Notes under the pieces: generated by a model
Database searches by the model: none
What the model saw: the letters and a program-made list of their open reading frames with translations, nothing else
What the model was told of the DNA's origin: nothing
Part shown: piece by piece, positions 1-64,000 of the stretch
Layout: each line of letters starts with the position of its first letter
Numbering within the stretch: position 1 is the first letter of the stretch
Assembly (NCBI RefSeq): GCF_001428125.1
Contig: NZ_LMSM01000011.1
Coordinates: 62,001 to 126,000, forward strand
Direction: 5' to 3'
DNA: 64,000 bases
DNA from: Nocardioides sp. Soil774
GTDB taxonomy: Bacteria; Actinomycetota; Actinomycetes; Propionibacteriales; Nocardioidaceae
Position numbers and translations under genes: made by a program

Positions 1-1
1 C

Positions 2-547
2 GTACGCCGCCACCTCGAGCACCTGCTCGCCGAGGGCGTCGTCGAGGCCCGCGAGCGCAAGGTCTACGGCGCCCGCGGTCGTGGACGCCCCGCGAAGGTG
101 TTCGCGCTCACCGAGTCCGGTCGCGACAGCTTCGACCAGCAGTACGACGACCTGGCCGTGCAGGCGATGCGGTTCCTCGCCGAGACCCAGGGCGAGGAGG
201 CCGTGGTGGCCTTCGCCCGCCGCCGGGTCGAGTTCGTCGGGCGCGACTACGCCTCGGTCATGGCCGTCGACCCGGACCTGACCCCCGCGGAGGCGCTCGC
301 CCGGGTCTTCACCCAGAACGGCTACGCCGCCTCCGTGCGCGACCTGCCGGTGCTCGGCGAGCAGCTGTGCCAGCAGCACTGCCCGGTGTCCCACGTGGCC
401 CACGAGTTCCCCCAGCTGTGCGAGGCCGAGACCGAGGCCATCGCCTCGGTGCTCGGCACCCACGTCCAGCGCCTCGCGACGATCGCCCATGGCGACGGCG
501 TCTGCACGACCTGCATCCCCCAGACCCCGAAGAAGGAGAAGGCATGA
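2..547 (+). CDS. sufR: SufR-type iron-sulfur transcriptional regulator (5' end cut by window)
   Basis: C-terminal part (181 residues) of a winged-helix repressor whose start lies left of the window. The first residues are the end of the recognition helix and wing ([17 protein letters not shown], typical of ArsR/MarR-like SUF regulators). The C-terminal half carries a cysteine cluster, C-x3-C-x12-C around 368-421 and C-x2-C just before the end, suited to hold an Fe-S cluster. In this family the cluster-bound form represses the adjacent suf genes, so loss of the cluster induces assembly. The stop codon overlaps the sufB ATG (ATGA), so the regulator is co-translated with its target operon and is probably autoregulated; the operator would lie outside the window. 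Family assignment is firm, the regulatory mode is inferred from SufR homologues. Confidence 0.9.
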
Positions 548-1962
548 CCTCCATCGAAGAACTCAACCCCGAGCTCAAGGGCATCGGCAAGTACGAGTTC
601 GGCTGGTCCGACTCCGACACCGCGGGCGCGACGGCCACGCGTGGGCTCAACGAGGACGTCGTGCGCGACATCTCCGGCAAGAAGTCCGAGCCGCAGTGGA
701 TGCTCGACCTGCGCCTGAAGGGCCTCAAGCTCTTCCACCGCAAGCCGATGCCGACGTGGGGCTCCGACCTCTCGACGATCGACTTCGACAACATCAAGTA
801 CTTCGTGCGCTCCTCGGAGAAGCAGGCCACCTCGTGGGAGGACCTGCCCGAGGACATCAAGAACACCTACGACAAGCTCGGCATCCCCGAGGCGGAGAAG
901 CAGCGCCTCGTCGCCGGTGTCGCCGCGCAGTACGAGTCGGAGGTCGTCTACCACTCGATCCGCGAGGACCTCGAGGAGAAGGGCGTCATCTTCGTCGACA
1001 CCGACACCGCGCTGAAGGAGCACGAGGAGCTCTTCCGGGAGTACTTCGGCACCGTCATCCCGGTTGGGGACAACAAGTTCGCCGCGCTCAACACCTCGGT
1101 GTGGTCCGGCGGCTCGTTCATCTACGTGCCCAAGGGCGTCCACGTCGACATCCCGCTCCAGGCCTACTTCCGGATCAACACCGAGAACATGGGCCAGTTC
1201 GAGCGGACGCTGATCATCGCCGACGAGGACTCCTACGTGCACTACGTCGAGGGCTGCACGGCGCCGATCTACTCCTCGGACTCGCTGCACTCCGCGGTCG
1301 TCGAGATCATCGTCAAGAAGGGCGCCCGCGTGCGCTACACGACGATCCAGAACTGGTCCAACAACGTCTACAACCTCGTCACCAAGCGCGCCACCTGCGA
1401 TGCCGGCGCGACGATGGAGTGGGTCGACGGCAACATCGGCTCCAAGGTGACCATGAAGTACCCCGCGATCTACCTCATGGGCGAGCACGCCAAGGGCGAG
1501 ACGCTGTCCATCGCCTTCGCCGGCGAGGGCCAGCACCAGGACGCCGGCGCCAAGATGGTGCACGCCGCGCCGCACACCTCGAGCTCGATCCTGAGCAAGT
1601 CGGTGGCGCGCGGCGGCGGGCGTACGTCGTACCGCGGGCTGATCCAGGTCAACGAGGGCGCCCACGGCTCGAAGTCCAACGTGCTGTGCGACGCGCTGCT
1701 GGTCGACCAGATCAGCCGCAGCGACACCTACCCCTACGTCGACATCCGCGAGGACGACGTGTCGATGGGCCACGAGGCGAGCGTCTCGAAGGTCTCCGAC
1801 GACCAGCTCTTCTACCTCATGTCGCGCGGCATGGAGCAGGACGAGGCCATGGCGATGATCGTGCGCGGCTTCGTCGAGCCGATCGCCAAGGAGCTGCCGA
1901 TGGAGTACGCCCTCGAGCTCAACCGCCTCATCGAGCTGCAGATGGAAGGGGCCGTGGGCTGA
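544..1962 (+). CDS. sufB: Fe-S cluster assembly scaffold SufB
   Basis: 472-residue SufB, core of the SufBC2D scaffold on which sulfur from SufS/SufU and iron are combined in the cytosol. The start at 544 gives the family N-terminus ([20 protein letters not shown]) and overlaps the sufR stop by 4 nt; an in-frame extension upstream would run through sufR and is rejected. Near the C-terminus the [15 protein letters not shown] and [12 protein letters not shown] blocks characteristic of SufB/SufD beta-helix proteins are visible. Length is normal for an intein-free SufB; no intein is present, unlike mycobacterial SufB. Followed after 45 nt by sufD. Confidence 0.97.
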
Positions 1963-2007
1963 CGCCCGCTGCCACCGACCCGTCCGACGTACGTAGAAAG
2001 TAGAGCT

Positions 2008-3204
2008 TTGACCGTCACCACTGATTCCGTCCGCTCCGCCCTGGAGCAGGCCCCCGCGCTGGACCGGGTGGAGAGCCACCTCCACCCGGCCGGCTCCTTC
2101 GAGGTCTCCGACCACGAGGTCCCGACCGGTCGCGAGGAGATCTGGCGCTTCACGCCGCTCAAGCGGCTCAAGGGCCTGCACGCCGACGCTCCGCTCGACG
2201 GGCGCAACACCAAGGCCACGTGGAACGCGCCCGAGGGCGTCTCCGTCGGCGTCGTCACCGGCGACGAGGCCCGCGCCCTGCGCGGCGTGAGCGGCTGGGC
2301 GCCCAACACGCGCTTCACCGCCCGCGTGCTCGCCGAGGTGCCCGCGACGCTGCTCGTCGACGTGCCGGCCGACGTGGAGGCCTCCGAGCCGATCGTCGTC
2401 GAGGTCGACGGCACCGACGCCGACGTCACCAGCGGCGCCCACGTCGTGCTGCGCTTCGGCACCCACAGCAAGGCCGTCGTGGTGCTCAACCACACCGGCT
2501 CGGCCGCGGTCGCCGCGGTCGTCGAGGTGGTCGTCGCCGACGGCGCCGAGGCCAGCGTCGTCTCGATCCAGGACTGGGCCGACGACGCCGTGCACCTCTC
2601 GCACCACCAGGCCCGCGTGGGCCGCGACGCGACCTACAAGCACGCCGCGATCTCCTTCGGCGGCGACCTCGTGCGCATGGACGCCAACGTGACCTACGAC
2701 GGTCCCGGCGGCTCCGCGGAGCTGCTCGGCCTCTACTTCGCCGACGCCGGCCAGCACATCGAGCACCGGATCTTCGCCGACCACACCGCGCCCCGCACGA
2801 AGTCGCACGCGGTCTACAAGGGCGCGCTGCAGGGCGAGAAGGCGCACACGGTGTGGGTCGGCAACGTGCTGATCCGCAAGGTGGCCGAGGGCATCGAGAC
2901 CTACGAGGAGAACCGCAACCTGGTGCTCACCGACGGCTGCCACGCCGACTCGATCCCCAACCTCGAGATCGAGACCGGCGAGATCGTGGGTGCCGGCCAC
3001 GCCTCGGCGACCGCCCGCTTCGACGACAACCAGCTGTTCTACCTGCAGTCGCGCGGGGTGTCGGAGAAGGAGGCCCAGCGCCTCGTCGTGCACGGCTTCT
3101 TCAACGACCTGATCCGCAAGGTGGGTGTGCCCTCGATCGAGGAGCGCCTCCTGGCGACCGTCGAGGCCGAGCTGGCCAAGAACGTGCTGAAGGAGCTCTT
3201 CTGA
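2008..3204 (+). CDS. sufD: Fe-S cluster assembly protein SufD
   Basis: 398-residue SufD, the SufB-like partner subunit of the SufBC2D complex. Start is TTG at 2008, preceded by a weak purine run (GAAAG, AGAG); no other plausible start precedes the conserved N-terminal region. The C-terminal block (DNQLFYLQSRGVSEKEAQR, then VHGFFNDLI) parallels the end of SufB, as expected for paralogues. The stop codon shares its last base with the ATG of the Rieske gene (TGATG), giving tight translational coupling. Confidence 0.95.
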   Translation: MTVTTDSVRSALEQAPALDRVESHLHPAGSFEVSDHEVPTGREEIWRFTPLKRLKGLHADAPLDGRNTKATWNAPEGVSVGVVTGDEARALRGVSGWAPNTRFTARVLAEVPATLLVDVPADVEASEPIVVEVDGTDADVTSGAHVVLRFGTHSKAVVVLNHTGSAAVAAVVEVVVADGAEASVVSIQDWADDAVHLSHHQARVGRDATYKHAAISFGGDLVRMDANVTYDGPGGSAELLGLYFADAGQHIEHRIFADHTAPRTKSHAVYKGALQGEKAHTVWVGNVLIRKVAEGIETYEENRNLVLTDGCHADSIPNLEIETGEIVGAGHASATARFDDNQLFYLQSRGVSEKEAQRLVVHGFFNDLIRKVGVPSIEERLLATVEAELAKNVLKELF

Positions 3205-3551
3205 TGGCCTTCGAGCGCGCCTGCTCCCTCGAGGAGATCCCGACCGACAAGGCCCTCGCGGTCACCCTGGGCCGCTTCGACGTCGCGATCGCCCGCGACG
3301 GCGACGAGGTCTTCGCCGTCGAGGACGTCTGCAGCCACGCCGAGGTCGCCCTCAGCGAGGGCGAGGTCGAGACCACCGACGGCGGCTGCCAGATCGAGTG
3401 CTGGCTGCACGGGTCGATGTTCGACCTGCGCACCGGCAAGCCCACGAACTTCCCCGCGACCGAGCCGGTCGCCACCTTCCCCATCGACGTACGAGGCACG
3501 GACGTCTACGTCGACACCGAGACCACCCTGAACGGAGTCACCCCCGCATGA
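3204..3551 (+). CDS. Rieske-type [2Fe-2S] ferredoxin of the SUF operon
   Basis: 115-residue soluble ferredoxin with a Rieske-type cluster site: Cys43-x-His45 and Cys66-x2-His69 (EDVCSH and ECWLHG). It resembles the small non-haem dioxygenase ferredoxin (BphF/NirD-like) family. In actinobacterial SUF operons this gene commonly sits between sufD and sufC; it may supply electrons for assembly or act as an early cluster acceptor, which is inference. It is coupled on both sides: TGATG with sufD and ATGA with sufC. Confidence 0.93.
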   Translation: MAFERACSLEEIPTDKALAVTLGRFDVAIARDGDEVFAVEDVCSHAEVALSEGEVETTDGGCQIECWLHGSMFDLRTGKPTNFPATEPVATFPIDVRGTDVYVDTETTLNGVTPA

Positions 3552-4309
3552 GCAAGCTCGTCATCACCGACCTCCACGTGACCGTCGACACCGAGGACGG
3601 CCCCAAGGAGATCCTCAAGGGCGTCACCCTCACGATCAACGAGGGCGAGACCCACGCGATCATGGGCCCCAACGGCTCGGGCAAGTCGACGCTGGCCTAC
3701 TCCATCGCCGGTCACCCGAAGTACACGATCACCGGCGGCTCGGTGACGCTCGACGGCCAGGACGTGCTGTCGCTCTCGGTCGACGAGCGCGCCCGCGCCG
3801 GCCTGTTCCTCGCGATGCAGTACCCCGTCGAGGTGCCCGGCGTCTCGGTGTCGAACTTCCTGCGCACCGCCAAGACCGCCATCGACGGTGAGGCCCCCAA
3901 GCTCCGCACCTGGGTCAAGGACGTCAACGCCGCGCTCGAGCAGCTCAACCTCGACCCGTCGTTCGGCACCCGCAGCGTCAACGAGGGCTTCTCCGGTGGC
4001 GAGAAGAAGCGCCACGAGATCGCGCAGCTCGAGCTGCTCGACCCCCAGGTCGCCGTGCTCGACGAGACCGACTCCGGCCTCGACATCGACGCGCTGAAGG
4101 TCGTCTCCGAGGGCGTCAACCGGTTCCGCGCCCGCGAGGGCAAGGGTGTCCTGCTGATCACCCACTACACCCGCATCCTGCGCTACATCGAGCCCGACTT
4201 CGTGCACGTCTTCGTCGACGGCAAGGTCGCCGAGTCCGGTGGCAAGGAGCTCGCCGACGAGCTCGAGGCCAGCGGCTACGACAAGTACCTCACCAAGGCC
4301 AACGCCTGA
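3548..4309 (+). CDS. sufC: SUF system ATPase SufC
   Basis: 253-residue ABC-type ATPase of the SufBC2D scaffold. Walker A (GPNGSGKST) is at residues 40-48, the signature region reads GFSGGEKKRHEI, and the Walker B region has the SufC-typical LDETDSGLDID. A Q-loop segment (AMQYPVEVPGVSVSNFLR) also matches SufC rather than transporter ATPases. ATP binding drives the SufB-SufD conformational change. It overlaps the Rieske gene by 4 nt and is followed after 32 nt by sufS. Confidence 0.97.
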   Translation: MSKLVITDLHVTVDTEDGPKEILKGVTLTINEGETHAIMGPNGSGKSTLAYSIAGHPKYTITGGSVTLDGQDVLSLSVDERARAGLFLAMQYPVEVPGVSVSNFLRTAKTAIDGEAPKLRTWVKDVNAALEQLNLDPSFGTRSVNEGFSGGEKKRHEIAQLELLDPQVAVLDETDSGLDIDALKVVSEGVNRFRAREGKGVLLITHYTRILRYIEPDFVHVFVDGKVAESGGKELADELEASGYDKYLTKANA

Positions 4310-4341
4310 GCCACCGCGCCGCAACGAGAGAGGAGACCACC

Positions 4342-5577
4342 GTGGAGGGACTGCTTCCCGATCTGGAAGTCATCCGCAAGGACTTCCCGATCCTCGAGCG
4401 CACGCTCGCGGGCGGAGTGCCGCTGGTCTACCTCGACAGCGCCAACACCTCGCAGAAGCCGCAGGTCGTCATCGACTCGATGGTCGACCACCTCGAGCGC
4501 CACAACGCCAACATCGCCCGGGCGATGCACCAGCTGGGTGCTGAGTCCACCGAGGCGTTCGAGGCCGCGCGCGACCAGGTGGCGGCGTTCCTCAACGCCC
4601 CCTCGCGCAACGAGGTCGTCTTCACCAAGAACGCCACCGAGGCGCTCAACCTCCTCGCCCGCACGATCGAGCTCGGCCCCGGCGACAACGTCGTCATCAC
4701 CGAGATGGAGCACCACTCCAACATCGTGTCGTGGCAGCTGGCGTGCGAGCGCTCGGGCGCTGAGCTGCGCTGGTTCGGCCTGACCGACGAGGGCGAGCTC
4801 GACATGAGCAACGCCGACCAGCTGGTCGACGAGCACACCAAGGTCGTCGCCTTCACCTGGGTGTCCAACATGCTCGGCACGATCAACCCGGTCGCCGACC
4901 TGGCGGCGCTCGCCCGGGCGCACGGCGCCCTGTCGGTGGTCGACGCCTCCCAGGCCGCGCCGCAGCTCACCGTCGACGTGCAGGCCGTGGACTGCGACTT
5001 CCTGGTCTTCACCGGGCACAAGGTCTGCGGCCCGACCGGCATCGGCGTGCTGTGGGGTCGCGAGCAGCTGCTCAACGAGCTGCCGCCCTTCCACGGCGGC
5101 GGCGAGATGATCGAGACCGTCACCATGGCGCGCTCGACCTACGCCAAGGCGCCGCACCGCTTCGAGGCCGGCACCCCGCCGATCGTCGAGGCCGTCGGGC
5201 TCGGCTGCGCCGTCGACTACCTCCGCCACATCGGCCTGGAGGCGATCCACCGCCACGAGCAGGCGATCACGGCGTACGCCCTCGAGGGGCTGCAGACGGT
5301 CCCCGGCGTGCGCGTGATGGGACCGCTCGAGGCGACCCGGCGCGGTGGTGCCATCTCCTTCGAGCTCGACGGCGTGCACCCGCACGACATCGCGCAGGTG
5401 CTCGACTCACGCGGCGTCGCCGTGCGCGCGGGGCACCACTGCGCCAAGCCGGCGCACGCCCGCTTCGGCGTGCAGAGCTCGACGCGGATGTCGTCCTACC
5501 TCTACACCACGCCTGCGGAGATCGACGCCCTGGTCGAGGGCCTCCACCACACCCGCAGCTACTTCAAGGTGGGCTGA
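4342..5577 (+). CDS. sufS: cysteine desulfurase SufS
   Basis: 411-residue PLP-dependent group II cysteine desulfurase. The PLP lysine is Lys227 in FTGHKVCGPTG and the persulfide cysteine is Cys367 in RAGHHCAKPAH, as in SufS. The GTG start at 4342 is preceded by a good ribosome binding site (AGAGAGGAGA); an alternative start further in would remove the conserved DFPIL region. Its sulfur goes to SufU, encoded immediately downstream with a TGATG overlap. Confidence 0.95.
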   Translation: MEGLLPDLEVIRKDFPILERTLAGGVPLVYLDSANTSQKPQVVIDSMVDHLERHNANIARAMHQLGAESTEAFEAARDQVAAFLNAPSRNEVVFTKNATEALNLLARTIELGPGDNVVITEMEHHSNIVSWQLACERSGAELRWFGLTDEGELDMSNADQLVDEHTKVVAFTWVSNMLGTINPVADLAALARAHGALSVVDASQAAPQLTVDVQAVDCDFLVFTGHKVCGPTGIGVLWGREQLLNELPPFHGGGEMIETVTMARSTYAKAPHRFEAGTPPIVEAVGLGCAVDYLRHIGLEAIHRHEQAITAYALEGLQTVPGVRVMGPLEATRRGGAISFELDGVHPHDIAQVLDSRGVAVRAGHHCAKPAHARFGVQSSTRMSSYLYTTPAEIDALVEGLHHTRSYFKVG

Positions 5578-6050
5578 TGAGCACCGATCTCGACGCGCTG
5601 TACCAGGAGATCATCCTGGACCACTACAAGCACCCGCACCACAAAGGATTGAGGGGCGACCCGTCCTCTGCCGGCACTGCCGAGGTGCACCACGTCAACC
5701 CGACCTGCGGCGACGAGGTGACCCTCCGGGTCCACCTCGACGACGGCGTCGTCCGCGACGTGTCCTACGACTCCGTCGGCTGCTCGATATCCCAGGCCTC
5801 GGCATCGGTCCTGACCGACCTGGTGATCGGCAAGCCACTCGACGAGGCGATGACCATCCACCAGACCTTCCTCGAGCTCATGCAGGGCAAGGGGCAGGTC
5901 GAGCCCGACGAGGACGTCCTGGAGGACGCCATCGCGTTCGCCGGCGTCGCCAAGTTCCCCGCGCGCGTGAAGTGCGCCCTGCTCTCCTGGATGGCGTGGA
6001 AGGACGCGACCGCCCAGGCCCAGGCTGACAACGAAGGAAGTGCATCATGA
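5577..6050 (+). CDS. sufU: zinc-dependent sulfurtransferase SufU
   Basis: 157-residue SufU, which accepts persulfide sulfur from SufS by zinc-ligand exchange and passes it to SufB. The expected ligands are present: Cys44 and Asp46 (PTCGDEV), Cys69 (VGCSISQAS) and Cys133 (RVKCALLSW). The usual SufU insertion relative to IscU is present between Cys69 and Cys133. A SufU rather than SufE partner is typical of Gram-positive SUF systems. It overlaps sufS (TGATG) and the SufT-like gene (ATGA). Confidence 0.95.
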   Translation: MSTDLDALYQEIILDHYKHPHHKGLRGDPSSAGTAEVHHVNPTCGDEVTLRVHLDDGVVRDVSYDSVGCSISQASASVLTDLVIGKPLDEAMTIHQTFLELMQGKGQVEPDEDVLEDAIAFAGVAKFPARVKCALLSWMAWKDATAQAQADNEGSAS

Positions 6051-6439
6051 GCGAGTCCCAGTCGATCGACCACGGCGACCTCCCCGACGTGCCCGAGGCC
6101 GGCGGCACCGCCGCGGCCGGCGGGACCTCCACGGTGACCGTCGAGGACGTCACCGAGGCGATGAAGGACGTCGTCGACCCCGAGCTCGGCATCAACGTGG
6201 TCGACCTCGGCCTGGTCTACGGCGTGCACCTCGACGAGGGCAGCAACGCCGTGCTCGACATGACCCTCACCTCGGCCGCGTGCCCGCTGACCGACGTGAT
6301 CATGGACCAGACCGAGCAGGCGCTCGAGGGCCTGGTCAACGACGTCGCGATCAACTGGGTCTGGATGCCGCCGTGGGGCCCGGACAAGATCACCGACGAC
6401 GGTCGCGAGCAGCTGCGGGCCCTGGGGTTCAACGTCTGA
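6047..6439 (+). CDS. sufT: SufT-like MIP18/DUF59 Fe-S assembly factor
   Basis: 130-residue DUF59 protein, the auxiliary maturation factor usually closing actinobacterial suf operons. The family motif DPELGINVVDLGLVYGV and the conserved cysteine in TSAACPLTDVI are visible; the first 25 residues are a low-complexity leader. In homologues it helps cluster delivery under high Fe-S demand; its function here is inferred from fold and operon position. It starts inside the sufU stop (ATGA), and the operon appears to end after it. Confidence 0.88.
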   Translation: MSESQSIDHGDLPDVPEAGGTAAAGGTSTVTVEDVTEAMKDVVDPELGINVVDLGLVYGVHLDEGSNAVLDMTLTSAACPLTDVIMDQTEQALEGLVNDVAINWVWMPPWGPDKITDDGREQLRALGFNV

Positions 6440-6470
6440 TAACCCGTGGCGGCGGGGGACCGGTGCGGCG

Positions 6471-6476
6471 CACACT
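6471..6476 (+). promoter_or_regulatory. possible -10 (CACACT) 6 nt before the GTG at 6483
   Basis: GCGCACACT is followed by 6 nt and the GTG of the nucleotidyltransferase gene; the same GCGCACACT lies 6 nt before the ATG at 7344. The spacing equals that of the TAnnnT leaderless promoters elsewhere in the window, but the hexamer is atypical, so this is tentative. Confidence 0.35.
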
Positions 6477-6482
6477 CCATGC

Positions 6483-7265
6483 GTGCTCAACCCCCACCCC
6501 ACCCGCTACGCCGAGCTCAACGGCGTGCTCCACGACCTCGTCACCGGCGCTCAGGCGGCGCTGGGCGACGACCTCGTCGGGGCCTACCTCCAGGGCAGCT
6601 TCGCCCTCGGCGCGGGTGACCTGCACAGCGACTGCGACTTCCTCGTCGTCGTCAGGCGACGCCCCGACGCGCGACAGGAGGCTGCCCTCCGGGCCCTGCA
6701 CCGCGACCTGCCGCACCGGCCGGGCTCGTGGAACAGGCACCTCGAGGGGTCGTACGCCGTCGTCGGCGACCTGCGCTCGACAGCGGGCCTGGGCCGACTG
6801 TGGCTCTACGTCGACCACGGCGCGGACGCGATGGAGTGGTCCGAGCACTGCAACCAGCCGTGGACCCGCTGGATCCTGCGCGAGCACGGCATCACGCTGG
6901 TCGGGCCGTGCCCGTCGGAGCTCATGGACCCGGTGCCCGACGACGTCCTGCGCACCCACGCCCGCGGCACGCTGGCCACGCTGAGCCGCGACGTGGAGGC
7001 CTGGTGCCCGCCGGGCGTCGCCTGGTGCCAGCGCTACCTCGTCGTGCAGGCGTGCCGGAGCCTCTACACGGTGCGCACCGGGCAGGTGGCCAGCAAGCGC
7101 GACGCTCTGCGGTGGGCGATGATGCACGGCGACCCGCGGTGGCGTCCTCTGCTGCAGCAGGTGCAGGCCGACCGCGACCTCGGCTTCGACGGGGGCGCCG
7201 CCCCGCGCGTGGGTTCGATGGACGCGGCGCGCGAGTTCGCGGCGTACGTCGCTGCCGTGGCCTGA
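6483..7265 (+). CDS. AadA-like nucleotidyltransferase with DUF4111-type C-terminal domain
   Basis: 260-residue protein with the nucleotidyltransferase signature Gly38-Ser39-x10-Asp50-x-Asp52 (QGSFALGAGDLHSDCDFLVV), the metal site of the Pol-beta superfamily. The helical C-terminal half (RYLVVQACRSLYTVRTG, later KRDALRWAM) resembles aminoglycoside 3''-adenylyltransferases of the AadA/ANT(9) type. Housekeeping members with unknown substrate are common in actinobacteria, so a resistance role should not be assumed. The GTG start sits directly after the suf operon, 43 nt past the SufT stop, with no clear ribosome binding site. Confidence 0.8.
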   Translation: MLNPHPTRYAELNGVLHDLVTGAQAALGDDLVGAYLQGSFALGAGDLHSDCDFLVVVRRRPDARQEAALRALHRDLPHRPGSWNRHLEGSYAVVGDLRSTAGLGRLWLYVDHGADAMEWSEHCNQPWTRWILREHGITLVGPCPSELMDPVPDDVLRTHARGTLATLSRDVEAWCPPGVAWCQRYLVVQACRSLYTVRTGQVASKRDALRWAMMHGDPRWRPLLQQVQADRDLGFDGGAAPRVGSMDAAREFAAYVAAVA

Positions 7266-7331
7266 CGCGAGCCGGGCCGGGGGCCGTTCGGTCAGGGTAT
7301 TTCGCCTCGTGACCATGACCGGCGCGCGGCG

Positions 7332-7337
7332 CACACT
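7332..7337 (+). promoter_or_regulatory. possible -10 (CACACT) 6 nt before the ATG at 7344
   Basis: Second copy of GCGCACACT, again exactly 6 nt from a start codon. It suggests a leaderless transcript for the PAS gene; the hexamer departs from TAnnnT, so support is positional only. Confidence 0.35.
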
Positions 7338-7343
7338 GGGCCC

Positions 7344-8234
7344 ATGGTGACCCAGACGCTCCCCGTGCACCCGTCTGCCGACGAGATGCTGCAGGCCATC
7401 GGGCACGCCGTCATCGCCACCGACACGCGCGGGACGGTGCTCTACTGGAACGACGCCGCCGAGCAGCTCTACGGCTGGCCCGCCGCAGATGCCGTCGGCC
7501 GTGACATCACCGAGGTGACGGTCCCGGAGCTGTCCCAGCAGGCCGCGGCGGAGATCATGGCTGCGCTGCGGGAGGGCCGCACGTGGGCCGGCGGGTTCCC
7601 GGTCCGACGTCGCGGCGGAGAGGTGCTGCACGCGCTGGTCACCGACAGCGGCGTCTACCGCGACGGCGAGCTGATCGGCATCGTCGGCGCCTCGCTCAAC
7701 CTCGGCGACGCCGTCCGGCACCTGATGGAGCGCTCCAGCGACGCCGCGGTCCTGGTCGACGAGCGCCACGTCGTCAGCTACGCCAGCCCGGCGGTGACGA
7801 ACCTGTTCGGGTGGCCGGTGGACGCGGTCGTCGGGACCTCGCTGACGGACCTCATCCACCCCGAGGACCAGGACGCGTTCGCCGAGCTGCTGACCGCCGA
7901 CCCGACCGTGGACGAGAGGGTCGGCGAGCTCCGCGTGCGCACCGACGGCACCTGGTCCTGGGTCGAGGTGGCGGTCACGGACCTCTACACCCAGCCGGGG
8001 TCGCGCAGCGTGGTCTGCAACATCCGGCGCAGCGAGCGCCTCGCACGCATCGAGGAGCGCGAGCGGCTGATCGAGGCGGTCCACTCCGAGGTGCTGCAGG
8101 ACCTGTTCGTGGCCGAGCTCGAGCTCGACCGCGCCCTGACCCGGGCGGCCCCTTCGAGCGCGGCACGGATCGACGCCGCTCGCGACGCCCTGGGGCGAGC
8201 CATGGAGACGCTCCGCGAGGTCGTCAAGCCGTAG
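7344..8234 (+). CDS. double PAS-domain protein ending in an orphan histidine-kinase H-box
   Basis: 296 residues. A first PAS domain spans about 15-120 (ATDTRGTVLYWNDAAEQLYGW is the typical PAS core) and a second about 130-230 (YASPAVTNLFGW, then IHPEDQDAF). Residues 236-265 (ARIEERERLIEAVHSEVLQDL) look like the dimerisation helix of HisKA_3-type sensor kinases, with a candidate phospho-acceptor His247. The protein stops about 30 residues later with no HATPase domain. It could be a sensor that works by dimerisation or is phosphorylated by another kinase, or a kinase that lost its catalytic domain. No response regulator gene is adjacent. No membrane segment is seen, so it is probably cytosolic. 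Confidence 0.75.
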   Translation: MVTQTLPVHPSADEMLQAIGHAVIATDTRGTVLYWNDAAEQLYGWPAADAVGRDITEVTVPELSQQAAAEIMAALREGRTWAGGFPVRRRGGEVLHALVTDSGVYRDGELIGIVGASLNLGDAVRHLMERSSDAAVLVDERHVVSYASPAVTNLFGWPVDAVVGTSLTDLIHPEDQDAFAELLTADPTVDERVGELRVRTDGTWSWVEVAVTDLYTQPGSRSVVCNIRRSERLARIEERERLIEAVHSEVLQDLFVAELELDRALTRAAPSSAARIDAARDALGRAMETLREVVKP

Positions 8235-8263
8235 CGCCCGGGGCTCGGCCTGTGGTCGATGGC

Positions 8264-8269
8264 TAGGCT
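8264..8269 (+). promoter_or_regulatory. leaderless promoter -10 (TAGGCT) for the gene at 8276
   Basis: TAGGCT, 6 nt, then ATG 8276. Transcription would begin at or next to the start codon. Confidence 0.65.
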
Positions 8270-8275
8270 CCGGTC

Positions 8276-8662
8276 ATGGAGCATCCGGAGGTCGACCCGT
8301 CCGACGTCGAGTTCGACCACGAGGAGCTGCGCGTCTTCTGGGACCTGGCCCGCTACCACGCCAAGCTCAACGCCGCCCCGACCTACTTCGGGCCCACCAC
8401 CCTCGAGTCGGTCCCGCCGCCCGCGTGGGCGTGGGGCGAGACGCCGGAGGAGTCCGACGCCTTCGTCGTGTCGGTCCTCGCGGACGAGGCGGGGCGCACG
8501 TCCGCGCCCGTCTCGGACTACGACGGAGTGCTGCCCGAGGTCGGTGTGCTCTCCATCCTGTGCGACGGCGCCGGCACGCCGCGCGCGCTGGTGGAGGTGA
8601 GCGGCGTGAGGGTCGAGGCCGACGAGGTCGTCGAGTCGTTCACGGTCGTCTACCAGCCCTGA
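8276..8662 (+). CDS. ASCH-like domain protein, apparently shortened
   Basis: 128 residues. The N-terminal two thirds (FWDLARYHAKLN, PTYFGPTTLESVPPPAWAWG, then VGVLSILCDGAGTPRALVEV) match my recollection of actinobacterial ASCH-domain proteins, whose fold is related to PUA and thought to bind RNA or nucleotides. Those proteins usually continue with an acidic-aromatic segment before the final strand; here the chain goes almost directly to the last strand (VVESFTVVYQP), so 30-40 residues seem to be missing. The usual Gly-Lys-x-Thr substrate loop also appears changed to EAGRTSAP. It may be a degenerate or specialised member; function unknown. Confidence 0.5.
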   Translation: MEHPEVDPSDVEFDHEELRVFWDLARYHAKLNAAPTYFGPTTLESVPPPAWAWGETPEESDAFVVSVLADEAGRTSAPVSDYDGVLPEVGVLSILCDGAGTPRALVEVSGVRVEADEVVESFTVVYQP

Positions 8663-8697
8663 CCCGCGCTGCGGGCGGCGTGTGGGAGAGTCCTCGC

Positions 8698-9243
8698 ATG
8701 GCCGAGCGGATGACCTACCTCCTCGTCGACGGGGAGAACATCGACGCCACCCTGGGCACCTCGATCCTCGGCCGGCGACCCCGACCCGAGGAGCGACCCC
8801 GCTGGGACCGGCTCCTGGAGTGGGCCGAGCGGGCCTTCGACCAGGACGTCACCGGCCTGTTCTTCCTCGCCGCCAGCACCGAGCTGCCGATCAGCTTCGT
8901 GCAGGCGCTGCTCGCGATCGGCTTCAAGCCCGTCCCGCTGAGCGGCGAGGGCAAGATCGTCGACATCGCCATCCAGCGCACGGCCGAGGCGCTCGTCGAG
9001 CGCGAGGCGGACGTCGTGCTGGTGAGCCACGACGGCGACTTCGTCGAGCAGGTGTCGCGGCTCGCCGACGGGACGCGCCAGGTCGGCGTCATCGGCTTCA
9101 CCGAGTTCGTCAACTCGCAGTTCCGCAACCTGCCCGGCCTGCGCATCTTCGACCTGGAGTACGACCTCGGCGCCTTCAACACCCCGCTGCCGCGTGTGCG
9201 GGTCATCCCGATCGACGAGTTCGACCCGCTCGACTTCCTCTGA
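8698..9243 (+). CDS. NYN-domain (PIN-like) ribonuclease
   Basis: 181-residue NYN-domain protein. Acidic residues expected at the metal-dependent nuclease site are visible: Asp11 in LLVDGENID, Asp89 in GKIVDIAI and Asp112/Asp114 in SHDGDF, which is the arrangement of LabA/MARF1-type NYN nucleases. Start at ATG 8698 is chosen because an upstream in-frame extension crosses the preceding gene in another frame; a purine-rich GGGAGAG lies 7 nt before it. Likely a cytosolic RNase; the substrate is unknown. Followed after 13 nt by the RibD-like gene, so the two may be co-transcribed. Confidence 0.85.
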   Translation: MAERMTYLLVDGENIDATLGTSILGRRPRPEERPRWDRLLEWAERAFDQDVTGLFFLAASTELPISFVQALLAIGFKPVPLSGEGKIVDIAIQRTAEALVEREADVVLVSHDGDFVEQVSRLADGTRQVGVIGFTEFVNSQFRNLPGLRIFDLEYDLGAFNTPLPRVRVIPIDEFDPLDFL

Positions 9244-9256
9244 GGACCTCCCGACC

Positions 9257-9826
9257 ATGCCCCGTCGACTCGTCAGCTTCCACCTGTGCTCGCTCGACGG
9301 GGCGGTGGACGACCCGACCCGGGGCTTCCCGGTCGACGCGCCCGGCCCGCCGGCGTACGACGAGCGGATGGTCGCGCAGGAGGCGCGGCTGATCGCCCGG
9401 CAGGACTGCATGCTGCTCGGACGCGGGATGTACGACGAGTGGTCCCGGTTCTGGCCCACCGTGCGCGACGAGCCGTTCGCCGACTTCGCCAACGGCGTCA
9501 AGAAGTACGTCGTCACCTCCCGTCCGCTCGACCGCGAGTGGGGCGACGTCGAGGCGGTGGGCGGACCGCTCGCCGACCTCGTCGCCGACCTCAAGGAACG
9601 GCCCGGCGACGGCGACATCGGGCTCCACGGGAGCATCACCCTGACCCAGGCACTGCTCGCCGAGGGGCTGGTCGACGAGATGCAGCTCGCGGTCGCGCCG
9701 GTGCTCGACCCGGTCGGCCGGCGCCTCTCGGACGGGCTGCCCGACCTGGTCCGCCTCGAGCTCGTCGAGACCCTCTCGACGCCCGGCGGCGCGCTCTGGC
9801 TCACGTACCGGCGACCCGCAGGCTAG
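9257..9826 (+). CDS. RibD C-terminal / dihydrofolate-reductase-fold family protein
   Basis: 189-residue protein of the RibD_C (DHFR-like) family. The opening strand-loop (RLVSFHLCSLDGAVDD), LLGRGMYDEWSRFWP, KKYVVTSRPL and IGLHGSITLTQALLAEGLVDE blocks are the usual landmarks. It lacks a deaminase domain, so it is not bifunctional RibD; members are generally NADPH-dependent reductases of unknown substrate. The TAG stop at 9824 is also the first half of the -10 of the next gene. Confidence 0.85.
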   Translation: MPRRLVSFHLCSLDGAVDDPTRGFPVDAPGPPAYDERMVAQEARLIARQDCMLLGRGMYDEWSRFWPTVRDEPFADFANGVKKYVVTSRPLDREWGDVEAVGGPLADLVADLKERPGDGDIGLHGSITLTQALLAEGLVDEMQLAVAPVLDPVGRRLSDGLPDLVRLELVETLSTPGGALWLTYRRPAG

Positions 9827-9829
9827 GTT
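9824..9829 (+). promoter_or_regulatory. leaderless promoter -10 (TAGGTT) for acVLRF1, overlapping a stop codon
   Basis: TAGGTT, 7 nt, then GTG 9837. The first three bases are the stop codon of the RibD-like gene. Confidence 0.65.
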
Positions 9830-9836
9830 CGGCCGG

Positions 9837-10439
9837 GTGTCCCTCGTCCTGGTCCCGCCCGCGCGCTGGGAGCGCTGGGTCGCCAACTTCGTGACCCGCC
9901 ACGGCGAGGCGCCGCTGGAGGTGGTCGACGGCGCGCTGCGGGCGGAGGCCGCTGACGGATCGCACTTCGTCGCGCACCTGCCCTTCGCGACGGCGTACGC
10001 CGGCCCGGCGGAGCCGGGTGCCTTCGCTGCGGCTGCCGCGGCTCCCGCCGAGTGGGGCGTGCTGCTCGTGCGCAAGGGGGGCTTCGCGGTCGCGCGCCTG
10101 CGCGGCGGCGAGCTGGTCGAGCACAAGATCGGCCAGCGCCACGTGCAGGGACGCACCAAGGCCGGTGGGCAGAGCCAGCAGCGTTTCGCCCGGCGCCGCG
10201 ACAACCAGGCGCGCCAGGCCTACGACGCGGCCGCCGACCACGCCGCGCGCATCCTCGCGCCCGGCGTCGTCGTCACGGGAGGCGACCGGGGCGCCGTGGA
10301 CGCCGTGCTGGCCGACCCGCGGCTGCAGCGGCTGACCGTGGTCGAGCCGTGGCTCGCCGTCCCGGACCCACGCCGTGCGGTGCTCGACCAGGCGGTGCTC
10401 GACGCCGGGGCGCTGCGGGTCGAGGTCGTCAACGCGTGA
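9837..10439 (+). CDS. acVLRF1-family peptidyl-tRNA hydrolase / release-factor-like protein
   Basis: 200-residue member of the actinobacterial VLRF1 group (related to Vms1/ANKZF1 and eRF1). The catalytic-type motif Gly110-Gly111-Gln112 lies in GRTKAGGQSQQRFARRR, a basic loop that would reach the peptidyl-transferase centre, and the C-terminal part has the eRF1-like fold end (PRLQRLTVVEPWLAVPDPRR). The family is proposed to release nascent chains on stalled 50S subunits. The GTG start is fixed by the -10 seven nt upstream. Family assignment rests on the GGQ loop and its context; activity is inferred. Confidence 0.8.
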   Translation: MSLVLVPPARWERWVANFVTRHGEAPLEVVDGALRAEAADGSHFVAHLPFATAYAGPAEPGAFAAAAAAPAEWGVLLVRKGGFAVARLRGGELVEHKIGQRHVQGRTKAGGQSQQRFARRRDNQARQAYDAAADHAARILAPGVVVTGGDRGAVDAVLADPRLQRLTVVEPWLAVPDPRRAVLDQAVLDAGALRVEVVNA

Positions 10440-10496
10440 CCTCCGGCCCTGCCGGGCACTCACCGAAGTCCCTCGCCGCGCCGGGCGCGGCGGTCG

Positions 10497-10502
10497 TACG
10501 GT
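10497..10502 (+). promoter_or_regulatory. leaderless promoter -10 (TACGGT) for the ABC exporter operon
   Basis: TACGGT, 6 nt, then GTG 10509. Confidence 0.55.
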
Positions 10503-10508
10503 GACCGG

Positions 10509-11420
10509 GTGACCAACCCGATCGAGGTCCAGGGCCTCGTCAAGTCGTTCGGCTCCGTGCGCGCCCTCGACGGTCTCGACCTCGAGGTCAGCCGGGGCGA
10601 GATCCACGGCTTCCTCGGGCCCAACGGGTCGGGCAAGTCCACCACGATCCGGGTGCTGCTCGGGCTGCTGCGCGCCAACGGCGGGTCGGTGCGCCTGCTC
10701 GGCGGCGACCCGTGGGCCCAGGCCGCCGACCTGCACCGCCGCCTGGCCTACGTGCCGGGCGAGCTCGCGCTGTGGCCCAACCTGACCGGCGGTCAGGTGA
10801 TCGACCTGCTGGGCCGTCTGCGCGGCGGGATCGACGAGCGCCGTCGTGCCGACCTGATCGACATGTTCGAGCTCGACCCGAGCAAGAAGGGGCGCACCTA
10901 CTCCAAGGGCAACCGGCAGAAGGTCGCGCTCGTCGCAGCGCTCGCCAGCGACGTCGAGCTCCTGCTGCTCGACGAGCCGACCACGGGCCTCGACCCGCTC
11001 ATGGAGGCGGTGTTCCGTCGGTGCGTCGACGAGTTCCGCGACAGCGGGCGCTCCGTGCTGCTCTCGAGCCACATCCTGGCCGAGGTCGAGGAGCTCTGCG
11101 ACCGGGTCAGCATCATCCGCGCCGGACGCCGGGTGGAGACCGGGTCGCTGGCCGACCTGCGCCACCTCACCCGCACGACCGTGCGCTCGGAGACCGTGCG
11201 ACCGCCCACCGCGCTGACCGGGATGGCCGGCGTGCACGACCTCGCCATCGACGGCAACCGGGCCGCCTTCGAGGTCGACACCGCCGAGCTCGACCCGGTG
11301 CTCGGGGTGCTGCGCGAGGCGGGCATCCGCACCCTGGGCGCCACACCGCCCACGCTGGAGGAGCTCTTCCTGCGCCACTACGGCGACACGCTGCCGGACC
11401 GGCCCGGGGCCGAGTCGTGA
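10509..11420 (+). CDS. ABC-2 type exporter, ATP-binding subunit
   Basis: 303-residue ABC ATPase of the drug-exporter type (DrrA/CcmA-like). Walker A is GPNGSGKST, the signature is [16 protein letters not shown] (an SKGN variant of LSGGQ, common in this subgroup), and Walker B is [13 protein letters not shown]. The C-terminal 80 residues form the extra regulatory domain seen in these exporters. Partner of the permease that starts inside its stop (GTGA). Substrate unknown. Confidence 0.9.
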
Positions 11421-12994
11421 CCGGGACGTGGACGCTGGTCCGGCACTTCCTGCGCCGCGACCGATGGATGCTGCTGTGGTGGTCGCTCGGCATCGCGCTG
11501 CTCTACTGGTCGCAGGCGGTGAGCGTCGAGGCGGTGTACGCCAGCCAGGCCGAGCTCGATCGCGCCGCCGCCCTGATGGGCTCCAACGCCGCGTTCGTCG
11601 CGATGGCCGGGCCGGCCCGTGCGCTCAACACCGTCGGGGGACAGGTGACCTGGCAGGCGACCGCCTTCGGCGCGGTCGCCATCGGGCTGATGTCGATGTT
11701 CCTCGTCGTGCGGCACACCCGGGCCGAGGAGGAGAGCGGCCGCGACGAGCTGCTGCGCGCGTCGGCCATCGGGCGCCGGGCGACGACGGCCGCGACCGTG
11801 GTCGTCGTCGCGCTGGCCAACCTCCTCGTCGGCCTCCTCGTCACGCTGAGCCTGGTGAGCTTCCCCCTGGCCGTCGGCGACTCTGCCGCGCTCGGGATCG
11901 GCCTCGCGGCGACGGGCCTGGTGTTCGCGGGCACCGCGTTGCTGGCCGCGCAGCTCACCAGTGGCGCGCGGGCGGCGTACGGCCTCACGGGCGTGGTGAT
12001 CGGCACGGCCTACGTGCTGCGCGCCATCGGCGACGTGGGCACGCCCGTGCTGACCTGGCTCTCGCCGATCGGGTGGTACCAGGGGATGCACGCCTTCTCG
12101 GGGGTGCGGTGGTGGCCCCTGCTCCTCCTGGTCGCGCTGGCCGCGGTCGCGGTCGCCGCGGCGCTCGCCGTCTTCGCGCGGCGCGACCACGGCTCCGGCG
12201 TCGTGGCCGACCGCCCCGGCCCCGCGCGGGCCGGCGCGCTGCTCGGCACCCCGCTCGGCCTGGCCTGGCGTCTGCAGCGCGGAGCGGTGTGGGGATGGGC
12301 GGCCGGGCTCTTCCTCACCGGGCTGTCCTACGGCTCGCTCGGCACCGACGTCGGCGACCTGCTCGGCGACAGCGCGATGTCGCAGGAGATGTTCGTGCCC
12401 AGCGGCATGTCGCTCGTGGACGGCTTCTACGCCACCGCGATCCTGATGCTCGCGCTGATGTCGTCGGGCTTCGCGATCAGCAGCGCCCTGCGCCCGCGCC
12501 ACGACGAGCTGGACGGTCGCGTGGAGGTGCTCCTGGCGACCGGCCTCTCCCGGACCCGCTGGCTGCTGACGCAGGTGGTGCTCACGACCCTCGCCTCGAC
12601 CGCCGTGCTGCTCCTGGGCGGCCTCGGGCTCGGTGTCGGCTACTGGCTCACCGCCGACGACGGGGGAGCCGTCGGTCGCTACCTCCTGGCGACGCTGCCG
12701 CACGTCGCGCCGGTGCTGGTGCTCGCCGGCCTCACCACGCTGGCCTACGGCGTACGAGCCCGCTGGGCCGGGCTGGCCTGGCTCGGGCTCGTGCTGGCTC
12801 TCGTGGTCATGCTGTTCGGCACGGTCTTCCGGATGCCGGAGTGGCTGCAGGACCTCTCGCCGTTCCACCACCTCGCCCTGGTGCCCGCCGAGGACTTCCG
12901 CTGGGCGCCCCTGCTCGCGCTGGCCGCGGTCGCCGTTGCCCTGACGGCCGCCGGGATCGTCGGCTTCACGCGTCGCGACGTCGAGGTGCGCTAG
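11417..12994 (+). CDS. ABC-2 type exporter, large polytopic permease
   Basis: 525-residue membrane protein with about twelve hydrophobic segments in two similar halves, resembling the large permeases of actinobacterial tetronasin-type antibiotic exporters. Each half has an ABC-2 landmark: [19 protein letters not shown] in the first and [21 protein letters not shown] in the second. The GTG start at 11417 overlaps the ATPase stop (GTGA), so the two are co-translated. Export of an antibiotic or lipid-like compound is inferred from family only. The TAG stop is shared with the -10 of the following gene. Confidence 0.88.
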
Positions 12995-12997
12995 GTT
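12992..12997 (+). promoter_or_regulatory. leaderless promoter -10 (TAGGTT) for the gene at 13005, overlapping a stop codon
   Basis: TAGGTT, 7 nt, then ATG 13005. Its TAG is the permease stop codon. Confidence 0.65.
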
Positions 12998-13004
12998 CGC
13001 GCGC

Positions 13005-13925
13005 ATGGACGCCTCCGGGTGGCAGCCCGAGCCCGGGTGGCAGCGCCTCCCGGGCGCGGGTCCGGCCACGGCCGGGGTCTGGTCGGCCACGATCGGCGGT
13101 CGCGACGTCGTGGTGAAGCGGCTCGAGCGACCTGAGCCCCACGACGCACCGGGCGTGCTGGTCGCGGCCGACGTGAACTACTGGCGCCGCGCGGCCGACG
13201 TCGCCCTCAGCGGGGTCGTCGCCGACGCGCCCGGCATGCGCGAGGCGCCGGTGGTGCGGGTCGAGGAGGACGCGGACGGCGTCACGCTCGTGCACGAGCG
13301 CGTCGCCCACCAGGAGGCGCCGGGCCTGTGGCTCGCGGCGTGCCTGGGGCGCTTCGCCGCCGTCGACCTGGGGGAGCACCGGTGGCTGGCGCGCGACCAG
13401 CTGCGCAGCCGGCTCGCCCTGGTGGAGCGCCGTGGCGGCTGGCGCACGCTCGCCCGGACGCCGATGGCCGACGTCGCCGACCACCTCTGGACCCAGCGCA
13501 CCGTGTGGCTCGACCGCTGCGACGCGCTCGCCCAGGTGGCGCAGCACGGCGACCCGTCGGCCGCCAACATCCCGGGTCGTACGCCGACCGGGGACGACGC
13601 GATCGCCATCGACTGGGCGCACCTGGGCCGCGGACCGGTCGGCGCCGACCTGGGCTACCTCTCCCTCGCGACGCGGGAGGACGTCGGGCCGCTCGTCGAG
13701 GCCTACGTCGCCGCCCTGCCGCCCGGCCTCGCCACGGCCGACGAGGTGGCGACCGGCGCGCGGGTCATGGCCGTCTACACCGCGCTGACCCGCCTCGACT
13801 GGGCGCTCGCCCGGGTCGCCGACGGCGATGGCGCGCTGGCGGGCAAGTTCCGCCACCCCAGCGTGGCGCCGTACATCCGCGCGATGCAGCGCCAGGTCGA
13901 CCAGATCGAGGCCCTGCTGGCCTGA
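13005..13925 (+). CDS. APH-like (aminoglycoside phosphotransferase family) kinase
   Basis: 306-residue protein with a kinase-like fold. The invariant lysine region is GGRDVVVKRLE, the catalytic loop is QHGDPSAANIPG (His-x-Asp followed by Asn), and the DFG-equivalent is IAIDWAHLGRGPVGADLGYL. These are hallmarks of the APH/choline-kinase family, which phosphorylates small molecules. Substrate cannot be read from sequence. Convergent with the metallopeptidase gene, whose stop is 24 nt away. Confidence 0.78.
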   Translation: MDASGWQPEPGWQRLPGAGPATAGVWSATIGGRDVVVKRLERPEPHDAPGVLVAADVNYWRRAADVALSGVVADAPGMREAPVVRVEEDADGVTLVHERVAHQEAPGLWLAACLGRFAAVDLGEHRWLARDQLRSRLALVERRGGWRTLARTPMADVADHLWTQRTVWLDRCDALAQVAQHGDPSAANIPGRTPTGDDAIAIDWAHLGRGPVGADLGYLSLATREDVGPLVEAYVAALPPGLATADEVATGARVMAVYTALTRLDWALARVADGDGALAGKFRHPSVAPYIRAMQRQVDQIEALLA

Positions 13926-13949
13926 GGCGGTCGTGCTCGGGGCGTGGGC

Positions 13950-14879
13950 TCAGAGCTGGCTGGCGGAGAAGGTGTCGCAGGCTTGGAGGGTGCCCTGCTC
14001 GTAGCCGGTCGTGAACCAGCGCATCCGCTCCTCCGACGAGCCGTGGGTCCAGCCCTCGGGGTCGACGCCCTGGCCGGACTTCTGCTGGATGCGGTCGTCA
14101 CCGACGGCCTTGGCCGAGTCGAGCGCCTCCTGGATGTCGGCCTGGTCGAGCCCGGCGAGCAGCTTGTCGCCGTCGCTGGCGTCCTTGGTCCACATGCCGG
14201 CGTAGCAGTCGGCCTGCAGCTCAAGGCGTACGGCGTCGGAGTTCGCGCCCTGCTGCGTGCGGACCTTGCCCATGGTGCCGAGCAGGTTCTGGATGTGGTG
14301 GCCGTACTCGTGACCGATCACGTAGGCCTCGACGAAGTCGCCGCCCTGGCCGCCCAGCTGGCCCTCGAGGACGTCCTTGAAGAACGTGGTGTCGAGGTAG
14401 ATGCGCTGGTCGGGCGGGCAGTAGAACGGGCCGACCTGCGAGGTGGCCTGGCCGCAGCCGGTCTCGACCGCGCCGCTGAAGGTGCGCAGGGTGGCGGGTG
14501 AGAAGGCGGTGCCGCTCTGCTCGGGCAGGGTCTTCGACCAGTAGTCGACCAGCGAGTTCTCGATGGCCACGCGGGCGCAGTCGGCGTCGTTGTTGGCGTC
14601 GGCGCCGGTCTTGCAGTTGGCGTAGCGCTCGCTGTCGTCCATGCGGCTGGTGTCGGTGCCGGCGGAGCCGCCGCCACCAGGGGTCGGCAGGCCGCCACCG
14701 CCGCCGCCCACGCACTGGGTCAGCACGATGAACAGGATGATGATGATCACGCCGCCGATGCCGCCGCCGGCCTTGGTGCCGCCGGGGAGCGGGATCCGCA
14801 TCGGGCCTCCGGTCGCGCCTCCGCGGCCGCCGTCACCGACTCGGGACGTGTCGAGCCTGGCCTTCGGGTTGAAGCGCAT
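13950..14879 (-). CDS. neutral zinc metallopeptidase (YpfJ/KPN_02809 family), membrane anchored
   Basis: 309-residue protein: a Gly-rich cytoplasmic N-terminus, one membrane segment at about 43-56, a Gly/Pro linker and an extracytoplasmic peptidase domain. The zinc motif HEYGH is at 190-194. Cysteines at 89, 101, 142 and 154 could form disulfides outside the cell. The ATG at 14879 begins the family N-terminus (MRFNPKARLD) and has GAAAGG 5-10 nt upstream; a longer open frame upstream (to 15170) runs antisense to the ABC-F gene and is rejected. Confidence 0.88.
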   Translation of the reverse strand: MRFNPKARLDTSRVGDGGRGGATGGPMRIPLPGGTKAGGGIGGVIIIILFIVLTQCVGGGGGGLPTPGGGGSAGTDTSRMDDSERYANCKTGADANNDADCARVAIENSLVDYWSKTLPEQSGTAFSPATLRTFSGAVETGCGQATSQVGPFYCPPDQRIYLDTTFFKDVLEGQLGGQGGDFVEAYVIGHEYGHHIQNLLGTMGKVRTQQGANSDAVRLELQADCYAGMWTKDASDGDKLLAGLDQADIQEALDSAKAVGDDRIQQKSGQGVDPEGWTHGSSEERMRWFTTGYEQGTLQACDTFSASQL

Positions 14880-14914
14880 GGGGGTGCCTTTCAGCGGGTC
14901 ATGAGGGCGGGTTG

Positions 14915-14929
14915 GTGCCTGTTGGGCAC
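14915..14929. promoter_or_regulatory. inverted repeat GTGCC-N5-GGCAC at the metallopeptidase promoter
   Basis: A 5-bp inverted repeat touching a possible leftward -10 (TACTGT, 14928-14933) that would give a leader of about 40 nt for the metallopeptidase gene. It could be an operator or a weak hairpin. Confidence 0.3.
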
Positions 14930-14952
14930 AGTAGCGCCTGAGTCGCCGATGG

Positions 14953-14965
14953 GGCTCCCGGAGCC
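14953..14965. promoter_or_regulatory. palindrome GGCTCC-C-GGAGCC upstream of the ABC-F -10
   Basis: Perfect 6-bp arms around one base, with extra GG/CC flanks interrupted by one A. It ends 9 nt before the TAGGAT -10 of the ABC-F gene, in the -35/spacer zone where a repressor would interfere. No regulator gene is adjacent. Confidence 0.35.
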
Positions 14966-14974
14966 ACCCCTTCG

Positions 14975-14980
14975 TAGGAT
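14975..14980 (+). promoter_or_regulatory. leaderless promoter -10 (TAGGAT) for the ABC-F gene
   Basis: TAGGAT, 8 nt, then ATG 14989. Confidence 0.55.
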
Positions 14981-14988
14981 GTCGGGCG

Positions 14989-16587
<1,599 letters not shown>

Positions 16588-16603
16588 GCCGCTCCCGCCG
16601 CAC

Positions 16604-16622
16604 GTTACTGATCAGTAGTAAC
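16604..16622. promoter_or_regulatory. inverted repeat GTTACT-N7-AGTAAC over the enoyl-CoA hydratase promoter
   Basis: Arms at 16604-16609 and 16617-16622 enclose an overlapping perfect 12-bp palindrome, TACTGATCAGTA (16606-16617). The right arm overlaps the candidate -10 TAACCT (16619-16624), which is 6 nt from ATG 16631. Size and placement suit a TetR-type repressor of fatty-acid catabolism; no such regulator is encoded nearby. Confidence 0.6.
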
Positions 16623-16624
16623 CT
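16619..16624 (+). promoter_or_regulatory. leaderless promoter -10 (TAACCT) for the enoyl-CoA hydratase gene
   Basis: TAACCT, 6 nt, then ATG 16631. The same hexamer and spacing serve the SURF1 gene at 21022. It lies inside the inverted repeat described above. Confidence 0.5.
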
Positions 16625-16630
16625 CGGGCC

Positions 16631-17416
16631 ATGACTCCCGCAGAGCTTGCCGCCGTCGGTCTCCGCCTCGCTGTCGACGGCCCCGTCGCGACGATCACCC
16701 TCGACCGTCCCGACGTGCGCAACGCGCAGACCCCGGCCATGTGGCTCGCCCTCGCCGAGATCGGTGCGGGCCTGCCCGACGACGTACGCGTGGTCGTGGT
16801 GACGGGCGAGGGTGACACCTTCTCGGCCGGCCTCGACCGGGCGATGCTCGACCCCGCCAACGCCGGCGAGGGCAGCGTCCTCGGCCTGCTGGCCCTCAGC
16901 GACGACGACGCCTCGGCGCGCATCGAGGAGTTCCAGCGCGGCTTCACCTGGCTGCGCGACCCGCGCTTCGTCTCGATCGCCCGGGTGCGCGGCTACGCCA
17001 TCGGTGCCGGCTTCCAGCTCGCGCTGTCGTGCGACCTGCGGGTCGTGGCCGACGACGCGAAGTTCTCCATGAAGGAGTCGGCCCTGGGACTGGTGCCCGA
17101 CCTCACCGGCACCAAGCCGCTGGTCGAGCACGTCGGCTACGCACGCGCGCTGGAGATCTGCGCGACCGCGCGCGTGGTGGGTGCCGACGAGGCCGTACGC
17201 ATCGGGCTGGCGACCGCTGCGGTGCCTGCCGCCGACCTCGACGCCGCCGTCGCCGACCTGGCCGCCGCGTTGACCGCGCCGATGCCGGGCGTGGTGCCGG
17301 AGACCAAGGCGCTGCTGCAGGGCGCGGCCGACCGCGACCTCGACGAGCAACGCCGGCTCGAGCGGGAGGCGCAGGTGCGCCGCTTCCGCGCGGTGGCGGC
17401 CGCCCTGGCCGGCTGA
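16631..17416 (+). CDS. enoyl-CoA hydratase/isomerase family protein
   Basis: 261-residue crotonase-fold protein. It shows the oxyanion-hole regions GDTFSAGLDRAML (first) and VRGYAIGAGFQLALSCDLRV (second), and the ALGLVPDLTGTKPLVEHVG block. It is normally a trimer/hexamer acting on CoA thioesters in beta-oxidation or related pathways. Exact substrate is uncertain, since crotonases vary. The only gene here with an inverted repeat of the GTTACT type, pointing to control by acyl-CoA or a similar effector. Confidence 0.88.
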   Translation: MTPAELAAVGLRLAVDGPVATITLDRPDVRNAQTPAMWLALAEIGAGLPDDVRVVVVTGEGDTFSAGLDRAMLDPANAGEGSVLGLLALSDDDASARIEEFQRGFTWLRDPRFVSIARVRGYAIGAGFQLALSCDLRVVADDAKFSMKESALGLVPDLTGTKPLVEHVGYARALEICATARVVGADEAVRIGLATAAVPAADLDAAVADLAAALTAPMPGVVPETKALLQGAADRDLDEQRRLEREAQVRRFRAVAAALAG

Positions 17417-17494
17417 GCGTCGTACCCCTCAGGAACACTGGACGCGGTGCGGGTGTTGAGCCTGCGCTGACGTGGTGCGAGGGAAGGAGCTCGG

Positions 17495-19384
17495 ATGTCG
17501 ATGGGTCCAGGAGGCGGAGGTCCGCCGTGGCGGCACCTGCGCAGTGACCGCAGCGTGGTCGACACCAAGATCGAGCGCCGCACGCTTCGCCGGGTGCTGG
17601 GCTTCGCGCGACCTCACCGCAGGCTGATCGCGGGCTTCCTGGGCGTGACGGTGGTCGACGCGGCCCTGGTGGTGCTGCCTCCACTGCTGCTCAAGATGAT
17701 CATCGACGACGGCGTCAGCTCCGGCGACACCTCGCTCGTGGTGTGGCTCGCCGTCCTCGTCGCGGTCGTCGCCGTCGTCGACTCCGGCTTCGGCCTGATC
17801 ACCGGGTGGCTCTCCAGCCGCATCGGCGAGGGCCTGATCTACGACCTCCGCACCCAGGTCTTCGCGCACGTGCAGCGCCAGTCGCTGGCCTTCTTCACCC
17901 GCACCCAGACCGGTGCGCTCGTGAGCCGGCTCAACAACGACGTGATCGGCGCGCAGCGCGCCTTCACCTCGACCTTGCAGGGCACGGTCTCCAACATCAT
18001 CTCCGCCGTCGTGGTGGGCGTGACCATGCTCTTCCTGAGCTGGCCGGTGACGCTGCTGTGCCTGGCGCTCTTCCCGATCCTGCTCATCGCCTCGCGGGTG
18101 GTGGGCAACAAGCTCGCCGACCTGTCGCGCCAGCAGATGGACGGCAACGCCGACCTCGGCAACGCGATGACGGAGCGCTTCAACGTCGGCGGCGCGATGC
18201 TGCTCAAGCTGTTCGGTCGTCGCGAGTCCGAGGACGTCGCCTATGCCCGCAAGGCCGCCGTGGTGCGCGACCTGGGCATCCGCATCTCGCTGCTGACCCG
18301 CATCTTCTTCGCCGCCATGACCTTGGTGCCCTCGCTCGCGACCGCGCTGGTCTACGGCATCGGCGGCTGGCTGGCCATCCGCGGCGACCTCTCGGTCGGC
18401 ACGATCGTCGCCCTCGGCGTGCTGCTCACCCGCCTCCTCGGTCCGCTGCAGGGCCTCTCCAACGTGCGCATCGACGTGATGACCGCGCTGGTGAGCTTCG
18501 ACCGCGTCTTCGAGGTGCTCGACCTGCCCTCCCTGATCCAGGAGAGGCCCGACGCCGTCGAGCTGGCGCCCACGGCGTCGCGGCTGGAGTTCGACCACGT
18601 CGCGTTCACCTACCCACGCGCCGACCAGATCTCGCTCGCCTCGCTCGAGACCGTCGCGCGCACCGAGTCCCGCGACACCGGCCAGGTGCTCCACGACGTC
18701 ACCTTCACCGCCGAGCCGGGCCAGATGGTCGCGCTCGTGGGCCCGTCGGGGGCCGGCAAGACGACGGTCACCCACCTCGTGGCGCGGCTCTACGACGTCG
18801 AGTCCGGCGCGGTGCGCGTCGGTGGGCACGACGTGCGCGACGTGACGCTGCAGTCGCTCGAGGACGTCGTCGGCTACGTCACGCAGGACGCCCACATGTT
18901 CCACGACACCATCCGCGCCAACCTGCTCTACGCCCGCCCCGAAGCGCTCGAGGCCGACGTCTGGGCGGCGCTCGAGGCGGCGCAGATCGCCGGTCTCGTG
19001 CGCTCGCTCCCCGACGGCCTCGACACGGTCGTCGGCGACCGGGGATACCGGCTCAGCGGTGGGGAGCGCCAGCGCCTCGCGATCGCGCGGCTGCTGCTCA
19101 AGGCTCCCGCGATCGTGGTGCTCGACGAGGCCACCGCCCACCTCGACAGCGAGTCCGAGGCTGCGGTCCAGGCCGCGCTCGACGCCGCGCTCGAGGGACG
19201 TACGTCGCTGGTCATCGCGCACCGGCTCTCGACCGTCCGCGAGGCCGACCTGATCCTCGTCCTCGATGACGGCCGGGTCGTGCAGCAGGGCACGCACGCC
19301 GAGCTGCTCGCCGCCGGGGGTCTCTACGCCACCCTCCACGCGACCCAGTTCCGCGAGGCCGCGACGGCCCCGGCGCTCGGCTAG
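17495..19384 (+). CDS. ABC exporter, fused membrane and ATPase domains
   Basis: 629-residue half-transporter of the MsbA/LmrA type: six membrane segments within residues 40-340, then the ATPase domain (about 365-610) with Walker A GPSGAGKTT, signature LSGGERQRLAIARLL and Walker B IVVLDEATAHLDSESE. It should act as a homodimer exporting a lipid or drug. The first 20 residues are Gly/Pro-rich. The ATG has a strong ribosome binding site (AAGGAG, 8 nt upstream), unlike most genes here, so this transcript carries a leader of up to about 75 nt. Confidence 0.92.
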   Translation: MSMGPGGGGPPWRHLRSDRSVVDTKIERRTLRRVLGFARPHRRLIAGFLGVTVVDAALVVLPPLLLKMIIDDGVSSGDTSLVVWLAVLVAVVAVVDSGFGLITGWLSSRIGEGLIYDLRTQVFAHVQRQSLAFFTRTQTGALVSRLNNDVIGAQRAFTSTLQGTVSNIISAVVVGVTMLFLSWPVTLLCLALFPILLIASRVVGNKLADLSRQQMDGNADLGNAMTERFNVGGAMLLKLFGRRESEDVAYARKAAVVRDLGIRISLLTRIFFAAMTLVPSLATALVYGIGGWLAIRGDLSVGTIVALGVLLTRLLGPLQGLSNVRIDVMTALVSFDRVFEVLDLPSLIQERPDAVELAPTASRLEFDHVAFTYPRADQISLASLETVARTESRDTGQVLHDVTFTAEPGQMVALVGPSGAGKTTVTHLVARLYDVESGAVRVGGHDVRDVTLQSLEDVVGYVTQDAHMFHDTIRANLLYARPEALEADVWAALEAAQIAGLVRSLPDGLDTVVGDRGYRLSGGERQRLAIARLLLKAPAIVVLDEATAHLDSESEAAVQAALDAALEGRTSLVIAHRLSTVREADLILVLDDGRVVQQGTHAELLAAGGLYATLHATQFREAATAPALG

Positions 19385-19393
19385 GTGCGGGGC

Positions 19394-19399
19394 TAGGTT
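19394..19399 (+). promoter_or_regulatory. leaderless promoter -10 (TAGGTT) for the SDR gene
   Basis: TAGGTT, 6 nt, then ATG 19406. Confidence 0.65.
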
Positions 19400-19405
19400 G
19401 GCCCG

Positions 19406-20176
19406 ATGGACCTCCAGCTCACCGACCGCGTCTTCATCGTCACCGGCGGCGCGCGCGGGCTCGGCCGGGCCACGGCCGACGTCCTGGTCGCCGAGGGCGC
19501 CCGGGTGGTGATCTCCGGGCGCAGCCAGGAGTCGCTCGACGAGGCGACCGCTGTCCTCGACGACGCGGCTGGGCGCCGGGCCGCCGTCGGGGTCGTGGCC
19601 GACAACGCCGACCGTGACGCGCCCGGCCGGCTGCTGGCCGCGGCGCAGGAGGCGTGGGGCCGCGTCGACGGAGCACTCATCAGCGTGGGCGGTCCGCCCA
19701 AGGGGCCGGTCAGCGCCATCAGCGACGACCAGTGGACCGCGGCGTTCGAGTCGGTCTTCCTCGGAGCCGTGCGCCTGGCCCGTGAGATCGGCGCAGCGCT
19801 GCCGTCGGGCGGCTCGATGGGCCTGGTCCTGTCGTCCAGCGTGCGCGCGCCGCTCCCGCAGATGGCGATCTCCAACGGCCTGCGCCCCGGGCTGGCCATG
19901 GTCGCCAAGACGTTGGCCGACGAGCTCGGTCCGGGGGGCGTGCGCGTCAACGGGCTGCTGCCCGGCCGCATCGCCACCGAGCGCGTCGCCGAGCTCGACG
20001 CGACGACCGGTGACCCGGAGGCCGCCCGGCGGGCCGCGGAGGCGACGATCCCGCTCGGCCGCTACGGCGAGCCGGAGGAGTTCGGGGCGGTCGCGGCGTT
20101 CGTGCTCTCGCCCGCCGCGTCATTCCTGACGGGCGTGATGCTCCCGGTCGACGGTGGGCTGCTGCGCGCCCTGTGA
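19406..20176 (+). CDS. SDR-family protein lacking the Tyr-x3-Lys catalytic pair
   Basis: 256-residue Rossmann protein with the N-terminal cofactor loop TGGARGLGRATAD and the C-terminal FLTGVMLPVDGG typical of classical short-chain dehydrogenases. Where the catalytic Ser...Tyr-x3-Lys should be, the sequence is LSSSVRAPLPQMAISNGLR: the serine is kept but Tyr and Lys are replaced by Ile-Ser-Asn...Arg. This looks like a recognised divergent SDR subgroup with SN-x2-R in place of Y-x3-K, whose chemistry is unclear. Its last 57 nt overlap the convergent SURF1 gene. Confidence 0.8.
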   Translation: MDLQLTDRVFIVTGGARGLGRATADVLVAEGARVVISGRSQESLDEATAVLDDAAGRRAAVGVVADNADRDAPGRLLAAAQEAWGRVDGALISVGGPPKGPVSAISDDQWTAAFESVFLGAVRLAREIGAALPSGGSMGLVLSSSVRAPLPQMAISNGLRPGLAMVAKTLADELGPGGVRVNGLLPGRIATERVAELDATTGDPEAARRAAEATIPLGRYGEPEEFGAVAAFVLSPAASFLTGVMLPVDGGLLRAL

Positions 20177-21022
20177 GGGCTCGTCGTCGTCCTCGGCCCC
20201 GGAGTCCAGCCGTTCGCGCCACGTCTTGCGGCGCGGCTTGGGCGCGGCCGCCGGGCTGGTGCGAACCGGCGCGCGCTCAGGTGCGCGCTCGGGTGCGCGG
20301 CCGCCCCGCAGCTCGTCGTAGATGAGGTAGAAGAAGCCGAAGACCGCCAGTGCCCCGAAGAACCACCACTGCAGGCCGTAGAAGAAGTGCGGTCCCTCGT
20401 CGAGCTCGGGCAGCTCCACCGGCTGGAGGGAGGTGGCCGGCTCGGGCGACTCGGTGCGGAGGTCGACCCACCCGCCGAGCACCTCGCGGTCGAGCGCCTC
20501 GGCGATCGCGCCGCTGTTGACCGCGCGGGTCGAGCTGCCGGAGACCTCGGTGCTGTCGCCCTCGGCGTCCTGGCGCACCCAGCCGGTCACCTCGACCTCG
20601 CCGGAGGGGGGAGCGGGTACGTCGGCGGTGGTCGCGCCACGGTTGTCGGTGGCGTACCACCCGCGGTCCACCAGCAGCGCGGAGCCGTCGGCGAGCTCGA
20701 GCGGCACGACGACGTCGACGCCGGCTTCTCCGTCGCGAGTGCGGTAGCGCACGATGACGGTGTCCTCGACGTCGTAGGTGCCCGTGGCCTCCACGATGCG
20801 CCACTCGTCGTCAGCGGCGACGTCGCGGCCGGGCGCCAGCACCTCGGTTACGGGAGCGGCGCCGGCCTTCTCGTTGCGCTCGATGATCGAGTTGCTCTCC
20901 CTGCGGTCGTCGAGGCGGTGGAACTGCCACTCGCCGAGGCGCCAGGCGACCCAGGCGAGGAAGACGACCACGAGTGCGAAGACGATCCAGCGGCGTGAGA
21001 CCAGGAACCGCAGCTTGTGCAC
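20120..21022 (-). CDS. SURF1-family cytochrome oxidase biogenesis protein
   Basis: 300 residues with an N-terminal membrane helix (about 11-28), a large extracytoplasmic domain and a second helix near 222-240 (WWFFGALAVFGFFYLIYDE), the SURF1 topology. The family landmarks are LGEWQFHRLDDR after the first helix, LLVDRGWYATDN in the middle and FFYGLQWWFFG before the second helix. SURF1 assists haem insertion into cytochrome c oxidase. The C-terminus has an extra charged Pro/Ala-rich tail. GTG start with its own -10; divergent from moaA. Confidence 0.9.
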   Translation of the reverse strand: MHKLRFLVSRRWIVFALVVVFLAWVAWRLGEWQFHRLDDRRESNSIIERNEKAGAAPVTEVLAPGRDVAADDEWRIVEATGTYDVEDTVIVRYRTRDGEAGVDVVVPLELADGSALLVDRGWYATDNRGATTADVPAPPSGEVEVTGWVRQDAEGDSTEVSGSSTRAVNSGAIAEALDREVLGGWVDLRTESPEPATSLQPVELPELDEGPHFFYGLQWWFFGALAVFGFFYLIYDELRGGRAPERAPERAPVRTSPAAAPKPRRKTWRERLDSGAEDDDEPSQGAQQPTVDREHHARQE

Positions 21023-21028
21023 GGGCCG

Positions 21029-21034
21029 AGGTTA
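21029..21034 (-). promoter_or_regulatory. leaderless promoter -10 (TAACCT, minus strand) for the SURF1 gene
   Basis: TAACCT read leftward, 6 nt, then GTG 21022. Confidence 0.55.
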
Positions 21035-21069
21035 TCCGGCGCGTCCTGAGTCGTTGGGGGCCACCTCGT

Positions 21070-21075
21070 TAGAGT
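21070..21075 (+). promoter_or_regulatory. leaderless promoter -10 (TAGAGT) for moaA
   Basis: TAGAGT, 7 nt, then GTG 21083. It overlaps or precedes the in-frame GTGs at 21074 and 21077, which are therefore unlikely starts. Confidence 0.6.
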
Positions 21076-21082
21076 GGTGGCT

Positions 21083-22072
21083 GTGACGACACCTCTGGCA
21101 GACCGCTTCGGCCGCGTGGCCACGGACCTGCGCGTGTCCCTGACCGACCGGTGCAACCTGCGCTGCAACTACTGCATGCCGGCCGAGGGCCTCGACTGGC
21201 TGCCCACCGACCAGACGCTGACCGACGACGAGGTCGTGCGCCTGATCACGATCGGCGTCGAGAAGCTCGGCGTCCGAGAGGTGCGCTTCACCGGGGGCGA
21301 GCCGCTGCTGCGCCGCGGACTGGTCGACATCGTCGCCCGCACCCACGCCCTCGGCGTGGAGACCTCGCTGACGACGAACGCGCTCGGCCTGACCCGCACC
21401 GCGCAGGCGCTGGCCGACGCCGGTCTCGACCGGATCAACGCGAGCATCGACACGGTCCGCCCGGAGACCTTCCACACGATCACGCGGCGCGACCGGCTCA
21501 AGGACGTCGTCGAGGGCCTCGAGGCGGCCAAGGCGGCCGGGCTCGGTCCGATCAAGCTCAACGCCGTGCTGCTGCGAGGCACCAACGACGACCAGGCCGC
21601 CGAGCTGCTGCGCTGGGCGGTCGACCACGGCTACGAGCTGCGCTTCATCGAGCAGATGCCGCTCGACGCCCAGCACGACTGGAGCCGCACCGAGATGGTG
21701 ACGGCCGACGAGATCTTCGCGCAGCTCACCGCCGAGTTCACCCTCACCCCGCACGGCGAGCCGCGCGGCAGCGCACCGGCCGAGCTCTTCGACGTCGACG
21801 GGGGACCGGCCACCGTCGGCATCATCGCCTCGGTCACCCGCCCGTTCTGCGGCGACTGCGACCGCGTGCGGCTCACCGCCGACGGCCAGGTCCGCAACTG
21901 CCTCTTCGCCCGCGAGGAGTCCGACCTCCGTACGGCGCTGCGCTCCGGCGCCACCGACCAGGAGATCGCCGAGCGCTGGGTCATCGCGATGCTCGGCAAG
22001 CGCGCGGGCCACGGCATCGACGACGTGACCTTCCTGCAGCCCGACCGGCCCATGTCGGCGATCGGCGGGTAG
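21083..22072 (+). CDS. moaA: GTP 3',8-cyclase MoaA (molybdenum cofactor synthesis)
   Basis: 329-residue radical SAM enzyme for the first step of molybdopterin synthesis. The N-terminal cluster motif is Cys24-x3-Cys28-x2-Cys31 (DRCNLRCNYC), the C-terminal cluster region is FCGDCDRVRLTADGQVRNC, and the protein ends in Gly-Gly (MSAIGG) as active MoaA requires. GTG 21083 is chosen from the promoter spacing and because it gives the family N-terminus MTTPLADRFGRVATDLRVS. No other moa gene is in the window. Confidence 0.95.
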   Translation: MTTPLADRFGRVATDLRVSLTDRCNLRCNYCMPAEGLDWLPTDQTLTDDEVVRLITIGVEKLGVREVRFTGGEPLLRRGLVDIVARTHALGVETSLTTNALGLTRTAQALADAGLDRINASIDTVRPETFHTITRRDRLKDVVEGLEAAKAAGLGPIKLNAVLLRGTNDDQAAELLRWAVDHGYELRFIEQMPLDAQHDWSRTEMVTADEIFAQLTAEFTLTPHGEPRGSAPAELFDVDGGPATVGIIASVTRPFCGDCDRVRLTADGQVRNCLFAREESDLRTALRSGATDQEIAERWVIAMLGKRAGHGIDDVTFLQPDRPMSAIGG

Positions 22073-22077
22073 GCACC

Positions 22078-22266
22078 CTGCGCGCCTACTCGTTCGGCTT
22101 CGTGGGCGCGCTCCTGCTCGTCGCCATCGGCTTCGTCGTGGCCGCGCTGGGTGCCGACCCTGCTGCTCGTGGCGCGTACGTCGGCATGGCCGTCCTGGTC
22201 GGCTCGGCTGCGCTGGCTGCGACCGGGCTGCTCCTCGCCATCGAGCGACGGCGCCGACGCGGCTGA
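22078..22266 (+). CDS. small two-helix membrane protein downstream of moaA
   Basis: About 62 residues if started at CTG 22078, or 54 from GTG 22102. Two hydrophobic helices (FVGALLLVAIGFVVAALG and AVLVGSAALAATGLLLAIE) are followed by a basic tail (RRRRRG), giving an inside C-terminus. Codon use matches neighbouring genes. It begins 5 nt after moaA, so it is probably co-transcribed. The start is uncertain and function unknown. Confidence 0.55.
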   Translation: MRAYSFGFVGALLLVAIGFVVAALGADPAARGAYVGMAVLVGSAALAATGLLLAIERRRRRG

Positions 22267-22319
22267 GCGGTGTCGGGGGTCGACGTGCGAGCCTCGGGGC
22301 CACTCCTTCCGCAGGCCGC

Positions 22320-22337
22320 AGGTCCTTGACCGGACCT
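22320..22337. promoter_or_regulatory. short inverted repeat AGGTCC-N6-GGACCT upstream of the HNH gene
   Basis: 6-bp perfect arms with a 6-nt loop in the 132-nt gap before the HNH gene. It could terminate the moaA transcript or bind a regulator; there is no T-run. Confidence 0.3.
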
Positions 22338-22385
22338 TCGGCGACCCTGCCCTCGCGGTCGGCAGCGACTGTCGGTGGCGACGAC

Positions 22386-22391
22386 TATAAT
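22386..22391 (+). promoter_or_regulatory. leaderless promoter with consensus -10 TATAAT for the HNH gene
   Basis: TATAAT, 7 nt, then ATG 22399. It is the only full TATAAT -10 I see in the window. It lies downstream of a possible earlier ATG at 22375, which therefore cannot be the start on this transcript. Confidence 0.75.
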
Positions 22392-22398
22392 CGATCAC

Positions 22399-23784
22399 AT
22401 GATCGAGATGCTGGCAGGACCTCCAGAGGCTGAGGCAGACGCCCTCAGCCCGGCCGGCCTGCTCGCCTCGATCCGGGCCTCGCGCGAGATCGAGAACAAG
22501 GAGGCCGCCCGACAGCTCGACCTCGCCGCCCGTTGGGCGGACCTGCACCCGCCCGAGTCGATCCACTCCGCGGCCGCGTTCACCGTGCCCGGTTCCGAGC
22601 ACGAGGAGCCGATCGCAGGCGACGGCTGCCCGCTGGTCGCGGAGTTCTGCATCGCCGAGGTCGGCACCGTGCTGGGCATCTCGACGGTGGCGGCGAAGAA
22701 GCTCATCGGCCACGCCCTCGAGCTGCGTCACCGGCTGCCGCGGTTGTGGGCGCAGGTGCAGTCGGGGCGGGTGCCGGCCTGGCGGGCCCGATTGGTCGCG
22801 GAAACCACCATCCACTCCACTCCCGCCCTGACCTCCGACGCAGCCCGCTTCGTCGACGCCCAGGTTGCCGCCGTCGCCGGGAGGATCGGGACCGCGCAGC
22901 TCGACCGGCTCGTCGCGGAGACCATCAAGCGGTTCGACCTCGCGGAGGCTGATCCCTCCGCGGATCCCGAGGAGGGCTACCTCCACGTCGACCCCCGCCA
23001 CGTCACGATCCACGACGAGGACGTGCACTTCGCCGGCACCGTCCGGATCGAGGCCGAGCTCGGCCTCGCCGAGGCCCTCGACCTCGAGAACGCCGTCGCG
23101 CACGGTGCCGCGACCCAGAAGGCCTTGGGCTCGACAGAGTCCCTCGACGCCCGCCGGGCCAGTGCGCTCGGCGATCTCGCCCGGACCCAGACCGCGCTCG
23201 ACCTGTTCTCCCAGGGACCTACGGGCGCCACGGCACAGGACGGCCTTCCCGCGGCTCGCGAGGTCGTGCTCCATGCCCACCTCGACGCGAGCGTCCGGGA
23301 CGGGCAGACCGTCTTCGGTCCCACCGGTCGTCTCGAGGAGCGCCAGCGGCTCCTGCTCCTCGACCAGCTGCAGTCGTGGTGCGCCGACTCCCGCACCCGG
23401 ATCACGATCAAGCCGGTCATCGACCTCAACTCCGACCTGTCCACCTCGGCGTACGCCGTGCCCGACAGCATCCGGGAGTTCGTGATTCTCCGAGACGGCA
23501 CGTGCGTGTTCCCCTGGTGCGGCCGCAGCGCGCGGGCCTGCGACGTCGACCACGTCGTCGAGTTCGACCATGAAGCAGAGATCGAAGGCCGAGCACAGCC
23601 CGGCCCGACCACGACGTCCAACCTCGCCGCCCTCTGTCGCTTCCACCACCGCCTCAAGACCCACTCCGCCTGGCGCTACGACATGGTCGAGCCCGGGGTC
23701 TTCGAGTGGACCTCCCCCCACGGGCACCGCTACCGCCGCGACCGCACCGGCACCACCGCGCTCGATCCACCCGGCCGACCATGA
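22399..23784 (+). CDS. DUF222 / HNH endonuclease domain protein (13E12-repeat type)
   Basis: 461 residues. An N-terminal DUF222 region (about 15-330) is followed by an HNH nuclease module: CVFPWC, then CDVDHVVEFDH, then NLAALCRFHHRLKTH, which supplies the two Cys pairs and the His residues of a zinc-finger HNH fold. Such proteins are multi-copy in many actinobacteria (the 13E12 repeat family of mycobacteria) and are suspected mobile or repeat-associated elements; real activity is unproven. I see no flanking direct repeats or transposase here. The start is set by the TATAAT promoter. Confidence 0.88.
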   Translation: MIEMLAGPPEAEADALSPAGLLASIRASREIENKEAARQLDLAARWADLHPPESIHSAAAFTVPGSEHEEPIAGDGCPLVAEFCIAEVGTVLGISTVAAKKLIGHALELRHRLPRLWAQVQSGRVPAWRARLVAETTIHSTPALTSDAARFVDAQVAAVAGRIGTAQLDRLVAETIKRFDLAEADPSADPEEGYLHVDPRHVTIHDEDVHFAGTVRIEAELGLAEALDLENAVAHGAATQKALGSTESLDARRASALGDLARTQTALDLFSQGPTGATAQDGLPAAREVVLHAHLDASVRDGQTVFGPTGRLEERQRLLLLDQLQSWCADSRTRITIKPVIDLNSDLSTSAYAVPDSIREFVILRDGTCVFPWCGRSARACDVDHVVEFDHEAEIEGRAQPGPTTTSNLAALCRFHHRLKTHSAWRYDMVEPGVFEWTSPHGHRYRRDRTGTTALDPPGRP

Positions 23785-23791
23785 CCCCGCA

Positions 23792-23816
23792 CCCCGCCAG
23801 CCGTGAGCTGACGGGG
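23792..23816 (+). terminator. hairpin after the HNH gene
   Basis: Stem CCCCG, a 1x1 mismatch, CAGC, loop CGTGA, then GCTG and CGGGG: nine pairs starting 8 nt past the HNH stop. There is no T-run, as is frequent in high-GC actinobacteria. An outer 8-bp repeat (23788-23795 with 23822-23829) competes with it. Confidence 0.45.
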
Positions 23817-23971
23817 CACCAGGGGTGCGCGGTGTCCGTCGCGACGGCCGGAGGCCCGTGCAGGGCACGCCGGGCCTGTACGTGGCCGCACCGACGTCGT
23901 GCCTGACGTCCGCAGTCTCCCGCGTCCGCTGGAGGGCGGCCCGCCCTGGGCCCGGCGCGCTGCCTCGAGCG

Positions 23972-23977
23972 TACGCT
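23972..23977 (+). promoter_or_regulatory. leaderless promoter -10 (TACGCT) for the NUDIX gene
   Basis: TACGCT, 6 nt, then GTG 23984. It supports this GTG over longer in-frame extensions. Confidence 0.55.
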
Positions 23978-23983
23978 CCGCGC

Positions 23984-24460
23984 GTGCCCCGGATGACCGT
24001 GAAGCTCGTCCTGCTCGACGAGACCGACCGCGTGCTCCTCATCCAGGCCGCCGACCCGGCGAGCGGTGCGACGCACTGGTACCCGGTCGGGGTCGGCGTC
24101 GAGCCCGGGGAGTCCCTGCAGGAGGCCGCCGTCCGCGAGGCGCACGAGGAGGTCGGGCTGCGCTCGCTGCCGCCCGGCGTGCCCGTCTGGACGCGTGAGC
24201 ACACCTACCGCTTCGACGGCCGCACCGTCGAGGTCCACGAGGACTGGCTCCTGCACCGGGTGCCGCACTTCGAGCCGGAGCCTGCGGCGCTGAGCGCGTA
24301 CGAGACGCGCACGGTCCGCGGCTTCCGCTGGTGGACCGCCGACGAGCTTGCGGCGAGCGACGAATCCGTCTTCCCGCCCGACCTGGGGGAGAGGCTGGCC
24401 GCGTTGCTGCGTGACGGAGCGCCTGAGGAGCCCGTCGACATCAGCGGCGCCCGACGCTGA
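23984..24460 (+). CDS. NUDIX hydrolase
   Basis: 158-residue NUDIX protein. The box reads GVEPGESLQEAAVREAHEEV-GL, containing the essential REAHEEVGL core, but the first Gly of the motif appears to be Val (PVGVGVEPGE). After the box come a short insertion (RFDGRTVEVHEDWLLHRV) and FRWWTADELAAS, the usual last-strand motif. It cleaves nucleoside-diphosphate-linked compounds in general; substrate unknown. Convergent with the small zinc-finger-like gene, 9 nt away. Confidence 0.88.
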   Translation: MPRMTVKLVLLDETDRVLLIQAADPASGATHWYPVGVGVEPGESLQEAAVREAHEEVGLRSLPPGVPVWTREHTYRFDGRTVEVHEDWLLHRVPHFEPEPAALSAYETRTVRGFRWWTADELAASDESVFPPDLGERLAALLRDGAPEEPVDISGARR

Positions 24461-24469
24461 CCCGGGGGC

Positions 24470-24667
24470 TCAGCCCTGGTGCGCCACCACGTCGCGCAGG
24501 AAGCCCCGGGCGCCGAGGAAGTCCGACAGCGACTCCCGGTGCTCCTCGCACGCGAGCCACGTCTTGCGCCTCTCGGGGGTGTGGATCTTCGGGTTGTTCC
24601 ACTGCAGCTCCCAGACGGCGTCGGCCTGGCAGCCCTTCGCCGAGCAGATGGCGTGGTCGGGCTCCAT
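24470..24667 (-). CDS. small conserved Cys-rich protein, zinc-binding candidate
   Basis: 65 residues. ICSAKGCQADAVWELQWNN is followed by RRKTWLACEEHRESLSDFL: a C-x4-C pair and a C-x2-H pair that together could form one zinc site. It resembles small conserved actinobacterial proteins of unknown function. The ATG at 24667 is preceded on its own strand by GGGAAGGACG, an acceptable ribosome binding site. The 6C RNA is encoded immediately upstream on the same strand, so read-through from that RNA could transcribe it. Confidence 0.7.
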   Translation of the reverse strand: MEPDHAICSAKGCQADAVWELQWNNPKIHTPERRKTWLACEEHRESLSDFLGARGFLRDVVAHQG

Positions 24668-24704
24668 GGTCGTCCTTCCCGGGGCGCAGGCAGCAGGGGA
24701 CACA

Positions 24705-24787
24705 AGTAGAGGTGCCGGACAGCCACGGGGGGAAGCTGTCCGGCACCTCAAGAGCGAGCACAGACGGGGGATGCTGCGCTCGCGAGG
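24705..24787 (-). ncRNA. 6C small RNA (actinobacterial regulatory RNA)
   Basis: Read leftward, the region forms two hairpins with C-rich loops, the hallmark of 6C RNA. The first (24781-24752) has stem GAGCG-(C)-AGCA paired with TGCT-CGCTC and a loop containing TCCCCCG. The second (24748-24710) has a perfect 14-bp stem starting AGGTGCCGGACAGC and the loop TTCCCCCCGTG. The second stem probably also acts as terminator. In mycobacteria and Streptomyces this conserved RNA is linked to control of DNA replication, secretion or envelope genes by loop pairing with G-rich ribosome binding sites. Ends are approximate. Confidence 0.85.
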
Positions 24788-24790
24788 GAG

Positions 24791-24819
24791 ATCATTCCAC
24801 GGCGTTGGGTGAAAACCAA
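24791..24819 (-). promoter_or_regulatory. promoter of the 6C RNA
   Basis: Leftward -35 TTGGTT (24819-24814), 17-bp spacer, -10 AATGAT (24796-24791). The predicted start, about 24785, is just before the first hairpin. It is one of few places here with both promoter elements visible. Confidence 0.6.
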
Positions 24820-24853
24820 ACCTTTCGCCCATGCGTGTCGAACGAGCTGATCC

Positions 24854-25144
24854 TCAGCCGTCGAGGTCGCGACCCGTGAGTTCCGGGGCGGCGGGGCCGC
24901 CGGGCAGCATGAATCCGTCGTCACGCTGGTCGACGGCGTTGGCGATGACCACGGCGAAGAGCGGCAGGAAGACCGCGCCGGCGATCAGGAGCCACATGAC
25001 GATGCCCGATCCCACGACCACCGCGGCCAGGAAGCAGACGAGGCGGATCGACATCGACCACGCGTAGCGACGCTTGCGCGACCGCATGTCGTCGGCGGCG
25101 CTGCTGCGTGCGGTGGTGATGCGCACCGCGTCGGGCTCGGCCAT
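24854..25144 (-). CDS. DUF3099 membrane protein
   Basis: 96 residues with two adjacent hydrophobic helices (IRLVCFLAAVVVGSGIVMWLL and IAGAVFLPLFAVVIANAV) between a basic N-terminal part (RSRKRRYAW) and an acidic-Pro-rich tail. This is the DUF3099 pattern found in actinobacteria; function unknown. The basic N-terminus suggests it is cytoplasmic. Divergent from dodecin with both -10 elements in a 25-nt stretch; the 6C RNA lies just downstream on the same strand. Confidence 0.82.
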   Translation of the reverse strand: MAEPDAVRITTARSSAADDMRSRKRRYAWSMSIRLVCFLAAVVVGSGIVMWLLIAGAVFLPLFAVVIANAVDQRDDGFMLPGGPAAPELTGRDLDG

Positions 25145-25151
25145 GCTTGCG

Positions 25152-25157
25152 AGTCTA
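25152..25157 (-). promoter_or_regulatory. leaderless promoter -10 (TAGACT, minus strand) for the DUF3099 gene
   Basis: TAGACT read leftward, 7 nt, then ATG 25144. Confidence 0.6.
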
Positions 25158-25163
25158 CGTCGC

Positions 25164-25169
25164 TAGAGT
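25164..25169 (+). promoter_or_regulatory. promoter -10 (TAGAGT) for dodecin
   Basis: TAGAGT would start transcription near 25176, giving a leader of about 55 nt that contains the strong ribosome binding site AGGAGG before ATG 25232. It is a leadered counterpart to the divergent leaderless promoter beside it. Confidence 0.5.
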
Positions 25170-25231
25170 CGCAAACCCACGGGCTGCCGAGCGGCCCGCG
25201 TCACACCCCGCACCACTCCCAGGAGGCACCC

Positions 25232-25444
25232 ATGACCAACCGCACCTACCGCGTCACCGAGATCGTCGGCACCTCGCCCGACGGCATCGACCAGGCGGTC
25301 CGCAACGGCATCGAGCGCGCCGGCAAGACCCTGCGCCACATCGACTGGTTCGAGGTCACCCAGATCCGCGGCCAGGCCAAGGACGGCGTCGTGGAGCACT
25401 TCCAGGTCGGCATGAAGGTCGGCTTCCGTCTCGAGGACGAGTGA
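25232..25444 (+). CDS. dodecin (flavin-binding protein)
   Basis: 70-residue dodecin: YRVTEIVGTSPDGIDQAVRN at the start, Trp39 in HIDWFEVTQIRG (the residue that stacks on the flavin in known dodecins) and the closing strand VEHFQVGMKVGFRLED. Homologues form dodecamers storing or buffering FMN/riboflavin or CoA. Ribosome binding site AGGAGG is 6 nt before the ATG, consistent with high expression. Confidence 0.95.
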   Translation: MTNRTYRVTEIVGTSPDGIDQAVRNGIERAGKTLRHIDWFEVTQIRGQAKDGVVEHFQVGMKVGFRLEDE

Positions 25445-25470
25445 GTTCGCGCCTACCACCCGGTAATCAC

Positions 25471-25476
25471 TAGCGT
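25471..25476 (+). promoter_or_regulatory. leaderless promoter -10 (TAGCGT) for fabG
   Basis: TAGCGT, 7 nt, then GTG 25484. A GTG at 25478 is too close to the hexamer, so the start is moved to 25484. Confidence 0.55.
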
Positions 25477-25483
25477 CGTGACG

Positions 25484-26212
25484 GTGAGCGACATTCCCGC
25501 AGCCAGCGCCCCCCGTTCCGTCCTGGTCACCGGCGGCAACCGCGGCATCGGCCGCGCCATCGCCGAGGCCTTCCTGGCCCAGGGCGACAAGGTCGCGGTC
25601 ACCACGCGCAACGGCGGTGCGCCCGAGGGCGCACTCGACGTGCGCTGCGACATCACCGACGCCGAGGCGGTGGAGCGCGCGTTCCAGGAGGTCGAGGCGG
25701 CCCACGGACCGGTCGAGGTGCTGGTCGCCAACGCCGGCATCACCAAGGACACCCTGCTGCTCCGCATGAGCGAGGACGACTGGTCCTCGGTCATCGACAC
25801 CAACCTCACCGGCACGTTCCGGCTCGCCAAGCGCGCCTCGAAGGGGATGCTGCGTCTGCGCCGCGGCCGCATCATCCTCATCTCCTCGGTCGTCGGCATG
25901 CTCGGCTCGGCCGGCCAGGTCAACTACGCGGCGTCCAAGGCGGGCCTCGTCGGCATCGCGCGCTCGCTCGCCCGCGAGCTCGGCAGCCGTTCGATCACCA
26001 CCAACGTCGTGGCCCCCGGCTTCGTCGAGACCGACATGACCGACGTGCTCACCGACGACCAGAAGTCCGCGATCAGGACGCAGGTGCCGCTGGGGCGCTA
26101 CGCCTCCCCGGCCGAGGTCGCCTCGGCCGTCACCTGGCTCGCGTCCGACGGCGCCGCCTACGTCACAGGGGCCGTCATCCCGGTCGACGGCGGCCTCGGC
26201 ATGGGCCACTGA
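25484..26212 (+). CDS. fabG: 3-oxoacyl-ACP reductase FabG (MabA-like)
   Basis: 242-residue classical SDR. Cofactor loop TGGNRGIGRAIAE, NAG motif VANAGITKD, catalytic Ser135, Tyr148 and Lys152 (LISSVVG, NYAASKAG) and C-terminal YVTGAVIPVDGG are all intact. Placed 29 nt upstream of an enoyl-ACP reductase gene, the order of the mycobacterial mabA-inhA operon, so it should reduce 3-oxoacyl-ACP in type II fatty-acid synthesis. Confidence 0.93.
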   Translation: MSDIPAASAPRSVLVTGGNRGIGRAIAEAFLAQGDKVAVTTRNGGAPEGALDVRCDITDAEAVERAFQEVEAAHGPVEVLVANAGITKDTLLLRMSEDDWSSVIDTNLTGTFRLAKRASKGMLRLRRGRIILISSVVGMLGSAGQVNYAASKAGLVGIARSLARELGSRSITTNVVAPGFVETDMTDVLTDDQKSAIRTQVPLGRYASPAEVASAVTWLASDGAAYVTGAVIPVDGGLGMGH

Positions 26213-26241
26213 CCACACCCCACTCGAAGGGACACACGCAC

Positions 26242-27012
26242 ATGGGAATCCTCGACGGCAAGCGCATCCTCGTCGCCGGCGTCACGATGGACAGCTCGAT
26301 CGGCTTCGCCACCGCACGCGTCGCCCAGGAGCAGGGCGCGACGGTGCTGATCTCCAACTTCGGCCGCGCCCTCGGCATCACCAGGCGCATCGCCAAGCGG
26401 CTGCCGCAGGAGGCCCCGGTGCTCGAGCTCGACGTGACCGACGAGGACCACCTCGCCGGCCTCGCCGACCAGGTGCGCGAGCACGTCGACGGCCTGGACG
26501 GCGTCGTGCACTCCATCGCCTACGGCAACCCGGAGACGCTGCTCGGCGGCAAGTTCATGACCGGCCCGTGGGAGGACGTCGCCCAGGCCGTGCAGGTCTC
26601 GGCGTACTCCCTCAAGTCGCTCGCCGTGGCCACGCGTCCGCTCATGTCGCGCGGCGGGTCGATCGTCGGCCTGACCTTCGACGCGACCATCGCGTGGCCG
26701 GCGTACGACTGGATGGGCGTGGCGAAGGCGGCGCTGGAGAACACGAGCAGGTACGTCGCGCGCGACCTCGGTCCGGAGGGCATCCGCTGCAACCTGGTCT
26801 CGGCGGGCCCGCTCAAGACGCTCGCGGCGAAGGCCATCCCCGGGTTCGAGGACCTCGAGTCGGCGTGGAAGGACCGTGCGCCCCTCGGCTGGGACGAGAC
26901 CGACCACACGCCCACCGCCCAGGCCGTGTGCGCGCTGCTCAGCGACTTCTTCCCGGCCACGACCGGCGAGATCGTGCACGTCGACGGTGGCTTCCACGCG
27001 ATGGGCCTGTAG
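26242..27012 (+). CDS. fabI: enoyl-ACP reductase FabI/InhA type
   Basis: 256-residue divergent SDR with the enoyl-reductase hallmarks: GVTMDSSIGFATARVAQEQG at the cofactor site, VHSIAYGN around residue 91, and the catalytic pair Tyr155-x6-Lys162 (YDWMGVAK). It catalyses the last reduction of the elongation cycle and is the type of protein targeted by isoniazid or triclosan. The ATG has ribosome binding site GAAGGGA. Operon with fabG. Confidence 0.94.
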   Translation: MGILDGKRILVAGVTMDSSIGFATARVAQEQGATVLISNFGRALGITRRIAKRLPQEAPVLELDVTDEDHLAGLADQVREHVDGLDGVVHSIAYGNPETLLGGKFMTGPWEDVAQAVQVSAYSLKSLAVATRPLMSRGGSIVGLTFDATIAWPAYDWMGVAKAALENTSRYVARDLGPEGIRCNLVSAGPLKTLAAKAIPGFEDLESAWKDRAPLGWDETDHTPTAQAVCALLSDFFPATTGEIVHVDGGFHAMGL

Positions 27013-27031
27013 GCCCGTCCGGGTCGTTCGG

Positions 27032-27037
27032 TAGTTT
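27032..27037 (+). promoter_or_regulatory. leaderless promoter -10 (TAGTTT) for the stand-alone Mur ligase gene
   Basis: TAGTTT, 6 nt, then GTG 27044. Confidence 0.6.
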
Positions 27038-27043
27038 CCACCG

Positions 27044-28747
27044 GTGACCTCACTCGTCGAGCTGCGCATCCTCGAAGGCCCCAACCTCTACTTCCCGCGT
27101 GCAGCGGTGAAGCTGACGTTGGACGTCTCGACGATCTCCGAGGCGAGCGACGAGGCGGTGCTGCGGTTCGCGCGCCGGATCGGTCTGCGGACGACGCGGC
27201 CGGGGGCGCCGGGCTCCGGCTTCCGGCAGCGCTTCGCCCTGCGCGCGGTCGAGCGGCTCGTGCGCGCGATCGCCAACGAGGCGGGCACCCGCCGACTCGC
27301 GGTGCGGGTGCGCCCGACCTCCGACCCGCAGGTCCTGGTCGTCGCCTTCCCGTGGCGCAACCGTGAGCGCGCCCGCGCGCTGGGCGAGGCCGTGGCGCAC
27401 GCGCTCGACGCGCTGCCCACCCCCGCCGTCGAGCAGGCCGTGAGCGCCGCGGCCGCCGAGGTCGCTGCCGCGCCCCGGGGCGCGCGGCCGACGACCCTCG
27501 TCCCGAAGATCCCCGTCGTCGCGGTGACCGGCACCAACGGCAAGACGACCACCAGCCGGATGATCGCGCACATCGCCCGCACGAGCGGACTGGTCGTCGG
27601 CTGGTCCAACACCGACGGCATCTACCGCGACGGCGTGCTGGTGGAGGCGGGGGACTACTCCGGACCCTCCGGCGCAGCCCGCGCGATGGGTCTGGACGGC
27701 GTCCAGCTCGCCGTGACCGAGACCGCCCGCGGCGGCATCCTGCTCAAGGGCATCGGCATCACCCGCAACGACGTCTCCGTGGTGACCAACGTGACCGCCG
27801 ACCACCTCGGGCTCCAGGGCATCGACACCGTCGACCAGCTCGCCGAGGTGAAGTCGGTCGTGCCGCGGATCACCCGCAAGGACGGCTGGGCCGTGCTCAA
27901 CGGCGACGACCCCCGCGTGCTCGCCATGCAGGCGGTCATCTCCGCCCAGCCGTGGATCTTCAGCCGCGACCCCGACTCACCCGCCGTCCGCGAGGTGCTC
28001 GGGCACGGCGGCGGACGCGCCACGACCGTCATCGACGGCTGGATCACCGTCCTGGCACCGGGGTCCGACCCCGACCCGCTGGTCGAGCTCGCCGACGTCC
28101 CGATGACCCTCGCCGGGCTGTCGCGCTTCAACATCGAGAACGCCCTGGCCGCGGCGTCCGCCGCCCTCGCCATCGGCCTGCCCCGCGAGGCCGTGGTCGA
28201 CGGGCTCACGTCGTTCCGCCCCGACGCCGAGCACAACCCGGGCCGGATGAACTTCTTCTCGATGCCGTCCCAGGACGGCGACAGCGTCTCGGTCGTCATG
28301 GACCTCGCCCACAACGAGGCCGGCCTCGAGGCGCTGCTCGAGATCATGGATGGCGTACGCCGCCCCGGCGCGCGCCTGCTGCTCGGCCTCGGCGCCGTCG
28401 GCGACCGCACCGACGAGCTGATCGACGCCCTCGGCGAGATCGGCGCCAAGGGCAGCGACGTGGTCGCGATCGGTCACAAGGAGTGGTACCTCCGCGGTCG
28501 CACCATGGACGAGATCGACGTGCTGCTGCGCGCCGGGGCGGCACGCGTCGGCGTCACCGACATCGACACCTACGAGACAGAGGTCGCGTGCCTCGCCGCG
28601 GTGGTGGAGCGCGCCCGTCCCGGCGACGTCGTCGGACTGATGTGCCACGCCGAGCGGCAAGAGGCCTACGACTGGATCGCCGCCCACGGTGGCGTGCCCG
28701 ACTCGCCCGAGGTGCTCGCGCAGAAGGTGCGGGCCGCCCGGGGGTGA
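27044..28747 (+). CDS. stand-alone CphA-like Mur ligase without ATP-grasp domain
   Basis: 567 residues. Residues 1-140 resemble the small N-terminal domain of cyanophycin synthetase (ELRILEGPNLYFPRAAVKL compares with the start of CphA). A Mur-ligase module follows with P-loop VTGTNGKTTTSRMIAH at about 160-175, nearly identical to the CphA encoded at 30017-32794 (same GTNGKTTTSRMIAH string), and with VTNVTADHLGLQGIDTV, NIENALAAASAALA and LLLGLGAVGDRTDELI. The ATP-grasp domain that CphA has between these parts is absent. It should therefore catalyse only one ATP-dependent ligation, presumably onto a peptide or amino acid carboxylate or amine. Partner and product are unknown; proximity to cphA/cphB suggests a related polymer. 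Confidence 0.82.
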   Translation: MTSLVELRILEGPNLYFPRAAVKLTLDVSTISEASDEAVLRFARRIGLRTTRPGAPGSGFRQRFALRAVERLVRAIANEAGTRRLAVRVRPTSDPQVLVVAFPWRNRERARALGEAVAHALDALPTPAVEQAVSAAAAEVAAAPRGARPTTLVPKIPVVAVTGTNGKTTTSRMIAHIARTSGLVVGWSNTDGIYRDGVLVEAGDYSGPSGAARAMGLDGVQLAVTETARGGILLKGIGITRNDVSVVTNVTADHLGLQGIDTVDQLAEVKSVVPRITRKDGWAVLNGDDPRVLAMQAVISAQPWIFSRDPDSPAVREVLGHGGGRATTVIDGWITVLAPGSDPDPLVELADVPMTLAGLSRFNIENALAAASAALAIGLPREAVVDGLTSFRPDAEHNPGRMNFFSMPSQDGDSVSVVMDLAHNEAGLEALLEIMDGVRRPGARLLLGLGAVGDRTDELIDALGEIGAKGSDVVAIGHKEWYLRGRTMDEIDVLLRAGAARVGVTDIDTYETEVACLAAVVERARPGDVVGLMCHAERQEAYDWIAAHGGVPDSPEVLAQKVRAARG

Positions 28748-28770
28748 GGACGGACGGTCGCTCCTGCCCC

Positions 28771-28776
28771 TAGGGT
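28771..28776 (+). promoter_or_regulatory. leaderless promoter -10 (TAGGGT) for the membrane protein gene at 28783
   Basis: TAGGGT, 6 nt, then ATG 28783. Confidence 0.65.
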
Positions 28777-28782
28777 CCGACC

Positions 28783-29640
28783 ATGACTCACGGGGGCGAG
28801 GTCCACAGCCGATCCATCGAGCACCCGTGGCTGCTGTCGTTGCTGGCCGCGCTCGTCGCGGCGCTGCTGGCGGCCTTCGTCCTCCCGGTCGAGGGCGAGA
28901 GCCTGGGCTACGCCTCTGGCAGCCACTTCGGCACGCTGCTGCTGCCGTGGCTCGCCGGCGCCCTGGCGATCCGGCACCGGTCGTGGCCCTCGTGGCTCGC
29001 GGTCTGTGGTCTCGTCGTCGTGTTCATGCTGGTGCTGCTCCTCGTGGCCGGCGTCAGCCGGGCCGTGGTCGACGCGCGCGAGCGGGACGTCTCGGCACCC
29101 GGCGCCGCACCGAACGGCTCGCCACGGACGTCGCCGGGTGAGTCGCAGGCCACCACCGACCAGGCCCTCTCCGTCGAGACCCCGCGTCGCGTGGGCGAGT
29201 GGCGCCGGCTCGACGGCGCGGAGCAGCAACGCGTACGCCGGCAGGCGCTCGCCTCCCTGGAGGTCTATCCCGACGACTGGGTGGTCGGCGAGCCCGCCGT
29301 CGCGTCGTACTCGCACCCCACCGGCCAGGCCGTCCTCGTCGCGATCGCCACAGGAGGAGGACTGGCCGAGGAGTTCGCGGCCGACGAGCGACAGGGCGCC
29401 GTCAACTTCGTCGGGGGTGCCCTCCCGGAGCGCAACCCGAAGAGCGTCGACCCGGGTCCGCTCGGCGGCGGGGCGGCCTGCGTCGACGACGTCGACGTCC
29501 TGGACGGCGGTCTGATGTGCGGCTGGGTGGGTGACGGGACCGCCGGCCAGCTTCTCCTGCAGGTGCCGGGGATGACCATCGAGGAGGCCCTGCCGGTCCT
29601 CCACCTCTTCCACGAGGAGGCGCTCGCCGACGTCGGCTGA
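28783..29640 (+). CDS. membrane protein with extracytoplasmic domain, unknown function
   Basis: 285 residues. Three hydrophobic segments (about 16-36, 48-60 and 70-90: LLSLLAALVAALLAAFVLP, LLLPWLAGALAI, WLAVCGLVVVFMLVLLLVAG), then a Ser/Pro/Ala linker and a folded region (140-285) that contains two cysteines (ACVDDVDVLDGGLMCGW) likely to form a disulfide outside the cell. I recognise no known domain. It sits between the stand-alone Mur ligase and the convergent cyanophycin operon, with its own promoter. Confidence 0.65.
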   Translation: MTHGGEVHSRSIEHPWLLSLLAALVAALLAAFVLPVEGESLGYASGSHFGTLLLPWLAGALAIRHRSWPSWLAVCGLVVVFMLVLLLVAGVSRAVVDARERDVSAPGAAPNGSPRTSPGESQATTDQALSVETPRRVGEWRRLDGAEQQRVRRQALASLEVYPDDWVVGEPAVASYSHPTGQAVLVAIATGGGLAEEFAADERQGAVNFVGGALPERNPKSVDPGPLGGGAACVDDVDVLDGGLMCGWVGDGTAGQLLLQVPGMTIEEALPVLHLFHEEALADVG

Positions 29641-29654
29641 GACCTCGACCCGGG

Positions 29655-30020
29655 TCAGACGTCGCCCGGGTCGACCTGCTCGCCGGGCGCTCCGATGTCG
29701 AGGTCTCCCTCGACGATCATCGCCGAGAGCCCGGCCGCCGAGTGCGTCTCGTGCGACTCGCCCGGCTCCCACACGGCGGCCTGACCGGGGTAGATCACCT
29801 GCGCGACGCCGTCGGCGCCGCTGACCTCGGCCTCGCCGTCGAGGACGACCAGCAGCTGGCGTCCCGACGCCGGATGGCGTCCGATCGACCCCCCGGGAGC
29901 GAGGCTCACCGCGACGAGGTGCGCGTCGGCGCTGATGCCGAACGCGCCGACCGAGAAGTGCCGGCTGCCGTGGGCCTCGATGCGGCGGCGGGGCAGGGCG
30001 CCCAGGTCGAGGATCCTCAC
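29655..30020 (-). CDS. cupin-domain protein coupled to cyanophycin synthetase
   Basis: 121-residue single-domain cupin. The first motif is APGGSIGRHPASGRQLLVVLDG and the second IYPGQAAVWEPGESHETHS, giving candidate metal ligands His and Glu. The GTG start at 30020 overlaps the CphA stop (GTGA), so it is translated from the cph mRNA. It may sense or modify an amino acid or bind a metal; the cupin family is too broad for more. Last gene of the leftward operon, 14 nt from the convergent membrane-protein gene. Confidence 0.85.
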   Translation of the reverse strand: MRILDLGALPRRRIEAHGSRHFSVGAFGISADAHLVAVSLAPGGSIGRHPASGRQLLVVLDGEAEVSGADGVAQVIYPGQAAVWEPGESHETHSAAGLSAMIVEGDLDIGAPGEQVDPGDV

Positions 30021-32794
30021 CCGGCCTCCGTGGGGGTCGGCGTGTAGTCGGGGTCGGCCGACGGCGCGTCCGGGTTGGCCACCGACCCTGCCTGGGCCGT
30101 GTCCGACCAGTTCTCCAGCTCGGCCATCACCTCGGCGTGCTTGTCGACGCACACGACCACGAGGTCGCCGCGGTTGGCGCGGCTCATCGCGTGGCGTACG
30201 GCCTCGATCTCCTCCACGACGAGCTCGGCCTGCTTGCAGCGCGCACCCTCGTCCATGGCGGTGCGCACGCCGTCGAGCACCAGGGAGGCGGTATCGCCGC
30301 GCTGGCGACCGCGCAGCGCGACGTCCTCGCGCACGATCACGACGTCGAAGTGCTGGGCGGCGATGTGGCCGAGCTCGCGCATGTCCTCGTCGCGACGGTC
30401 GCCGGCGGTCGCGATGATGCCGATCCGCGAGGGACGTGCGAGGTCGTGCGAGGACGCCAGCGAGTCGCCGACCCGGTCCACGAAGTCGCCGAGCATCTTC
30501 ATGCCGGGCGCGTTGTGGCAGTAGTCGACGATCACGTTGACGCCGTTGACGTCGACCTCGTTGAGGCGGCCGGGGGAGAGGTAGTAGTTGGTCGAGAAGG
30601 TGCGCAGGCCCTGCCGGATGTCGTGCAGGGGAGCACCGGCCGCGAAGGCGGCTGCGGCTGCGGCGAGCGCGTTCTGCACGTTCATCCGCGCCCGGCCGTT
30701 GAAGGTCGCCGGCAGCAGGTGGGTCCACGCCAGCTGCATCTCGCGGCGGCCGTGCTGGACGACGATCATCTCGCCGCGCTCGGTGGGGTTGATCACGATC
30801 GCCTTGCCGCCACGACGGCAGTGCGCGTCGATCATGTCGCGCACCTCGCTGCCCGGCTCCTCCATCGAGAACCACACGACCTGGCCCGAGCACTTGCGGC
30901 GCATCTCGCGGACCAGCGGGTCGTCGGCGTTGAGCACCGCGTGGCCGTCGCGCGGCACCGCCTCGACGATCACGGCCTTGACGTCCGCGAGCTGCTCGAC
31001 GGTGTCGATGCCGCGCAGGCCGAGGTGGTCGGGCTGCACGTTGAGCACCACCGCGACGTCGTTGCGCTCGTAGCCCAGGCCCTCGCGCAGGATGCCGCCG
31101 CGGGCGACCTCGAAGACGGCGAAGTCGACGCGCGGGTTCTGCAGCACCATGCGCGCCGAGCGCGGGCCCGAGGCGTCGGCACGGATGACCAGCCGCTCGT
31201 CGATGACGACGCCGTCGGTGGACGTCATGCCCACCTTGCGGCCCAGGCCCTTGAAGATGTGGGCGATCATCCGGCTGGTCGTGGTCTTGCCGTTGGTGCC
31301 GGTCACCGCCACGATCGGGATGCGCGAGGTCGCGCCCGGCGGGAACAGCATGTCGACGACCGGCTTGGCGATGAACTGCGGCTCGCCGATGGTCGGGTGG
31401 GTGTGCATCCGGAAGCCGGGCGCGGCGTTGACCTCGCAGATCGCGCCGCCTGCCTCGCGGACCGGCTCGGTGATGTCGGGGCAGATGAAGTCGATGCCCG
31501 CGATGTCGAGGCCGACCATGCGGGCGGCCTCCTCGGCGATCTCGACGTTCTCCGGGTGCGCCTCGAAGGTGCGGTCGATGGAGATGCCGCCGGTGGACAT
31601 GTTGCCGGTCAGCGCGAGCTTGACCATCTCGCCCTCGGCCGGCACGGAGTCGAGGGTGTGGCCCTGGTCGGCGAGCACCTCGACGGCCGCCTCGTCGACC
31701 TTGATGCGGGTGAGCACCTTCTCGTGCCCGACGCCGCGGCGCGGGTCGGCGTTCGTGAGGTCGACCAGCTGCTCGACCGTCGACGTGCCGTCGCCGGTGA
31801 CCGAGGCGGGCACGCGCTCGGCGATGGCGACCATCCGCCCGTCGATGATCAGGCAGCGGTAGTCCTTGCCGGTCACGAACGACTCGACGATGACGTTGCC
31901 GCGGCGCGACTGGCCCTCCGCGACGGGGAAGGCGGCGCGTACGTCGGACTCGTCCTGCAGGTCGAGGCAGACGCCGCGGCCGTGGTTGCCGTCGAGCGGC
32001 TTGAGGACCACGGGATAGCCGATGCGCCGCGCGGCGGCGACGGCCTGGTCCTCGGTGCGCACCGACTCCTGCTTGGGCACCGGGAGGCCGGCGGCGCCGA
32101 GCAGCTTGGTGGTGAGGTCCTTGTCGGAGGCGATGTCGACCGCGATCGAGGAGGTCTCCGACGTCATGGTCGCGCGGATGCGCTTGGCGTGGACGCCCTG
32201 CCCGAGCTGGACGAGGGAGTACTGGTTGAGCCGGATCCACGGGATGTCGCGGGAGACGGCCTCGTCGACGATGGCCTGGGTGGAGGGGCCGAATGCGGTG
32301 CGCTCGGCGCGACGGATGAAGTCGTCGCGCTCGGTCTCCCAGTCGAACTCGGGGTCACCCTCGACGAGGTGGTTGACGAGCCGCACCGCGAGACGGCCCG
32401 CGGTGAGGCCGACGTTCTCGTCGATGTAGCCGTAGATGATGTTGTAGTGGCCGGGCTGGCCCTTGACCTGACGGGTCTTGCCGCGCCGGATGTCGTGCCC
32501 GACGAGCTGCTGGAGCGCGAGCGCGACGTGCTCGGCCACGTGCCCGAGCCAGGTCCCCTCCTTGAGGCGCTCGACGAAGCCGCCACGACGCCCGCGCGAG
32601 CACGAGTGCTCCCGCAGGCCCGGCAGCATCGAGACGAGGTCGTCGGAGAAGCCCGGGAGGGTGTTGGTGGGGAACTGCTCCAGCGAGCCCAGGTCGACCA
32701 CGAGGTGGATCGACTTGTCGTAGGACCAGACGTTGGCACCGCGGTAGACGCGGGTCTCGACGATCTGCAGGTCCGGCGTGGGCCGTTCGCTCAT
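30017..32794 (-). CDS. cphA: cyanophycin synthetase CphA
   Basis: 925 residues, normal for CphA. The N-terminal domain (1-160) carries LREHSCSRGRRGGFVERL and GTWLGHVAEHVALALQQL, the latter an H-x3-EH metal-site-like motif linked to primer processing in some CphAs. An ATP-grasp domain follows (about 210-480, with VVLKPLDGNHGRGVCLDL and AICEVNAAPGFRMHTHP), then a Mur-ligase domain with P-loop GTNGKTTTSRM near residue 497. CphA builds multi-L-arginyl-poly-L-aspartate from Asp and Arg with ATP, without ribosomes; the product stores nitrogen. ATG 32794 gives the family start (LQIVETRVYRGANVWSYD); a longer frame upstream lies antisense within cphB and is rejected. It starts on the last base of the cphB stop. 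Confidence 0.94.
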   Translation of the reverse strand: MSERPTPDLQIVETRVYRGANVWSYDKSIHLVVDLGSLEQFPTNTLPGFSDDLVSMLPGLREHSCSRGRRGGFVERLKEGTWLGHVAEHVALALQQLVGHDIRRGKTRQVKGQPGHYNIIYGYIDENVGLTAGRLAVRLVNHLVEGDPEFDWETERDDFIRRAERTAFGPSTQAIVDEAVSRDIPWIRLNQYSLVQLGQGVHAKRIRATMTSETSSIAVDIASDKDLTTKLLGAAGLPVPKQESVRTEDQAVAAARRIGYPVVLKPLDGNHGRGVCLDLQDESDVRAAFPVAEGQSRRGNVIVESFVTGKDYRCLIIDGRMVAIAERVPASVTGDGTSTVEQLVDLTNADPRRGVGHEKVLTRIKVDEAAVEVLADQGHTLDSVPAEGEMVKLALTGNMSTGGISIDRTFEAHPENVEIAEEAARMVGLDIAGIDFICPDITEPVREAGGAICEVNAAPGFRMHTHPTIGEPQFIAKPVVDMLFPPGATSRIPIVAVTGTNGKTTTSRMIAHIFKGLGRKVGMTSTDGVVIDERLVIRADASGPRSARMVLQNPRVDFAVFEVARGGILREGLGYERNDVAVVLNVQPDHLGLRGIDTVEQLADVKAVIVEAVPRDGHAVLNADDPLVREMRRKCSGQVVWFSMEEPGSEVRDMIDAHCRRGGKAIVINPTERGEMIVVQHGRREMQLAWTHLLPATFNGRARMNVQNALAAAAAAFAAGAPLHDIRQGLRTFSTNYYLSPGRLNEVDVNGVNVIVDYCHNAPGMKMLGDFVDRVGDSLASSHDLARPSRIGIIATAGDRRDEDMRELGHIAAQHFDVVIVREDVALRGRQRGDTASLVLDGVRTAMDEGARCKQAELVVEEIEAVRHAMSRANRGDLVVVCVDKHAEVMAELENWSDTAQAGSVANPDAPSADPDYTPTPTEAG

Positions 32795-33771
32795 CAGTGG
32801 TCTCCCTGGGTCGGGTCGGGGGTCTGGGGTGAGCGCGAGCGCCGCAGCTTGAGCCGGCGCCTGATCGCCTCGGGCGTCGCGTCGGCGGCAGCGATGTCGC
32901 GCGCGAGCTGGCGCAGGTCGCGGCTGGCCTCGGCCAGCTCGTCGGCGTCCTCCGGGTCGACGACCGGCTCCTGGGGCACGAGCGCACGCGTCGTGAGGTT
33001 GAAGACCGAGCCCTGCGGCAGCACGTGGAAGACCACGCCGCTCGCCAGCAGGGGCGAGGAGCGGGTGGCCTCGTAGGCGTTGGACACCATCCGCGCGCCG
33101 TCGAAGACGGTGACCGCGCCCTTGCCGAGCACGCGCATCACCAGGTCGCCGTCGACGTCCTCGACGAGGCCGCAGGTGTCCTCGTCGACGCCGATCCCCA
33201 GCAGCTGCGGGCTCTGCGCGACGATCATGAGCAGCCGGCCGTAGCGGTTGCGCTGGTCGAAGTGCTGGTCGATCACGGTGGCGTCGACCAGGCCGAGCCC
33301 GGCCGCGACCTGGGTCATGCGCTGCTTGGGGGTGGCGCCGCCGACGCCGAAGGCGACCATGTGCGACGACTGGATGCTGGCGCCGGCCGACGTGCCGGCC
33401 ACGACCGCGCCGCGGGCGTGGGCGCGCAGGATCGCGTCGCCGACGGGTGTCCCGCACACGATGGAGGAGAGCTTGAGCTGGTTGCCGCCGGTCATGAAGA
33501 CGCCGGTCGCGCCGTCGATGGCCTTCACCAGCGCCGCGTCGTGCGACTGCTCGCGCGACTCCGGACGTACGGCGTCGACGCGAGCGGCGCCGAACTTGGT
33601 GAAGAGCGCGTCATAGACGTCGACCACCTCACGACCGAGCGAGGAGGCCGTCGGGATGACCGCGATCCGGGCGTCCTTGCCGCCACTGAGCGCGACGAAG
33701 TGCTTGAGGATGGTCGGCTTGCGCACCTTGTCCTCGGCACCACCGATGATCATGAGTGGTCCGTTGGGCAT
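32794..33771 (-). CDS. cphB: cyanophycinase-like peptidase (S51 family)
   Basis: 325 residues. The start MPNGPLMIIGGAEDK, the VFMTGGNQLKL block, the nucleophile elbow GTSAGAS with Ser128, and DQHFDQRNRYGRL with His170 fit cyanophycinase. The Ser-His spacing of 42 agrees with what I recall for CphB. There is no Glu anywhere between Ser128 and His170, where the triad acid is expected; only Asp163 and Asp168 are acidic. The C-terminus has a basic tail (RRRLKLRRSRS). CphB releases beta-Asp-Arg dipeptides; here activity may be altered. First gene of the operon, with its own -10. Confidence 0.85.
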   Translation of the reverse strand: MPNGPLMIIGGAEDKVRKPTILKHFVALSGGKDARIAVIPTASSLGREVVDVYDALFTKFGAARVDAVRPESREQSHDAALVKAIDGATGVFMTGGNQLKLSSIVCGTPVGDAILRAHARGAVVAGTSAGASIQSSHMVAFGVGGATPKQRMTQVAAGLGLVDATVIDQHFDQRNRYGRLLMIVAQSPQLLGIGVDEDTCGLVEDVDGDLVMRVLGKGAVTVFDGARMVSNAYEATRSSPLLASGVVFHVLPQGSVFNLTTRALVPQEPVVDPEDADELAEASRDLRQLARDIAAADATPEAIRRRLKLRRSRSPQTPDPTQGDH

Positions 33772-33778
33772 GACAGGC

Positions 33779-33784
33779 AGGCTA
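33779..33784 (-). promoter_or_regulatory. leaderless promoter -10 (TAGCCT, minus strand) of the cphB-cphA-cupin operon
   Basis: TAGCCT read leftward, 7 nt, then ATG 33771. Divergent from the phosphatase gene at 33805 with only 33 nt between start codons. Confidence 0.6.
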
Positions 33785-33804
33785 GCGGCTGGAAGGGTGG
33801 AGAC

Positions 33805-34335
33805 ATGCAGGAGCCAAGGAGTGAGGCGCCGCGACGGCTGGTGGTGATGCGCCACGCGAAGGCCGTGGCCACCGCCCCGACCGACCACGAGCGCGCCCTG
33901 GCCGACCGCGGGCACGCCGACGCCACGTCGGTCGGCAGGTGGTTGCGCGACGAGGGGATCGAGCCCGACGCCGCCCTCGTCTCCGACGCGATGCGGACGC
34001 GCCAGACGTGGGAGCAGCTCGCGCTCGCGGCCGCGTGGGACGTCGCCGCCGAGCTCTCCGCAGCCCTCTACGCCGCGGGACCCGACTCCGCCCTCGACCT
34101 GATCCGCGAGGTCGACCCGGACGTGCGCACGCTGGTCGTCGTGGGGCACAACCCGACGATGGCCTACCTCGCCGAGCTGATCGACGACGGCGACGGCGAC
34201 GTCGAGGCCACCACCAACCTGCTGACACGCGGGCTGCCCACCTCGGGGCTCGCGCTCTTCGGCCTCGAGGTGGAGTGGCGCGACCTCGGCCCCGGCGCCG
34301 GGCGCCTGCACGCCTTCCGCACCGGGGAGGCATGA
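33805..34335 (+). CDS. SixA-type histidine phosphatase family protein
   Basis: 176 residues. RLVVMRHAKAVA holds the RHG-type catalytic motif (Arg-His-Ala as in SixA), MRTRQTWEQL follows, and VVVGHNPTMAYLAEL holds the second catalytic His. SixA proteins dephosphorylate phosphohistidine in phosphorelays or PTS proteins; in actinobacteria the target is unknown. ATG 33805 has a purine-rich ribosome binding site (GAAGGGTGGAG). Its stop overlaps the methyltransferase start (ATGA). Confidence 0.88.
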   Translation: MQEPRSEAPRRLVVMRHAKAVATAPTDHERALADRGHADATSVGRWLRDEGIEPDAALVSDAMRTRQTWEQLALAAAWDVAAELSAALYAAGPDSALDLIREVDPDVRTLVVVGHNPTMAYLAELIDDGDGDVEATTNLLTRGLPTSGLALFGLEVEWRDLGPGAGRLHAFRTGEA

Positions 34336-35135
34336 CCGGACCCGACCCGGGCACCGTGGCGCGGCTGCGCGCCGCCGGGTGCGTGTGGGCCGAGGACGAG
34401 GCCGCACTGCTGCACGCCGAGGCCGGCGACCCCGACCAGCTCGAGTCGCTGCTCGCGCGCCGGGTCGTGGGGGAGCCCCTCGAGCTGGTGCTCGGCTGGG
34501 CGGAGTTCCTCGGGCGCAGGCTCGCGGTGGCACCGGGCGTGTTCGTGCCGAGGCGCCGCACCGAGCTGCTGGCCCGTACGGCGCTCGCGCTGGTGCGGGC
34601 CGCGAGCCCGGACGGGACGCCGGTCGTCGTCGAGATGTGCTGCGGGGTCGCGCCGGTCGCGGCCTCGCTGGAGGCGGCGCGTGCCGAGGTGCACGCCGCC
34701 GACGTGAGCGAGGTGGCGCTCGAGTGCGCTCGGGTGAACGCGCCGACTGCCGACCTGCACCTCGGTGACCTCTACGACGCCCTGCCGATGCACCTGCGCG
34801 GGCGCGTCGACGTGCTGGTCGCCAACGCGCCCTACGTGCCCAGCGCGCGCATCGCCTCGATGCCCCCCGAGGCGCGCGAGCACGAGCCGCGGGAGGCGCT
34901 CGACGGCGGCGCCGACGGGGTGGACCTCCACCGGCGGCTGGCGGCGTACGCCGACGGGTGGCTGCGTCCCGGCGGGACGCTGCTGGTGGAGACCAGCCCC
35001 GCGCAGGCGGCGCTCACGACGGCCGCGATGGCGGCGGCCGGGCTGGTGACCGACGTCGTCGTCGACGACGGGATCGGCGGCTGCGTCGCAGTCGGGGAGC
35101 GGCCGCTCAGCCCTCGAGGGGCGGAGCCGGGGTGA
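34332..35135 (+). CDS. PrmC/HemK-like N5-glutamine methyltransferase, divergent
   Basis: 267 residues. An N-terminal helical part (ESLLARRVVGEPLELVLGW-AEFLGRRL) and a SAM-binding domain are as in PrmC. However motif I is VEMCCGVAPVAASL in place of the usual DLGTGSG form, and the catalytic NPPY is NAPY (VANAPYVPSARI). It belongs to a recognised putative protein-glutamine methyltransferase group separate from true PrmC, so release-factor methylation is not assured. Translationally coupled to the SixA gene; its 3' end overlaps convergent serB by 29 nt. Confidence 0.8.
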   Translation: MTGPDPGTVARLRAAGCVWAEDEAALLHAEAGDPDQLESLLARRVVGEPLELVLGWAEFLGRRLAVAPGVFVPRRRTELLARTALALVRAASPDGTPVVVEMCCGVAPVAASLEAARAEVHAADVSEVALECARVNAPTADLHLGDLYDALPMHLRGRVDVLVANAPYVPSARIASMPPEAREHEPREALDGGADGVDLHRRLAAYADGWLRPGGTLLVETSPAQAALTTAAMAAAGLVTDVVVDDGIGGCVAVGERPLSPRGAEPG

Positions 35136-36324
35136 CGATCCCGACCGCCGCGTCGGCCTCCTCGATCTGCTCGCGGGAGATGCCGAGCAGGTAGAGGATC
35201 GCGTCGAGGTAGGGCACGTTGACGGCCGTGTCGGCGGCGTCGCGCACCATCGGCTTGGCGTTGTAGGCGATGCCGAGGCCCGCTGCGTTGATCATGTCGA
35301 GGTCGTTGGCCCCGTCGCCGATCGCGATCACGGCGTCGAGCGGCACGCCCACCTCCGCGGCGAACTCGCGCAGCGCCGCGGCCTTGGCCGCACGGTCCAC
35401 GACGTCGCCGACGATGCGGCCGGTGAGCACCCCGTCGACGATCTCGAGCTCGTTGGCGCGCGCGAAGTGGATGCCGAGGTCGGCCGCGAGCCGGTCGGTG
35501 ATGTGCGTGAAGCCGCCGCTCACGATCGCGAAGCGATAGCCCAGGCGCCGCAGCGTGCGCACCATCGTGCGGGCCCCCGGGGCCAGGACGACGGAGTCGT
35601 AGACCTCGTCGAGCGCCGAGGCCGGCACGCCCTCGAGGAGGGCAACCCGCTCACGCAGCGACTGCTCGAAGTCGAGCTCGCCACGCATCGCCGCCTCGGT
35701 CACGCGAGCGACCTCGGCCTCCTGCCCGGCGTGTGCGGCGATCATCTCGATCACCTCGCCCTGGATGAGCGTGGAGTCGACGTCCATCACGATCAGCCGG
35801 ATGCCGCGGCGGTGCAGCGAGTCGCGCTGCACCGCGAGGTCGATGCCCTGCTTGACCGCCTCCGCGGCGAGCAGGGGACGCAGCGTGTCGGCGGGTGCGC
35901 CGGAGACGTGCATCTCGATCGCGGTGACGGGGTAGCGCGCCATCCGCTCGATCTTGTCGATGTTGGCGCCCGAGTCGGCGATGCGCCCCGCGATGGCCGA
36001 CATCGCCGAGGCGCGCAGCGGGTTGCCGATGAGGGTGATGTGGGCGCGGTCGCCCGCGCGGCTGCGGTTGTCGCCCGCACCCCGCTCGACCTCGACGCTC
36101 ATGTCGAGCTCTCCGGCGGTGCGCACGATGACGTCGCGCAGCTTCTTCCAGTCGCGCGGCGCGGTGACGAGGATGCCGAGCACGAGGCGGCGGCGCAGCA
36201 CGATCTGCTCGATGTCGACGACCTCGACCCCGGCTGCGGCCAGCGCGGCGAAGATCGCGGAGGTGACGCCGGGACGGTCCTTGCCCGTGAGCGTGACCAG
36301 GAGGGTCTTCGGCGCGTCTTCCAT
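35107..36324 (-). CDS. serB: phosphoserine phosphatase SerB with ACT domains
   Basis: 405 residues. Two ACT-type regions occupy residues 1-165 (TLLVTLTGKDRPGVTSAIF and AHITLIGNPLRASAMSAIAG). A HAD phosphatase domain follows with nucleophile motif VMDVDSTLIQGEVIEMIA, then IVSGGFTHIT and the acidic motif AIGDGANDLDMI. It carries out the last step of serine synthesis; the ACT domains suggest serine feedback, as in mycobacterial SerB2. A TAGCCT lies 9 nt upstream of ATG 36324. Confidence 0.95.
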   Translation of the reverse strand: MEDAPKTLLVTLTGKDRPGVTSAIFAALAAAGVEVVDIEQIVLRRRLVLGILVTAPRDWKKLRDVIVRTAGELDMSVEVERGAGDNRSRAGDRAHITLIGNPLRASAMSAIAGRIADSGANIDKIERMARYPVTAIEMHVSGAPADTLRPLLAAEAVKQGIDLAVQRDSLHRRGIRLIVMDVDSTLIQGEVIEMIAAHAGQEAEVARVTEAAMRGELDFEQSLRERVALLEGVPASALDEVYDSVVLAPGARTMVRTLRRLGYRFAIVSGGFTHITDRLAADLGIHFARANELEIVDGVLTGRIVGDVVDRAAKAAALREFAAEVGVPLDAVIAIGDGANDLDMINAAGLGIAYNAKPMVRDAADTAVNVPYLDAILYLLGISREQIEEADAAVGIVTPAPPLEG

Positions 36325-36333
36325 GGTGGGGGA

Positions 36334-36339
36334 AGGCTA
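36334..36339 (-). promoter_or_regulatory. possible near-leaderless -10 (TAGCCT, minus strand) for serB
   Basis: TAGCCT read leftward, 9 nt, then ATG 36324. Slightly longer spacing than elsewhere, so a leader of 1-3 nt is possible. Confidence 0.45.
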
Positions 36340-36383
36340 GTCCTGCGCACGTGCCGCCGCGGGACGGGTCCGCGCTGCGGTCG

Positions 36384-37100
36384 CTAGTGCGGCCACACCT
36401 CGGGCGAGCACGCGGCGACGATCGCGCGTCGCGCCGCGCGGCCGAGGGGCTGGAGCAGGCCGCGCCTGCGCTCCACCTCGTACGACGACAGCGCACCGCC
36501 GTCGTCGTCGAGTGCCAGGTCGACGATGGCCCACGCCTGCAACCCGCGGGCTGCGAGGTCGACGCACCGCGGCGGCGTGCCGAGCGGCGCGTCGAGGCCG
36601 GGGCGGTGGTGCAGGTTCATCAGGGCGTCCGCGGCCTCGGGGCGCCACCTCGCCACGTCGAGGTCGGCCAGGTCCGCAGCGGTCCCCAGCAGGGTCTCGC
36701 GCAGCGACCGGTCGGCCTCACCGACGTCGGGCAGCTGCCGCGGGGCGGCGTCGAAGGGACGCCACTGCACCGTCTCGCCCTGCTCCTGCGGCACCAGCGC
36801 GAGGCTGCCGGCCACGACGGCCTGGCCGGCCTCGAGCGCGGCGGTGTTGAGGTCGAGGGGTCCGCCGAGGCCGAGCGGGTCGCCGTCGACGGGCAGCGCC
36901 AGTCCGGCGTACGTCGCCCCGCGGGCGCGTGCCAGCGACAGCAGGTCCAGCGCGGAGCCGCCCTCGAGGAGGTGGACGTCGTCGGCGAGCGCGTCGAGCA
37001 CGTGGTCGGTCTGCTCGTGACCGCGCAGCCACGCGGTGAGCCACCACGCCAGGGTGGCCGAGTGGGGGAGGGCCAGGGCGTGGCCGGAGGGTGCGGACAT
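36384..37100 (-). CDS. conserved hypothetical protein
   Basis: 238 residues, no membrane segment or known motif recognised. Features: an N-terminal hydrophobic-aromatic helix (HSATLAWWLTAWLRGH), and several Leu/Ala-rich stretches with a Trp-Arg block (VQWRPFDAAPRQLPDVGEAD). Composition and codon use are those of a real gene. The ATG at 37100 is chosen over the one at 37127 because the TAGCCT -10 lies between them, 7 nt upstream of 37100. It lies 59 nt upstream of serB on the same strand. Confidence 0.7.
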   Translation of the reverse strand: MSAPSGHALALPHSATLAWWLTAWLRGHEQTDHVLDALADDVHLLEGGSALDLLSLARARGATYAGLALPVDGDPLGLGGPLDLNTAALEAGQAVVAGSLALVPQEQGETVQWRPFDAAPRQLPDVGEADRSLRETLLGTAADLADLDVARWRPEAADALMNLHHRPGLDAPLGTPPRCVDLAARGLQAWAIVDLALDDDGGALSSYEVERRRGLLQPLGRAARRAIVAACSPEVWPH

Positions 37101-37107
37101 CGGGGCG

Positions 37108-37113
37108 AGGCTA
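37108..37113 (-). promoter_or_regulatory. leaderless promoter -10 (TAGCCT, minus strand) for the hypothetical gene
   Basis: TAGCCT read leftward, 7 nt, then ATG 37100. Confidence 0.6.
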
Positions 37114-37165
37114 CTCGTCGCCAGCACACCGTCGTGTCCGCGCCGGAGGGCCGCCCGCCGCTGGA

Positions 37166-37171
37166 TAGGGT
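37166..37171 (+). promoter_or_regulatory. leaderless promoter -10 (TAGGGT) for the orphan ABC ATPase
   Basis: TAGGGT, 6 nt, then GTG 37178. Confidence 0.65.
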
Positions 37172-37177
37172 GACGAC

Positions 37178-37984
37178 GTGGTCGCCGTCATCGAGTTCGC
37201 TGGGGTCACGGTGCGCCGTGGCACCACGTTGCTGCTCGACGACGTGACCTGGGAGGTCGAGGAGGACGAGCGCTGGGTCGTGCTCGGCCCCAACGGTGCC
37301 GGCAAGACCACGCTGCTCCAGGTCGCTGCCGCCCAGCTGCACCCGACCTCCGGCGTCGCGGGCATCCTCGACGAGGTGCTCGGCACCACCGACGTCTTCG
37401 ATCTGCGCCCGCGCATCGGCCTGACCAGTGCCGCGCTCGCCGACCGCATCCCGCGCCACGAGCTCGTCAAGGACGTCGTGGTCTCGGCCTCCTACGGCGT
37501 GGTCGGTCGCTGGCGCGAGCACTATGCCGAGCTCGACCACGACCGAGCCGCCTCCCTGCTGGCCGAGGTGGGCGCCGCCCACCTCGTCGACCGCACCTTC
37601 GGCACCCTGAGCGAGGGCGAGCGCAAGCGCGTGCAGATCGCCCGTGCCCTCATGACCGACCCCGAGCTGCTGCTGCTCGACGAGCCCGCCGCCGGGCTCG
37701 ACCTCGGGGGTCGCGAGGACCTGGTCGCCACGCTGTCCGAGATCGCGCTCGACCCCGACTCGCCCGCCACCGTGCTGGTCTCCCACCACGTCGAGGAGAT
37801 CCCGCCCGGGTTCACCCACGCGCTGCTGCTGCGCGAGGGCCGTGTGGTCGACGCGGGCCCCGTCGAGGACGTGGTGACGGCGCAGACGCTGTCGGAGACC
37901 TTCGGCATGCCGTTGTTGCTCAGCCGCGCCGACGACCGCTACGCCGCGCGGCGCCGTCCGGCTCAGCGCGTGACCAGTCAGTGA
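37178..37984 (+). CDS. orphan ABC ATPase (YlmA/ModF-like)
   Basis: 268-residue ATP-binding subunit without a permease nearby. Walker A GPNGAGKTT, signature LSEGERKRVQIARALM (Ser-Glu variant), Walker B LLLLDEPAAGLDL, H-loop VLVSHHVEEI. This is the pattern of YlmA/ModF-type ATPases, which are often stand-alone and of uncertain role. Upstream of nfeD with its own leaderless promoter. Confidence 0.85.
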   Translation: MVAVIEFAGVTVRRGTTLLLDDVTWEVEEDERWVVLGPNGAGKTTLLQVAAAQLHPTSGVAGILDEVLGTTDVFDLRPRIGLTSAALADRIPRHELVKDVVVSASYGVVGRWREHYAELDHDRAASLLAEVGAAHLVDRTFGTLSEGERKRVQIARALMTDPELLLLDEPAAGLDLGGREDLVATLSEIALDPDSPATVLVSHHVEEIPPGFTHALLLREGRVVDAGPVEDVVTAQTLSETFGMPLLLSRADDRYAARRRPAQRVTSQ

Positions 37985-37989
37985 GTGGA

Positions 37990-37995
37990 TAGGGT
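37990..37995 (+). promoter_or_regulatory. leaderless promoter -10 (TAGGGT) for nfeD
   Basis: TAGGGT, 6 nt, then ATG 38002. Confidence 0.65.
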
Positions 37996-38001
37996 CGGGA
38001 C

Positions 38002-38463
38002 ATGGACTGGATCCGCGACCATCTCTGGGAGAGCTGGCTGGCGCTGTCGATCGCCCTGGGCGTGGCCGAGATGTTCAGCCTGGACCTCATCCTCGCGATG
38101 CTCGCGGCCGGTGCGGTGATCGGCATGCTCGCCGCGCTCATCGGGCTGCCGGTGGTCGTGCAGGTCCTGGCCGCGCTGGCCGCGTCGGTCGCCGCGCTCG
38201 CGCTCGTGCGCCCGGCGTTCGTCAAGCGCCTGCACAGCGGTCCCGAGCTCTCGCTGGGCCACGGCAAGCTCGTCGGCACCCGGTGCCTGGTCACCGAGGA
38301 GATCACCGGCCTCGCCGCGGGCCGCATCAAGGCGGGCGGCGAGACCTGGACCGCCCTTCCCTACGACGAGAACCTGCGGATCGCGCCCGGGGAGACCGTC
38401 GAGATCCTGCAGATCAAGGGTGCGACGGCCTACGTCCACCCGGTGGCCACGCTCGAGTCCTGA
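38002..38463 (+). CDS. NfeD-like membrane protein
   Basis: 153 residues: N-terminal hydrophobic region with two or three helices (about 12-70) and a C-terminal OB-fold domain (residues 80-150, LVGTRCLVTEEITG ... GETWTALPYDENLRIAPGETVEIL), the NfeD1b arrangement. NfeD proteins are encoded next to SPFH proteins and are thought to work with them in membrane microdomains; that pairing is present here, with the SPFH gene 51 nt downstream. Confidence 0.9.
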   Translation: MDWIRDHLWESWLALSIALGVAEMFSLDLILAMLAAGAVIGMLAALIGLPVVVQVLAALAASVAALALVRPAFVKRLHSGPELSLGHGKLVGTRCLVTEEITGLAAGRIKAGGETWTALPYDENLRIAPGETVEILQIKGATAYVHPVATLES

Positions 38464-38514
38464 GCCCACCGCCACCGCCACTGTCAACGCCACACACCAA
38501 TCGGGGGAGACCGA

Positions 38515-39630
38515 ATGTCGACAGCCTTGCTGGTCCTGTTCCTGCTCATCGTCCTGTTCGTCGTCGTCCTGCTCTCCAAGACGGTCAAGATCGTGCCCCA
38601 GGCGCGCGCCGCGATCGTCGAGCGGTTCGGCAAGTACAAGACGACGCTCCCGGCGGGCCTCAACATCCTCGTGCCGTTCATCGACAAGATGCGCTACCTC
38701 ATCGACCTGCGCGAGCAGGTCGTCAGCTTCCCGCCGCAGCCGGTCATCACCGAGGACAACCTCGTCGTCTCGATCGACACCGTCATCTACTTCCAGGTCA
38801 CCGACCCGGTCGCCGCGACCTACGAGATCGCCAACTACATCCAGGCCATCGAGCAGCTCACCATGACCACCCTGCGCAACATCGTCGGTGGCATGGACCT
38901 CGAGGAGACGCTCACCAGCCGTGACTCCATCAACTCCGGCCTGCGCGGCGTCCTCGACGAGGCCACCGGCAAGTGGGGCATCCGCGTCAACCGCGTCGAG
39001 CTCAAGGGCATCGACCCGCCGCCGTCGATCAAGGACTCGATGGAGAAGCAGATGCGTGCCGACCGCGAGAAGCGCGCCGTCATCCTCACCGCCGAGGGCC
39101 AGCGCCAGGCCGCGATCCTGACGGCCGAGGGCTCCAAGCAGTCGCAGATCCTCAATGCCGAGGGTGACCGCGAGTCGCAGATCCTGCGCGCCCAGGCCGA
39201 CCGTGAGGCCTCGATCCTGCGCGCCCAGGGTGAGGGCCAGGCCATCCAGACGGTGTTCCAGGCCATCCACGACGGTCAGCCCGACCAGTCCCTGCTGGCC
39301 TACCAGTACCTCCAGATGATGCCCAAGATCGCCGAGGGATCCGCCAACAAGGTGTGGGTCATCCCCTCGGAGATCACCAAGGCGATGGAGGGCCTCGGCT
39401 CCTCGATCCACGAGATCGCCGGGATCCCGCGAGAGGCCACACCGCGCACGCGCGTCGACATGGGTCCCTCCGAGCCGCAGCTGCCCCGCAAGTCCGGCGA
39501 CGCCGAGCTGAGCGCGACCAGCAAGGCCGTCGAGGACGCCATCGCCGCGGCGGAGTCCGCGGCCCGTCCGACCTCCCAGACGGCGGCGCCGCACGACGCT
39601 CCCGCCGAGGGTGAGCCCCCGCAGGAGTGA
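38515..39630 (+). CDS. SPFH/band-7 (stomatin-like, QmcA-type) membrane protein
   Basis: 371 residues. One N-terminal membrane helix (4-20), the SPFH domain (about 25-195, including PQARAAIVERFGKYKTTLP and VITEDNLVVSIDTVIYFQV), then a coiled-coil region made of five consecutive 11-residue repeats, and a flexible tail ending PAEGEPPQE. Homologues form large membrane-bound rings that scaffold or restrain FtsH-type proteases. Ribosome binding site GGGGGAG precedes ATG 38515. Partner of NfeD. Confidence 0.93.
   Translation: MSTALLVLFLLIVLFVVVLLSKTVKIVPQARAAIVERFGKYKTTLPAGLNILVPFIDKMRYLIDLREQVVSFPPQPVITEDNLVVSIDTVIYFQVTDPVAATYEIANYIQAIEQLTMTTLRNIVGGMDLEETLTSRDSINSGLRGVLDEATGKWGIRVNRVELKGIDPPPSIKDSMEKQMRADREKRAVILTAEGQRQAAILTAEGSKQSQILNAEGDRESQILRAQADREASILRAQGEGQAIQTVFQAIHDGQPDQSLLAYQYLQMMPKIAEGSANKVWVIPSEITKAMEGLGSSIHEIAGIPREATPRTRVDMGPSEPQLPRKSGDAELSATSKAVEDAIAAAESAARPTSQTAAPHDAPAEGEPPQE
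39079..39243 (+). repeat. five 33-bp units encoding 11-residue repeats in the SPFH coiled coil
   Basis: Protein units: VILTAEGQRQA, AILTAEGSKQS, QILNAEGDRES, QILRAQADREA, SILRAQGEGQA. The ILxAxGxxx core recurs at exactly 11 residues, a right-handed coiled-coil (hendecad) period. Confidence 0.85.
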
Positions 39631-40388
39631 GTCCGGTCGAGATGCTCCTGGTCGCCCTCGCAGGAGTGGCGGCCGGCACGATCAACACCGTGGTGGGGTC
39701 GGGAACGCTGATCACGTTCCCGACCCTCCTGGCGTTCGGTGTGCCGCCGGTGACCGCCAACGTGAGCAACACCGTGGGCTTGGTGCCCGGCAGCCTGTCG
39801 GGCGTCGTGGGCTACCGCCGCGAGCTCGCCGGCCAGCGCGGTCGTGTCCTGCGCCTGGGCGCGGCCTCCCTGTCGGGCGGCGTCGTCGGCGCGCTGCTCC
39901 TGCTCGTGCTGCCGTCGGCGGCGTTCGACGCCATCGTGCCCGTGCTCATCGCGCTGGGGGTGCTGCTGGTCGTCCTCGGCCCCCGCATCCAGCGCGCGGT
40001 CGCCGCGCGCGCCGAGTCCCGCGGCGGCATCCCCGACCACGGGGTGTGGTGGGTGTGGCCCGCCGTCGCCGCGGCCGGCGTCTACGGCGGCTACTTCGGC
40101 GCTGCGCAGGGCGTGCTGCTGATGGCGATCCTCGGCATCGGTGTCGCGGACTCGATGCAGCGCCACACCGCGACCAAGAACGTGCTGGCCCTCGTCGTCA
40201 ACGCCGTCGCGGCGGTGGTCTTCATCGCGGTCGCCGACGTCGACTGGCGGGTCGCCGGCCTGATCGCCCTCGGCTCGGTCGTCGGCGGCCAGCTCGGCGC
40301 CACGGTGGGGCGGCGCCTGCCGCCGCCGCTGCTACGAGCCGTCATCGCCCTCGTCGGGGTCGTCGCGCTCGTCGCCCTGCTCGCCTGA
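39627..40388 (+). CDS. TauE/SafE-type sulfite/anion exporter family permease
   Basis: 253 residues with about eight hydrophobic segments in two similar halves, each opening with a Gly-rich motif (GVAAGTINTVVGSGTLITFPTLL in the first and VYGGYFGAAQGVLLMAILG in the second), as in TSUP transporters. Substrate is probably a sulfur-containing or organic anion; not determinable. The GTG start overlaps the SPFH stop (GTGA). Its final 57 nt overlap the convergent hydrolase gene. Confidence 0.88.
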   Translation: MSPVEMLLVALAGVAAGTINTVVGSGTLITFPTLLAFGVPPVTANVSNTVGLVPGSLSGVVGYRRELAGQRGRVLRLGAASLSGGVVGALLLLVLPSAAFDAIVPVLIALGVLLVVLGPRIQRAVAARAESRGGIPDHGVWWVWPAVAAAGVYGGYFGAAQGVLLMAILGIGVADSMQRHTATKNVLALVVNAVAAVVFIAVADVDWRVAGLIALGSVVGGQLGATVGRRLPPPLLRAVIALVGVVALVALLA

Positions 40389-41360
40389 GGCCGGCGCCCA
40401 CGCGTCGAGCCACGTCCCGATCACGTCGTACGCCGCTGCGCGCACCTCGGGGCGCGAGAGCACCACGTCGTGGATGGCGCCCTCGACGGCGACCGAGGTG
40501 ACGTGTCGTCCGACCGACGACGCCCAGCGCCGGATCTGTTCGACGTCGAGCACGATGTCGTGGGTGGCCGCGCTCTCCTCGGTCTGCTCACCGAAGTGCG
40601 AGCGCGCCGAGGACAGCACCAGCGTCGGACAGGCGATGTCGAGGCCCGCGTGCAGCTGCGCGTGCCCGCGACGCACCGCGCGCAGCCAGCCGACGTAGAT
40701 CGGCCTCGAGTGCAGCGGCTTCCAGTCGAGGTCGTAGTCCCACTCGCCGCCGTGCTCACGGTGGAGCGAGCGTCCGTAGACGTCGTCGACGCGGCGGGGG
40801 ATCGCCTGCATGGGTCGTCGGGTGCCGATCCGCTCGATCGCCACGCGCGCCGCCGCGCTGCGCAGCCAGGCCGCCCCCTGCATGTCGAACCACGGCGAGT
40901 TGAGCACGAGCGCGGTGAGCTCGTCGGGGCGTCGCTCGTGCGCCCACAGCGGGAGGGTGAGCCCACCGGTGGAGTGGCCCGACCCGACCACCTCGCGGTG
41001 CCCGTCGCGCTGGGTGATGCGCCACCAGGCCAGGTCGATCTCCGCGAAGTACTCGCTGAGGTCCGAGACGTAGTGGGGCGTCTGGTGCTCGCGCAGCGAG
41101 CGACCGTACTTGCGCAGGTCGAGGGCGTAGAACGTGTAGCCGCGGTCGGCCCACCAGCGGGCGTACTCGGTGTGGAAGAAGTAGTCGGCGAAGCCGTGGA
41201 CGTGCAGCACCGCGCGGCCGTTGGGACGAGCCGGCGGCAGGGTGACGAGGGTGGCGACGACGGGGCCCTCGGAGTCGGGCGGGAGGGAGAAGGTCTCCAC
41301 CCCGTACTCGGGCCCGAGGACGTCGCCCTGCAGACCGGTGAGGGGTGGTTCGAGGAGCAT
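40332..41360 (-). CDS. alpha/beta hydrolase (serine lysophospholipase-like)
   Basis: 342 residues. HVHGFADYFF forms the oxyanion-hole region, the nucleophile elbow is GSGHSTGG, and a C-terminal VEGAIHDVVLSRPEVR supplies the catalytic His. The RWWADRGYTFYALDLRKYGRS block matches monoglyceride/lysophospholipase-like hydrolases. Unsplit signal peptide or membrane segment is not seen. The C-terminal 20 residues are strongly acidic and are encoded opposite the TauE gene end. Confidence 0.87.
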   Translation of the reverse strand: MLLEPPLTGLQGDVLGPEYGVETFSLPPDSEGPVVATLVTLPPARPNGRAVLHVHGFADYFFHTEYARWWADRGYTFYALDLRKYGRSLREHQTPHYVSDLSEYFAEIDLAWWRITQRDGHREVVGSGHSTGGLTLPLWAHERRPDELTALVLNSPWFDMQGAAWLRSAAARVAIERIGTRRPMQAIPRRVDDVYGRSLHREHGGEWDYDLDWKPLHSRPIYVGWLRAVRRGHAQLHAGLDIACPTLVLSSARSHFGEQTEESAATHDIVLDVEQIRRWASSVGRHVTSVAVEGAIHDVVLSRPEVRAAAYDVIGTWLDAWAPASGEQGDERDDPDEGDDGS

Positions 41361-41366
41361 GCGGGG

Positions 41367-41372
41367 AGCCTA
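41367..41372 (-). promoter_or_regulatory. leaderless promoter -10 (TAGGCT, minus strand) for the hydrolase gene
   Basis: TAGGCT read leftward, 6 nt, then ATG 41360. Confidence 0.65.
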
Positions 41373-41427
41373 GCGAGAGGCCTCCACGGATTCGCCGGTT
41401 CCACGGCGCGCGAGGTTGTCCAAGCCC

Positions 41428-41433
41428 TACCCT
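41428..41433 (+). promoter_or_regulatory. leaderless promoter -10 (TACCCT) for the SpoIIE-type phosphatase
   Basis: TACCCT, 6 nt, then GTG 41440. It excludes the in-frame ATG at 41416, which lies upstream of it. Confidence 0.6.
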
Positions 41434-41439
41434 TCGGAC

Positions 41440-42591
41440 GTGTCGGGAGCGTTCGGAGCGGTGATCCGCGGGTGCGGGGCCTACGTCCGCCAGCGCGTCG
41501 CTGCCTGGCGCACCGGCTCGCGCGGCAGCCAGGCGTTCCTGCTCCTCGTGCTCCTCGCGCTCGTGGGCGTCGCGGTGGGCATCGGCGCGCTCGCCGAGGT
41601 CGTGGTGCCTGTCTCCCTGTGGTTCCTCTTCCTGATGGTCGGCACGATGCTGCTGCGCTTCGTGCCGCTGCTGCTCCTGGTCGCGGTGCTGTCCGGCGTC
41701 GCCCTGTGGACCTCGGTCGAGTCCAGCTTCGCCACCGCCAGCCGGACCTCGGCGCTGGTGATCTTCGCGGTCGCGATCGCGCTCGCGGTCTACCAGTCGA
41801 GCCGGCAGCGCTCCGGCCTGCCGATGGCGCTCAGCGAGGCGGTGCTGACCCAGCTGCGGGACCGCCTCCAGCGCCAGGGCGTGGTGCCGCCGCTGCCGGA
41901 GGGCTGGCGCTCGCAGTCGGCCACGATCACCGCCAACGGCCCCAGCTATGCCGGCGACTTCCTCGTCGCCGACCTGCGCGAGGGCCGGTGGCTGGAGATG
42001 GCGCTCGTCGACGTGTGCGGCAAGGGCACCTCGGTCGGACCGCAGGCGCTGCAGTTCGCCGGTGCCCTCGGCGGGCTCATCGGCGCGCTGCCCCCCGCCG
42101 AGCTGATGGCGGCCGCCAACGGCTTCCTGCTGCGCCAGGAGTCCGAGGAGTCCCTCGCCACCGCGGTGCACCTCAAGATCGACCTGGTCACCGGTGACTA
42201 CACGATCACCAGCGCCGGCCACCCGCCCGCGCTGCACTGGCACCTCGGGCAGCGTGGCTGGTCGGTCGACAACGCGCGCGGCATGGCGCTCGGGGTGATC
42301 CCGGAGGCCGACTTCGAGCCCAGCAGGGGGCGCCTGCGCCCGGGCGAGGCGCTGATGTTCTACACCGACGGCGTCATCGAGACGGCCGGTCGCGACCTCG
42401 ACGACGGCATCGACTGGCTGCGCCAGGTCGCCCTGCAGGCCGTCGACGCCCGCGGTTTCACCGGCATGCCGCGGCGGGTGCTCAAGAAGGTGCCCCGCGG
42501 CGACGACGACCGCGCGCTGCTGGTGCTCGAGCGCCAGCCGCTCACCTCGCCCGAGCGCGACACCGAGCGGGCGCGCAGCCTCGGCGCCTGA
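41440..42591 (+). CDS. membrane-bound PP2C-type (SpoIIE domain) serine phosphatase
   Basis: 383 residues. Three or four membrane helices lie within residues 25-125, then a SpoIIE/RsbU phosphatase domain: ANGPSYAGDFLVADL, LVDVCGKGTSVGPQALQF (metal aspartate), TSAGHPPALHW, MALGVIPEADF, LMFYTDGVIETAGR and GDDDRALLVLER. Such proteins dephosphorylate anti-sigma-factor antagonists; no partner kinase or antagonist is adjacent. Convergent with the ABC exporter operon (3 nt between stops). Confidence 0.9.
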   Translation: MSGAFGAVIRGCGAYVRQRVAAWRTGSRGSQAFLLLVLLALVGVAVGIGALAEVVVPVSLWFLFLMVGTMLLRFVPLLLLVAVLSGVALWTSVESSFATASRTSALVIFAVAIALAVYQSSRQRSGLPMALSEAVLTQLRDRLQRQGVVPPLPEGWRSQSATITANGPSYAGDFLVADLREGRWLEMALVDVCGKGTSVGPQALQFAGALGGLIGALPPAELMAAANGFLLRQESEESLATAVHLKIDLVTGDYTITSAGHPPALHWHLGQRGWSVDNARGMALGVIPEADFEPSRGRLRPGEALMFYTDGVIETAGRDLDDGIDWLRQVALQAVDARGFTGMPRRVLKKVPRGDDDRALLVLERQPLTSPERDTERARSLGA

Positions 42592-42594
42592 GCC

Positions 42595-43569
42595 TCACGC
42601 CTCCCGCGAGTAGAGGTCGCGGATGACGTCCTCGATGTCGGGCTCCTGGATCGACAGGTCCGCCACGTCGTACGCCGACGCCACCGCCGCGACGATGGGC
42701 GCCGCGCTCGCGTCGGTCGGGAACGACAGCCACTGCCGCGGGCCCTCCACCCGGCGGACGTCTGCCCCCGGCACGTCGATCGGCGGCGCCTCGTCGACGA
42801 GGTCCACGACCAGCGTGCGGGTCGAGCCGCCCTGCGCGTGCAGCCCGGCGAGCGTGCCGTCGTAGACGCTGGTGCCGTGGTCGATGACGATGACCCGCTC
42901 GCACAGAGCCTCGATGTCCTGCAGGTCGTGGGTGGTGAGCACCAGGGTGGTGCCGCGCTCGGTGTTGAGCGAGCGCAGGAACTCGCGCAGCCGGCCCTTG
43001 CTGATGACGTCGAGACCGATGGTGGGCTCGTCGAGGTAGAGAACCTCGGGGTCGTGCAGCAGCGCCGCCGTGATGTCGCCGCGCATCCGCTGGCCCAGGC
43101 TGAGCTGGCGCACCGGGGTGTCGAGCTGCGCGCCGAGGTCGAGGATCTCCACGAAGCGGTCGAGGTTCTCCCGGTAGCGCGACGGCGGGATCCGATACAT
43201 CTTCTGCAGCAGCTCGAAGGAGTCGATCAGCGGCAGGTCCCACCACAGGGTGGAGCGCTGGCCGAAGACCACGCCGATGCGTCGCGCCAGCTCGACCCGG
43301 TCGCGGCTCGGGTCCAGGCCCGCCACCCTCAGCTCGCCGCCGGTCGGCACCAGGATGCCGGTGAGCATCTTGATCGTCGTGGACTTCCCGGCGCCGTTGG
43401 GGCCGATGTAGCCCACCATCTCGCCGCGCTGCACCGCGAAGGTGAGGTCGTGGACGGCGCGCACCTGCTCGCGCACCCGGCGGCGGCGCCCCTCGACCCT
43501 GCGGCGTACGTCGAAGGTGCGCTCGAGGTCGTGCACCTCGATCAGCGGCTGGTGCGTCTGCTGCGACAT
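42595..43569 (-). CDS. ABC-2 exporter ATPase (viologen-exporter-like set)
   Basis: 324 residues. Walker A GPNGAGKST, VVFGQRSTLWWDLPLIDSF (Q-loop region characteristic of this group), signature LSLGQRMRGDITAALL and Walker B LYLDEPTIGLDVISK. The long N-terminal insertion (VRRRVEGRRRRVREQVRAV) and C-terminal domain are as in the uncharacterised ABC-2 ATPases paired with two DUF990-like permeases, both of which are encoded just upstream (3 nt gap). Confidence 0.9.
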   Translation of the reverse strand: MSQQTHQPLIEVHDLERTFDVRRRVEGRRRRVREQVRAVHDLTFAVQRGEMVGYIGPNGAGKSTTIKMLTGILVPTGGELRVAGLDPSRDRVELARRIGVVFGQRSTLWWDLPLIDSFELLQKMYRIPPSRYRENLDRFVEILDLGAQLDTPVRQLSLGQRMRGDITAALLHDPEVLYLDEPTIGLDVISKGRLREFLRSLNTERGTTLVLTTHDLQDIEALCERVIVIDHGTSVYDGTLAGLHAQGGSTRTLVVDLVDEAPPIDVPGADVRRVEGPRQWLSFPTDASAAPIVAAVASAYDVADLSIQEPDIEDVIRDLYSREA

Positions 43570-43572
43570 GCG

Positions 43573-44382
43573 TCAGCTCCCGGTGGAGGTGTAGTGGCGG
43601 ACGCCGGAGCGCCACACGAGCAGGGCGGCGGCCACGGTGAGCACCGCGGCGAGCGGCGAGGCGAGCTGGAACGCGTCCGGGGTGCCGAAGGGGTCGTCGC
43701 GGCCGAGGAGGTAGAGGCAGGGGTACCAGTTCGCGAAGGCGACCGGGACCACGAAGGTCAGCCCGACCATGATCTCGCGGGGGAAGATGCGCAGCGGGTA
43801 CTGGGTGATGGTCGCGCCGCCGTAGGTGAAGGCGTTGGCGAGCTGGTCGGTGTCCTGGGTCCAGAACTGCAGGCAGGCGAAGCCGACGAACAAGCCGAAG
43901 AAGATCATCGCGCCGCTGACCAGCATCGACACCGCCACCAGCACCCGCAGCGGGGTCCAGTCGACACCGGTGCAGGCCCAGCCGAACACGACCGAGGCCT
44001 GGGTCAGGCGCCCCAGGCGCCGGAGCGTGAACTGGTCGGCGCACACCTGCACCAGCAGCGGGACCGGCTTCGTCATCATCTGGTCGAGCCGGCCGGTGCG
44101 GACGTAGGTGCCGATCCGCTCGACGCTCCCGATGACGGTGTCGGCGAGCCCGAGGGCGAGCGAGGAGCTGCCGTAGAGCAGGGCCACCTCGCGCAGGGTG
44201 AAGCCCCCGAGGTCCTGCAGGTGGGTGAACATGATCCACAGGCCCACGAAGTCGAGGCCGGTGATCAGGCCGTTGCCCACGGCGAGCATCACGAACGAGG
44301 TGGGGTACTGCCAGGCGGCGCGGATCCAGAGCCACGCGATCTGGCCGTAGGTGCGCAGGTGTCGTGCGGCGGAGTCAGCCAC
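43573..44382 (-). CDS. ABC-2 exporter permease, second subunit
   Basis: 269 residues, about six hydrophobic segments (VMLAVGNGLITGLDFVGLWIMF, VLVAVSMLVSGAMIFFGLFV and others). GTYVRTGRLDQMMTKPVPLLVQV and ITQYPLRIFPREIMVGLTFVVPVAFANWYP are landmarks of the DUF990-like permease family. Its start overlaps the other permease by 8 nt, so the two probably form a heterodimer. Confidence 0.88.
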   Translation of the reverse strand: MADSAARHLRTYGQIAWLWIRAAWQYPTSFVMLAVGNGLITGLDFVGLWIMFTHLQDLGGFTLREVALLYGSSSLALGLADTVIGSVERIGTYVRTGRLDQMMTKPVPLLVQVCADQFTLRRLGRLTQASVVFGWACTGVDWTPLRVLVAVSMLVSGAMIFFGLFVGFACLQFWTQDTDQLANAFTYGGATITQYPLRIFPREIMVGLTFVVPVAFANWYPCLYLLGRDDPFGTPDAFQLASPLAAVLTVAAALLVWRSGVRHYTSTGS

Positions 44383-45172
44383 CCTGGACCACCACCTTGC
44401 GCGTCGCCAGGCGCAGCACGCCCTGGCACGCGGCCAGGAGCACTACGGCCCAGAGCACCTGGAAGCCCAGCGCGAGCGCAAGGTCCGTGCCGGCGTGCTT
44501 GCCCAGCCAGATGTCGGCCGGCACCTGGACGTACGACGCCCACGGCAGCGCCCGGGCGAGCGTGCCGAGCCAACCGGGGAAGAGCACCAGCGGCAGCAAC
44601 AGTCCGCTGAAGAAGATGGCGAACGCTCCCGTCATCACCTTGACCCCCGACTGGTCGAGCAGCCAGAAGGCCGTGCTCGCCACGAGGAAGCGGATCCCGA
44701 AGCTGACCACGACGGCGAGGACGAGCGAGACCGCGAACGCAGCGGCGTCCGTGGCCGACCCCGGCAGCGCGATGTCGAAGGCCAGCACCCCGACGAGCAC
44801 GGGACCCACCCCGCGGGTCAGGAGCTGGTACGCCGCTCGCCCCAGGTCCGCTGCGAGGTACCACCCGAGGATGCCCACCGGCCGGTAGAGGTCGATGGCG
44901 ATGTCGCCGGTGCGGATCCGCTCGGCCAGGTCGTCGGTGGCGCCGCCGCCCCACAGCGCGATCGTCATGAGGAGTGCCTGCCCGAGCCACACGTAGGTCA
45001 CCGCGTCCTGCGCGTCGTAGCCGCCGGCGGTGGGGTTGGCCCTCCAGAGCGCCAGGTAGGCGAAGGAGTAGATGACCCCGAACACCGAGTTGGTGAAGAT
45101 CCCCGCCAGCGTCGCCGCCCGGTAGGTCGAGTAGCGACGGAACGCACGGGTCGCGACAGCGACGTGCAGCAT
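44375..45172 (-). CDS. ABC-2 exporter permease, first subunit
   Basis: 265 residues with about six hydrophobic segments. TRAFRRYSTYRAATLAGIFTN at the start and ERIRTGDIAIDLYRPVGILGWYLAADLGR match the paired permease family of the neighbouring gene. ATG 45172 is chosen because AGGGGGG lies 8 nt before it; a GTG three codons upstream has no such site. First gene of the three-gene exporter; substrate unknown. Confidence 0.85.
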   Translation of the reverse strand: MLHVAVATRAFRRYSTYRAATLAGIFTNSVFGVIYSFAYLALWRANPTAGGYDAQDAVTYVWLGQALLMTIALWGGGATDDLAERIRTGDIAIDLYRPVGILGWYLAADLGRAAYQLLTRGVGPVLVGVLAFDIALPGSATDAAAFAVSLVLAVVVSFGIRFLVASTAFWLLDQSGVKVMTGAFAIFFSGLLLPLVLFPGWLGTLARALPWASYVQVPADIWLGKHAGTDLALALGFQVLWAVVLLAACQGVLRLATRKVVVQGG

Positions 45173-45211
45173 CCGACCCACCCCCCTGAGAAAAGGCTGT
45201 GCGAAACGATC

Positions 45212-45237
45212 CCCGGCCCACCCACGAAGGGGCCGGG
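45212..45237 (-). terminator. hairpin between the CAP-protein gene and the exporter operon
   Basis: 8-bp arms CCCGGCCC and GGGCCGGG with a 10-nt loop, 58 nt after the CAP-protein stop on the minus strand, followed leftward by a short T-containing stretch. It probably terminates that gene ahead of the exporter promoter. Confidence 0.45.
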
Positions 45238-45294
45238 AATGGTCTCACACCAGAGGGGTCCGGCGCACGCCCCCGCGCGCCGTCGAGGTCTTGG

Positions 45295-45825
45295 CTACTG
45301 CCGCACGAGGTTGACGACGCCGATGGTGCGGCCCTGCTGGTCCTGGGTGATCGCCACACCGGCGTGCCGGGCACGCGGGCTGAGCAGGATCTTGCGGTGC
45401 GGGGGGGAGTCGAGCCACAGCTCGACCATGACGCCCGGGGTGAGCCCCTCGCCGCGCACGAGCGTCTCGCCGGCCCACGAGGCTCGGCAGTGCCGCACGA
45501 CCTCGCGCTGGTCGCGGTGCTCGAGCACCCCGGTGCGCGCGATGCGGCTGCCCCACTGCTCGGCCATGGTGTCGGTGCAGGCGTCGAACTTCCGGATCTT
45601 GCGCAGTCCGTGGCTGGCCCGGGCGGCGTTGATCTCCACCATCAACGCGTCCTCCAGCCCTGCGCTTCCGAGCCGGCCGGCGTCCTGGACGGTGTCCTGC
45701 ACTGCGCCCGCGACCGCGACGACGGGCACCGGCCAGGTGCTCGCGCCGGCCGAGGAGGGGAGCCCGCACATCGCTGCGGCAACGATGCCGAACGCCACGA
45801 GACGGGTGAGGGGGCGGATGCGCAC
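45295..45825 (-). CDS. secreted CAP-domain (SCP/PR1-like) protein
   Basis: 176 residues with an N-terminal signal peptide (basic RIRPLTRL, hydrophobic VAFGIVAAAMCGL, probable cleavage after SSAGAS). The CAP domain (about 60-175) shows EINAARASHGLRKIRK, GVLEHRD and VELWLDSPPHRKILLSPRARHAGVAI, the family signatures; function is extracellular but unspecified. GTG 45825 has a strong ribosome binding site GGAGGA. Upstream lie two 11-bp direct repeats. Confidence 0.88.
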   Translation of the reverse strand: MRIRPLTRLVAFGIVAAAMCGLPSSAGASTWPVPVVAVAGAVQDTVQDAGRLGSAGLEDALMVEINAARASHGLRKIRKFDACTDTMAEQWGSRIARTGVLEHRDQREVVRHCRASWAGETLVRGEGLTPGVMVELWLDSPPHRKILLSPRARHAGVAITQDQQGRTIGVVNLVRQ

Positions 45826-45849
45826 GAGGTCCTCCAGGGAAGACCCGGC

Positions 45850-45913
45850 ACCCCGAGGTTGACCGAATCTTGACGAAATCTTCGAATTCGACCTGAGGAT
45901 AACCCCTCGGGGT
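45850..45913. promoter_or_regulatory. long-range 9-bp inverted repeat enclosing the CAP-gene repeats
   Basis: ACCCCGAGG (45850-45858) and CCTCGGGGT (45905-45913) are exact reverse complements, 46 nt apart. They bracket an AT-richer segment (45859-45904) standing out from the surrounding high-GC DNA, containing the TTGAC repeats. Confidence 0.4.
45859..45880. promoter_or_regulatory. two 11-bp direct repeats TTGACSRAATC upstream of the CAP gene
   Basis: TTGACCGAATC followed directly by TTGACGAAATC, one helical turn apart, then a weaker third unit (TTCGAATTC). The spacing suits an OmpR-family response regulator bound to one face of the helix, about 35-55 bp before the CAP start. Confidence 0.45.
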
Positions 45914-45962
45914 GTCCGGGCGCGGCGATTCGCCGGAACTGCTCGTGCGCGAGCGGTGGGTG

Positions 45963-46001
45963 CTGGAGGTCAGTACTGGAGGTCAGTACTGGAGGTCAGT
46001 G
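45963..46001. repeat. three tandem 13-bp repeats CTGGAGGTCAGTA at the PEBP stop
   Basis: Units 45963-45975, 45976-45988 and 45989-46001; the last ends in G instead of A. On the minus strand each unit contains ACTGACC, and the unit nearest the gene provides the stop codon (TGA, 45998-45996). Confidence 0.85.
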
Positions 46002-46523
46002 CTGGTAGGTGCCGTGCAGGATCGCGCGGCCCAGCGTCTTGAACGCGAGGTTGAACGACACGACCGCGGGGGAGGCGTCGCCGTCGACGCCGAGGGTGGC
46101 GTCCTTCACCGCGTGCACGACGAAGAAGTAGCGGTGCGGCTGGTCGCCCTCAGGCGGGGCGGCCCCCATGAAGCCGGACTCGCCGCCGTCGTTGCGCACG
46201 TGGAAGGCCTTGCCCGGCAGGTCACCGGAGGCGGCGCCGGTGTCGAGCGAGGTGACGTCGGCCGGGACGTCGACCAGCACCCAGTGCCAGAAGCCGCTCG
46301 GGGTCGGCGCGTCGGGGTCGAAGCAGGTCACGACGTAGGACTGGGTGCCCTCGGGGGCGCCCGACCAGCTCAGCTGCGGCGAGGTGTTGCCGAGGGCGGC
46401 GACCTGGTCGTCCTTGAGTGGCGCGCCGTCGGTGACGTCGTCGCTGGTGACCGTGAAGGACGCGGTCGCCGGCAGGAGGTCGTACGGGTTCGGGCTGACG
46501 GGTCGTTCGATGCCTGTGCTCAT
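45996..46523 (-). CDS. YbhB/YbcL-family (PEBP-like) protein
   Basis: 175 residues with the PEBP ligand-pocket signatures SPQLSWSGAPEGTQSYVVTCFDPDAPTPSGFWHWVLVDVP (in parts: DPDAPTPSGFWHW) and GAAPPEGDQPHRYFFVVHAV. Bacterial members are cytosolic, of unknown substrate. The stop codon lies in a tandem repeat array, so the C-terminus (GTYQH) may vary between strains. Confidence 0.9.
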   Translation of the reverse strand: MSTGIERPVSPNPYDLLPATASFTVTSDDVTDGAPLKDDQVAALGNTSPQLSWSGAPEGTQSYVVTCFDPDAPTPSGFWHWVLVDVPADVTSLDTGAASGDLPGKAFHVRNDGGESGFMGAAPPEGDQPHRYFFVVHAVKDATLGVDGDASPAVVSFNLAFKTLGRAILHGTYQH

Positions 46524-46529
46524 CCCTCG

Positions 46530-46535
46530 AACCTA
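46530..46535 (-). promoter_or_regulatory. leaderless promoter -10 (TAGGTT, minus strand) for the PEBP gene
   Basis: TAGGTT read leftward, 6 nt, then ATG 46523. Confidence 0.65.
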
Positions 46536-46572
46536 GCCACGGCCACAAGGCGCTGACCAGAGACAATGAGCC

Positions 46573-47820
46573 ATGCCCGACCACGGTTCCTCGGACGCCC
46601 ATCCCTACCTCGCGGGGCTGGTGCTGACCGGTCGTCGGGTGGTGGTCGTCGGCGGAGGCCACGTGGCGCAGCGGCGGGTGCCGACCTTCCTCGCCGCCGG
46701 CGCCCGGGTCACCGTGGTGAGCCCGGAGGTGACGCCGGCGATCGAGGGACTCGCCGGCGAGCTCACGCTCGTGCTGCGCGAGTTCGACGAGCCCGACGTC
46801 GACGGTGCGTGGTACGTCGTCGCCGCCACCGACGACCCCGACGTCAACGCCCGCGTCGCGGCGGCGGCCGAGGCCCGCCACACCTTCTGCGTGCGCGCCG
46901 ACGACGCCCGGGGCGGCACCGCCTGGACGCCCGCCGTCGGGCACCACGGCAGCGTCACGGTCGGCGTGCTCGGTAACCGGGAGCCGCGCAAGTCCGCGGC
47001 GCTGCGCGACGACATCGTCACCGCGCTGCGCGACGGGCACCTCACCGCCTCCGACGCGCACGACCGCAGCCCCGGCGTCGTGCTGGTGGGCGGCGGCCCC
47101 GGCGAGCCCGAGCTGGTCACCGTCGCCGCGCGGCACGCGCTGGCCTCGGCGGACGTGGTGGTCGCCGACCGGCTCGCTCCGCGCGAGCTCCTCGACGAGC
47201 TCGGCCCGCACGTCGAGCTCATCGACGTCGCCAAGCTGCCGCGCGGGCGCTCGGCGTCGCAGGAGCTGATCAACGAGGTCATCGTCGACCGGGCGCTCGC
47301 CGGCAAGCGGGTCGTGCGGTTCAAGGGCGGCGACAGCTTCGTCTTCGGTCGCGGCTACGAGGAGATCCAGGCCTGCGCGGCGGCGGGGGTGCCCGTCACC
47401 GTCGTGCCGGGACTGACCTCGGCCATCGCCGTGCCCGCCCGGGTCGGCATCCCGGTCACCCATCGCGGTGTCGCGCACGACTTCACCGTGATCTCCGGTC
47501 ACCTGCCCCCCGGCCACCCCGAGTCGCTCGTCGACTGGGCGTCGGTCGCCGGGCTGCGCGGCACCGTGGTGCTGCTGATGGCGGTGGACAACGCGCCGGC
47601 CATCGCCGAGGTGCTGGTCGACGGCGGCCGACCCGGCACCACGCCCGTCGCCGTCATCGTCGACGGCACCATGCCGACCGAGCGCACCGTGCTGACCACG
47701 CTGGCCGACCTGGCCGACGACCTGAGGACCCACGAGGTGGTGCCGCCCGCGATCATCGTGGTCGGCGACGTGGTCGCAGTGGCGCGTCCGGCACACTACG
47801 CACATCATGGGCGTGCCTGA
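46573..47820 (+). CDS. cysG: siroheme synthase / uroporphyrinogen-III C-methyltransferase (CysG-like)
   Basis: 415 residues in two domains. An N-terminal precorrin-2 dehydrogenase-like Rossmann domain (about 10-160: RRVVVVGGGHVAQRRVPTFL, YVVAATDDPDVNARV) is followed by a SAM-dependent uroporphyrinogen methyltransferase (about 165-410: VVLVGGGPGEPELVTVAARHA, VVADRLAPRELL, VVRFKGGDSFVFGRG, VTVVPGLTSAIAVPA). It makes siroheme for sulfite/nitrite reductases. The N-terminal part is shorter than E. coli CysG. It overlaps the next gene by 14 nt. Confidence 0.92.
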   Translation: MPDHGSSDAHPYLAGLVLTGRRVVVVGGGHVAQRRVPTFLAAGARVTVVSPEVTPAIEGLAGELTLVLREFDEPDVDGAWYVVAATDDPDVNARVAAAAEARHTFCVRADDARGGTAWTPAVGHHGSVTVGVLGNREPRKSAALRDDIVTALRDGHLTASDAHDRSPGVVLVGGGPGEPELVTVAARHALASADVVVADRLAPRELLDELGPHVELIDVAKLPRGRSASQELINEVIVDRALAGKRVVRFKGGDSFVFGRGYEEIQACAAAGVPVTVVPGLTSAIAVPARVGIPVTHRGVAHDFTVISGHLPPGHPESLVDWASVAGLRGTVVLLMAVDNAPAIAEVLVDGGRPGTTPVAVIVDGTMPTERTVLTTLADLADDLRTHEVVPPAIIVVGDVVAVARPAHYAHHGRA

Positions 47821-48625
47821 ACCGGTCGAGATCGTCGAGATCACCGACCCCGACGACCCGCGGCTGGCCGACTACCGCGACCTGCGCGACGTCGAGCTGC
47901 GCAAGAGCCTCGAGGCCGAGCACGGGCTGTTCCTCGCCGAGGGCGAGAAGGTGGTGCGCCGCGCGGTCGAGGCGGGCTACGAGGCGCGGTCGTTCCTGAT
48001 GGCGCCGCGCTGGGTCGACGGCCTCGGCGACGTCCTCTCCCGCGGCCCGGGTCCCTGCTACGTCATGCCCGAGCGGACGATCGAGCAGGTCACCGGCTTC
48101 CACGTGCACCGCGGCGCGCTCGCGTCCCTCCACCGGCGGCCGCTGCCCACGGTCGACGAGGTGCTCGCCGGCGCACGCTCGGTGCTGGTGCTCGAGGACC
48201 TGGTCGACCACACCAACGTCGGTGCGATCTTCCGCTCCGGCGCCGCGCTCGGCTTCGACGCCGTCCTGCTCGCACCCCGCTGCGCCGACCCGCTCTACCG
48301 CCGCTCGATCAAGGTCGGCATGGGCGCGGTGTTCACCACCCCGTGGACCCGCCTGCCCGACTGGTACGACGCCCTGCCGCAGCTCTCGTCCCGCGGGTTC
48401 ACCACGGTGGCGCTCACCCTGTCGCCCGACTCGGTGCCGATCGAGGACGCCGTCGCCGGGGTCGACCGGCTCGCCCTCGTGCTGGGGTCGGAGGGGCACG
48501 GTCTCTCGGCGAGGTGGGAGACCTCCGCCGACCGACGAGCGATCATCGCGATGCGCGCCGGCATCGACTCGCTCAACGTCGCCGCCGCCACTGCGGTGGC
48601 GTGCTACGCCGCCGCCCGCCGCTGA
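47807..48625 (+). CDS. TrmH/SpoU-family RNA 2'-O-methyltransferase
   Basis: 272 residues. An N-terminal substrate-binding part (RKSLEAEHGLFLAEGEKVVRRAVEAG) precedes the SPOUT domain, with VLVLEDLVDHTNVGAIFRSGAALG (motif 1), VLGSEGHGLS (motif 2) and IAMRAGIDSLNVAAATAVACY (motif 3), the trefoil-knot SAM site. Target is a ribose in tRNA or rRNA. The ATG lies within the 3' end of cysG in another frame; a GTG at 47812 is not in this frame. Confidence 0.9.
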   Translation: MGVPEPVEIVEITDPDDPRLADYRDLRDVELRKSLEAEHGLFLAEGEKVVRRAVEAGYEARSFLMAPRWVDGLGDVLSRGPGPCYVMPERTIEQVTGFHVHRGALASLHRRPLPTVDEVLAGARSVLVLEDLVDHTNVGAIFRSGAALGFDAVLLAPRCADPLYRRSIKVGMGAVFTTPWTRLPDWYDALPQLSSRGFTTVALTLSPDSVPIEDAVAGVDRLALVLGSEGHGLSARWETSADRRAIIAMRAGIDSLNVAAATAVACYAAARR

Positions 48626-48629
48626 CCGC

Positions 48630-49241
48630 TCAGGCGTCCCTCAGCCGGTGGCGCAGCCGGCGCGCGACCACGACGACCAGCGCCACGGCGAGCAGCGCGT
48701 AGACGACGTTGCCCACGCTGCCGACGTAGCCCTCCACGCGGTGCCACTGCGCGCCCAGCTCGTAGCCGGCGAGCACCAGGGCCGCGTTCCAGACCAGGCT
48801 GCCGGCGGTGGTGTAGAGGCAGAACGTCGCCAGCGGCATCCGGTCCACCCCCGCGGGGATGGAGACCAGGCTGCGCACGCCCGGCACGAGCCGGCCGAAG
48901 AACACCGCCGTGCGACCGTTGCGGCCGAACCACGCCACCGCACGGCGTACGTCGTCGGCGTGCACCAGCGGGATCCGGTCGGCGAGCGCGCAGGTGCGCT
49001 CGAGGCCCCACGCGGCGCCGAGCCAGTAGAGGACCAGCGCGCCCACCAGGGAGCCCGCGGTCGCCCACGCGATGGCGGCCCAGACGCCGTAGTGGCCCTG
49101 GCTCGCCGTGTAGCCGGCGAGCGGCAGCACGAGCTCGCTCGGCACCGGTGGGAAGACCGTCTCCAGGGCGGTCGCGAGGCCGACGCCGGGCGCGCCGACG
49201 GTGCGCATGACCAGGACGACCCAGTCGAGCACTGCGTCCAC
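48630..49241 (-). CDS. DedA-family membrane protein
   Basis: 203 residues with four or five hydrophobic segments. TVFPPVPSELVLPLAGYTA (near 30), GRLVPGVRSLVSIPAG and MPLATFCLYTTAGSLVWNAALVLAGYELG are DedA/SNARE-associated-domain landmarks; bacterial DedA proteins are linked to lipid flipping and envelope homeostasis. GTG 49241. Third gene of a leftward def-trmH-dedA run, 12 nt after the methyltransferase stop. Confidence 0.9.
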   Translation of the reverse strand: MDAVLDWVVLVMRTVGAPGVGLATALETVFPPVPSELVLPLAGYTASQGHYGVWAAIAWATAGSLVGALVLYWLGAAWGLERTCALADRIPLVHADDVRRAVAWFGRNGRTAVFFGRLVPGVRSLVSIPAGVDRMPLATFCLYTTAGSLVWNAALVLAGYELGAQWHRVEGYVGSVGNVVYALLAVALVVVVARRLRHRLRDA

Positions 49242-49253
49242 GGATCCGGCCGC

Positions 49254-50045
49254 TCAGCCGCGCTGCCGCAGGGCCTCGTGCAGCACGATCGAGCCCGCGA
49301 CGGCGGCGTTGAGCGATGAGGCGGTGCCGGTCATCGCGATGCTGACGATGTCGTCGCACGCCGCCCGCCAGCCCGAGGAGATGCCGTGGGTCTCGTTGCC
49401 CACGACCACCACCAGCCGCCCCGACAGGTCGACCTCGCCGAGCGGGCTGCCCTCCTCGTCGGTGCCCACGATCCGGTAGCCGTGGGCGTGCGCGTGCTCG
49501 ACCACCGGACCGTGTCCCGGCACCCGCAGCACCGTGAGGGCGAAGAGCGAGCCGGTGCTCGCGCGCACCGACTGCGGGTCGTAGGGATCGGCCGCGTGGC
49601 CGGTCACCACGAGCGCGGAGGCGCCGAACGCGTCCGCCGAGCGGGCCAGGGTGCCGATGTTGCCCGGGCTGGTGGGGCGGTCGAAGACCACGACCGGGCC
49701 GTGCGGCCGCGAGGAGTCGGCGAGGCGGGCCACGCCGTCGTCCGGCATCTCGACGACGGCCACGAGCTCGGCGCCGTCCTTGCCGCTGAGCCGGGCGTGC
49801 AGGTCGGGGGACAGCACCACGCGCTCCGCGTCGGTGCTCGCCCACAGCTCGTCGGACCAGGCCGAGCCGGCGCCGTCGGCGCGCAGCAGCGCCCGCACCG
49901 TCCAGCCCTCCTCGACCGCCCGGGTGATGGGGCGTACGCCCTGCACGAGGAGCTCACGGTTGCGGTGGCGCTTGGAGCGGTTGGTCAGCAGCGCCTCCCA
50001 CTGCTGGAAGCGGGCGTTCTCGCGGGTGATGCGTAGGTCCTGCAT
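49254..50045 (-). CDS. TrmH/SpoU-family RNA methyltransferase (second copy)
   Basis: 263 residues. A distinctive N-terminus (QDLRITRENARFQQWEALLTNRSKRHRNRELLVQGVRPI, a family-typical RNA-binding part) precedes the SPOUT domain: VVVFDRPTSPGNIGTLARSADAFG, VVVVGNETHGIS and IAMTGTASSLNAAVAGSIVLHEA. ATG 50045 overlaps the def stop (TGATG); a GTG one codon earlier is also possible. About 1.4 kb from another SpoU gene on the opposite strand, but of a different subfamily. Confidence 0.9.
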   Translation of the reverse strand: MQDLRITRENARFQQWEALLTNRSKRHRNRELLVQGVRPITRAVEEGWTVRALLRADGAGSAWSDELWASTDAERVVLSPDLHARLSGKDGAELVAVVEMPDDGVARLADSSRPHGPVVVFDRPTSPGNIGTLARSADAFGASALVVTGHAADPYDPQSVRASTGSLFALTVLRVPGHGPVVEHAHAHGYRIVGTDEEGSPLGEVDLSGRLVVVVGNETHGISSGWRAACDDIVSIAMTGTASSLNAAVAGSIVLHEALRQRG

Positions 50046-50677
50046 CACGCGGTCCCGTCGGCGGGCCAGGTGAGCGGGTAGTCGTCGACAGCGGCGTCGT
50101 GCTTCTTGCCCAGCCGCTTGCGCGACTTCGCCGAGAGCCGGTCACCGAAGACGGTGCCGAGGGTGTGGTCGGTCTCGTGCTGCAGGCACCGGGCAAGCAG
50201 CCCGTCGCCCTCGAACGACACCGGCTGGCCGTCGAGACCCTGGCCGTCGACGCGCGCCCAGTCGGGGCGGGCGCACGGCTCGAAGGATCCCGGGAAGGAC
50301 AGGCAGCCCTCGTCGTCGCTGTCCAAGTGGCGGTCCTTGCCCTCGGGGAGGGTGAGGACGGGATTGCAGACCACGCCGACGGTGTGGACGCCCTCGTCGT
50401 CGGGGCAGTCGAAGACGAACATCGCGACGTCCTCGCCGACCTGGCAGGCGGCCAGGCCCACGCCCTCGGCGGCGTACATCGTGGCGACCATGTCGGCGGC
50501 CAGCTGCCGCAGCGCGTCGTCGTACGCCGTCACCGCGGCCTGGGGCCGGTGCATGACCGGCGTGCCCCAGCGGGTGATGGCGCGCACCGCCCCGCCCTCG
50601 GGGAGCGGGCCGTGCGGGGCCTGCACGTCGGGCTGGTCGGCCCTGTGCTTCTCGGTGCTGGGCTCGTGGTCGGGCAT
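50045..50677 (-). CDS. def: peptide deformylase
   Basis: 210 residues with all three deformylase motifs: GVGLAACQ (72-79), EGCLS with metal-ligand Cys125, and HETDH (167-171) with His167, Glu168 and His171. It removes N-formyl groups from nascent proteins. The first 30 residues are an extra Pro/His-rich leader, so a later start is conceivable, but the promoter spacing supports ATG 50677. Confidence 0.95.
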   Translation of the reverse strand: MPDHEPSTEKHRADQPDVQAPHGPLPEGGAVRAITRWGTPVMHRPQAAVTAYDDALRQLAADMVATMYAAEGVGLAACQVGEDVAMFVFDCPDDEGVHTVGVVCNPVLTLPEGKDRHLDSDDEGCLSFPGSFEPCARPDWARVDGQGLDGQPVSFEGDGLLARCLQHETDHTLGTVFGDRLSAKSRKRLGKKHDAAVDDYPLTWPADGTA

Positions 50678-50684
50678 GCGGTGG

Positions 50685-50690
50685 ATCCTA
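50685..50690 (-). promoter_or_regulatory. leaderless promoter -10 (TAGGAT, minus strand) for the def-trmH-dedA run
   Basis: TAGGAT read leftward, 7 nt, then ATG 50677. Confidence 0.65.
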
Positions 50691-50741
50691 GCCAGCGGGG
50701 GCCGGGTGACCCGCACCACGCAGGAGCCTCTGGCCAAAGGT

Positions 50742-50756
50742 GTAACTCGCAGTTAC
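50742..50756. promoter_or_regulatory. inverted repeat GTAACT-CGC-AGTTAC over the acyl-CoA dehydrogenase promoter
   Basis: Perfect 6-bp arms with a 3-nt centre. The right arm overlaps the -10 TACATT (50754-50759). A protein bound here would block transcription of both dehydrogenase genes; TetR-type regulators of fatty-acid genes use sites of this form. No regulator is encoded beside it. Confidence 0.65.
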
Positions 50757-50759
50757 ATT
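50754..50759 (+). promoter_or_regulatory. leaderless promoter -10 (TACATT) for the acyl-CoA dehydrogenase operon
   Basis: TACATT, 6 nt, then ATG 50766. Confidence 0.6.
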
Positions 50760-50765
50760 TGGGTC

Positions 50766-52127
50766 ATGTCCCCCAAGTTCGGCCTGCGACCCGGAGGTCG
50801 CCACGGGCTGTCGTCCCGCGAGACCCGCGATCCCATCGGCTTCGCCGTCGCCGCCGTCAACCGGCTGGCCCAGAGCGACCTCATCGACCGCGTCGGGCTG
50901 CGCAAGCAGGCCGAGCAGGCGGTCTACTCCACGACCCGCAACGGCTTCCGCGCCGCCACGGCCGCCGGGCGCACCTTCGCCCGCGTGGGCCGCAGCACCG
51001 CGGGGGAGCGGCCCGCCGCCGCGGAGTCCCGCGGGGTCTTCGACCTGACCCCGACCGACGACGAGGCGATGCTGCTCGAGGTGGTGCGCGAGCTCGCCGA
51101 CGAGCTCCTGCGCCCGGCCGCGTCGGCCGCCGACGCCGCCTGCGCCGCGCCCCCGGAGGTCCTCCTCGCCGCCCAAGAGGTCGGGCTGCCGGGCCTCGGC
51201 GTGCCCGACTCGCTCGGCGGCATCATGGAGGAGCGCTCGGCCATGGCCGGCGCCCTGGTCGCCGAGGCGCTCGCCCACGGCGACATGGGCCTCGCCGTCG
51301 CCACGCTCGCACCCGGCGCGGTCGCGACCGCGATCGGCCTGTGGGGCACCGAGGCCCAGCAGCAGACCTACCTCCCGGCCTTCACCGGCAACGACGTCCC
51401 GGCGGCCGCCCTCACGATCGCCGAGCCGACCGTCCTGTTCGACCCGTTCGCGCTGGCCACGACCGCGCTGCGCGACGGCGACGGCTTCGTGCTCGACGGC
51501 GTGAAGTCGGCCGTCGTGCGTGGCGCCGAGGCCGAGCTGTTCGTCGTCGCGGCCATGCTCGACGGCACCCCCGCCCTCTTCCTCGTGGAGTCAGGGGCTG
51601 ACGGCCTCGAGGTCGAGGCCGACCCGTCGATGGGCGTGCGCGCGGCGGGGCTGTCGCGCCTGCACCTCACCGGCGTACGGGTCGGCGCGGACGCGCTGCT
51701 CGGCGACACCGAGGGCGTCGCCTTCCGCGAGTGCGTGCGCCTGTCGCGACTGGCGTGGTGCGCGCTCGCCGTCGGCACCGGGCAGGCCGTGCTCGACTAC
51801 GTCACCGACTACGTCAACGGGCGCGAGGCGTTCGGTGAGCCGATCAGCCACCGCCAGTCGGTGGCGTTCATGGTCGCCGACATCGCCATCGAGGTGCAGG
51901 CCATGCGCCTGCTCACCTGGAAGGCGGCCTCGCGGGCCTCGCGGGGCCAGGACTTCTCCCGCGAGGTGGGGCTGGCCCGCCAGCTCTGCAGCGAGAAGGG
52001 CATGCGGATCGGCCTCGACGGCGTGCAGCTGCTCGGCGGACACGGCTTCGTCAAGGAGCACCCGGTGGAACGGTGGTACCGCGACCTGCGGGCCGTCGGC
52101 GTGATGGAAGGCGTGGTGATGCTCTGA
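50766..52127 (+). CDS. acyl-CoA dehydrogenase family protein, first of a pair
   Basis: 453 residues. An 85-residue N-terminal extension precedes the usual helical domain (LVAEALAHGDMGLAVATLAPG), middle beta-domain (AALTIAEPTVLFDP) and C-terminal FAD domain (REAFGEPISHRQSVAFMVADIAIEVQAMRLLTW, GVQLLGGHGFVKEHPVERWYRDLR). At the canonical catalytic-base place near the end, the sequence is VGVMEGVVML; a Glu is present but the usual GT motif after it is not. It probably forms a heteromer with the next gene, as in paired actinobacterial FadE enzymes of sterol or side-chain oxidation; which subunit holds the base is unresolved. Confidence 0.86.
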   Translation: MSPKFGLRPGGRHGLSSRETRDPIGFAVAAVNRLAQSDLIDRVGLRKQAEQAVYSTTRNGFRAATAAGRTFARVGRSTAGERPAAAESRGVFDLTPTDDEAMLLEVVRELADELLRPAASAADAACAAPPEVLLAAQEVGLPGLGVPDSLGGIMEERSAMAGALVAEALAHGDMGLAVATLAPGAVATAIGLWGTEAQQQTYLPAFTGNDVPAAALTIAEPTVLFDPFALATTALRDGDGFVLDGVKSAVVRGAEAELFVVAAMLDGTPALFLVESGADGLEVEADPSMGVRAAGLSRLHLTGVRVGADALLGDTEGVAFRECVRLSRLAWCALAVGTGQAVLDYVTDYVNGREAFGEPISHRQSVAFMVADIAIEVQAMRLLTWKAASRASRGQDFSREVGLARQLCSEKGMRIGLDGVQLLGGHGFVKEHPVERWYRDLRAVGVMEGVVML

Positions 52128-53341
52128 TGATCAACCTCGAGACCCCGAGGAAGCAGGCCGGCCTGGTCGACCAGGCCCACCAGCTGGCGATGAACATGCT
52201 GCGCCCGATCTCGCGCAAGTACGACCGCGCGGAGCACGACTACCCCAAGGAGCTCGACATGCTCGCCGCGCTGATCGACGGCGTGAGCGAGACGGGCGCG
52301 ACCGGCGGCGCCGGTGCGGGCGGCGTACGCCGTGACGCCTCGGCCGAGGACGCCGGCAAGGTCCGCAACGGCGCCAACCTCGCCTCCGTGCTGTCCATCG
52401 CCGAGATGTGCTGGGGCGACACCGCCCTGCTGCTGTCGATGCCGCGCCAAGGCCTGGGCAACTCGGCGATCGCGTCGGTGGCCGACGAGGAGCAGCTCGA
52501 GCGCTACAAGGGCACGTGGGCCGCGATGGCGATCACCGAGCCCGGCACCGGCTCGGACTCGGCCAACATCACCACGACGGCCGTCAAGGACGGCGACCAC
52601 TACGTCATCAACGGCGAGAAGATCTATGTCACCTCCGGCGACCGCGCCGACAGCGTGGTGGTCTGGGCGACCCTCGACAAGGAGCTCGGGCGGGCGGCGA
52701 TCAAGTCGTTCCTGGTCCGCAAGGACAACCCCGGGCTCAAGGTCGAGCGGCTCGAGCACAAGCTCGGCATCCGGGCCTCCGACACCGCCGCGATCACCTT
52801 CACCGACTGCCGGGTGCCGGCCGAGGACCTCCTCGGCTCCCCGGAGATCGACACCAAGTCCGGCTTCGCCGGCGCGATGGCGACCTTCGACAACACCCGC
52901 CCGCTCGTCGCAGCGATGGCTGTGGGCTGCGCCCGCGCCTCGCTCGACCTCACCCGCGACCTGCTCGACCAGGCCGGCGTCGTCATCGACTACGACCGTC
53001 CCGCCCAGGCGCAGAGCGCCGCGGCGGCGACCTTCCTGCGGCTCGAGGCCGACTGGGAGGGCGCGAAGCTGCTGATGATGCAGGCGGCCTGGATGGCGGA
53101 CAACCGCAAGCCCAACTCGCTCGAGGCCTCCATGGCCAAGGCCAAGGCCGGGCGTGTGGGCTCGGACGTCACGCTGTCGTGCGTGCAGCTGTGCGGCACG
53201 CTCGGCTACAGCGAGGCCGAGCTGCTCGAGAAGTGGGCCCGCGACTCCAAGATCCTCGACATCTTCGAGGGCACGCAGCAGATCCAGCTGTTGATCGTGG
53301 CGCGCAGGGTGCTCGGGCTGTCGAGCGCCGAGCTGAAGTAG
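52127..53341 (+). CDS. acyl-CoA dehydrogenase, second of a pair
   Basis: 404 residues, standard ACAD architecture: AMAITEPGTGSDSANITTTAV (flavin-binding middle domain), HKLGIRASDTAAITFTDCRVP, and C-terminal QLCGTLGYSEAELLEKWARDSKILDIFEGTQQIQ, where DIFEGTQQ is the classical end motif. An insertion at about 50-75 (GVSETGATGGAGAGGVRRD) is unusual. It starts on the last base of the upstream stop (TGATG), so the two are co-translated. Substrate chain type unknown. Confidence 0.9.
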   Translation: MINLETPRKQAGLVDQAHQLAMNMLRPISRKYDRAEHDYPKELDMLAALIDGVSETGATGGAGAGGVRRDASAEDAGKVRNGANLASVLSIAEMCWGDTALLLSMPRQGLGNSAIASVADEEQLERYKGTWAAMAITEPGTGSDSANITTTAVKDGDHYVINGEKIYVTSGDRADSVVVWATLDKELGRAAIKSFLVRKDNPGLKVERLEHKLGIRASDTAAITFTDCRVPAEDLLGSPEIDTKSGFAGAMATFDNTRPLVAAMAVGCARASLDLTRDLLDQAGVVIDYDRPAQAQSAAAATFLRLEADWEGAKLLMMQAAWMADNRKPNSLEASMAKAKAGRVGSDVTLSCVQLCGTLGYSEAELLEKWARDSKILDIFEGTQQIQLLIVARRVLGLSSAELK

Positions 53342-53346
53342 GCCGG

Positions 53347-53640
53347 TCAGGAGACGGACTTGAAGGGGTCGTGCTCGGCGAGCAGCTTGTCGACGCGGGC
53401 CTGGTCGATGCGGTGGAAGACCCGTGCGTCCTCCTGCTGGTCGCGGATGACCTTCGCCAAGGTGAACGCGGAGGTCGTGAGGTAGAGGGTCCCGAGGGCG
53501 AGGAAGCCCTTGATCCAGGGATCGGCCTGCATGAAGTAGATCGCGACGAGCATCGCGAACAGCGAGGCGCCGAAGGAGATGGCGGCCTGGAGGGCGAAGG
53601 CGGCGGTGTTCTTGGCGGTGGAGTCGGTCTTGGAAGGCAT
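53347..53640 (-). CDS. YiaA/YiaB-family membrane protein
   Basis: 97 residues, two membrane helices (AAISFGASLFAMLVAIYFMQ and IKGFLALGTLYLTTSAFTLAKVIRD) and a short hydrophilic tail. The two-helix unit with xxGFLALGTLYLTTSAFTLAK is the YiaA/YiaB domain; function unknown. Divergent from the decarboxylase gene with a 14-bp palindrome in between. Confidence 0.88.
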   Translation of the reverse strand: MPSKTDSTAKNTAAFALQAAISFGASLFAMLVAIYFMQADPWIKGFLALGTLYLTTSAFTLAKVIRDQQEDARVFHRIDQARVDKLLAEHDPFKSVS

Positions 53641-53685
53641 GGCAGGAGCCTGCTCCCGCAGACGCCGGGCCGGACCTGTCGACGT

Positions 53686-53699
53686 ACCCGACGTCGGGT
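53686..53699. promoter_or_regulatory. 14-bp perfect palindrome ACCCGACGTCGGGT in a divergent promoter region
   Basis: Lies 27 bp before the TACCTT -10 of the decarboxylase gene and 46 bp before the YiaA/B start, suited to control both. No regulator gene is beside it. Confidence 0.5.
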
Positions 53700-53725
53700 G
53701 AGTACACCTCCTCAACCGCGCCGAG

Positions 53726-53731
53726 TACCTT
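53726..53731 (+). promoter_or_regulatory. leaderless promoter -10 (TACCTT) for the decarboxylase gene
   Basis: TACCTT, 6 nt, then ATG 53738. Confidence 0.6.
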
Positions 53732-53737
53732 CTCCGC

Positions 53738-55177
53738 ATGCCGGACCAGCCAGCCCACATGTCGCCCGAGGAGTTCCGTCGCCACGGCCACGCCGCCATC
53801 GACTGGATCGCCGACTACTGGGCCTCGCTCGACGACCTGCCCGTGCGCGCCCAGGTCGCGCCCGGCGACGTACGCCGTCAGCTGCCCGCGTCGGCTCCCG
53901 AGCACGGCGAGCCCTTCGACGCCCTGCTGGCCGACCTCGACCGCGTGGTCGTGCCGGGACTGACCCACTGGCAGCACCCGCGCTTCTTCGCCTACTTCCC
54001 GGCCAACTCCTCCCCGGCCGCGATCCTCGGTGACCTGCTCTCCAGCGGCATCGGCGCGCAGGGGATGATCTGGGCGACCAGCCCGGCCGTGACCGAGGTC
54101 GAGCAGGTCGTCCTCGACTGGTTCGCCGAGGCGTTGGGCCTGCCGGAGGCGTTCCGCAGCGACGGGCCCGGCGGCGGCGTCATCCAGGACACCGCGTCGA
54201 CGGCGACCTTCACCGCGCTGCTCTCCGCGCTGCACCGCGCCAGTGGGGGCGAGGTCCGAGCGCACGGCGTCGGCGACGTCCGGTGGCGGGTCTACGGCTC
54301 GACGCAGGCGCACTCGTCGCTCGTCAAGGCCGCCATGATGGCCGGGCTCGGCGAGCACGCGGTGCGCACCGTCGCCGTCGACCCCGTGACCCAGGCGATC
54401 GACGTCACCGCGCTGCACGAGGCGCTCCGCGAGGACATGGAGGCGGGCATGCGCCCGGTGATGGTGCACCTCGCCGCCGGATCGACGTCGACGGGCGCGA
54501 TGGACGACATCGCCGCCGTCGCCGACGTCGTCCGCGAGTCGGGTGCGTGGCTGCACGTGGACGCCGCCTGGGCCGGCGTCGCTGCCGTGTGCCCCGAGCA
54601 CCGCGACTTCCTCGCCGGCGTCGAGGCAGCCGACTCCTTCGTCACCAACCCCCACAAGTGGCTGCTGACGACCTTCGACTGCAGCACCTTCTGGGTGCGC
54701 GACCGCAGCGCGCTGACGGGTGCGATGTCGATCCTCCCCGAATACCTCCGCAACGCCGCCACCGAGTCGGGCGAGGTCGTGGACTACCGCGACTGGCACC
54801 CGCAGCTGGGCCGACGGTTCCGGGCGATCAAGCTCTGGGCGGTGCTGCGCACCTACGGGCTCGAGGGCCTCCGCGCCCACGTGCGCAGCGGCATCGCGCT
54901 CGCCGACCACGTCGCGGACCTGGTGCGCGCCGACGACCGGTTCGAGATGGTCACCGACCCGTCGCTCTCGCTCGTGGTGTTCCGGCTGCGGGCCGGCGAC
55001 GAGCAGACGCTCGCGGCGATGGAGGCCGTCAACGCCTCCGGCGAGGCCTACCTGAGCCACACCACGGTCAACGGGCGCGCCGCGATCCGGCTCGCGGTCG
55101 GGAGCTGGCGCACCACGGAGGCGGACGTCGACCGCACCTGGCGGGCGCTGCAGGAGGCCGCGACCGCCCAGGGCTGA
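53738..55177 (+). CDS. PLP-dependent aromatic-L-amino-acid decarboxylase family protein
   Basis: 479 residues of the group II decarboxylase family. HWQHPRFFAYFPANSSPAAILGDLLSS, VIQDTASTATFTALLSA, LHVDAAWAG (PLP-pyridine Asp) and NPHKWLLTTFDCS with Schiff-base Lys307 are the family hallmarks; the middle catalytic loop keeps ILPEYLRN. Closest in pattern to aromatic amino acid (Dopa, tryptophan, phenylalanine) decarboxylases; the substrate is not certain. A 14-bp palindrome upstream suggests specific regulation. Confidence 0.92.
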   Translation: MPDQPAHMSPEEFRRHGHAAIDWIADYWASLDDLPVRAQVAPGDVRRQLPASAPEHGEPFDALLADLDRVVVPGLTHWQHPRFFAYFPANSSPAAILGDLLSSGIGAQGMIWATSPAVTEVEQVVLDWFAEALGLPEAFRSDGPGGGVIQDTASTATFTALLSALHRASGGEVRAHGVGDVRWRVYGSTQAHSSLVKAAMMAGLGEHAVRTVAVDPVTQAIDVTALHEALREDMEAGMRPVMVHLAAGSTSTGAMDDIAAVADVVRESGAWLHVDAAWAGVAAVCPEHRDFLAGVEAADSFVTNPHKWLLTTFDCSTFWVRDRSALTGAMSILPEYLRNAATESGEVVDYRDWHPQLGRRFRAIKLWAVLRTYGLEGLRAHVRSGIALADHVADLVRADDRFEMVTDPSLSLVVFRLRAGDEQTLAAMEAVNASGEAYLSHTTVNGRAAIRLAVGSWRTTEADVDRTWRALQEAATAQG

Positions 55178-57904
<2,727 letters not shown>

Positions 57905-57912
<8 letters not shown>

Positions 57913-58459
57913 ACGCTTCCTGGTGGTCTGCGCGACCGCAGCCGAGGCCGTCCACCTGCCCGCCGACCTGCCGCTGGTGGTGACGGGCATGGGCAAGACG
58001 GCCGCTGCCGTCGCGACCGCCCGAGCGCTGGCGGCGTACGACGACCTCGCGGGCCTCACCGTCCTCAACGTGGGCTCCGCCGGTGCCCTGCGCCCCGGGC
58101 TGACGGGGGTGTTCGAGCCGGGCGTCGTGCTCAACCACGACCTGAGCGCCGAGGCGATCCGGGCGCTCGGCCACGACCCGCAGGAGCGGATCGAGGTGGG
58201 GGAGTCCGACGTCGTGCTGGCCACCGGTGACGTCTTCGTCAGCGACCCCGCCGTCCGCGACGCGCTCGCCCAGCGCGCCCACCTCGTCGACATGGAGGGC
58301 TACGCCGTCGCCTACGCCGCCCGTGCCGCAGGCGTGCCCGTGCGGCTCGTCAAGCACGTCTCCGACGCCGCCGACGAGGGCGCGCTGGAGTGGGCCTCGC
58401 TCGTCGACGCGTCCGCCCGCGCGCTCGGGGAGCGGGTCCGGGAGCTCGTCGGGCGCTGA
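57905..58459 (+). CDS. short MTA/SAH-type nucleosidase
   Basis: 184 residues of the purine nucleoside phosphorylase/nucleosidase fold: PLVVTGMGKTAAAVATARAL, TVLNVGSAGALRPGL and LVDMEGYAVAYAARAAGVPVRLVKHVSDAAD, with the Met-Glu pair that binds ribose. It is shorter than E. coli Pfs (about 230), matching a compact actinobacterial nucleosidase group. It would cleave methylthioadenosine, SAH or a related nucleoside. GTG start inside the sulfotransferase 3' end. Confidence 0.85.
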
Positions 58460-58514
58460 TCCCGTCACACCCGCCAGCACGCTTTGGGGGGAGCCCGCGC
58501 GCGGCCGGGACCAG

Positions 58515-58520
58515 CAGGAT
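58515..58520 (+). promoter_or_regulatory. possible leaderless -10 (CAGGAT) for the glycosyltransferase pair
   Basis: CAGGAT, 6 nt, then GTG 58527; a one-base variant of TAGGAT. Confidence 0.4.
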
Positions 58521-58526
58521 GGGTCC

Positions 58527-59540
58527 GTGCTCCCCTCCTCGACACCGGTCGGCGACCTCGCCAGCACGGCCCCGCACCACCTGCTGCTGGGCCCGGACAC
58601 GCACGGCGTCACGCACTACGCCGGTGAGGTCGCCGCGGCCACCGACGCGCTGGTCGTCCGTGACGCGGCGCGGCTCGCTCCCGGGTCCGCGGTGCACGTC
58701 CACGTCACCGACCGGCTGTTCGGTCGCTTGCCCGCCTCGGCCGCAGAAGCGGTGGAGGCGCTGGCCCGGCGCCTGCGGCTGACGGTGACCCTGCACGACG
58801 TCCCGCAGCCCACGGACGGACCGGTCTTCCACGCCCGCGCAGCGGCGTACGGCCGCATCGTGCGCGCGAGCCACGCCTGGGCGACGAACTCCTGGCACGA
58901 GCACGCCCTCGTCGACCGCTGGTGCGCCGCCGGTGCTCGGGGGACGGTCATCCCGCTCCCCATCGTGCGCACGAGCGGTGGCGCTCCCCGCGGCTGCCAC
59001 GCCGTCGCGGACCCGGTGCTGGGCGTCTTCGGGTTCGTCTACCCCGGCAAGGGCCACCGGCAGGTGGTGCGGGCCGCGACCGCGCTGCGGCGCGGTGGTG
59101 TCCTCGCGAGCGTCCGGGTCCTCGGTGGCGCGGCCCCGGGCCACGACGACGAGGTCGACGTGCTGCTGGCCACGAGCGCAGCGCGCGGCGTGCCCGTCGA
59201 GGTCACCGGACGCGTCCCCGACGCCGAGCTGGACCGCACGCTGCGGCAGGTGAGCGTGCCGGTGGTCGCCCATCGCAACGTGTCGGCGTCGGCGAGCATG
59301 AACTCGTGGATCGCCGCCGGCCGGCGTCCCCTCGTCCGCGACGGCGTCTACGCCCGCGAGATGGCAGCGCTGCGCCCCGGGACCGTCACCCTGTTCGACG
59401 ACGCGAGCCTGGTGCCGACGCTCGCCACCGCGCTGCGCGACCCCGACTCCACGTGGCTCGCTCCCGGGACCGACCTCGGTCCCCACCTCCAGGAGACGGC
59501 GGCGGCCTACCGCACCTGGTGGGCCACGGTGCACCGATGA
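58527..59540 (+). CDS. glycosyltransferase, GT4-like
   Basis: 337 residues. The GT-B type layout is suggested by LLLGPDTHGVTHYAGEVAAATDALV at the start, LTVTLHDVPQPTDGPVF, LGVFGFVYPGKGHRQVVRAATALR, VLGGAAPGHDDEVD, VPVEVTGRVPDAELDRTLRQVSVPVVAHRNVSASASMNSWIAAGRRP, matching the donor-sugar half of GT4 enzymes. The His at LTVTLHDVP lies where the acceptor-side His of many GT4 enzymes is. Acceptor and sugar unknown. Coupled to the GT2 gene by an ATGA overlap. Confidence 0.8.
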   Translation: MLPSSTPVGDLASTAPHHLLLGPDTHGVTHYAGEVAAATDALVVRDAARLAPGSAVHVHVTDRLFGRLPASAAEAVEALARRLRLTVTLHDVPQPTDGPVFHARAAAYGRIVRASHAWATNSWHEHALVDRWCAAGARGTVIPLPIVRTSGGAPRGCHAVADPVLGVFGFVYPGKGHRQVVRAATALRRGGVLASVRVLGGAAPGHDDEVDVLLATSAARGVPVEVTGRVPDAELDRTLRQVSVPVVAHRNVSASASMNSWIAAGRRPLVRDGVYAREMAALRPGTVTLFDDASLVPTLATALRDPDSTWLAPGTDLGPHLQETAAAYRTWWATVHR

Positions 59541-60820
59541 GCCTGCCGCCGTGGGGCACCAGCGTGCCCGGCAACCGGTGGGACCTGGCGCCCACCGGCG
59601 CGCCACGGCGGAGCGTGTCGGTGGTCGTCACGCACTACGAGCAGCAGGCCGAGCTCGACCGGACGCTGGCGGCGCTGCGTCGTCAGACCCGGCCGCCCGA
59701 CGAGGTCGTGGTGGCCGACGACGGGTCCCGCTCGGCGCCGAGGGTCCCGTCGGGCGTGCGGCTGGTGCGGCAGCCCGACCACGGCTTCCGCGCGGCGGCG
59801 GCCCGCAACCTCGGCGTCGCCGCCACCACCGGTGACGTGCTGGTGCTCCTCGACGCCGACACCCACCCCGAGCCGCGGTTCGTCGAGCGGATCGTAGCGC
59901 TCCCGGAGTCCCTGCCAGAGGCCTTGGTCGTCGGACGTCGACGTCACGCCGACCTCAGCGGCACCGACATCGAGGTGGCCGTCGAGGAGGTCGCACCTGC
60001 CCTGGAGCTGCCGGAGCCCGGCTGGCTGCGGGAGGCCTACGACGACACCCGCGACCTGCTCGACGCCGACGGCTCCGGCCACCGCTTCGTCATCAGCGCC
60101 GTCCTCGCGTGCAGTCGCTGGTGGTACGACGAGATCGGTGGCTTCGACGAGTCCTTCCGGTCCTACGGTGGTGAGGACTGGGAGGTCGCCCACCGCTCGT
60201 GGACCGCGGGTGGCCTGCTCGCGCACCGTCGCGACGCCGTCGCGTGGCACGACGGCCCGCACGCCGGGGCGCGTCCCCGCGACGCCGACGCCGACCTGGC
60301 CGGCCTGGCCGAGACCGTCAACGTCGCCGACCGGACCACGGCTCCCGGCACCACGTGGCGCGGGCTGCTCCGCGGTCCGGCCGAGGTCGTGGTGACCTGC
60401 GCGCCCACGCTGCAGGCGGTGGAGCTGCTCGTCACCGTCGACTCAGTCCTCGCCGCGCTCCCGCGCGCCGCGGTCAGGCTCGGTCGCGAGCACCGCGACC
60501 TGGTGGGTGAGGACCCCCGGGTGCTGTCGGCCGACGACCCGGTGGCCGCCTCCGCGCGCGTCCACGTCGACGTACGCCGCGGCCTGAGCGGGGACGCGAC
60601 CGCGTGGTCCGCGCTGGTGGCGGGCCTCGACGGCACCGTGGCCCGACGGTCCGTCGCCGACGGGTGCGCGGAGCTTCAGGACCTGCGCCTGCTGCGGCGC
60701 GCGCAGCGCTGGGCACGACCCGGGCTCGCGCCGACCGGGACACCGCTGGTGACGGGCCTGCGTCCGTGGACGGGCGAGACCAGCCTCGAGGCCTGGCTCG
60801 GCGGATGGTCGGGGCGCTGA
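59537..60820 (+). CDS. glycosyltransferase family 2 protein with C-terminal extension
   Basis: 427 residues. GT2 domain (about 25-240): VSVVVTHYEQQAELDRTLAALRRQT, VVVADDGS, AAAARNLGVAATTGDVLVLLDADTHP with the DxD metal site, and FVISAVLACSRWWYDEIGGFDESFRSYGGEDWE with a catalytic-type GED-W. The remaining 180 residues (from about 250) form an unrecognised domain with a DSVLAALPRAAVRLG segment. Together with the GT4 gene it should build a short glycan on an unknown acceptor. Confidence 0.88.
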   Translation: MSLPPWGTSVPGNRWDLAPTGAPRRSVSVVVTHYEQQAELDRTLAALRRQTRPPDEVVVADDGSRSAPRVPSGVRLVRQPDHGFRAAAARNLGVAATTGDVLVLLDADTHPEPRFVERIVALPESLPEALVVGRRRHADLSGTDIEVAVEEVAPALELPEPGWLREAYDDTRDLLDADGSGHRFVISAVLACSRWWYDEIGGFDESFRSYGGEDWEVAHRSWTAGGLLAHRRDAVAWHDGPHAGARPRDADADLAGLAETVNVADRTTAPGTTWRGLLRGPAEVVVTCAPTLQAVELLVTVDSVLAALPRAAVRLGREHRDLVGEDPRVLSADDPVAASARVHVDVRRGLSGDATAWSALVAGLDGTVARRSVADGCAELQDLRLLRRAQRWARPGLAPTGTPLVTGLRPWTGETSLEAWLGGWSGR

Positions 60821-60836
60821 GCGTCCCGACCACCGC

Positions 60837-61418
60837 CTAGCGTGAGGTGTTGGCAGTGCGTCCCTTGGTGACGCCGACGAAGGCCTGCGTCACGTCGTCG
60901 TCGCGCTCGACGCGCCACACCAGCGCGATCGTCGTCGGCTCGAGGTCGGTGACCACCCGCACGACGACGTCCTTGCGCTGGTGCAGCCGCGCGACCGACA
61001 TCGGCAGGATCACCACCCCGGTGCCGGCTGCGACCGTCTCGATCGCCTCGTGCTCGGTCATCGGCGGCCACGCCAGCTGGTCGGCCGTGGGCGTCCAGCC
61101 GCTCGGGTGCGGGCGCACGAGCTGCTCGTCGACGAGGTCGGCGGTGGTGACCTCCTCGTCGGCGGCAGCCAGCAGGTGCTCGCGCGAGGCGACCGCCACC
61201 TGCAGCTCGTCGTAGAGCCGCACGCAGTGCAGGCCGTCCTGGTCGACGGGCAGCCGCACGATCGCCATGTCGAGGCTCCCGTCGCGGACGCCGTCGGTCT
61301 GCTCGGCCTCCGTGGTCGGCACCAGGTGGAGCGACTCGCGTCGGCGGTCGCGCCAGTGTCGCGCCCACTTGTCGGGGGTGGAGCCGGTCACGAAGCCGAC
61401 GCGGAGGGGGGCGATCAT
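60837..61418 (-). CDS. LysR-type substrate-binding domain protein lacking HTH
   Basis: 193 residues: PLRVGFVTGSTPDKWARHW is the start of the first subdomain, DMAIVRLPVDQDGLHCVRLYDELQVAVASREHLL the crossover region, and VAAGTGVVILPMSVARL the second, matching LysR effector domains. The usual 60-80-residue N-terminal HTH and linker helix are not encoded upstream. ATG 61418 has a -10 seven nt upstream, so no truncation is implied. It may bind a small molecule and a protein partner, or be a relic; related HTH-less proteins exist in actinobacteria. Confidence 0.78.
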   Translation of the reverse strand: MIAPLRVGFVTGSTPDKWARHWRDRRRESLHLVPTTEAEQTDGVRDGSLDMAIVRLPVDQDGLHCVRLYDELQVAVASREHLLAAADEEVTTADLVDEQLVRPHPSGWTPTADQLAWPPMTEHEAIETVAAGTGVVILPMSVARLHQRKDVVVRVVTDLEPTTIALVWRVERDDDVTQAFVGVTKGRTANTSR

Positions 61419-61425
61419 GCGGTCG

Positions 61426-61431
61426 AGCCTA
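61426..61431 (-). promoter_or_regulatory. leaderless promoter -10 (TAGGCT, minus strand) for the LysR-like gene
   Basis: TAGGCT read leftward, 7 nt, then ATG 61418. Confidence 0.6.
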
Positions 61432-61437
61432 GGCGGC

Positions 61438-63156
61438 TCAGGCCTTCGAGCTCTTCTCGACCTGCCCGCTCTCGACCGACAGCACGAAGTCGTCGCCGTG
61501 CTCGGTGACGCCGGTGATGACGGCGGCCTCGACGGCCTCGATGGCGTACTTGCGACGCACGACCATCGGGTCCTGGGCCAGGTCCTTCACCAGCGCGACT
61601 GCGAGCCCGATCATGATGACGACGAACGGGAGCGCCGCGATGACCGTGATGGTCTGCAGGCCGCTGAGCGCGTCCTCGCCGCCGACGAGGAGCATCACCG
61701 CGGCGACCGCGCCGGTCGCGACGCCCCAGAAGATGACCGTCGGGCGGCTCGGGTGGATCGTGCCGCGCTCGGAGAGCGAGCCCATCACGATGGAGGCGGC
61801 GTCGGCGCCGGAGACGAAGAAGATGCCGACCAGGATCATCACGACGACCGACGAGACGGTCGCGAGCGGGTAGGCCTCGAGGGTGCTGAAGAGCTGGTTC
61901 TCCAGGCCGCCGGCGCCGGCGATGTCGGTGCCCTTCTTCTGCAGGTCGATGGCGGCGCCGCCGAAGATGCAGAACCACACGACGCTGACCAGGCTCGGCA
62001 CGAGCAGCACGCCGGTGACGAACTGGCGGATGGTGCGACCGCGCGAGATGCGGGCGATGAACATGCCCACGAACGGCGTCCACGAGAGCCACCAGGCCCA
62101 GTAGAAGACGGTCCAGGCCGAGAGCCACTCGCTGGTCTCCGAGCCCTCGGCGGCGGTGCGTGCGGCCATCATCGGCAGGTCCGCGACATAGCTGCCGATG
62201 GACGTCGGCACGAGGTTGAGGATGAAGACGGTCGGGCCGACGATGAAGACGAAGAGCGCGAGCGCGACGGCGAGCACCATGTTGATGTTGGACAGCCACT
62301 GGATGCCCTTGGCCACGCCGGACACGGCGGACAGCACGAAGGCGGCGGTGAGCACGGCGATGATGCCGACGAGCACGGCGTTGCCGGTGTCGCCGAGGCC
62401 GGCGACGATCTGCAGCCCGGACTCGATCTGCAGCGCGCCGAGGCCCAGCGAGGTGGCGGAGCCGAAGAGTGTCGCGAAGATGGCGAACATGTCGATCGCC
62501 TTGCCGCCGAGGCCGTGCGCGTGGCGGCCGAGGAGGGGCTCGAAGGCGGAGCTGATCAGCTGCAGGCGGCCCTTGCGGTAGACGCCGTACGCCACCGCGA
62601 GACCCACGACGGCGTAGATCGCCCACGGGTGGAGCGTCCAGTGGAACATCGTGGTCGCCATCGCGTTCTGCGCGGCCTCGGGGCCACCGGCCTCACCGGT
62701 GCCGGGCGGCGGGGTGACGAAGTGGGTGATCGGCTCGCTGACGCCGTAGAACATCAGGCCGATGCCCATCCCGGCGCTGAACATCATCGCGACCCACGAG
62801 ATGGTCCGGAACTCCGGCTCCTCGTCGTCGCGCCCGAGGGGGATGTTGCCGAACTTGCCCAGCGCCAGCCAGATCACGAAGACCACGAAGACGCTCGAGG
62901 TGAGCACGAAGAGCCACCCGGTCTTCTCCATCGTCCAGGTGAGGCCGGTCGCGGAGGCGTCGGCGAGGCTGTCGGTGCTGACGAAGCCCCAGACGAGGAA
63001 CGCCAGGCTGACGACGGCGGTGACGCCGAAGACGAGCTTGTCCAGGCCCTTCTCGCGAGGCACGCTGGGCTCGATGGCGCTGTCGAGGGCCGGGTGCGGC
63101 TCGTCGACGGGGTCGGGTGCGGGCAGGTCGCGGGGATGCTCGATTCCTGTGGCCAT
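61438..63156 (-). CDS. BCCT-family (betaine/choline/carnitine) transporter
   Basis: 572 residues, twelve membrane segments. The glycine-rich segment SAGMGIGLMFYGVSEPITHF and the Trp-rich segment VFYWAWWLSWTPFVGMFIARISRGRTIRQFV are the BCCT hallmarks; the Trp box forms the substrate aromatic cage. The C-terminal tail is short and charged, as in osmotically or activity-regulated members. ATG 63156 is preferred over an upstream start because the following residues fit a soluble N-terminus. It probably imports glycine betaine or choline as an osmoprotectant. Confidence 0.92.
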   Translation of the reverse strand: MATGIEHPRDLPAPDPVDEPHPALDSAIEPSVPREKGLDKLVFGVTAVVSLAFLVWGFVSTDSLADASATGLTWTMEKTGWLFVLTSSVFVVFVIWLALGKFGNIPLGRDDEEPEFRTISWVAMMFSAGMGIGLMFYGVSEPITHFVTPPPGTGEAGGPEAAQNAMATTMFHWTLHPWAIYAVVGLAVAYGVYRKGRLQLISSAFEPLLGRHAHGLGGKAIDMFAIFATLFGSATSLGLGALQIESGLQIVAGLGDTGNAVLVGIIAVLTAAFVLSAVSGVAKGIQWLSNINMVLAVALALFVFIVGPTVFILNLVPTSIGSYVADLPMMAARTAAEGSETSEWLSAWTVFYWAWWLSWTPFVGMFIARISRGRTIRQFVTGVLLVPSLVSVVWFCIFGGAAIDLQKKGTDIAGAGGLENQLFSTLEAYPLATVSSVVVMILVGIFFVSGADAASIVMGSLSERGTIHPSRPTVIFWGVATGAVAAVMLLVGGEDALSGLQTITVIAALPFVVIMIGLAVALVKDLAQDPMVVRRKYAIEAVEAAVITGVTEHGDDFVLSVESGQVEKSSKA

Positions 63157-63247
63157 CCCTCGACCAAAGCGAAGTCCCGCCGCTGCTGGCAAACCGGGAG
63201 TACGTCGCCTCGCTCACGACGAGAGCAGGCTCACACGCGTGCGCGGC

Positions 63248-63757
63248 TCAGTCCGCGTCCACGAGGTCGCCGGGCACGAGCGAGCGCGCCCAGGTCCTGG
63301 CCCGCTCCACCTCGCCCTCGCGCAGGGGCCCGGCGACGTCGTCGACGTAGAACGACTCGACGCCGATGACGTGGCCGAGGTGGTGGCGCGCCACCACCTT
63401 GCTCGCGGCCTTCGCCGCCGATCCGGGCAGGTGCCGCACCTTGGCGATGCGCGTGTCGAACGCGGCCACGGCCACGTGGGGGCTCGGGGGTAGGCCGTCG
63501 AGCCACTCGCGGATGCCTAGGGCCTCGTGGTCAGGGCCCGCGCCCTGCGTGACCGCGTCGTGGCGGGTGGTGGCCCGGCTCATCGAGAACGCGTGGGTCG
63601 GCCCGCCGACGACCAGGAGGTCGACGTCGGGCGGCAGGGGCGTGGGGGCGTCGACGACGTCGACCACCTCCACCGGGCCGGGCAGGTCCGGGGTGATGGC
63701 GTGGGCGACCGTCCGGGTGTTGCCGAACATCGACTCGTGCACGACGAGCGTGGTCAT
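63248..63757 (-). CDS. flavodoxin-domain protein
   Basis: 169 residues. VVHESMFGNTRTVAHAI is the FMN-phosphate loop and DLLVVGGPTHAFSMSR the following strand-loop of flavodoxin-fold proteins; AFDTRIAKVRHLPGSAAKAASKVV is typical of a short bacterial subgroup. It is likely a small electron-transfer or NAD(P)H-quinone-type protein. The ATG at 63757 overlaps the stop of the upstream gene (ATGA). Confidence 0.85.
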   Translation of the reverse strand: MTTLVVHESMFGNTRTVAHAITPDLPGPVEVVDVVDAPTPLPPDVDLLVVGGPTHAFSMSRATTRHDAVTQGAGPDHEALGIREWLDGLPPSPHVAVAAFDTRIAKVRHLPGSAAKAASKVVARHHLGHVIGVESFYVDDVAGPLREGEVERARTWARSLVPGDLVDAD

Positions 63758-64000
63758 GGCGTGGGTCCTTCCTGGAGGGGGAGCGTGGATGGGAGGGGAG
63801 GGGCGGCGAGCGAGCGGAGCCACCGCTCGACGAGCCAGCCGCTCAGGCCGAGCAGCAGGAGGCTGGGGCCGGCGTCGGGGCCGAGGTGGACGTCGTCACC
63901 GGTCGCCAGCGCGACCACCGGCCCTGCCCACAGGGCGGTGAACAGGGTGACGACCTTGATGAGCGCGACCACGGCCAGCGCCGGGCCGGCGCGGTGCCCG
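63754..64000 (-). CDS. membrane protein fragment (5' end beyond window)
   Basis: C-terminal 81 residues of a gene whose start lies right of the window; the frame is open to the edge. Two hydrophobic helices (VVALIKVVTLFTALWAGPVVALA and GPSLLLLGLSGWLVERWL) are followed by a Pro-rich tail. The visible part resembles no family I can name. Overlaps the flavodoxin gene by 4 nt, so the two are co-translated. Confidence 0.6.
   Translation of the reverse strand, partial: GHRAGPALAVVALIKVVTLFTALWAGPVVALATGDDVHLGPDAGPSLLLLGLSGWLVERWLRSLAAPPLPSTLPLQEGPTP

Follow-up and report, generated by a model that had tools for sequence, protein, structure and literature searches.

Introduction

CphA makes poly-Asp-Arg, known as cyanophycin, and CphB degrades it. 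In CphA2, the active site is the G domain, an ATP-grasp domain that joins beta-Asp-Arg. Cyanophycin serves as a model among biopolymers; in the literature consulted, its scheme needs a synthetase, a cyanophycinase and a dipeptidase only. CphA2 is cyanobacterial and repolymerises beta-Asp-Arg with one active site (PMC10206079). For Tetrasphaera, the accessible part of one report describes two neighbouring cphA-type genes, the shorter of which is less expressed, with cphB located 5´ and serB in the cluster (PMC10687191). Here we describe a locus in a 64,000-nt stretch of DNA from Nocardioides sp. Soil774 (the window), in which a cphB-cphA-cupin gene set faces a stand-alone CphA-like ligase (LIG).

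Layout of the locus

On the reverse strand, cphB (cyanophycinase, 325 aa; positions 32794–33771), cphA (cyanophycin synthetase 1, 925 aa with N, G and M domains; 30017–32794) and a cupin gene (121 aa, GTG start; 29655–30020) follow one another. The sequence-only reading had described end-to-end overlaps, which the coordinates bear out: cphB and cphA share 1 nt at TGATG, and cphA and the cupin gene share 4 nt at GTGA. LIG (567 aa; 27044–28747, forward strand) comprises an N-like region, a Mur-ligase middle domain and a C-terminal domain. It is the second Mur-ligase-type protein that had been noticed on the opposite strand, and it does share the 19-residue P-loop string VAVTGTNGKTTTSRMIAHI with CphA (aa 159–177 of LIG, 27518–27574, forward strand; aa 495–513 of CphA, in the M domain, 31256–31312, reverse strand). 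The spacing of about 1.3 kb given between the cupin gene and the ligase needs correction, the stops of the two genes being 907 nt apart. The intervening gene (285 aa; 28783–29640, forward strand) has no Pfam or NCBIfam match and is matched in one of the 80 fetched loci (L062, partial). On the same strand, fabG (25478–26212) and fabI (26242–27012, 31 nt 5´ of LIG) precede LIG; both are treated as context and not as core parts. No Rfam families were found in the window.

The cupin passes Pfam Cupin_2 (PF07883; 35.1 bits, cut-off 27.2). Its residues H49, Q55 and H90 are invariant across 29 rows; the usual metal-ligand set of cupins has more His or Glu. Among 198 genomes of the window's own family, the cupin occurs in 29, always adjoining cphA, the opposite of the frequent separation from cphA that would have refuted the first proposal. 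These 29 genomes belong to a single genus, and the cupin was therefore rejected as a core part.

The window's CphA and CphB

CphA passes TIGR02068 at full length (1182.7 bits, cut-off 850) and CphB passes TIGR02069 (235.8 bits, cut-off 126.6). Functional residues of the G, M and N domains, taken from the accessible parts of the published work, were mapped onto the window's CphA. Sixteen of them (Su/Te R309, R323, N394, S396, R458, H267, K499, T500, T522, E558, D585, H586, C59, H79, E82 and H83) are all identical, and the 17th, E215, is Asp. Since these 16 residues are kept, the enzyme should make Asp-Arg, as far as its sequence predicts. The primer-making motif C-x19-HxxEH, as given in the available text of PMC9262961, runs from C65 to H89 in the N domain (32528–32602, reverse strand), and the partner CphA1 retains it in 70/70 loci. 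The earlier suggestion is supported in part: LIG belongs with cphA in the samples searched, and a modified or different polymer is conjectural.

Architecture of LIG

LIG matches Pfam Mur_ligase_M (PF08245) and Mur_ligase_C (PF02875). It scores 355.9 bits against TIGR02068, under the cut-off of 850, with the best stretch at profile positions 478–849 of 862. No ATP-grasp family was matched in the window's LIG or in 32 aligned LIG at E 0.01. LIG falls under the NCBIfam cut-offs of MurC-F, MurT, FolC, PgsB and pMur ligases in all of the 25 best of 27 rows; the highest score among the Mur-type models is 91.3 bits against a cut-off of 373 (a MurE model). The predicted structure (pLDDT 91.8) can be aligned with CphA1 7wae over 522 of 567 residues (Z 53.4, rmsd 3.0). 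Four CphA1 chains (7lg5, 7lgj, 7lgq and 7wae) align over 522–526 of the 567 residues with Z 48–53, and other CphA1 chains give Z 30–37 over 364–524 residues. The aligned range of the model (2–549) takes in no fewer than 123 of residues 1–150, which places a CphA1 N-domain fold in the N-terminal region (aa 1–150; 27044–27493, forward strand). This region is without HxxEH: the primer-making site occurs in 0/78 LIG, and the PF18921 profile finds no match in 32/32 LIG. As judged from profiles and the model, LIG is a CphA1 without the ATP-grasp (G, Asp-adding) domain that keeps the N-plus-M layout. Without the G domain, it would be unable to extend an Asp backbone in the manner of CphA1.

The retained N domain bears on a possible role in making starter pieces or end caps, in which LIG would build or finish short primers for CphA1 or close chain ends. 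An N domain beside M is the layout that handles chain pieces in CphA1, according to the available text of PMC9262961. However, the partner CphA1 has its own C-x19-HxxEH and LIG has no HxxEH, so that CphA1 would seem to need no other primer maker, and we consider this role rather unlikely.

LIG is found with cphA

Within the window's own family, 67 of the 198 genomes have LIG and cphA, one has cphA only and 130 have neither; cphA is thus present in 67/67 LIG genomes, and LIG was not found in the 130 genomes without cphA. In a phylum sample of 396 genomes, cphA occurs in 24/24 LIG genomes, including two with contigs starting inside cphA, and in a class sample of 394 genomes it occurs in 29/29. 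The samples overlap and the counts are not summed; in the phylum and class samples the best three candidates per genome were scored, which makes absences there slightly less sure. G335 and G430 were rejected as cases of LIG without cphA because their contigs start inside cphA, and G119 was rejected as a case of cphA without LIG because its contig stops at the cphA 3´ end. Equal frequencies of LIG near cphA and apart from it would have spoken against the link proposed at the outset; in the genomes searched, the reverse was found. Of the co-occurrence expected across genomes, the part concerning LIG stands, but the cupin part does not extend beyond one genus among the 198 genomes.

LIG and cphA lie on the same contig in 65/67 own-family genomes and in 19/24 of the phylum sample, where the five others are assemblies of 140–420 contigs. 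In one of the remaining own-family genomes (G197), the two genes are truly far apart, on two contigs and with neither near a contig end; in the other (G061), each is at a contig end.

The converse does not hold. LIG is absent from 7/36 class-sample genomes with cphA, of which three belong to family f83 (one genus, two cphA copies each) and four have a divergent cphA, 40–44% identical. No LIG was found near cphA in 80 loci of other phyla (0/80), and none was seen in 33 whole genomes; an open frame with both motifs was obtained from 74/80 of these outside loci. A second Mur-like place in locus L197 (26% identity) and five more weak matches in four genomes (27–33% identity) are read as other Mur ligases. 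LIG is thus not required for cyanophycin as such.

The same genomes bear on whether LIG salvages beta-Asp-Arg released by CphB onto chain ends, as CphA2 does in cyanobacteria. Neither isoaspartyl dipeptidase family was found in 65/67 own-family LIG genomes at the thresholds used (up to nine candidates per genome scored), so that released dipeptides would need another fate. However, in own-family genomes lacking cphA the dipeptidases are mostly missing as well, and the absence is therefore not specific to LIG genomes. Moreover, CphA2 does this job with a single active site (PMC10206079); for an M domain, using a backbone carboxylate would be new chemistry. Salvage appears slightly less probable still than the making of starters or caps.

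Gene order and neighbours

LIG and cphA face each other in 74/74 fetched loci that hold both, with a median gap of 797 nt. The fetched loci were hand-chosen, mostly for having both genes on one contig, and the count leaves out L129, L131, L132 and L134, where the 'cphA' hit is LIG itself, as well as L130 and L133. For LIG, spans of <400 residues, identities <44% and rows with internal stops were dropped. Across 24 loci of seven groups, the widely recurring neighbours are only LIG and cphA (seven groups) and cphB (six); an ABC-type ATPase cluster recurs in three groups (six loci), and the remaining shared clusters are read as frames overlapping the LIG, cphA, cphB or ATPase genes.

The fatty-acid genes raise the question of whether LIG is unrelated to cyanophycin, as a member of a fabG-fabI operon or a stray Mur ligase. 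In its favour, fabI is directly 5´ on the same strand and lies within 1.5 kb 5´ of LIG in 57/78 loci. However, fetched loci of f15, f20, f50, f54 and f60 have LIG beside cphA and no fabI, on which ground membership in a fatty-acid operon was rejected; LIG was not found in own-family genomes without cphA; and plasmid relatives sit inside the cphA operon. This explanation is very improbable. We consider it highly likely that LIG serves cyanophycin metabolism specifically, as an accessory ligase that uses ATP.

On proteobacterial plasmids, cyanophycinase, cphA and ligase genes run in one direction, with the ligase directly 3´ of cphA (4/4). The association therefore survives a change of gene order, from facing genes in the window's phylum to one direction on the plasmids. 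In a tree of 69 chosen rows, where the MurE outgroup sits on a very long branch, LIG and the plasmid ligases group in a single clade (support 100/99) that excludes every CphA M domain. LIG was accordingly rejected as a recent duplicate of the neighbouring cphA; it is, by tree position and modelled fold, an old paralogue of CphA1. The distance matrices of LIG and CphA correlate across 70 loci (Mantel r 0.96; 0/999 permutations as high).

The M site of LIG compared with CphA

The alignment of active sites took in 75/78 LIG, 66/75 partner CphA and 71/74 outside CphA rows. Twelve of the dropped rows differ slightly in their P-loops. The nine CphA rows among those dropped are the divergent ones, of which L114, L117, L118 and L120 were restored in a later residue comparison. 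The equivalents of the M-domain catalytic residues Su E558, D585, H586, R731, N733, H748, N749, D776, R777 and R805 are present in 75/75 aligned LIG rows, and the P-loop GTNGKT in 78/78 LIG (77 GTNGKTT, one GTNGKTS). This invariance weighs against a non-catalytic partner or chaperone of CphA1, since in a partner without activity some of these residues should have been lost; such a role would agree with the co-occurrence of LIG and cphA, but it is improbable.

The surroundings of the site are altered. The position of CphA Ser542 is Gly in 75/75 LIG, in contrast to Ser in 66/66 partner and 71/71 outside CphA rows, and at that of R778 most LIG have Thr, Gln or Ser. Ahead of YLRGR, the loop has been rewritten and has gained one or two residues; in the window's LIG there is one such insertion, in the predicted amino-acid-binding loop GHKEWYLRGR (aa 477–486; 28472–28501, forward strand), which aligns with REDVALRGR of CphA. 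Our reading of the pocket leans on MurE structures, whose carboxylate-binding arginines we take to align with Su R777 and R805. Taken together, the altered surroundings suggest an amino acid other than Arg. In the proposed comparison of binding pockets, CphA thus retains 16 of the 17 published residues mapped, and the changes in LIG lie around its predicted sites for the amino acid and the acceptor.

Several of the changed positions also vary within CphA. The E800/D801 pair, around which the LIG alignment is uncertain by one residue, is Q-E in Bacteroidota CphA1 rows and T-G in an Acidobacteria row, which also has a Tyr resembling that of LIG. Divergent CphA rows of f89 have Leu781 and Asn728 in common with LIG, and one of them (G932) is also without R778; these changes alone therefore mark no new donor. 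Proteobacterial LIG keep D781 and R566, or keep them in kind. We thus rejected the Arg-pocket argument as proof of a new donor. This overlap between LIG and divergent CphA led us to judge a non-Arg chemistry slightly less likely, and from the sequences we place it somewhat below even odds.

LIG might alternatively be a second adder of Arg (or Lys), a free-standing M domain that finishes bare Asp or speeds the Arg step. The retained catalytic residues, with R777 and R805 equivalents invariant, would suit this, as would the differences of divergent CphA at some of the same positions. However, at S542 and in the pre-YLRGR loop every LIG row differs from every CphA row compared (9 vs 35), and the deep separate clade speaks against a recent copy. 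We regard a second Arg adder as unlikely, if less so than the other alternatives.

Discussion

In our preferred reading, whose non-Arg chemistry we place somewhat below even odds, CphA1 would make ordinary Asp-Arg chains. LIG would then phosphorylate a carboxylate that is free in a chain or unit, either at the side chain of a backbone Asp or at the alpha position of a side-chain Arg, and would attach an amino acid different from Arg there, giving a capped or side-chain-modified cyanophycin. A further-reaching reading, to which we give a probability of about 0.35, is that LIG defines a second step in the synthesis of cyanophycin outside Cyanobacteria, one that does not use arginine, and that it arose from CphA1 by loss of the polymerase domain and retargeting to another amino acid. 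If this is correct, the cyanophycin stored by bacteria of the window's phylum and by some Alphaproteobacteria is chemically distinct, and the second cphA copy of f83 would replace LIG. That family is the only lineage seen with the same CphA clade and no LIG (3/3 genomes), and in its second copy the Glu-Asp pair is gone (Ser, then Arg, Leu or Ser). The presence of LIG with cphA in twelve sampled families and on proteobacterial plasmids implies an unexplained pathway step there, and LIG could be of use as a naturally occurring means of changing the side chains of cyanophycin.

Compared with CphA1 (TIGR02068), LIG can be aligned over nearly its full length and keeps the M-domain catalytic residues, but it lacks the ATP-grasp domain and HxxEH, has altered M-site surroundings and forms a separate clade. 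The middle and C-terminal domains have the fold of MurE, other Mur ligases and FolC (Z ~28–33), whereas the N-terminal domain is CphA-type and the scores stay under the NCBIfam cut-offs. A G-less CphA on a Legionella adelaidensis plasmid (P0005) also has N and M domains without G, near cyanophycinase and isoaspartyl peptidase genes; unlike LIG, it retains HxxEH and CphA-type residues and groups with CphA1 rows on a long branch, which probably reflects an independent loss of the G domain. CphA2 is likewise a second CphA-type enzyme, and the available text of PMC9262961 has the N-domain motif missing there too, but LIG lacks the G domain and has an intact M domain. The Tetrasphaera cluster, as laid out in the accessible part of PMC10687191, resembles the loci described here. 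That work takes the shorter gene for a second cphA copy 'in series', whereas we read LIG as a distinct enzyme; this 'shorter copy of cphA' is probably LIG, and tallies of 'cphA copies' based on profile hits can lump two different enzymes together.

Organization of the locus

LIG, the 567-aa stand-alone CphA-like ligase of the window (27044-28747, plus strand), is a CphA1-derived ligase that lacks the polymerase domain and is dedicated to cyanophycin. Pfam assigns it only the Mur-ligase middle and C-terminal domains. It faces cphA (32794-30017), which lies on the minus strand between cphB (33771-32794) and a cupin gene (30020-29655); both cphB and cphA score above the NCBIfam cut-off. The cphB/cphA junction is TGATG, and cphA overlaps the cupin gene at GTGA. 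The sequence-only reading had described these overlaps and a second CphA-like ligase, and was right on both.

The plus-strand order is fabG, fabI, LIG and a gene for a 285-aa protein (28783-29640) that has no Pfam or NCBIfam match. The stop codons of this last gene and of the cupin gene, which is on the opposite strand, are 14 nt apart, and the 285-aa product shows, by eye, hydrophobic stretches close to the N-terminal start. Between moaA and fabG, a protein that by eye ends in an HNH-like motif is encoded at 22375-23784.

Association of LIG with cphA

The association of LIG with cphA is strong. Among 198 genomes of the window's own family (f1), LIG occurs in 67, all of which carry cphA; 130 have neither gene, and the single genome with cphA only has a contig that stops at the cphA tail. 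In the phylum sample (396 genomes; phylum taken as Actinomycetota), cphA was reported in 22 of 24 LIG genomes, and the contigs of the remaining two start inside cphA, which gives 24 of 24. A match was found in 36 genomes of the class sample (394 genomes): 29 carry LIG, all with cphA, and seven carry cphA without LIG. The tie between the stand-alone ligase and cphA that was proposed from the sequence is thus borne out. LIG is found in twelve families (f1, f6, f15, f20, f50, f54, f60, f81, f92, f93, f107 and f109), and in 17/27 and 3/3 genomes of two small classes that are subsets of the phylum sample.

The two genes face each other in all 74 fetched loci that contain both, with a median gap of 797 nt (<1 kb in 39/74), and cphB sits immediately upstream of cphA in 72 of them, contig ends truncating the remaining two loci (L094, L126). 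In one genome, G197, LIG and cphA are far apart. LIG and CphA distances correlate with r of 0.96 (70 loci). A shared-neighbour search over 24 loci in seven groups recovered LIG and cphA in all seven groups, cphB in six and an ABC-type ATPase cluster in three; we read the remaining clusters as frames that overlap with these genes.

Outside the phylum, a profile led by cyanobacterial CphA1 found 581 cphA loci. The best 80 (by title 54 cyanobacterial, 25 Bacteroidota and 1 Acidobacteria) contain no match to the LIG N domain within flanks of at most 10 kb, often shorter. A scan of 33 whole genomes from this set likewise gave no LIG-like match; its hits were CphA and a few weak ones of Mur type. 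A LIG search of a plasmid collection returned a 601-aa 'Mur ligase family protein' of Shinella, which as a query identified four records: Shinella and two Ruegeria, Alphaproteobacteria by title, and one filed under the betaproteobacterium Roseateles, which is marked unverified and whose protein is 94% identical to that of Shinella. Against the LIG profile, this type gives an alignment of 536 columns (E 2e-68), and in the tree it clusters with LIG (support 100/99). Its gene comes immediately after cyanophycinase and cphA, in the same orientation, in 4/4 records. One ligase family is therefore tied to cphA under two gene orders.

Domain architecture of LIG

An AlphaFold2 model based on an alignment of 32 LIG sequences has high confidence (pLDDT 91.8, pTM 0.88), and in this model LIG consists of N and M domains arranged as in CphA1, without the G domain. 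CphA1 ranks first in Foldseek (7lgj; TM-score 0.79 over LIG; 886 alignment columns). VIA-align superimposes 522 of the 567 residues on CphA1 7wae with an rmsd of 3.0 and a Z of 53.4; Z is 48-49 for three other CphA1 chains, 30-37 for additional ones and 33 for the top Mur ligase. Because at most 399 aligned residues can follow residue 150, at least 123 of the first 150 are aligned.

No ATP-grasp match was found in any of the 32 LIG sequences searched, and HxxEH is absent from 78/78. The C-x19-HxxEH motif, which is primer-making in CphA1 (PMC9262961), is kept by the partner CphA in 70/70 loci. LIG residues 1-150 have a median net charge of +6 (range 1 to 24), and CphA residues 1-165 one of -4 (range -11 to 5).

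On a Legionella adelaidensis plasmid (L221:4326-6194), a 622-aa CphA-like protein has N and M, with HxxEH intact, without G; its gene adjoins cyanophycinase and isoaspartyl peptidase genes. On Deinococcus plasmids (L220:4702-7218 and L219:5705-8204), a CphA-like protein is matched in two stretches, with a G region that by eye is poorly matched. The L220 protein is without C-x19-HxxEH, and that of KNUC1210 (L219) is annotated as two pieces next to a full cphA.

Active site of LIG

Judged from the alignment, the M-domain catalytic residues of CphA1 are retained in LIG. In the numbering of Su CphA1, E558, D585, H586, R731, N733, H748, N749, D776, R777 and R805 are kept in 75/75 aligned rows, and the P-loop GTNGKT in 78/78. 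Roles of K499, T500, T522 and E558 in CphA1 have been described (PMC9427784), and D585A/H586A serves as its M-domain knock-out (PMC9262961).

Several other positions differ. Position 542 is Gly in 75/75 LIG rows but Ser in all 66 partner and 71 outside CphA rows; position 778, Arg in every one of these CphA rows, is mostly Thr, Gln or Ser in LIG. Most LIG rows have Leu or Ile in place of D781, and 93% have Leu in place of R566; Y482 of LIG is invariant. LIG also has a one-residue insertion in the loop aligned with DNPR of MurE. In MurE, the equivalent loops bind the amino acid that is to be added. When the comparison was widened to 9 LIG-type and 35 CphA-type rows, all LIG were set apart from all CphA by Gly 542, by an aromatic residue in position 537 and by one or two inserted residues before YLRGR; non-Arg 778 does the same except for one row (G932). 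Asn 728 and Leu 781 are common to LIG and the divergent CphA of family f89; proteobacterial LIG still has R566 and an acidic residue at 781. These features suggest that LIG is catalytically active and would differ from CphA1 in its donor and probably also in its acceptor. Against an altered donor, the E800/D801 pair is itself variable within CphA1.

Three LIG-less genomes of family f83 (G632, G652, G666; L225-L230) each carry a pair of cphA copies that belong to the LIG-partner clade. Copy 'a' keeps the Glu-Asp of E800/D801; in copy 'b' the two residues are Ser and then Arg, Leu or Ser. A LIG-less lineage of this clade with a second, loop-altered synthetase would be in keeping with a requirement for another ligase specificity, at which these three genomes of one genus faintly hint. 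Copy 'b' is accompanied by its own divergent cphB in G632 and G666. In the remaining four genomes without LIG (f4, f89), cphA is single and divergent (40-44% identical). Of several readings, we tentatively favour the one in which LIG would alter the polymer.

Partner CphA, cupin and polymer breakdown

The CphA of the window should make an ordinary Asp-Arg polymer, because it has identical residues at the published functional positions R323, N394 and R458 (Asp binding), R309 (chain handling) and those of the G, M and N sites; in place of E215 it has Asp. The cupin gene occurs in 29/198 own-family genomes, adjacent to cphA every time and within one genus (29 of its 43 LIG-bearing genomes). H49, Q55 and H90 are invariant, and for its function we would propose at most sensing or a small-molecule step.

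Among the 198 own-family genomes, IaaA (PF01112) was found in three and IadA (TIGR01975) in none above cut-off; two weaker full-length IadA matches are both in cphA-less genomes. In 65 of the 67 genomes with cphA and LIG, neither of these candidates for the final step of cyanophycin breakdown was found.

Comparison with known systems

Sharon and Schmeing (2023; PMC10206079) surveyed cphA1, cyanophycinase and two dipeptidases. According to their survey, each of 35 cphA1-bearing Actinomycetota genomes has at least one of the two dipeptidases; the word 'ligase' is absent from its main text. No text that treats LIG as an enzyme in its own right turned up in the open-licence library searched, and subscription journals may contain one. 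A wastewater study from 2023 (PMC10687191) describes Tetrasphaera with two cphA copies in series, the shorter less expressed, in a cluster that also holds cphB and serB, and credits earlier notice of neighbouring cphA copies to Fuser and Steinbuchel (2007). From the description in that study, we infer that the shorter Tetrasphaera copy is LIG.
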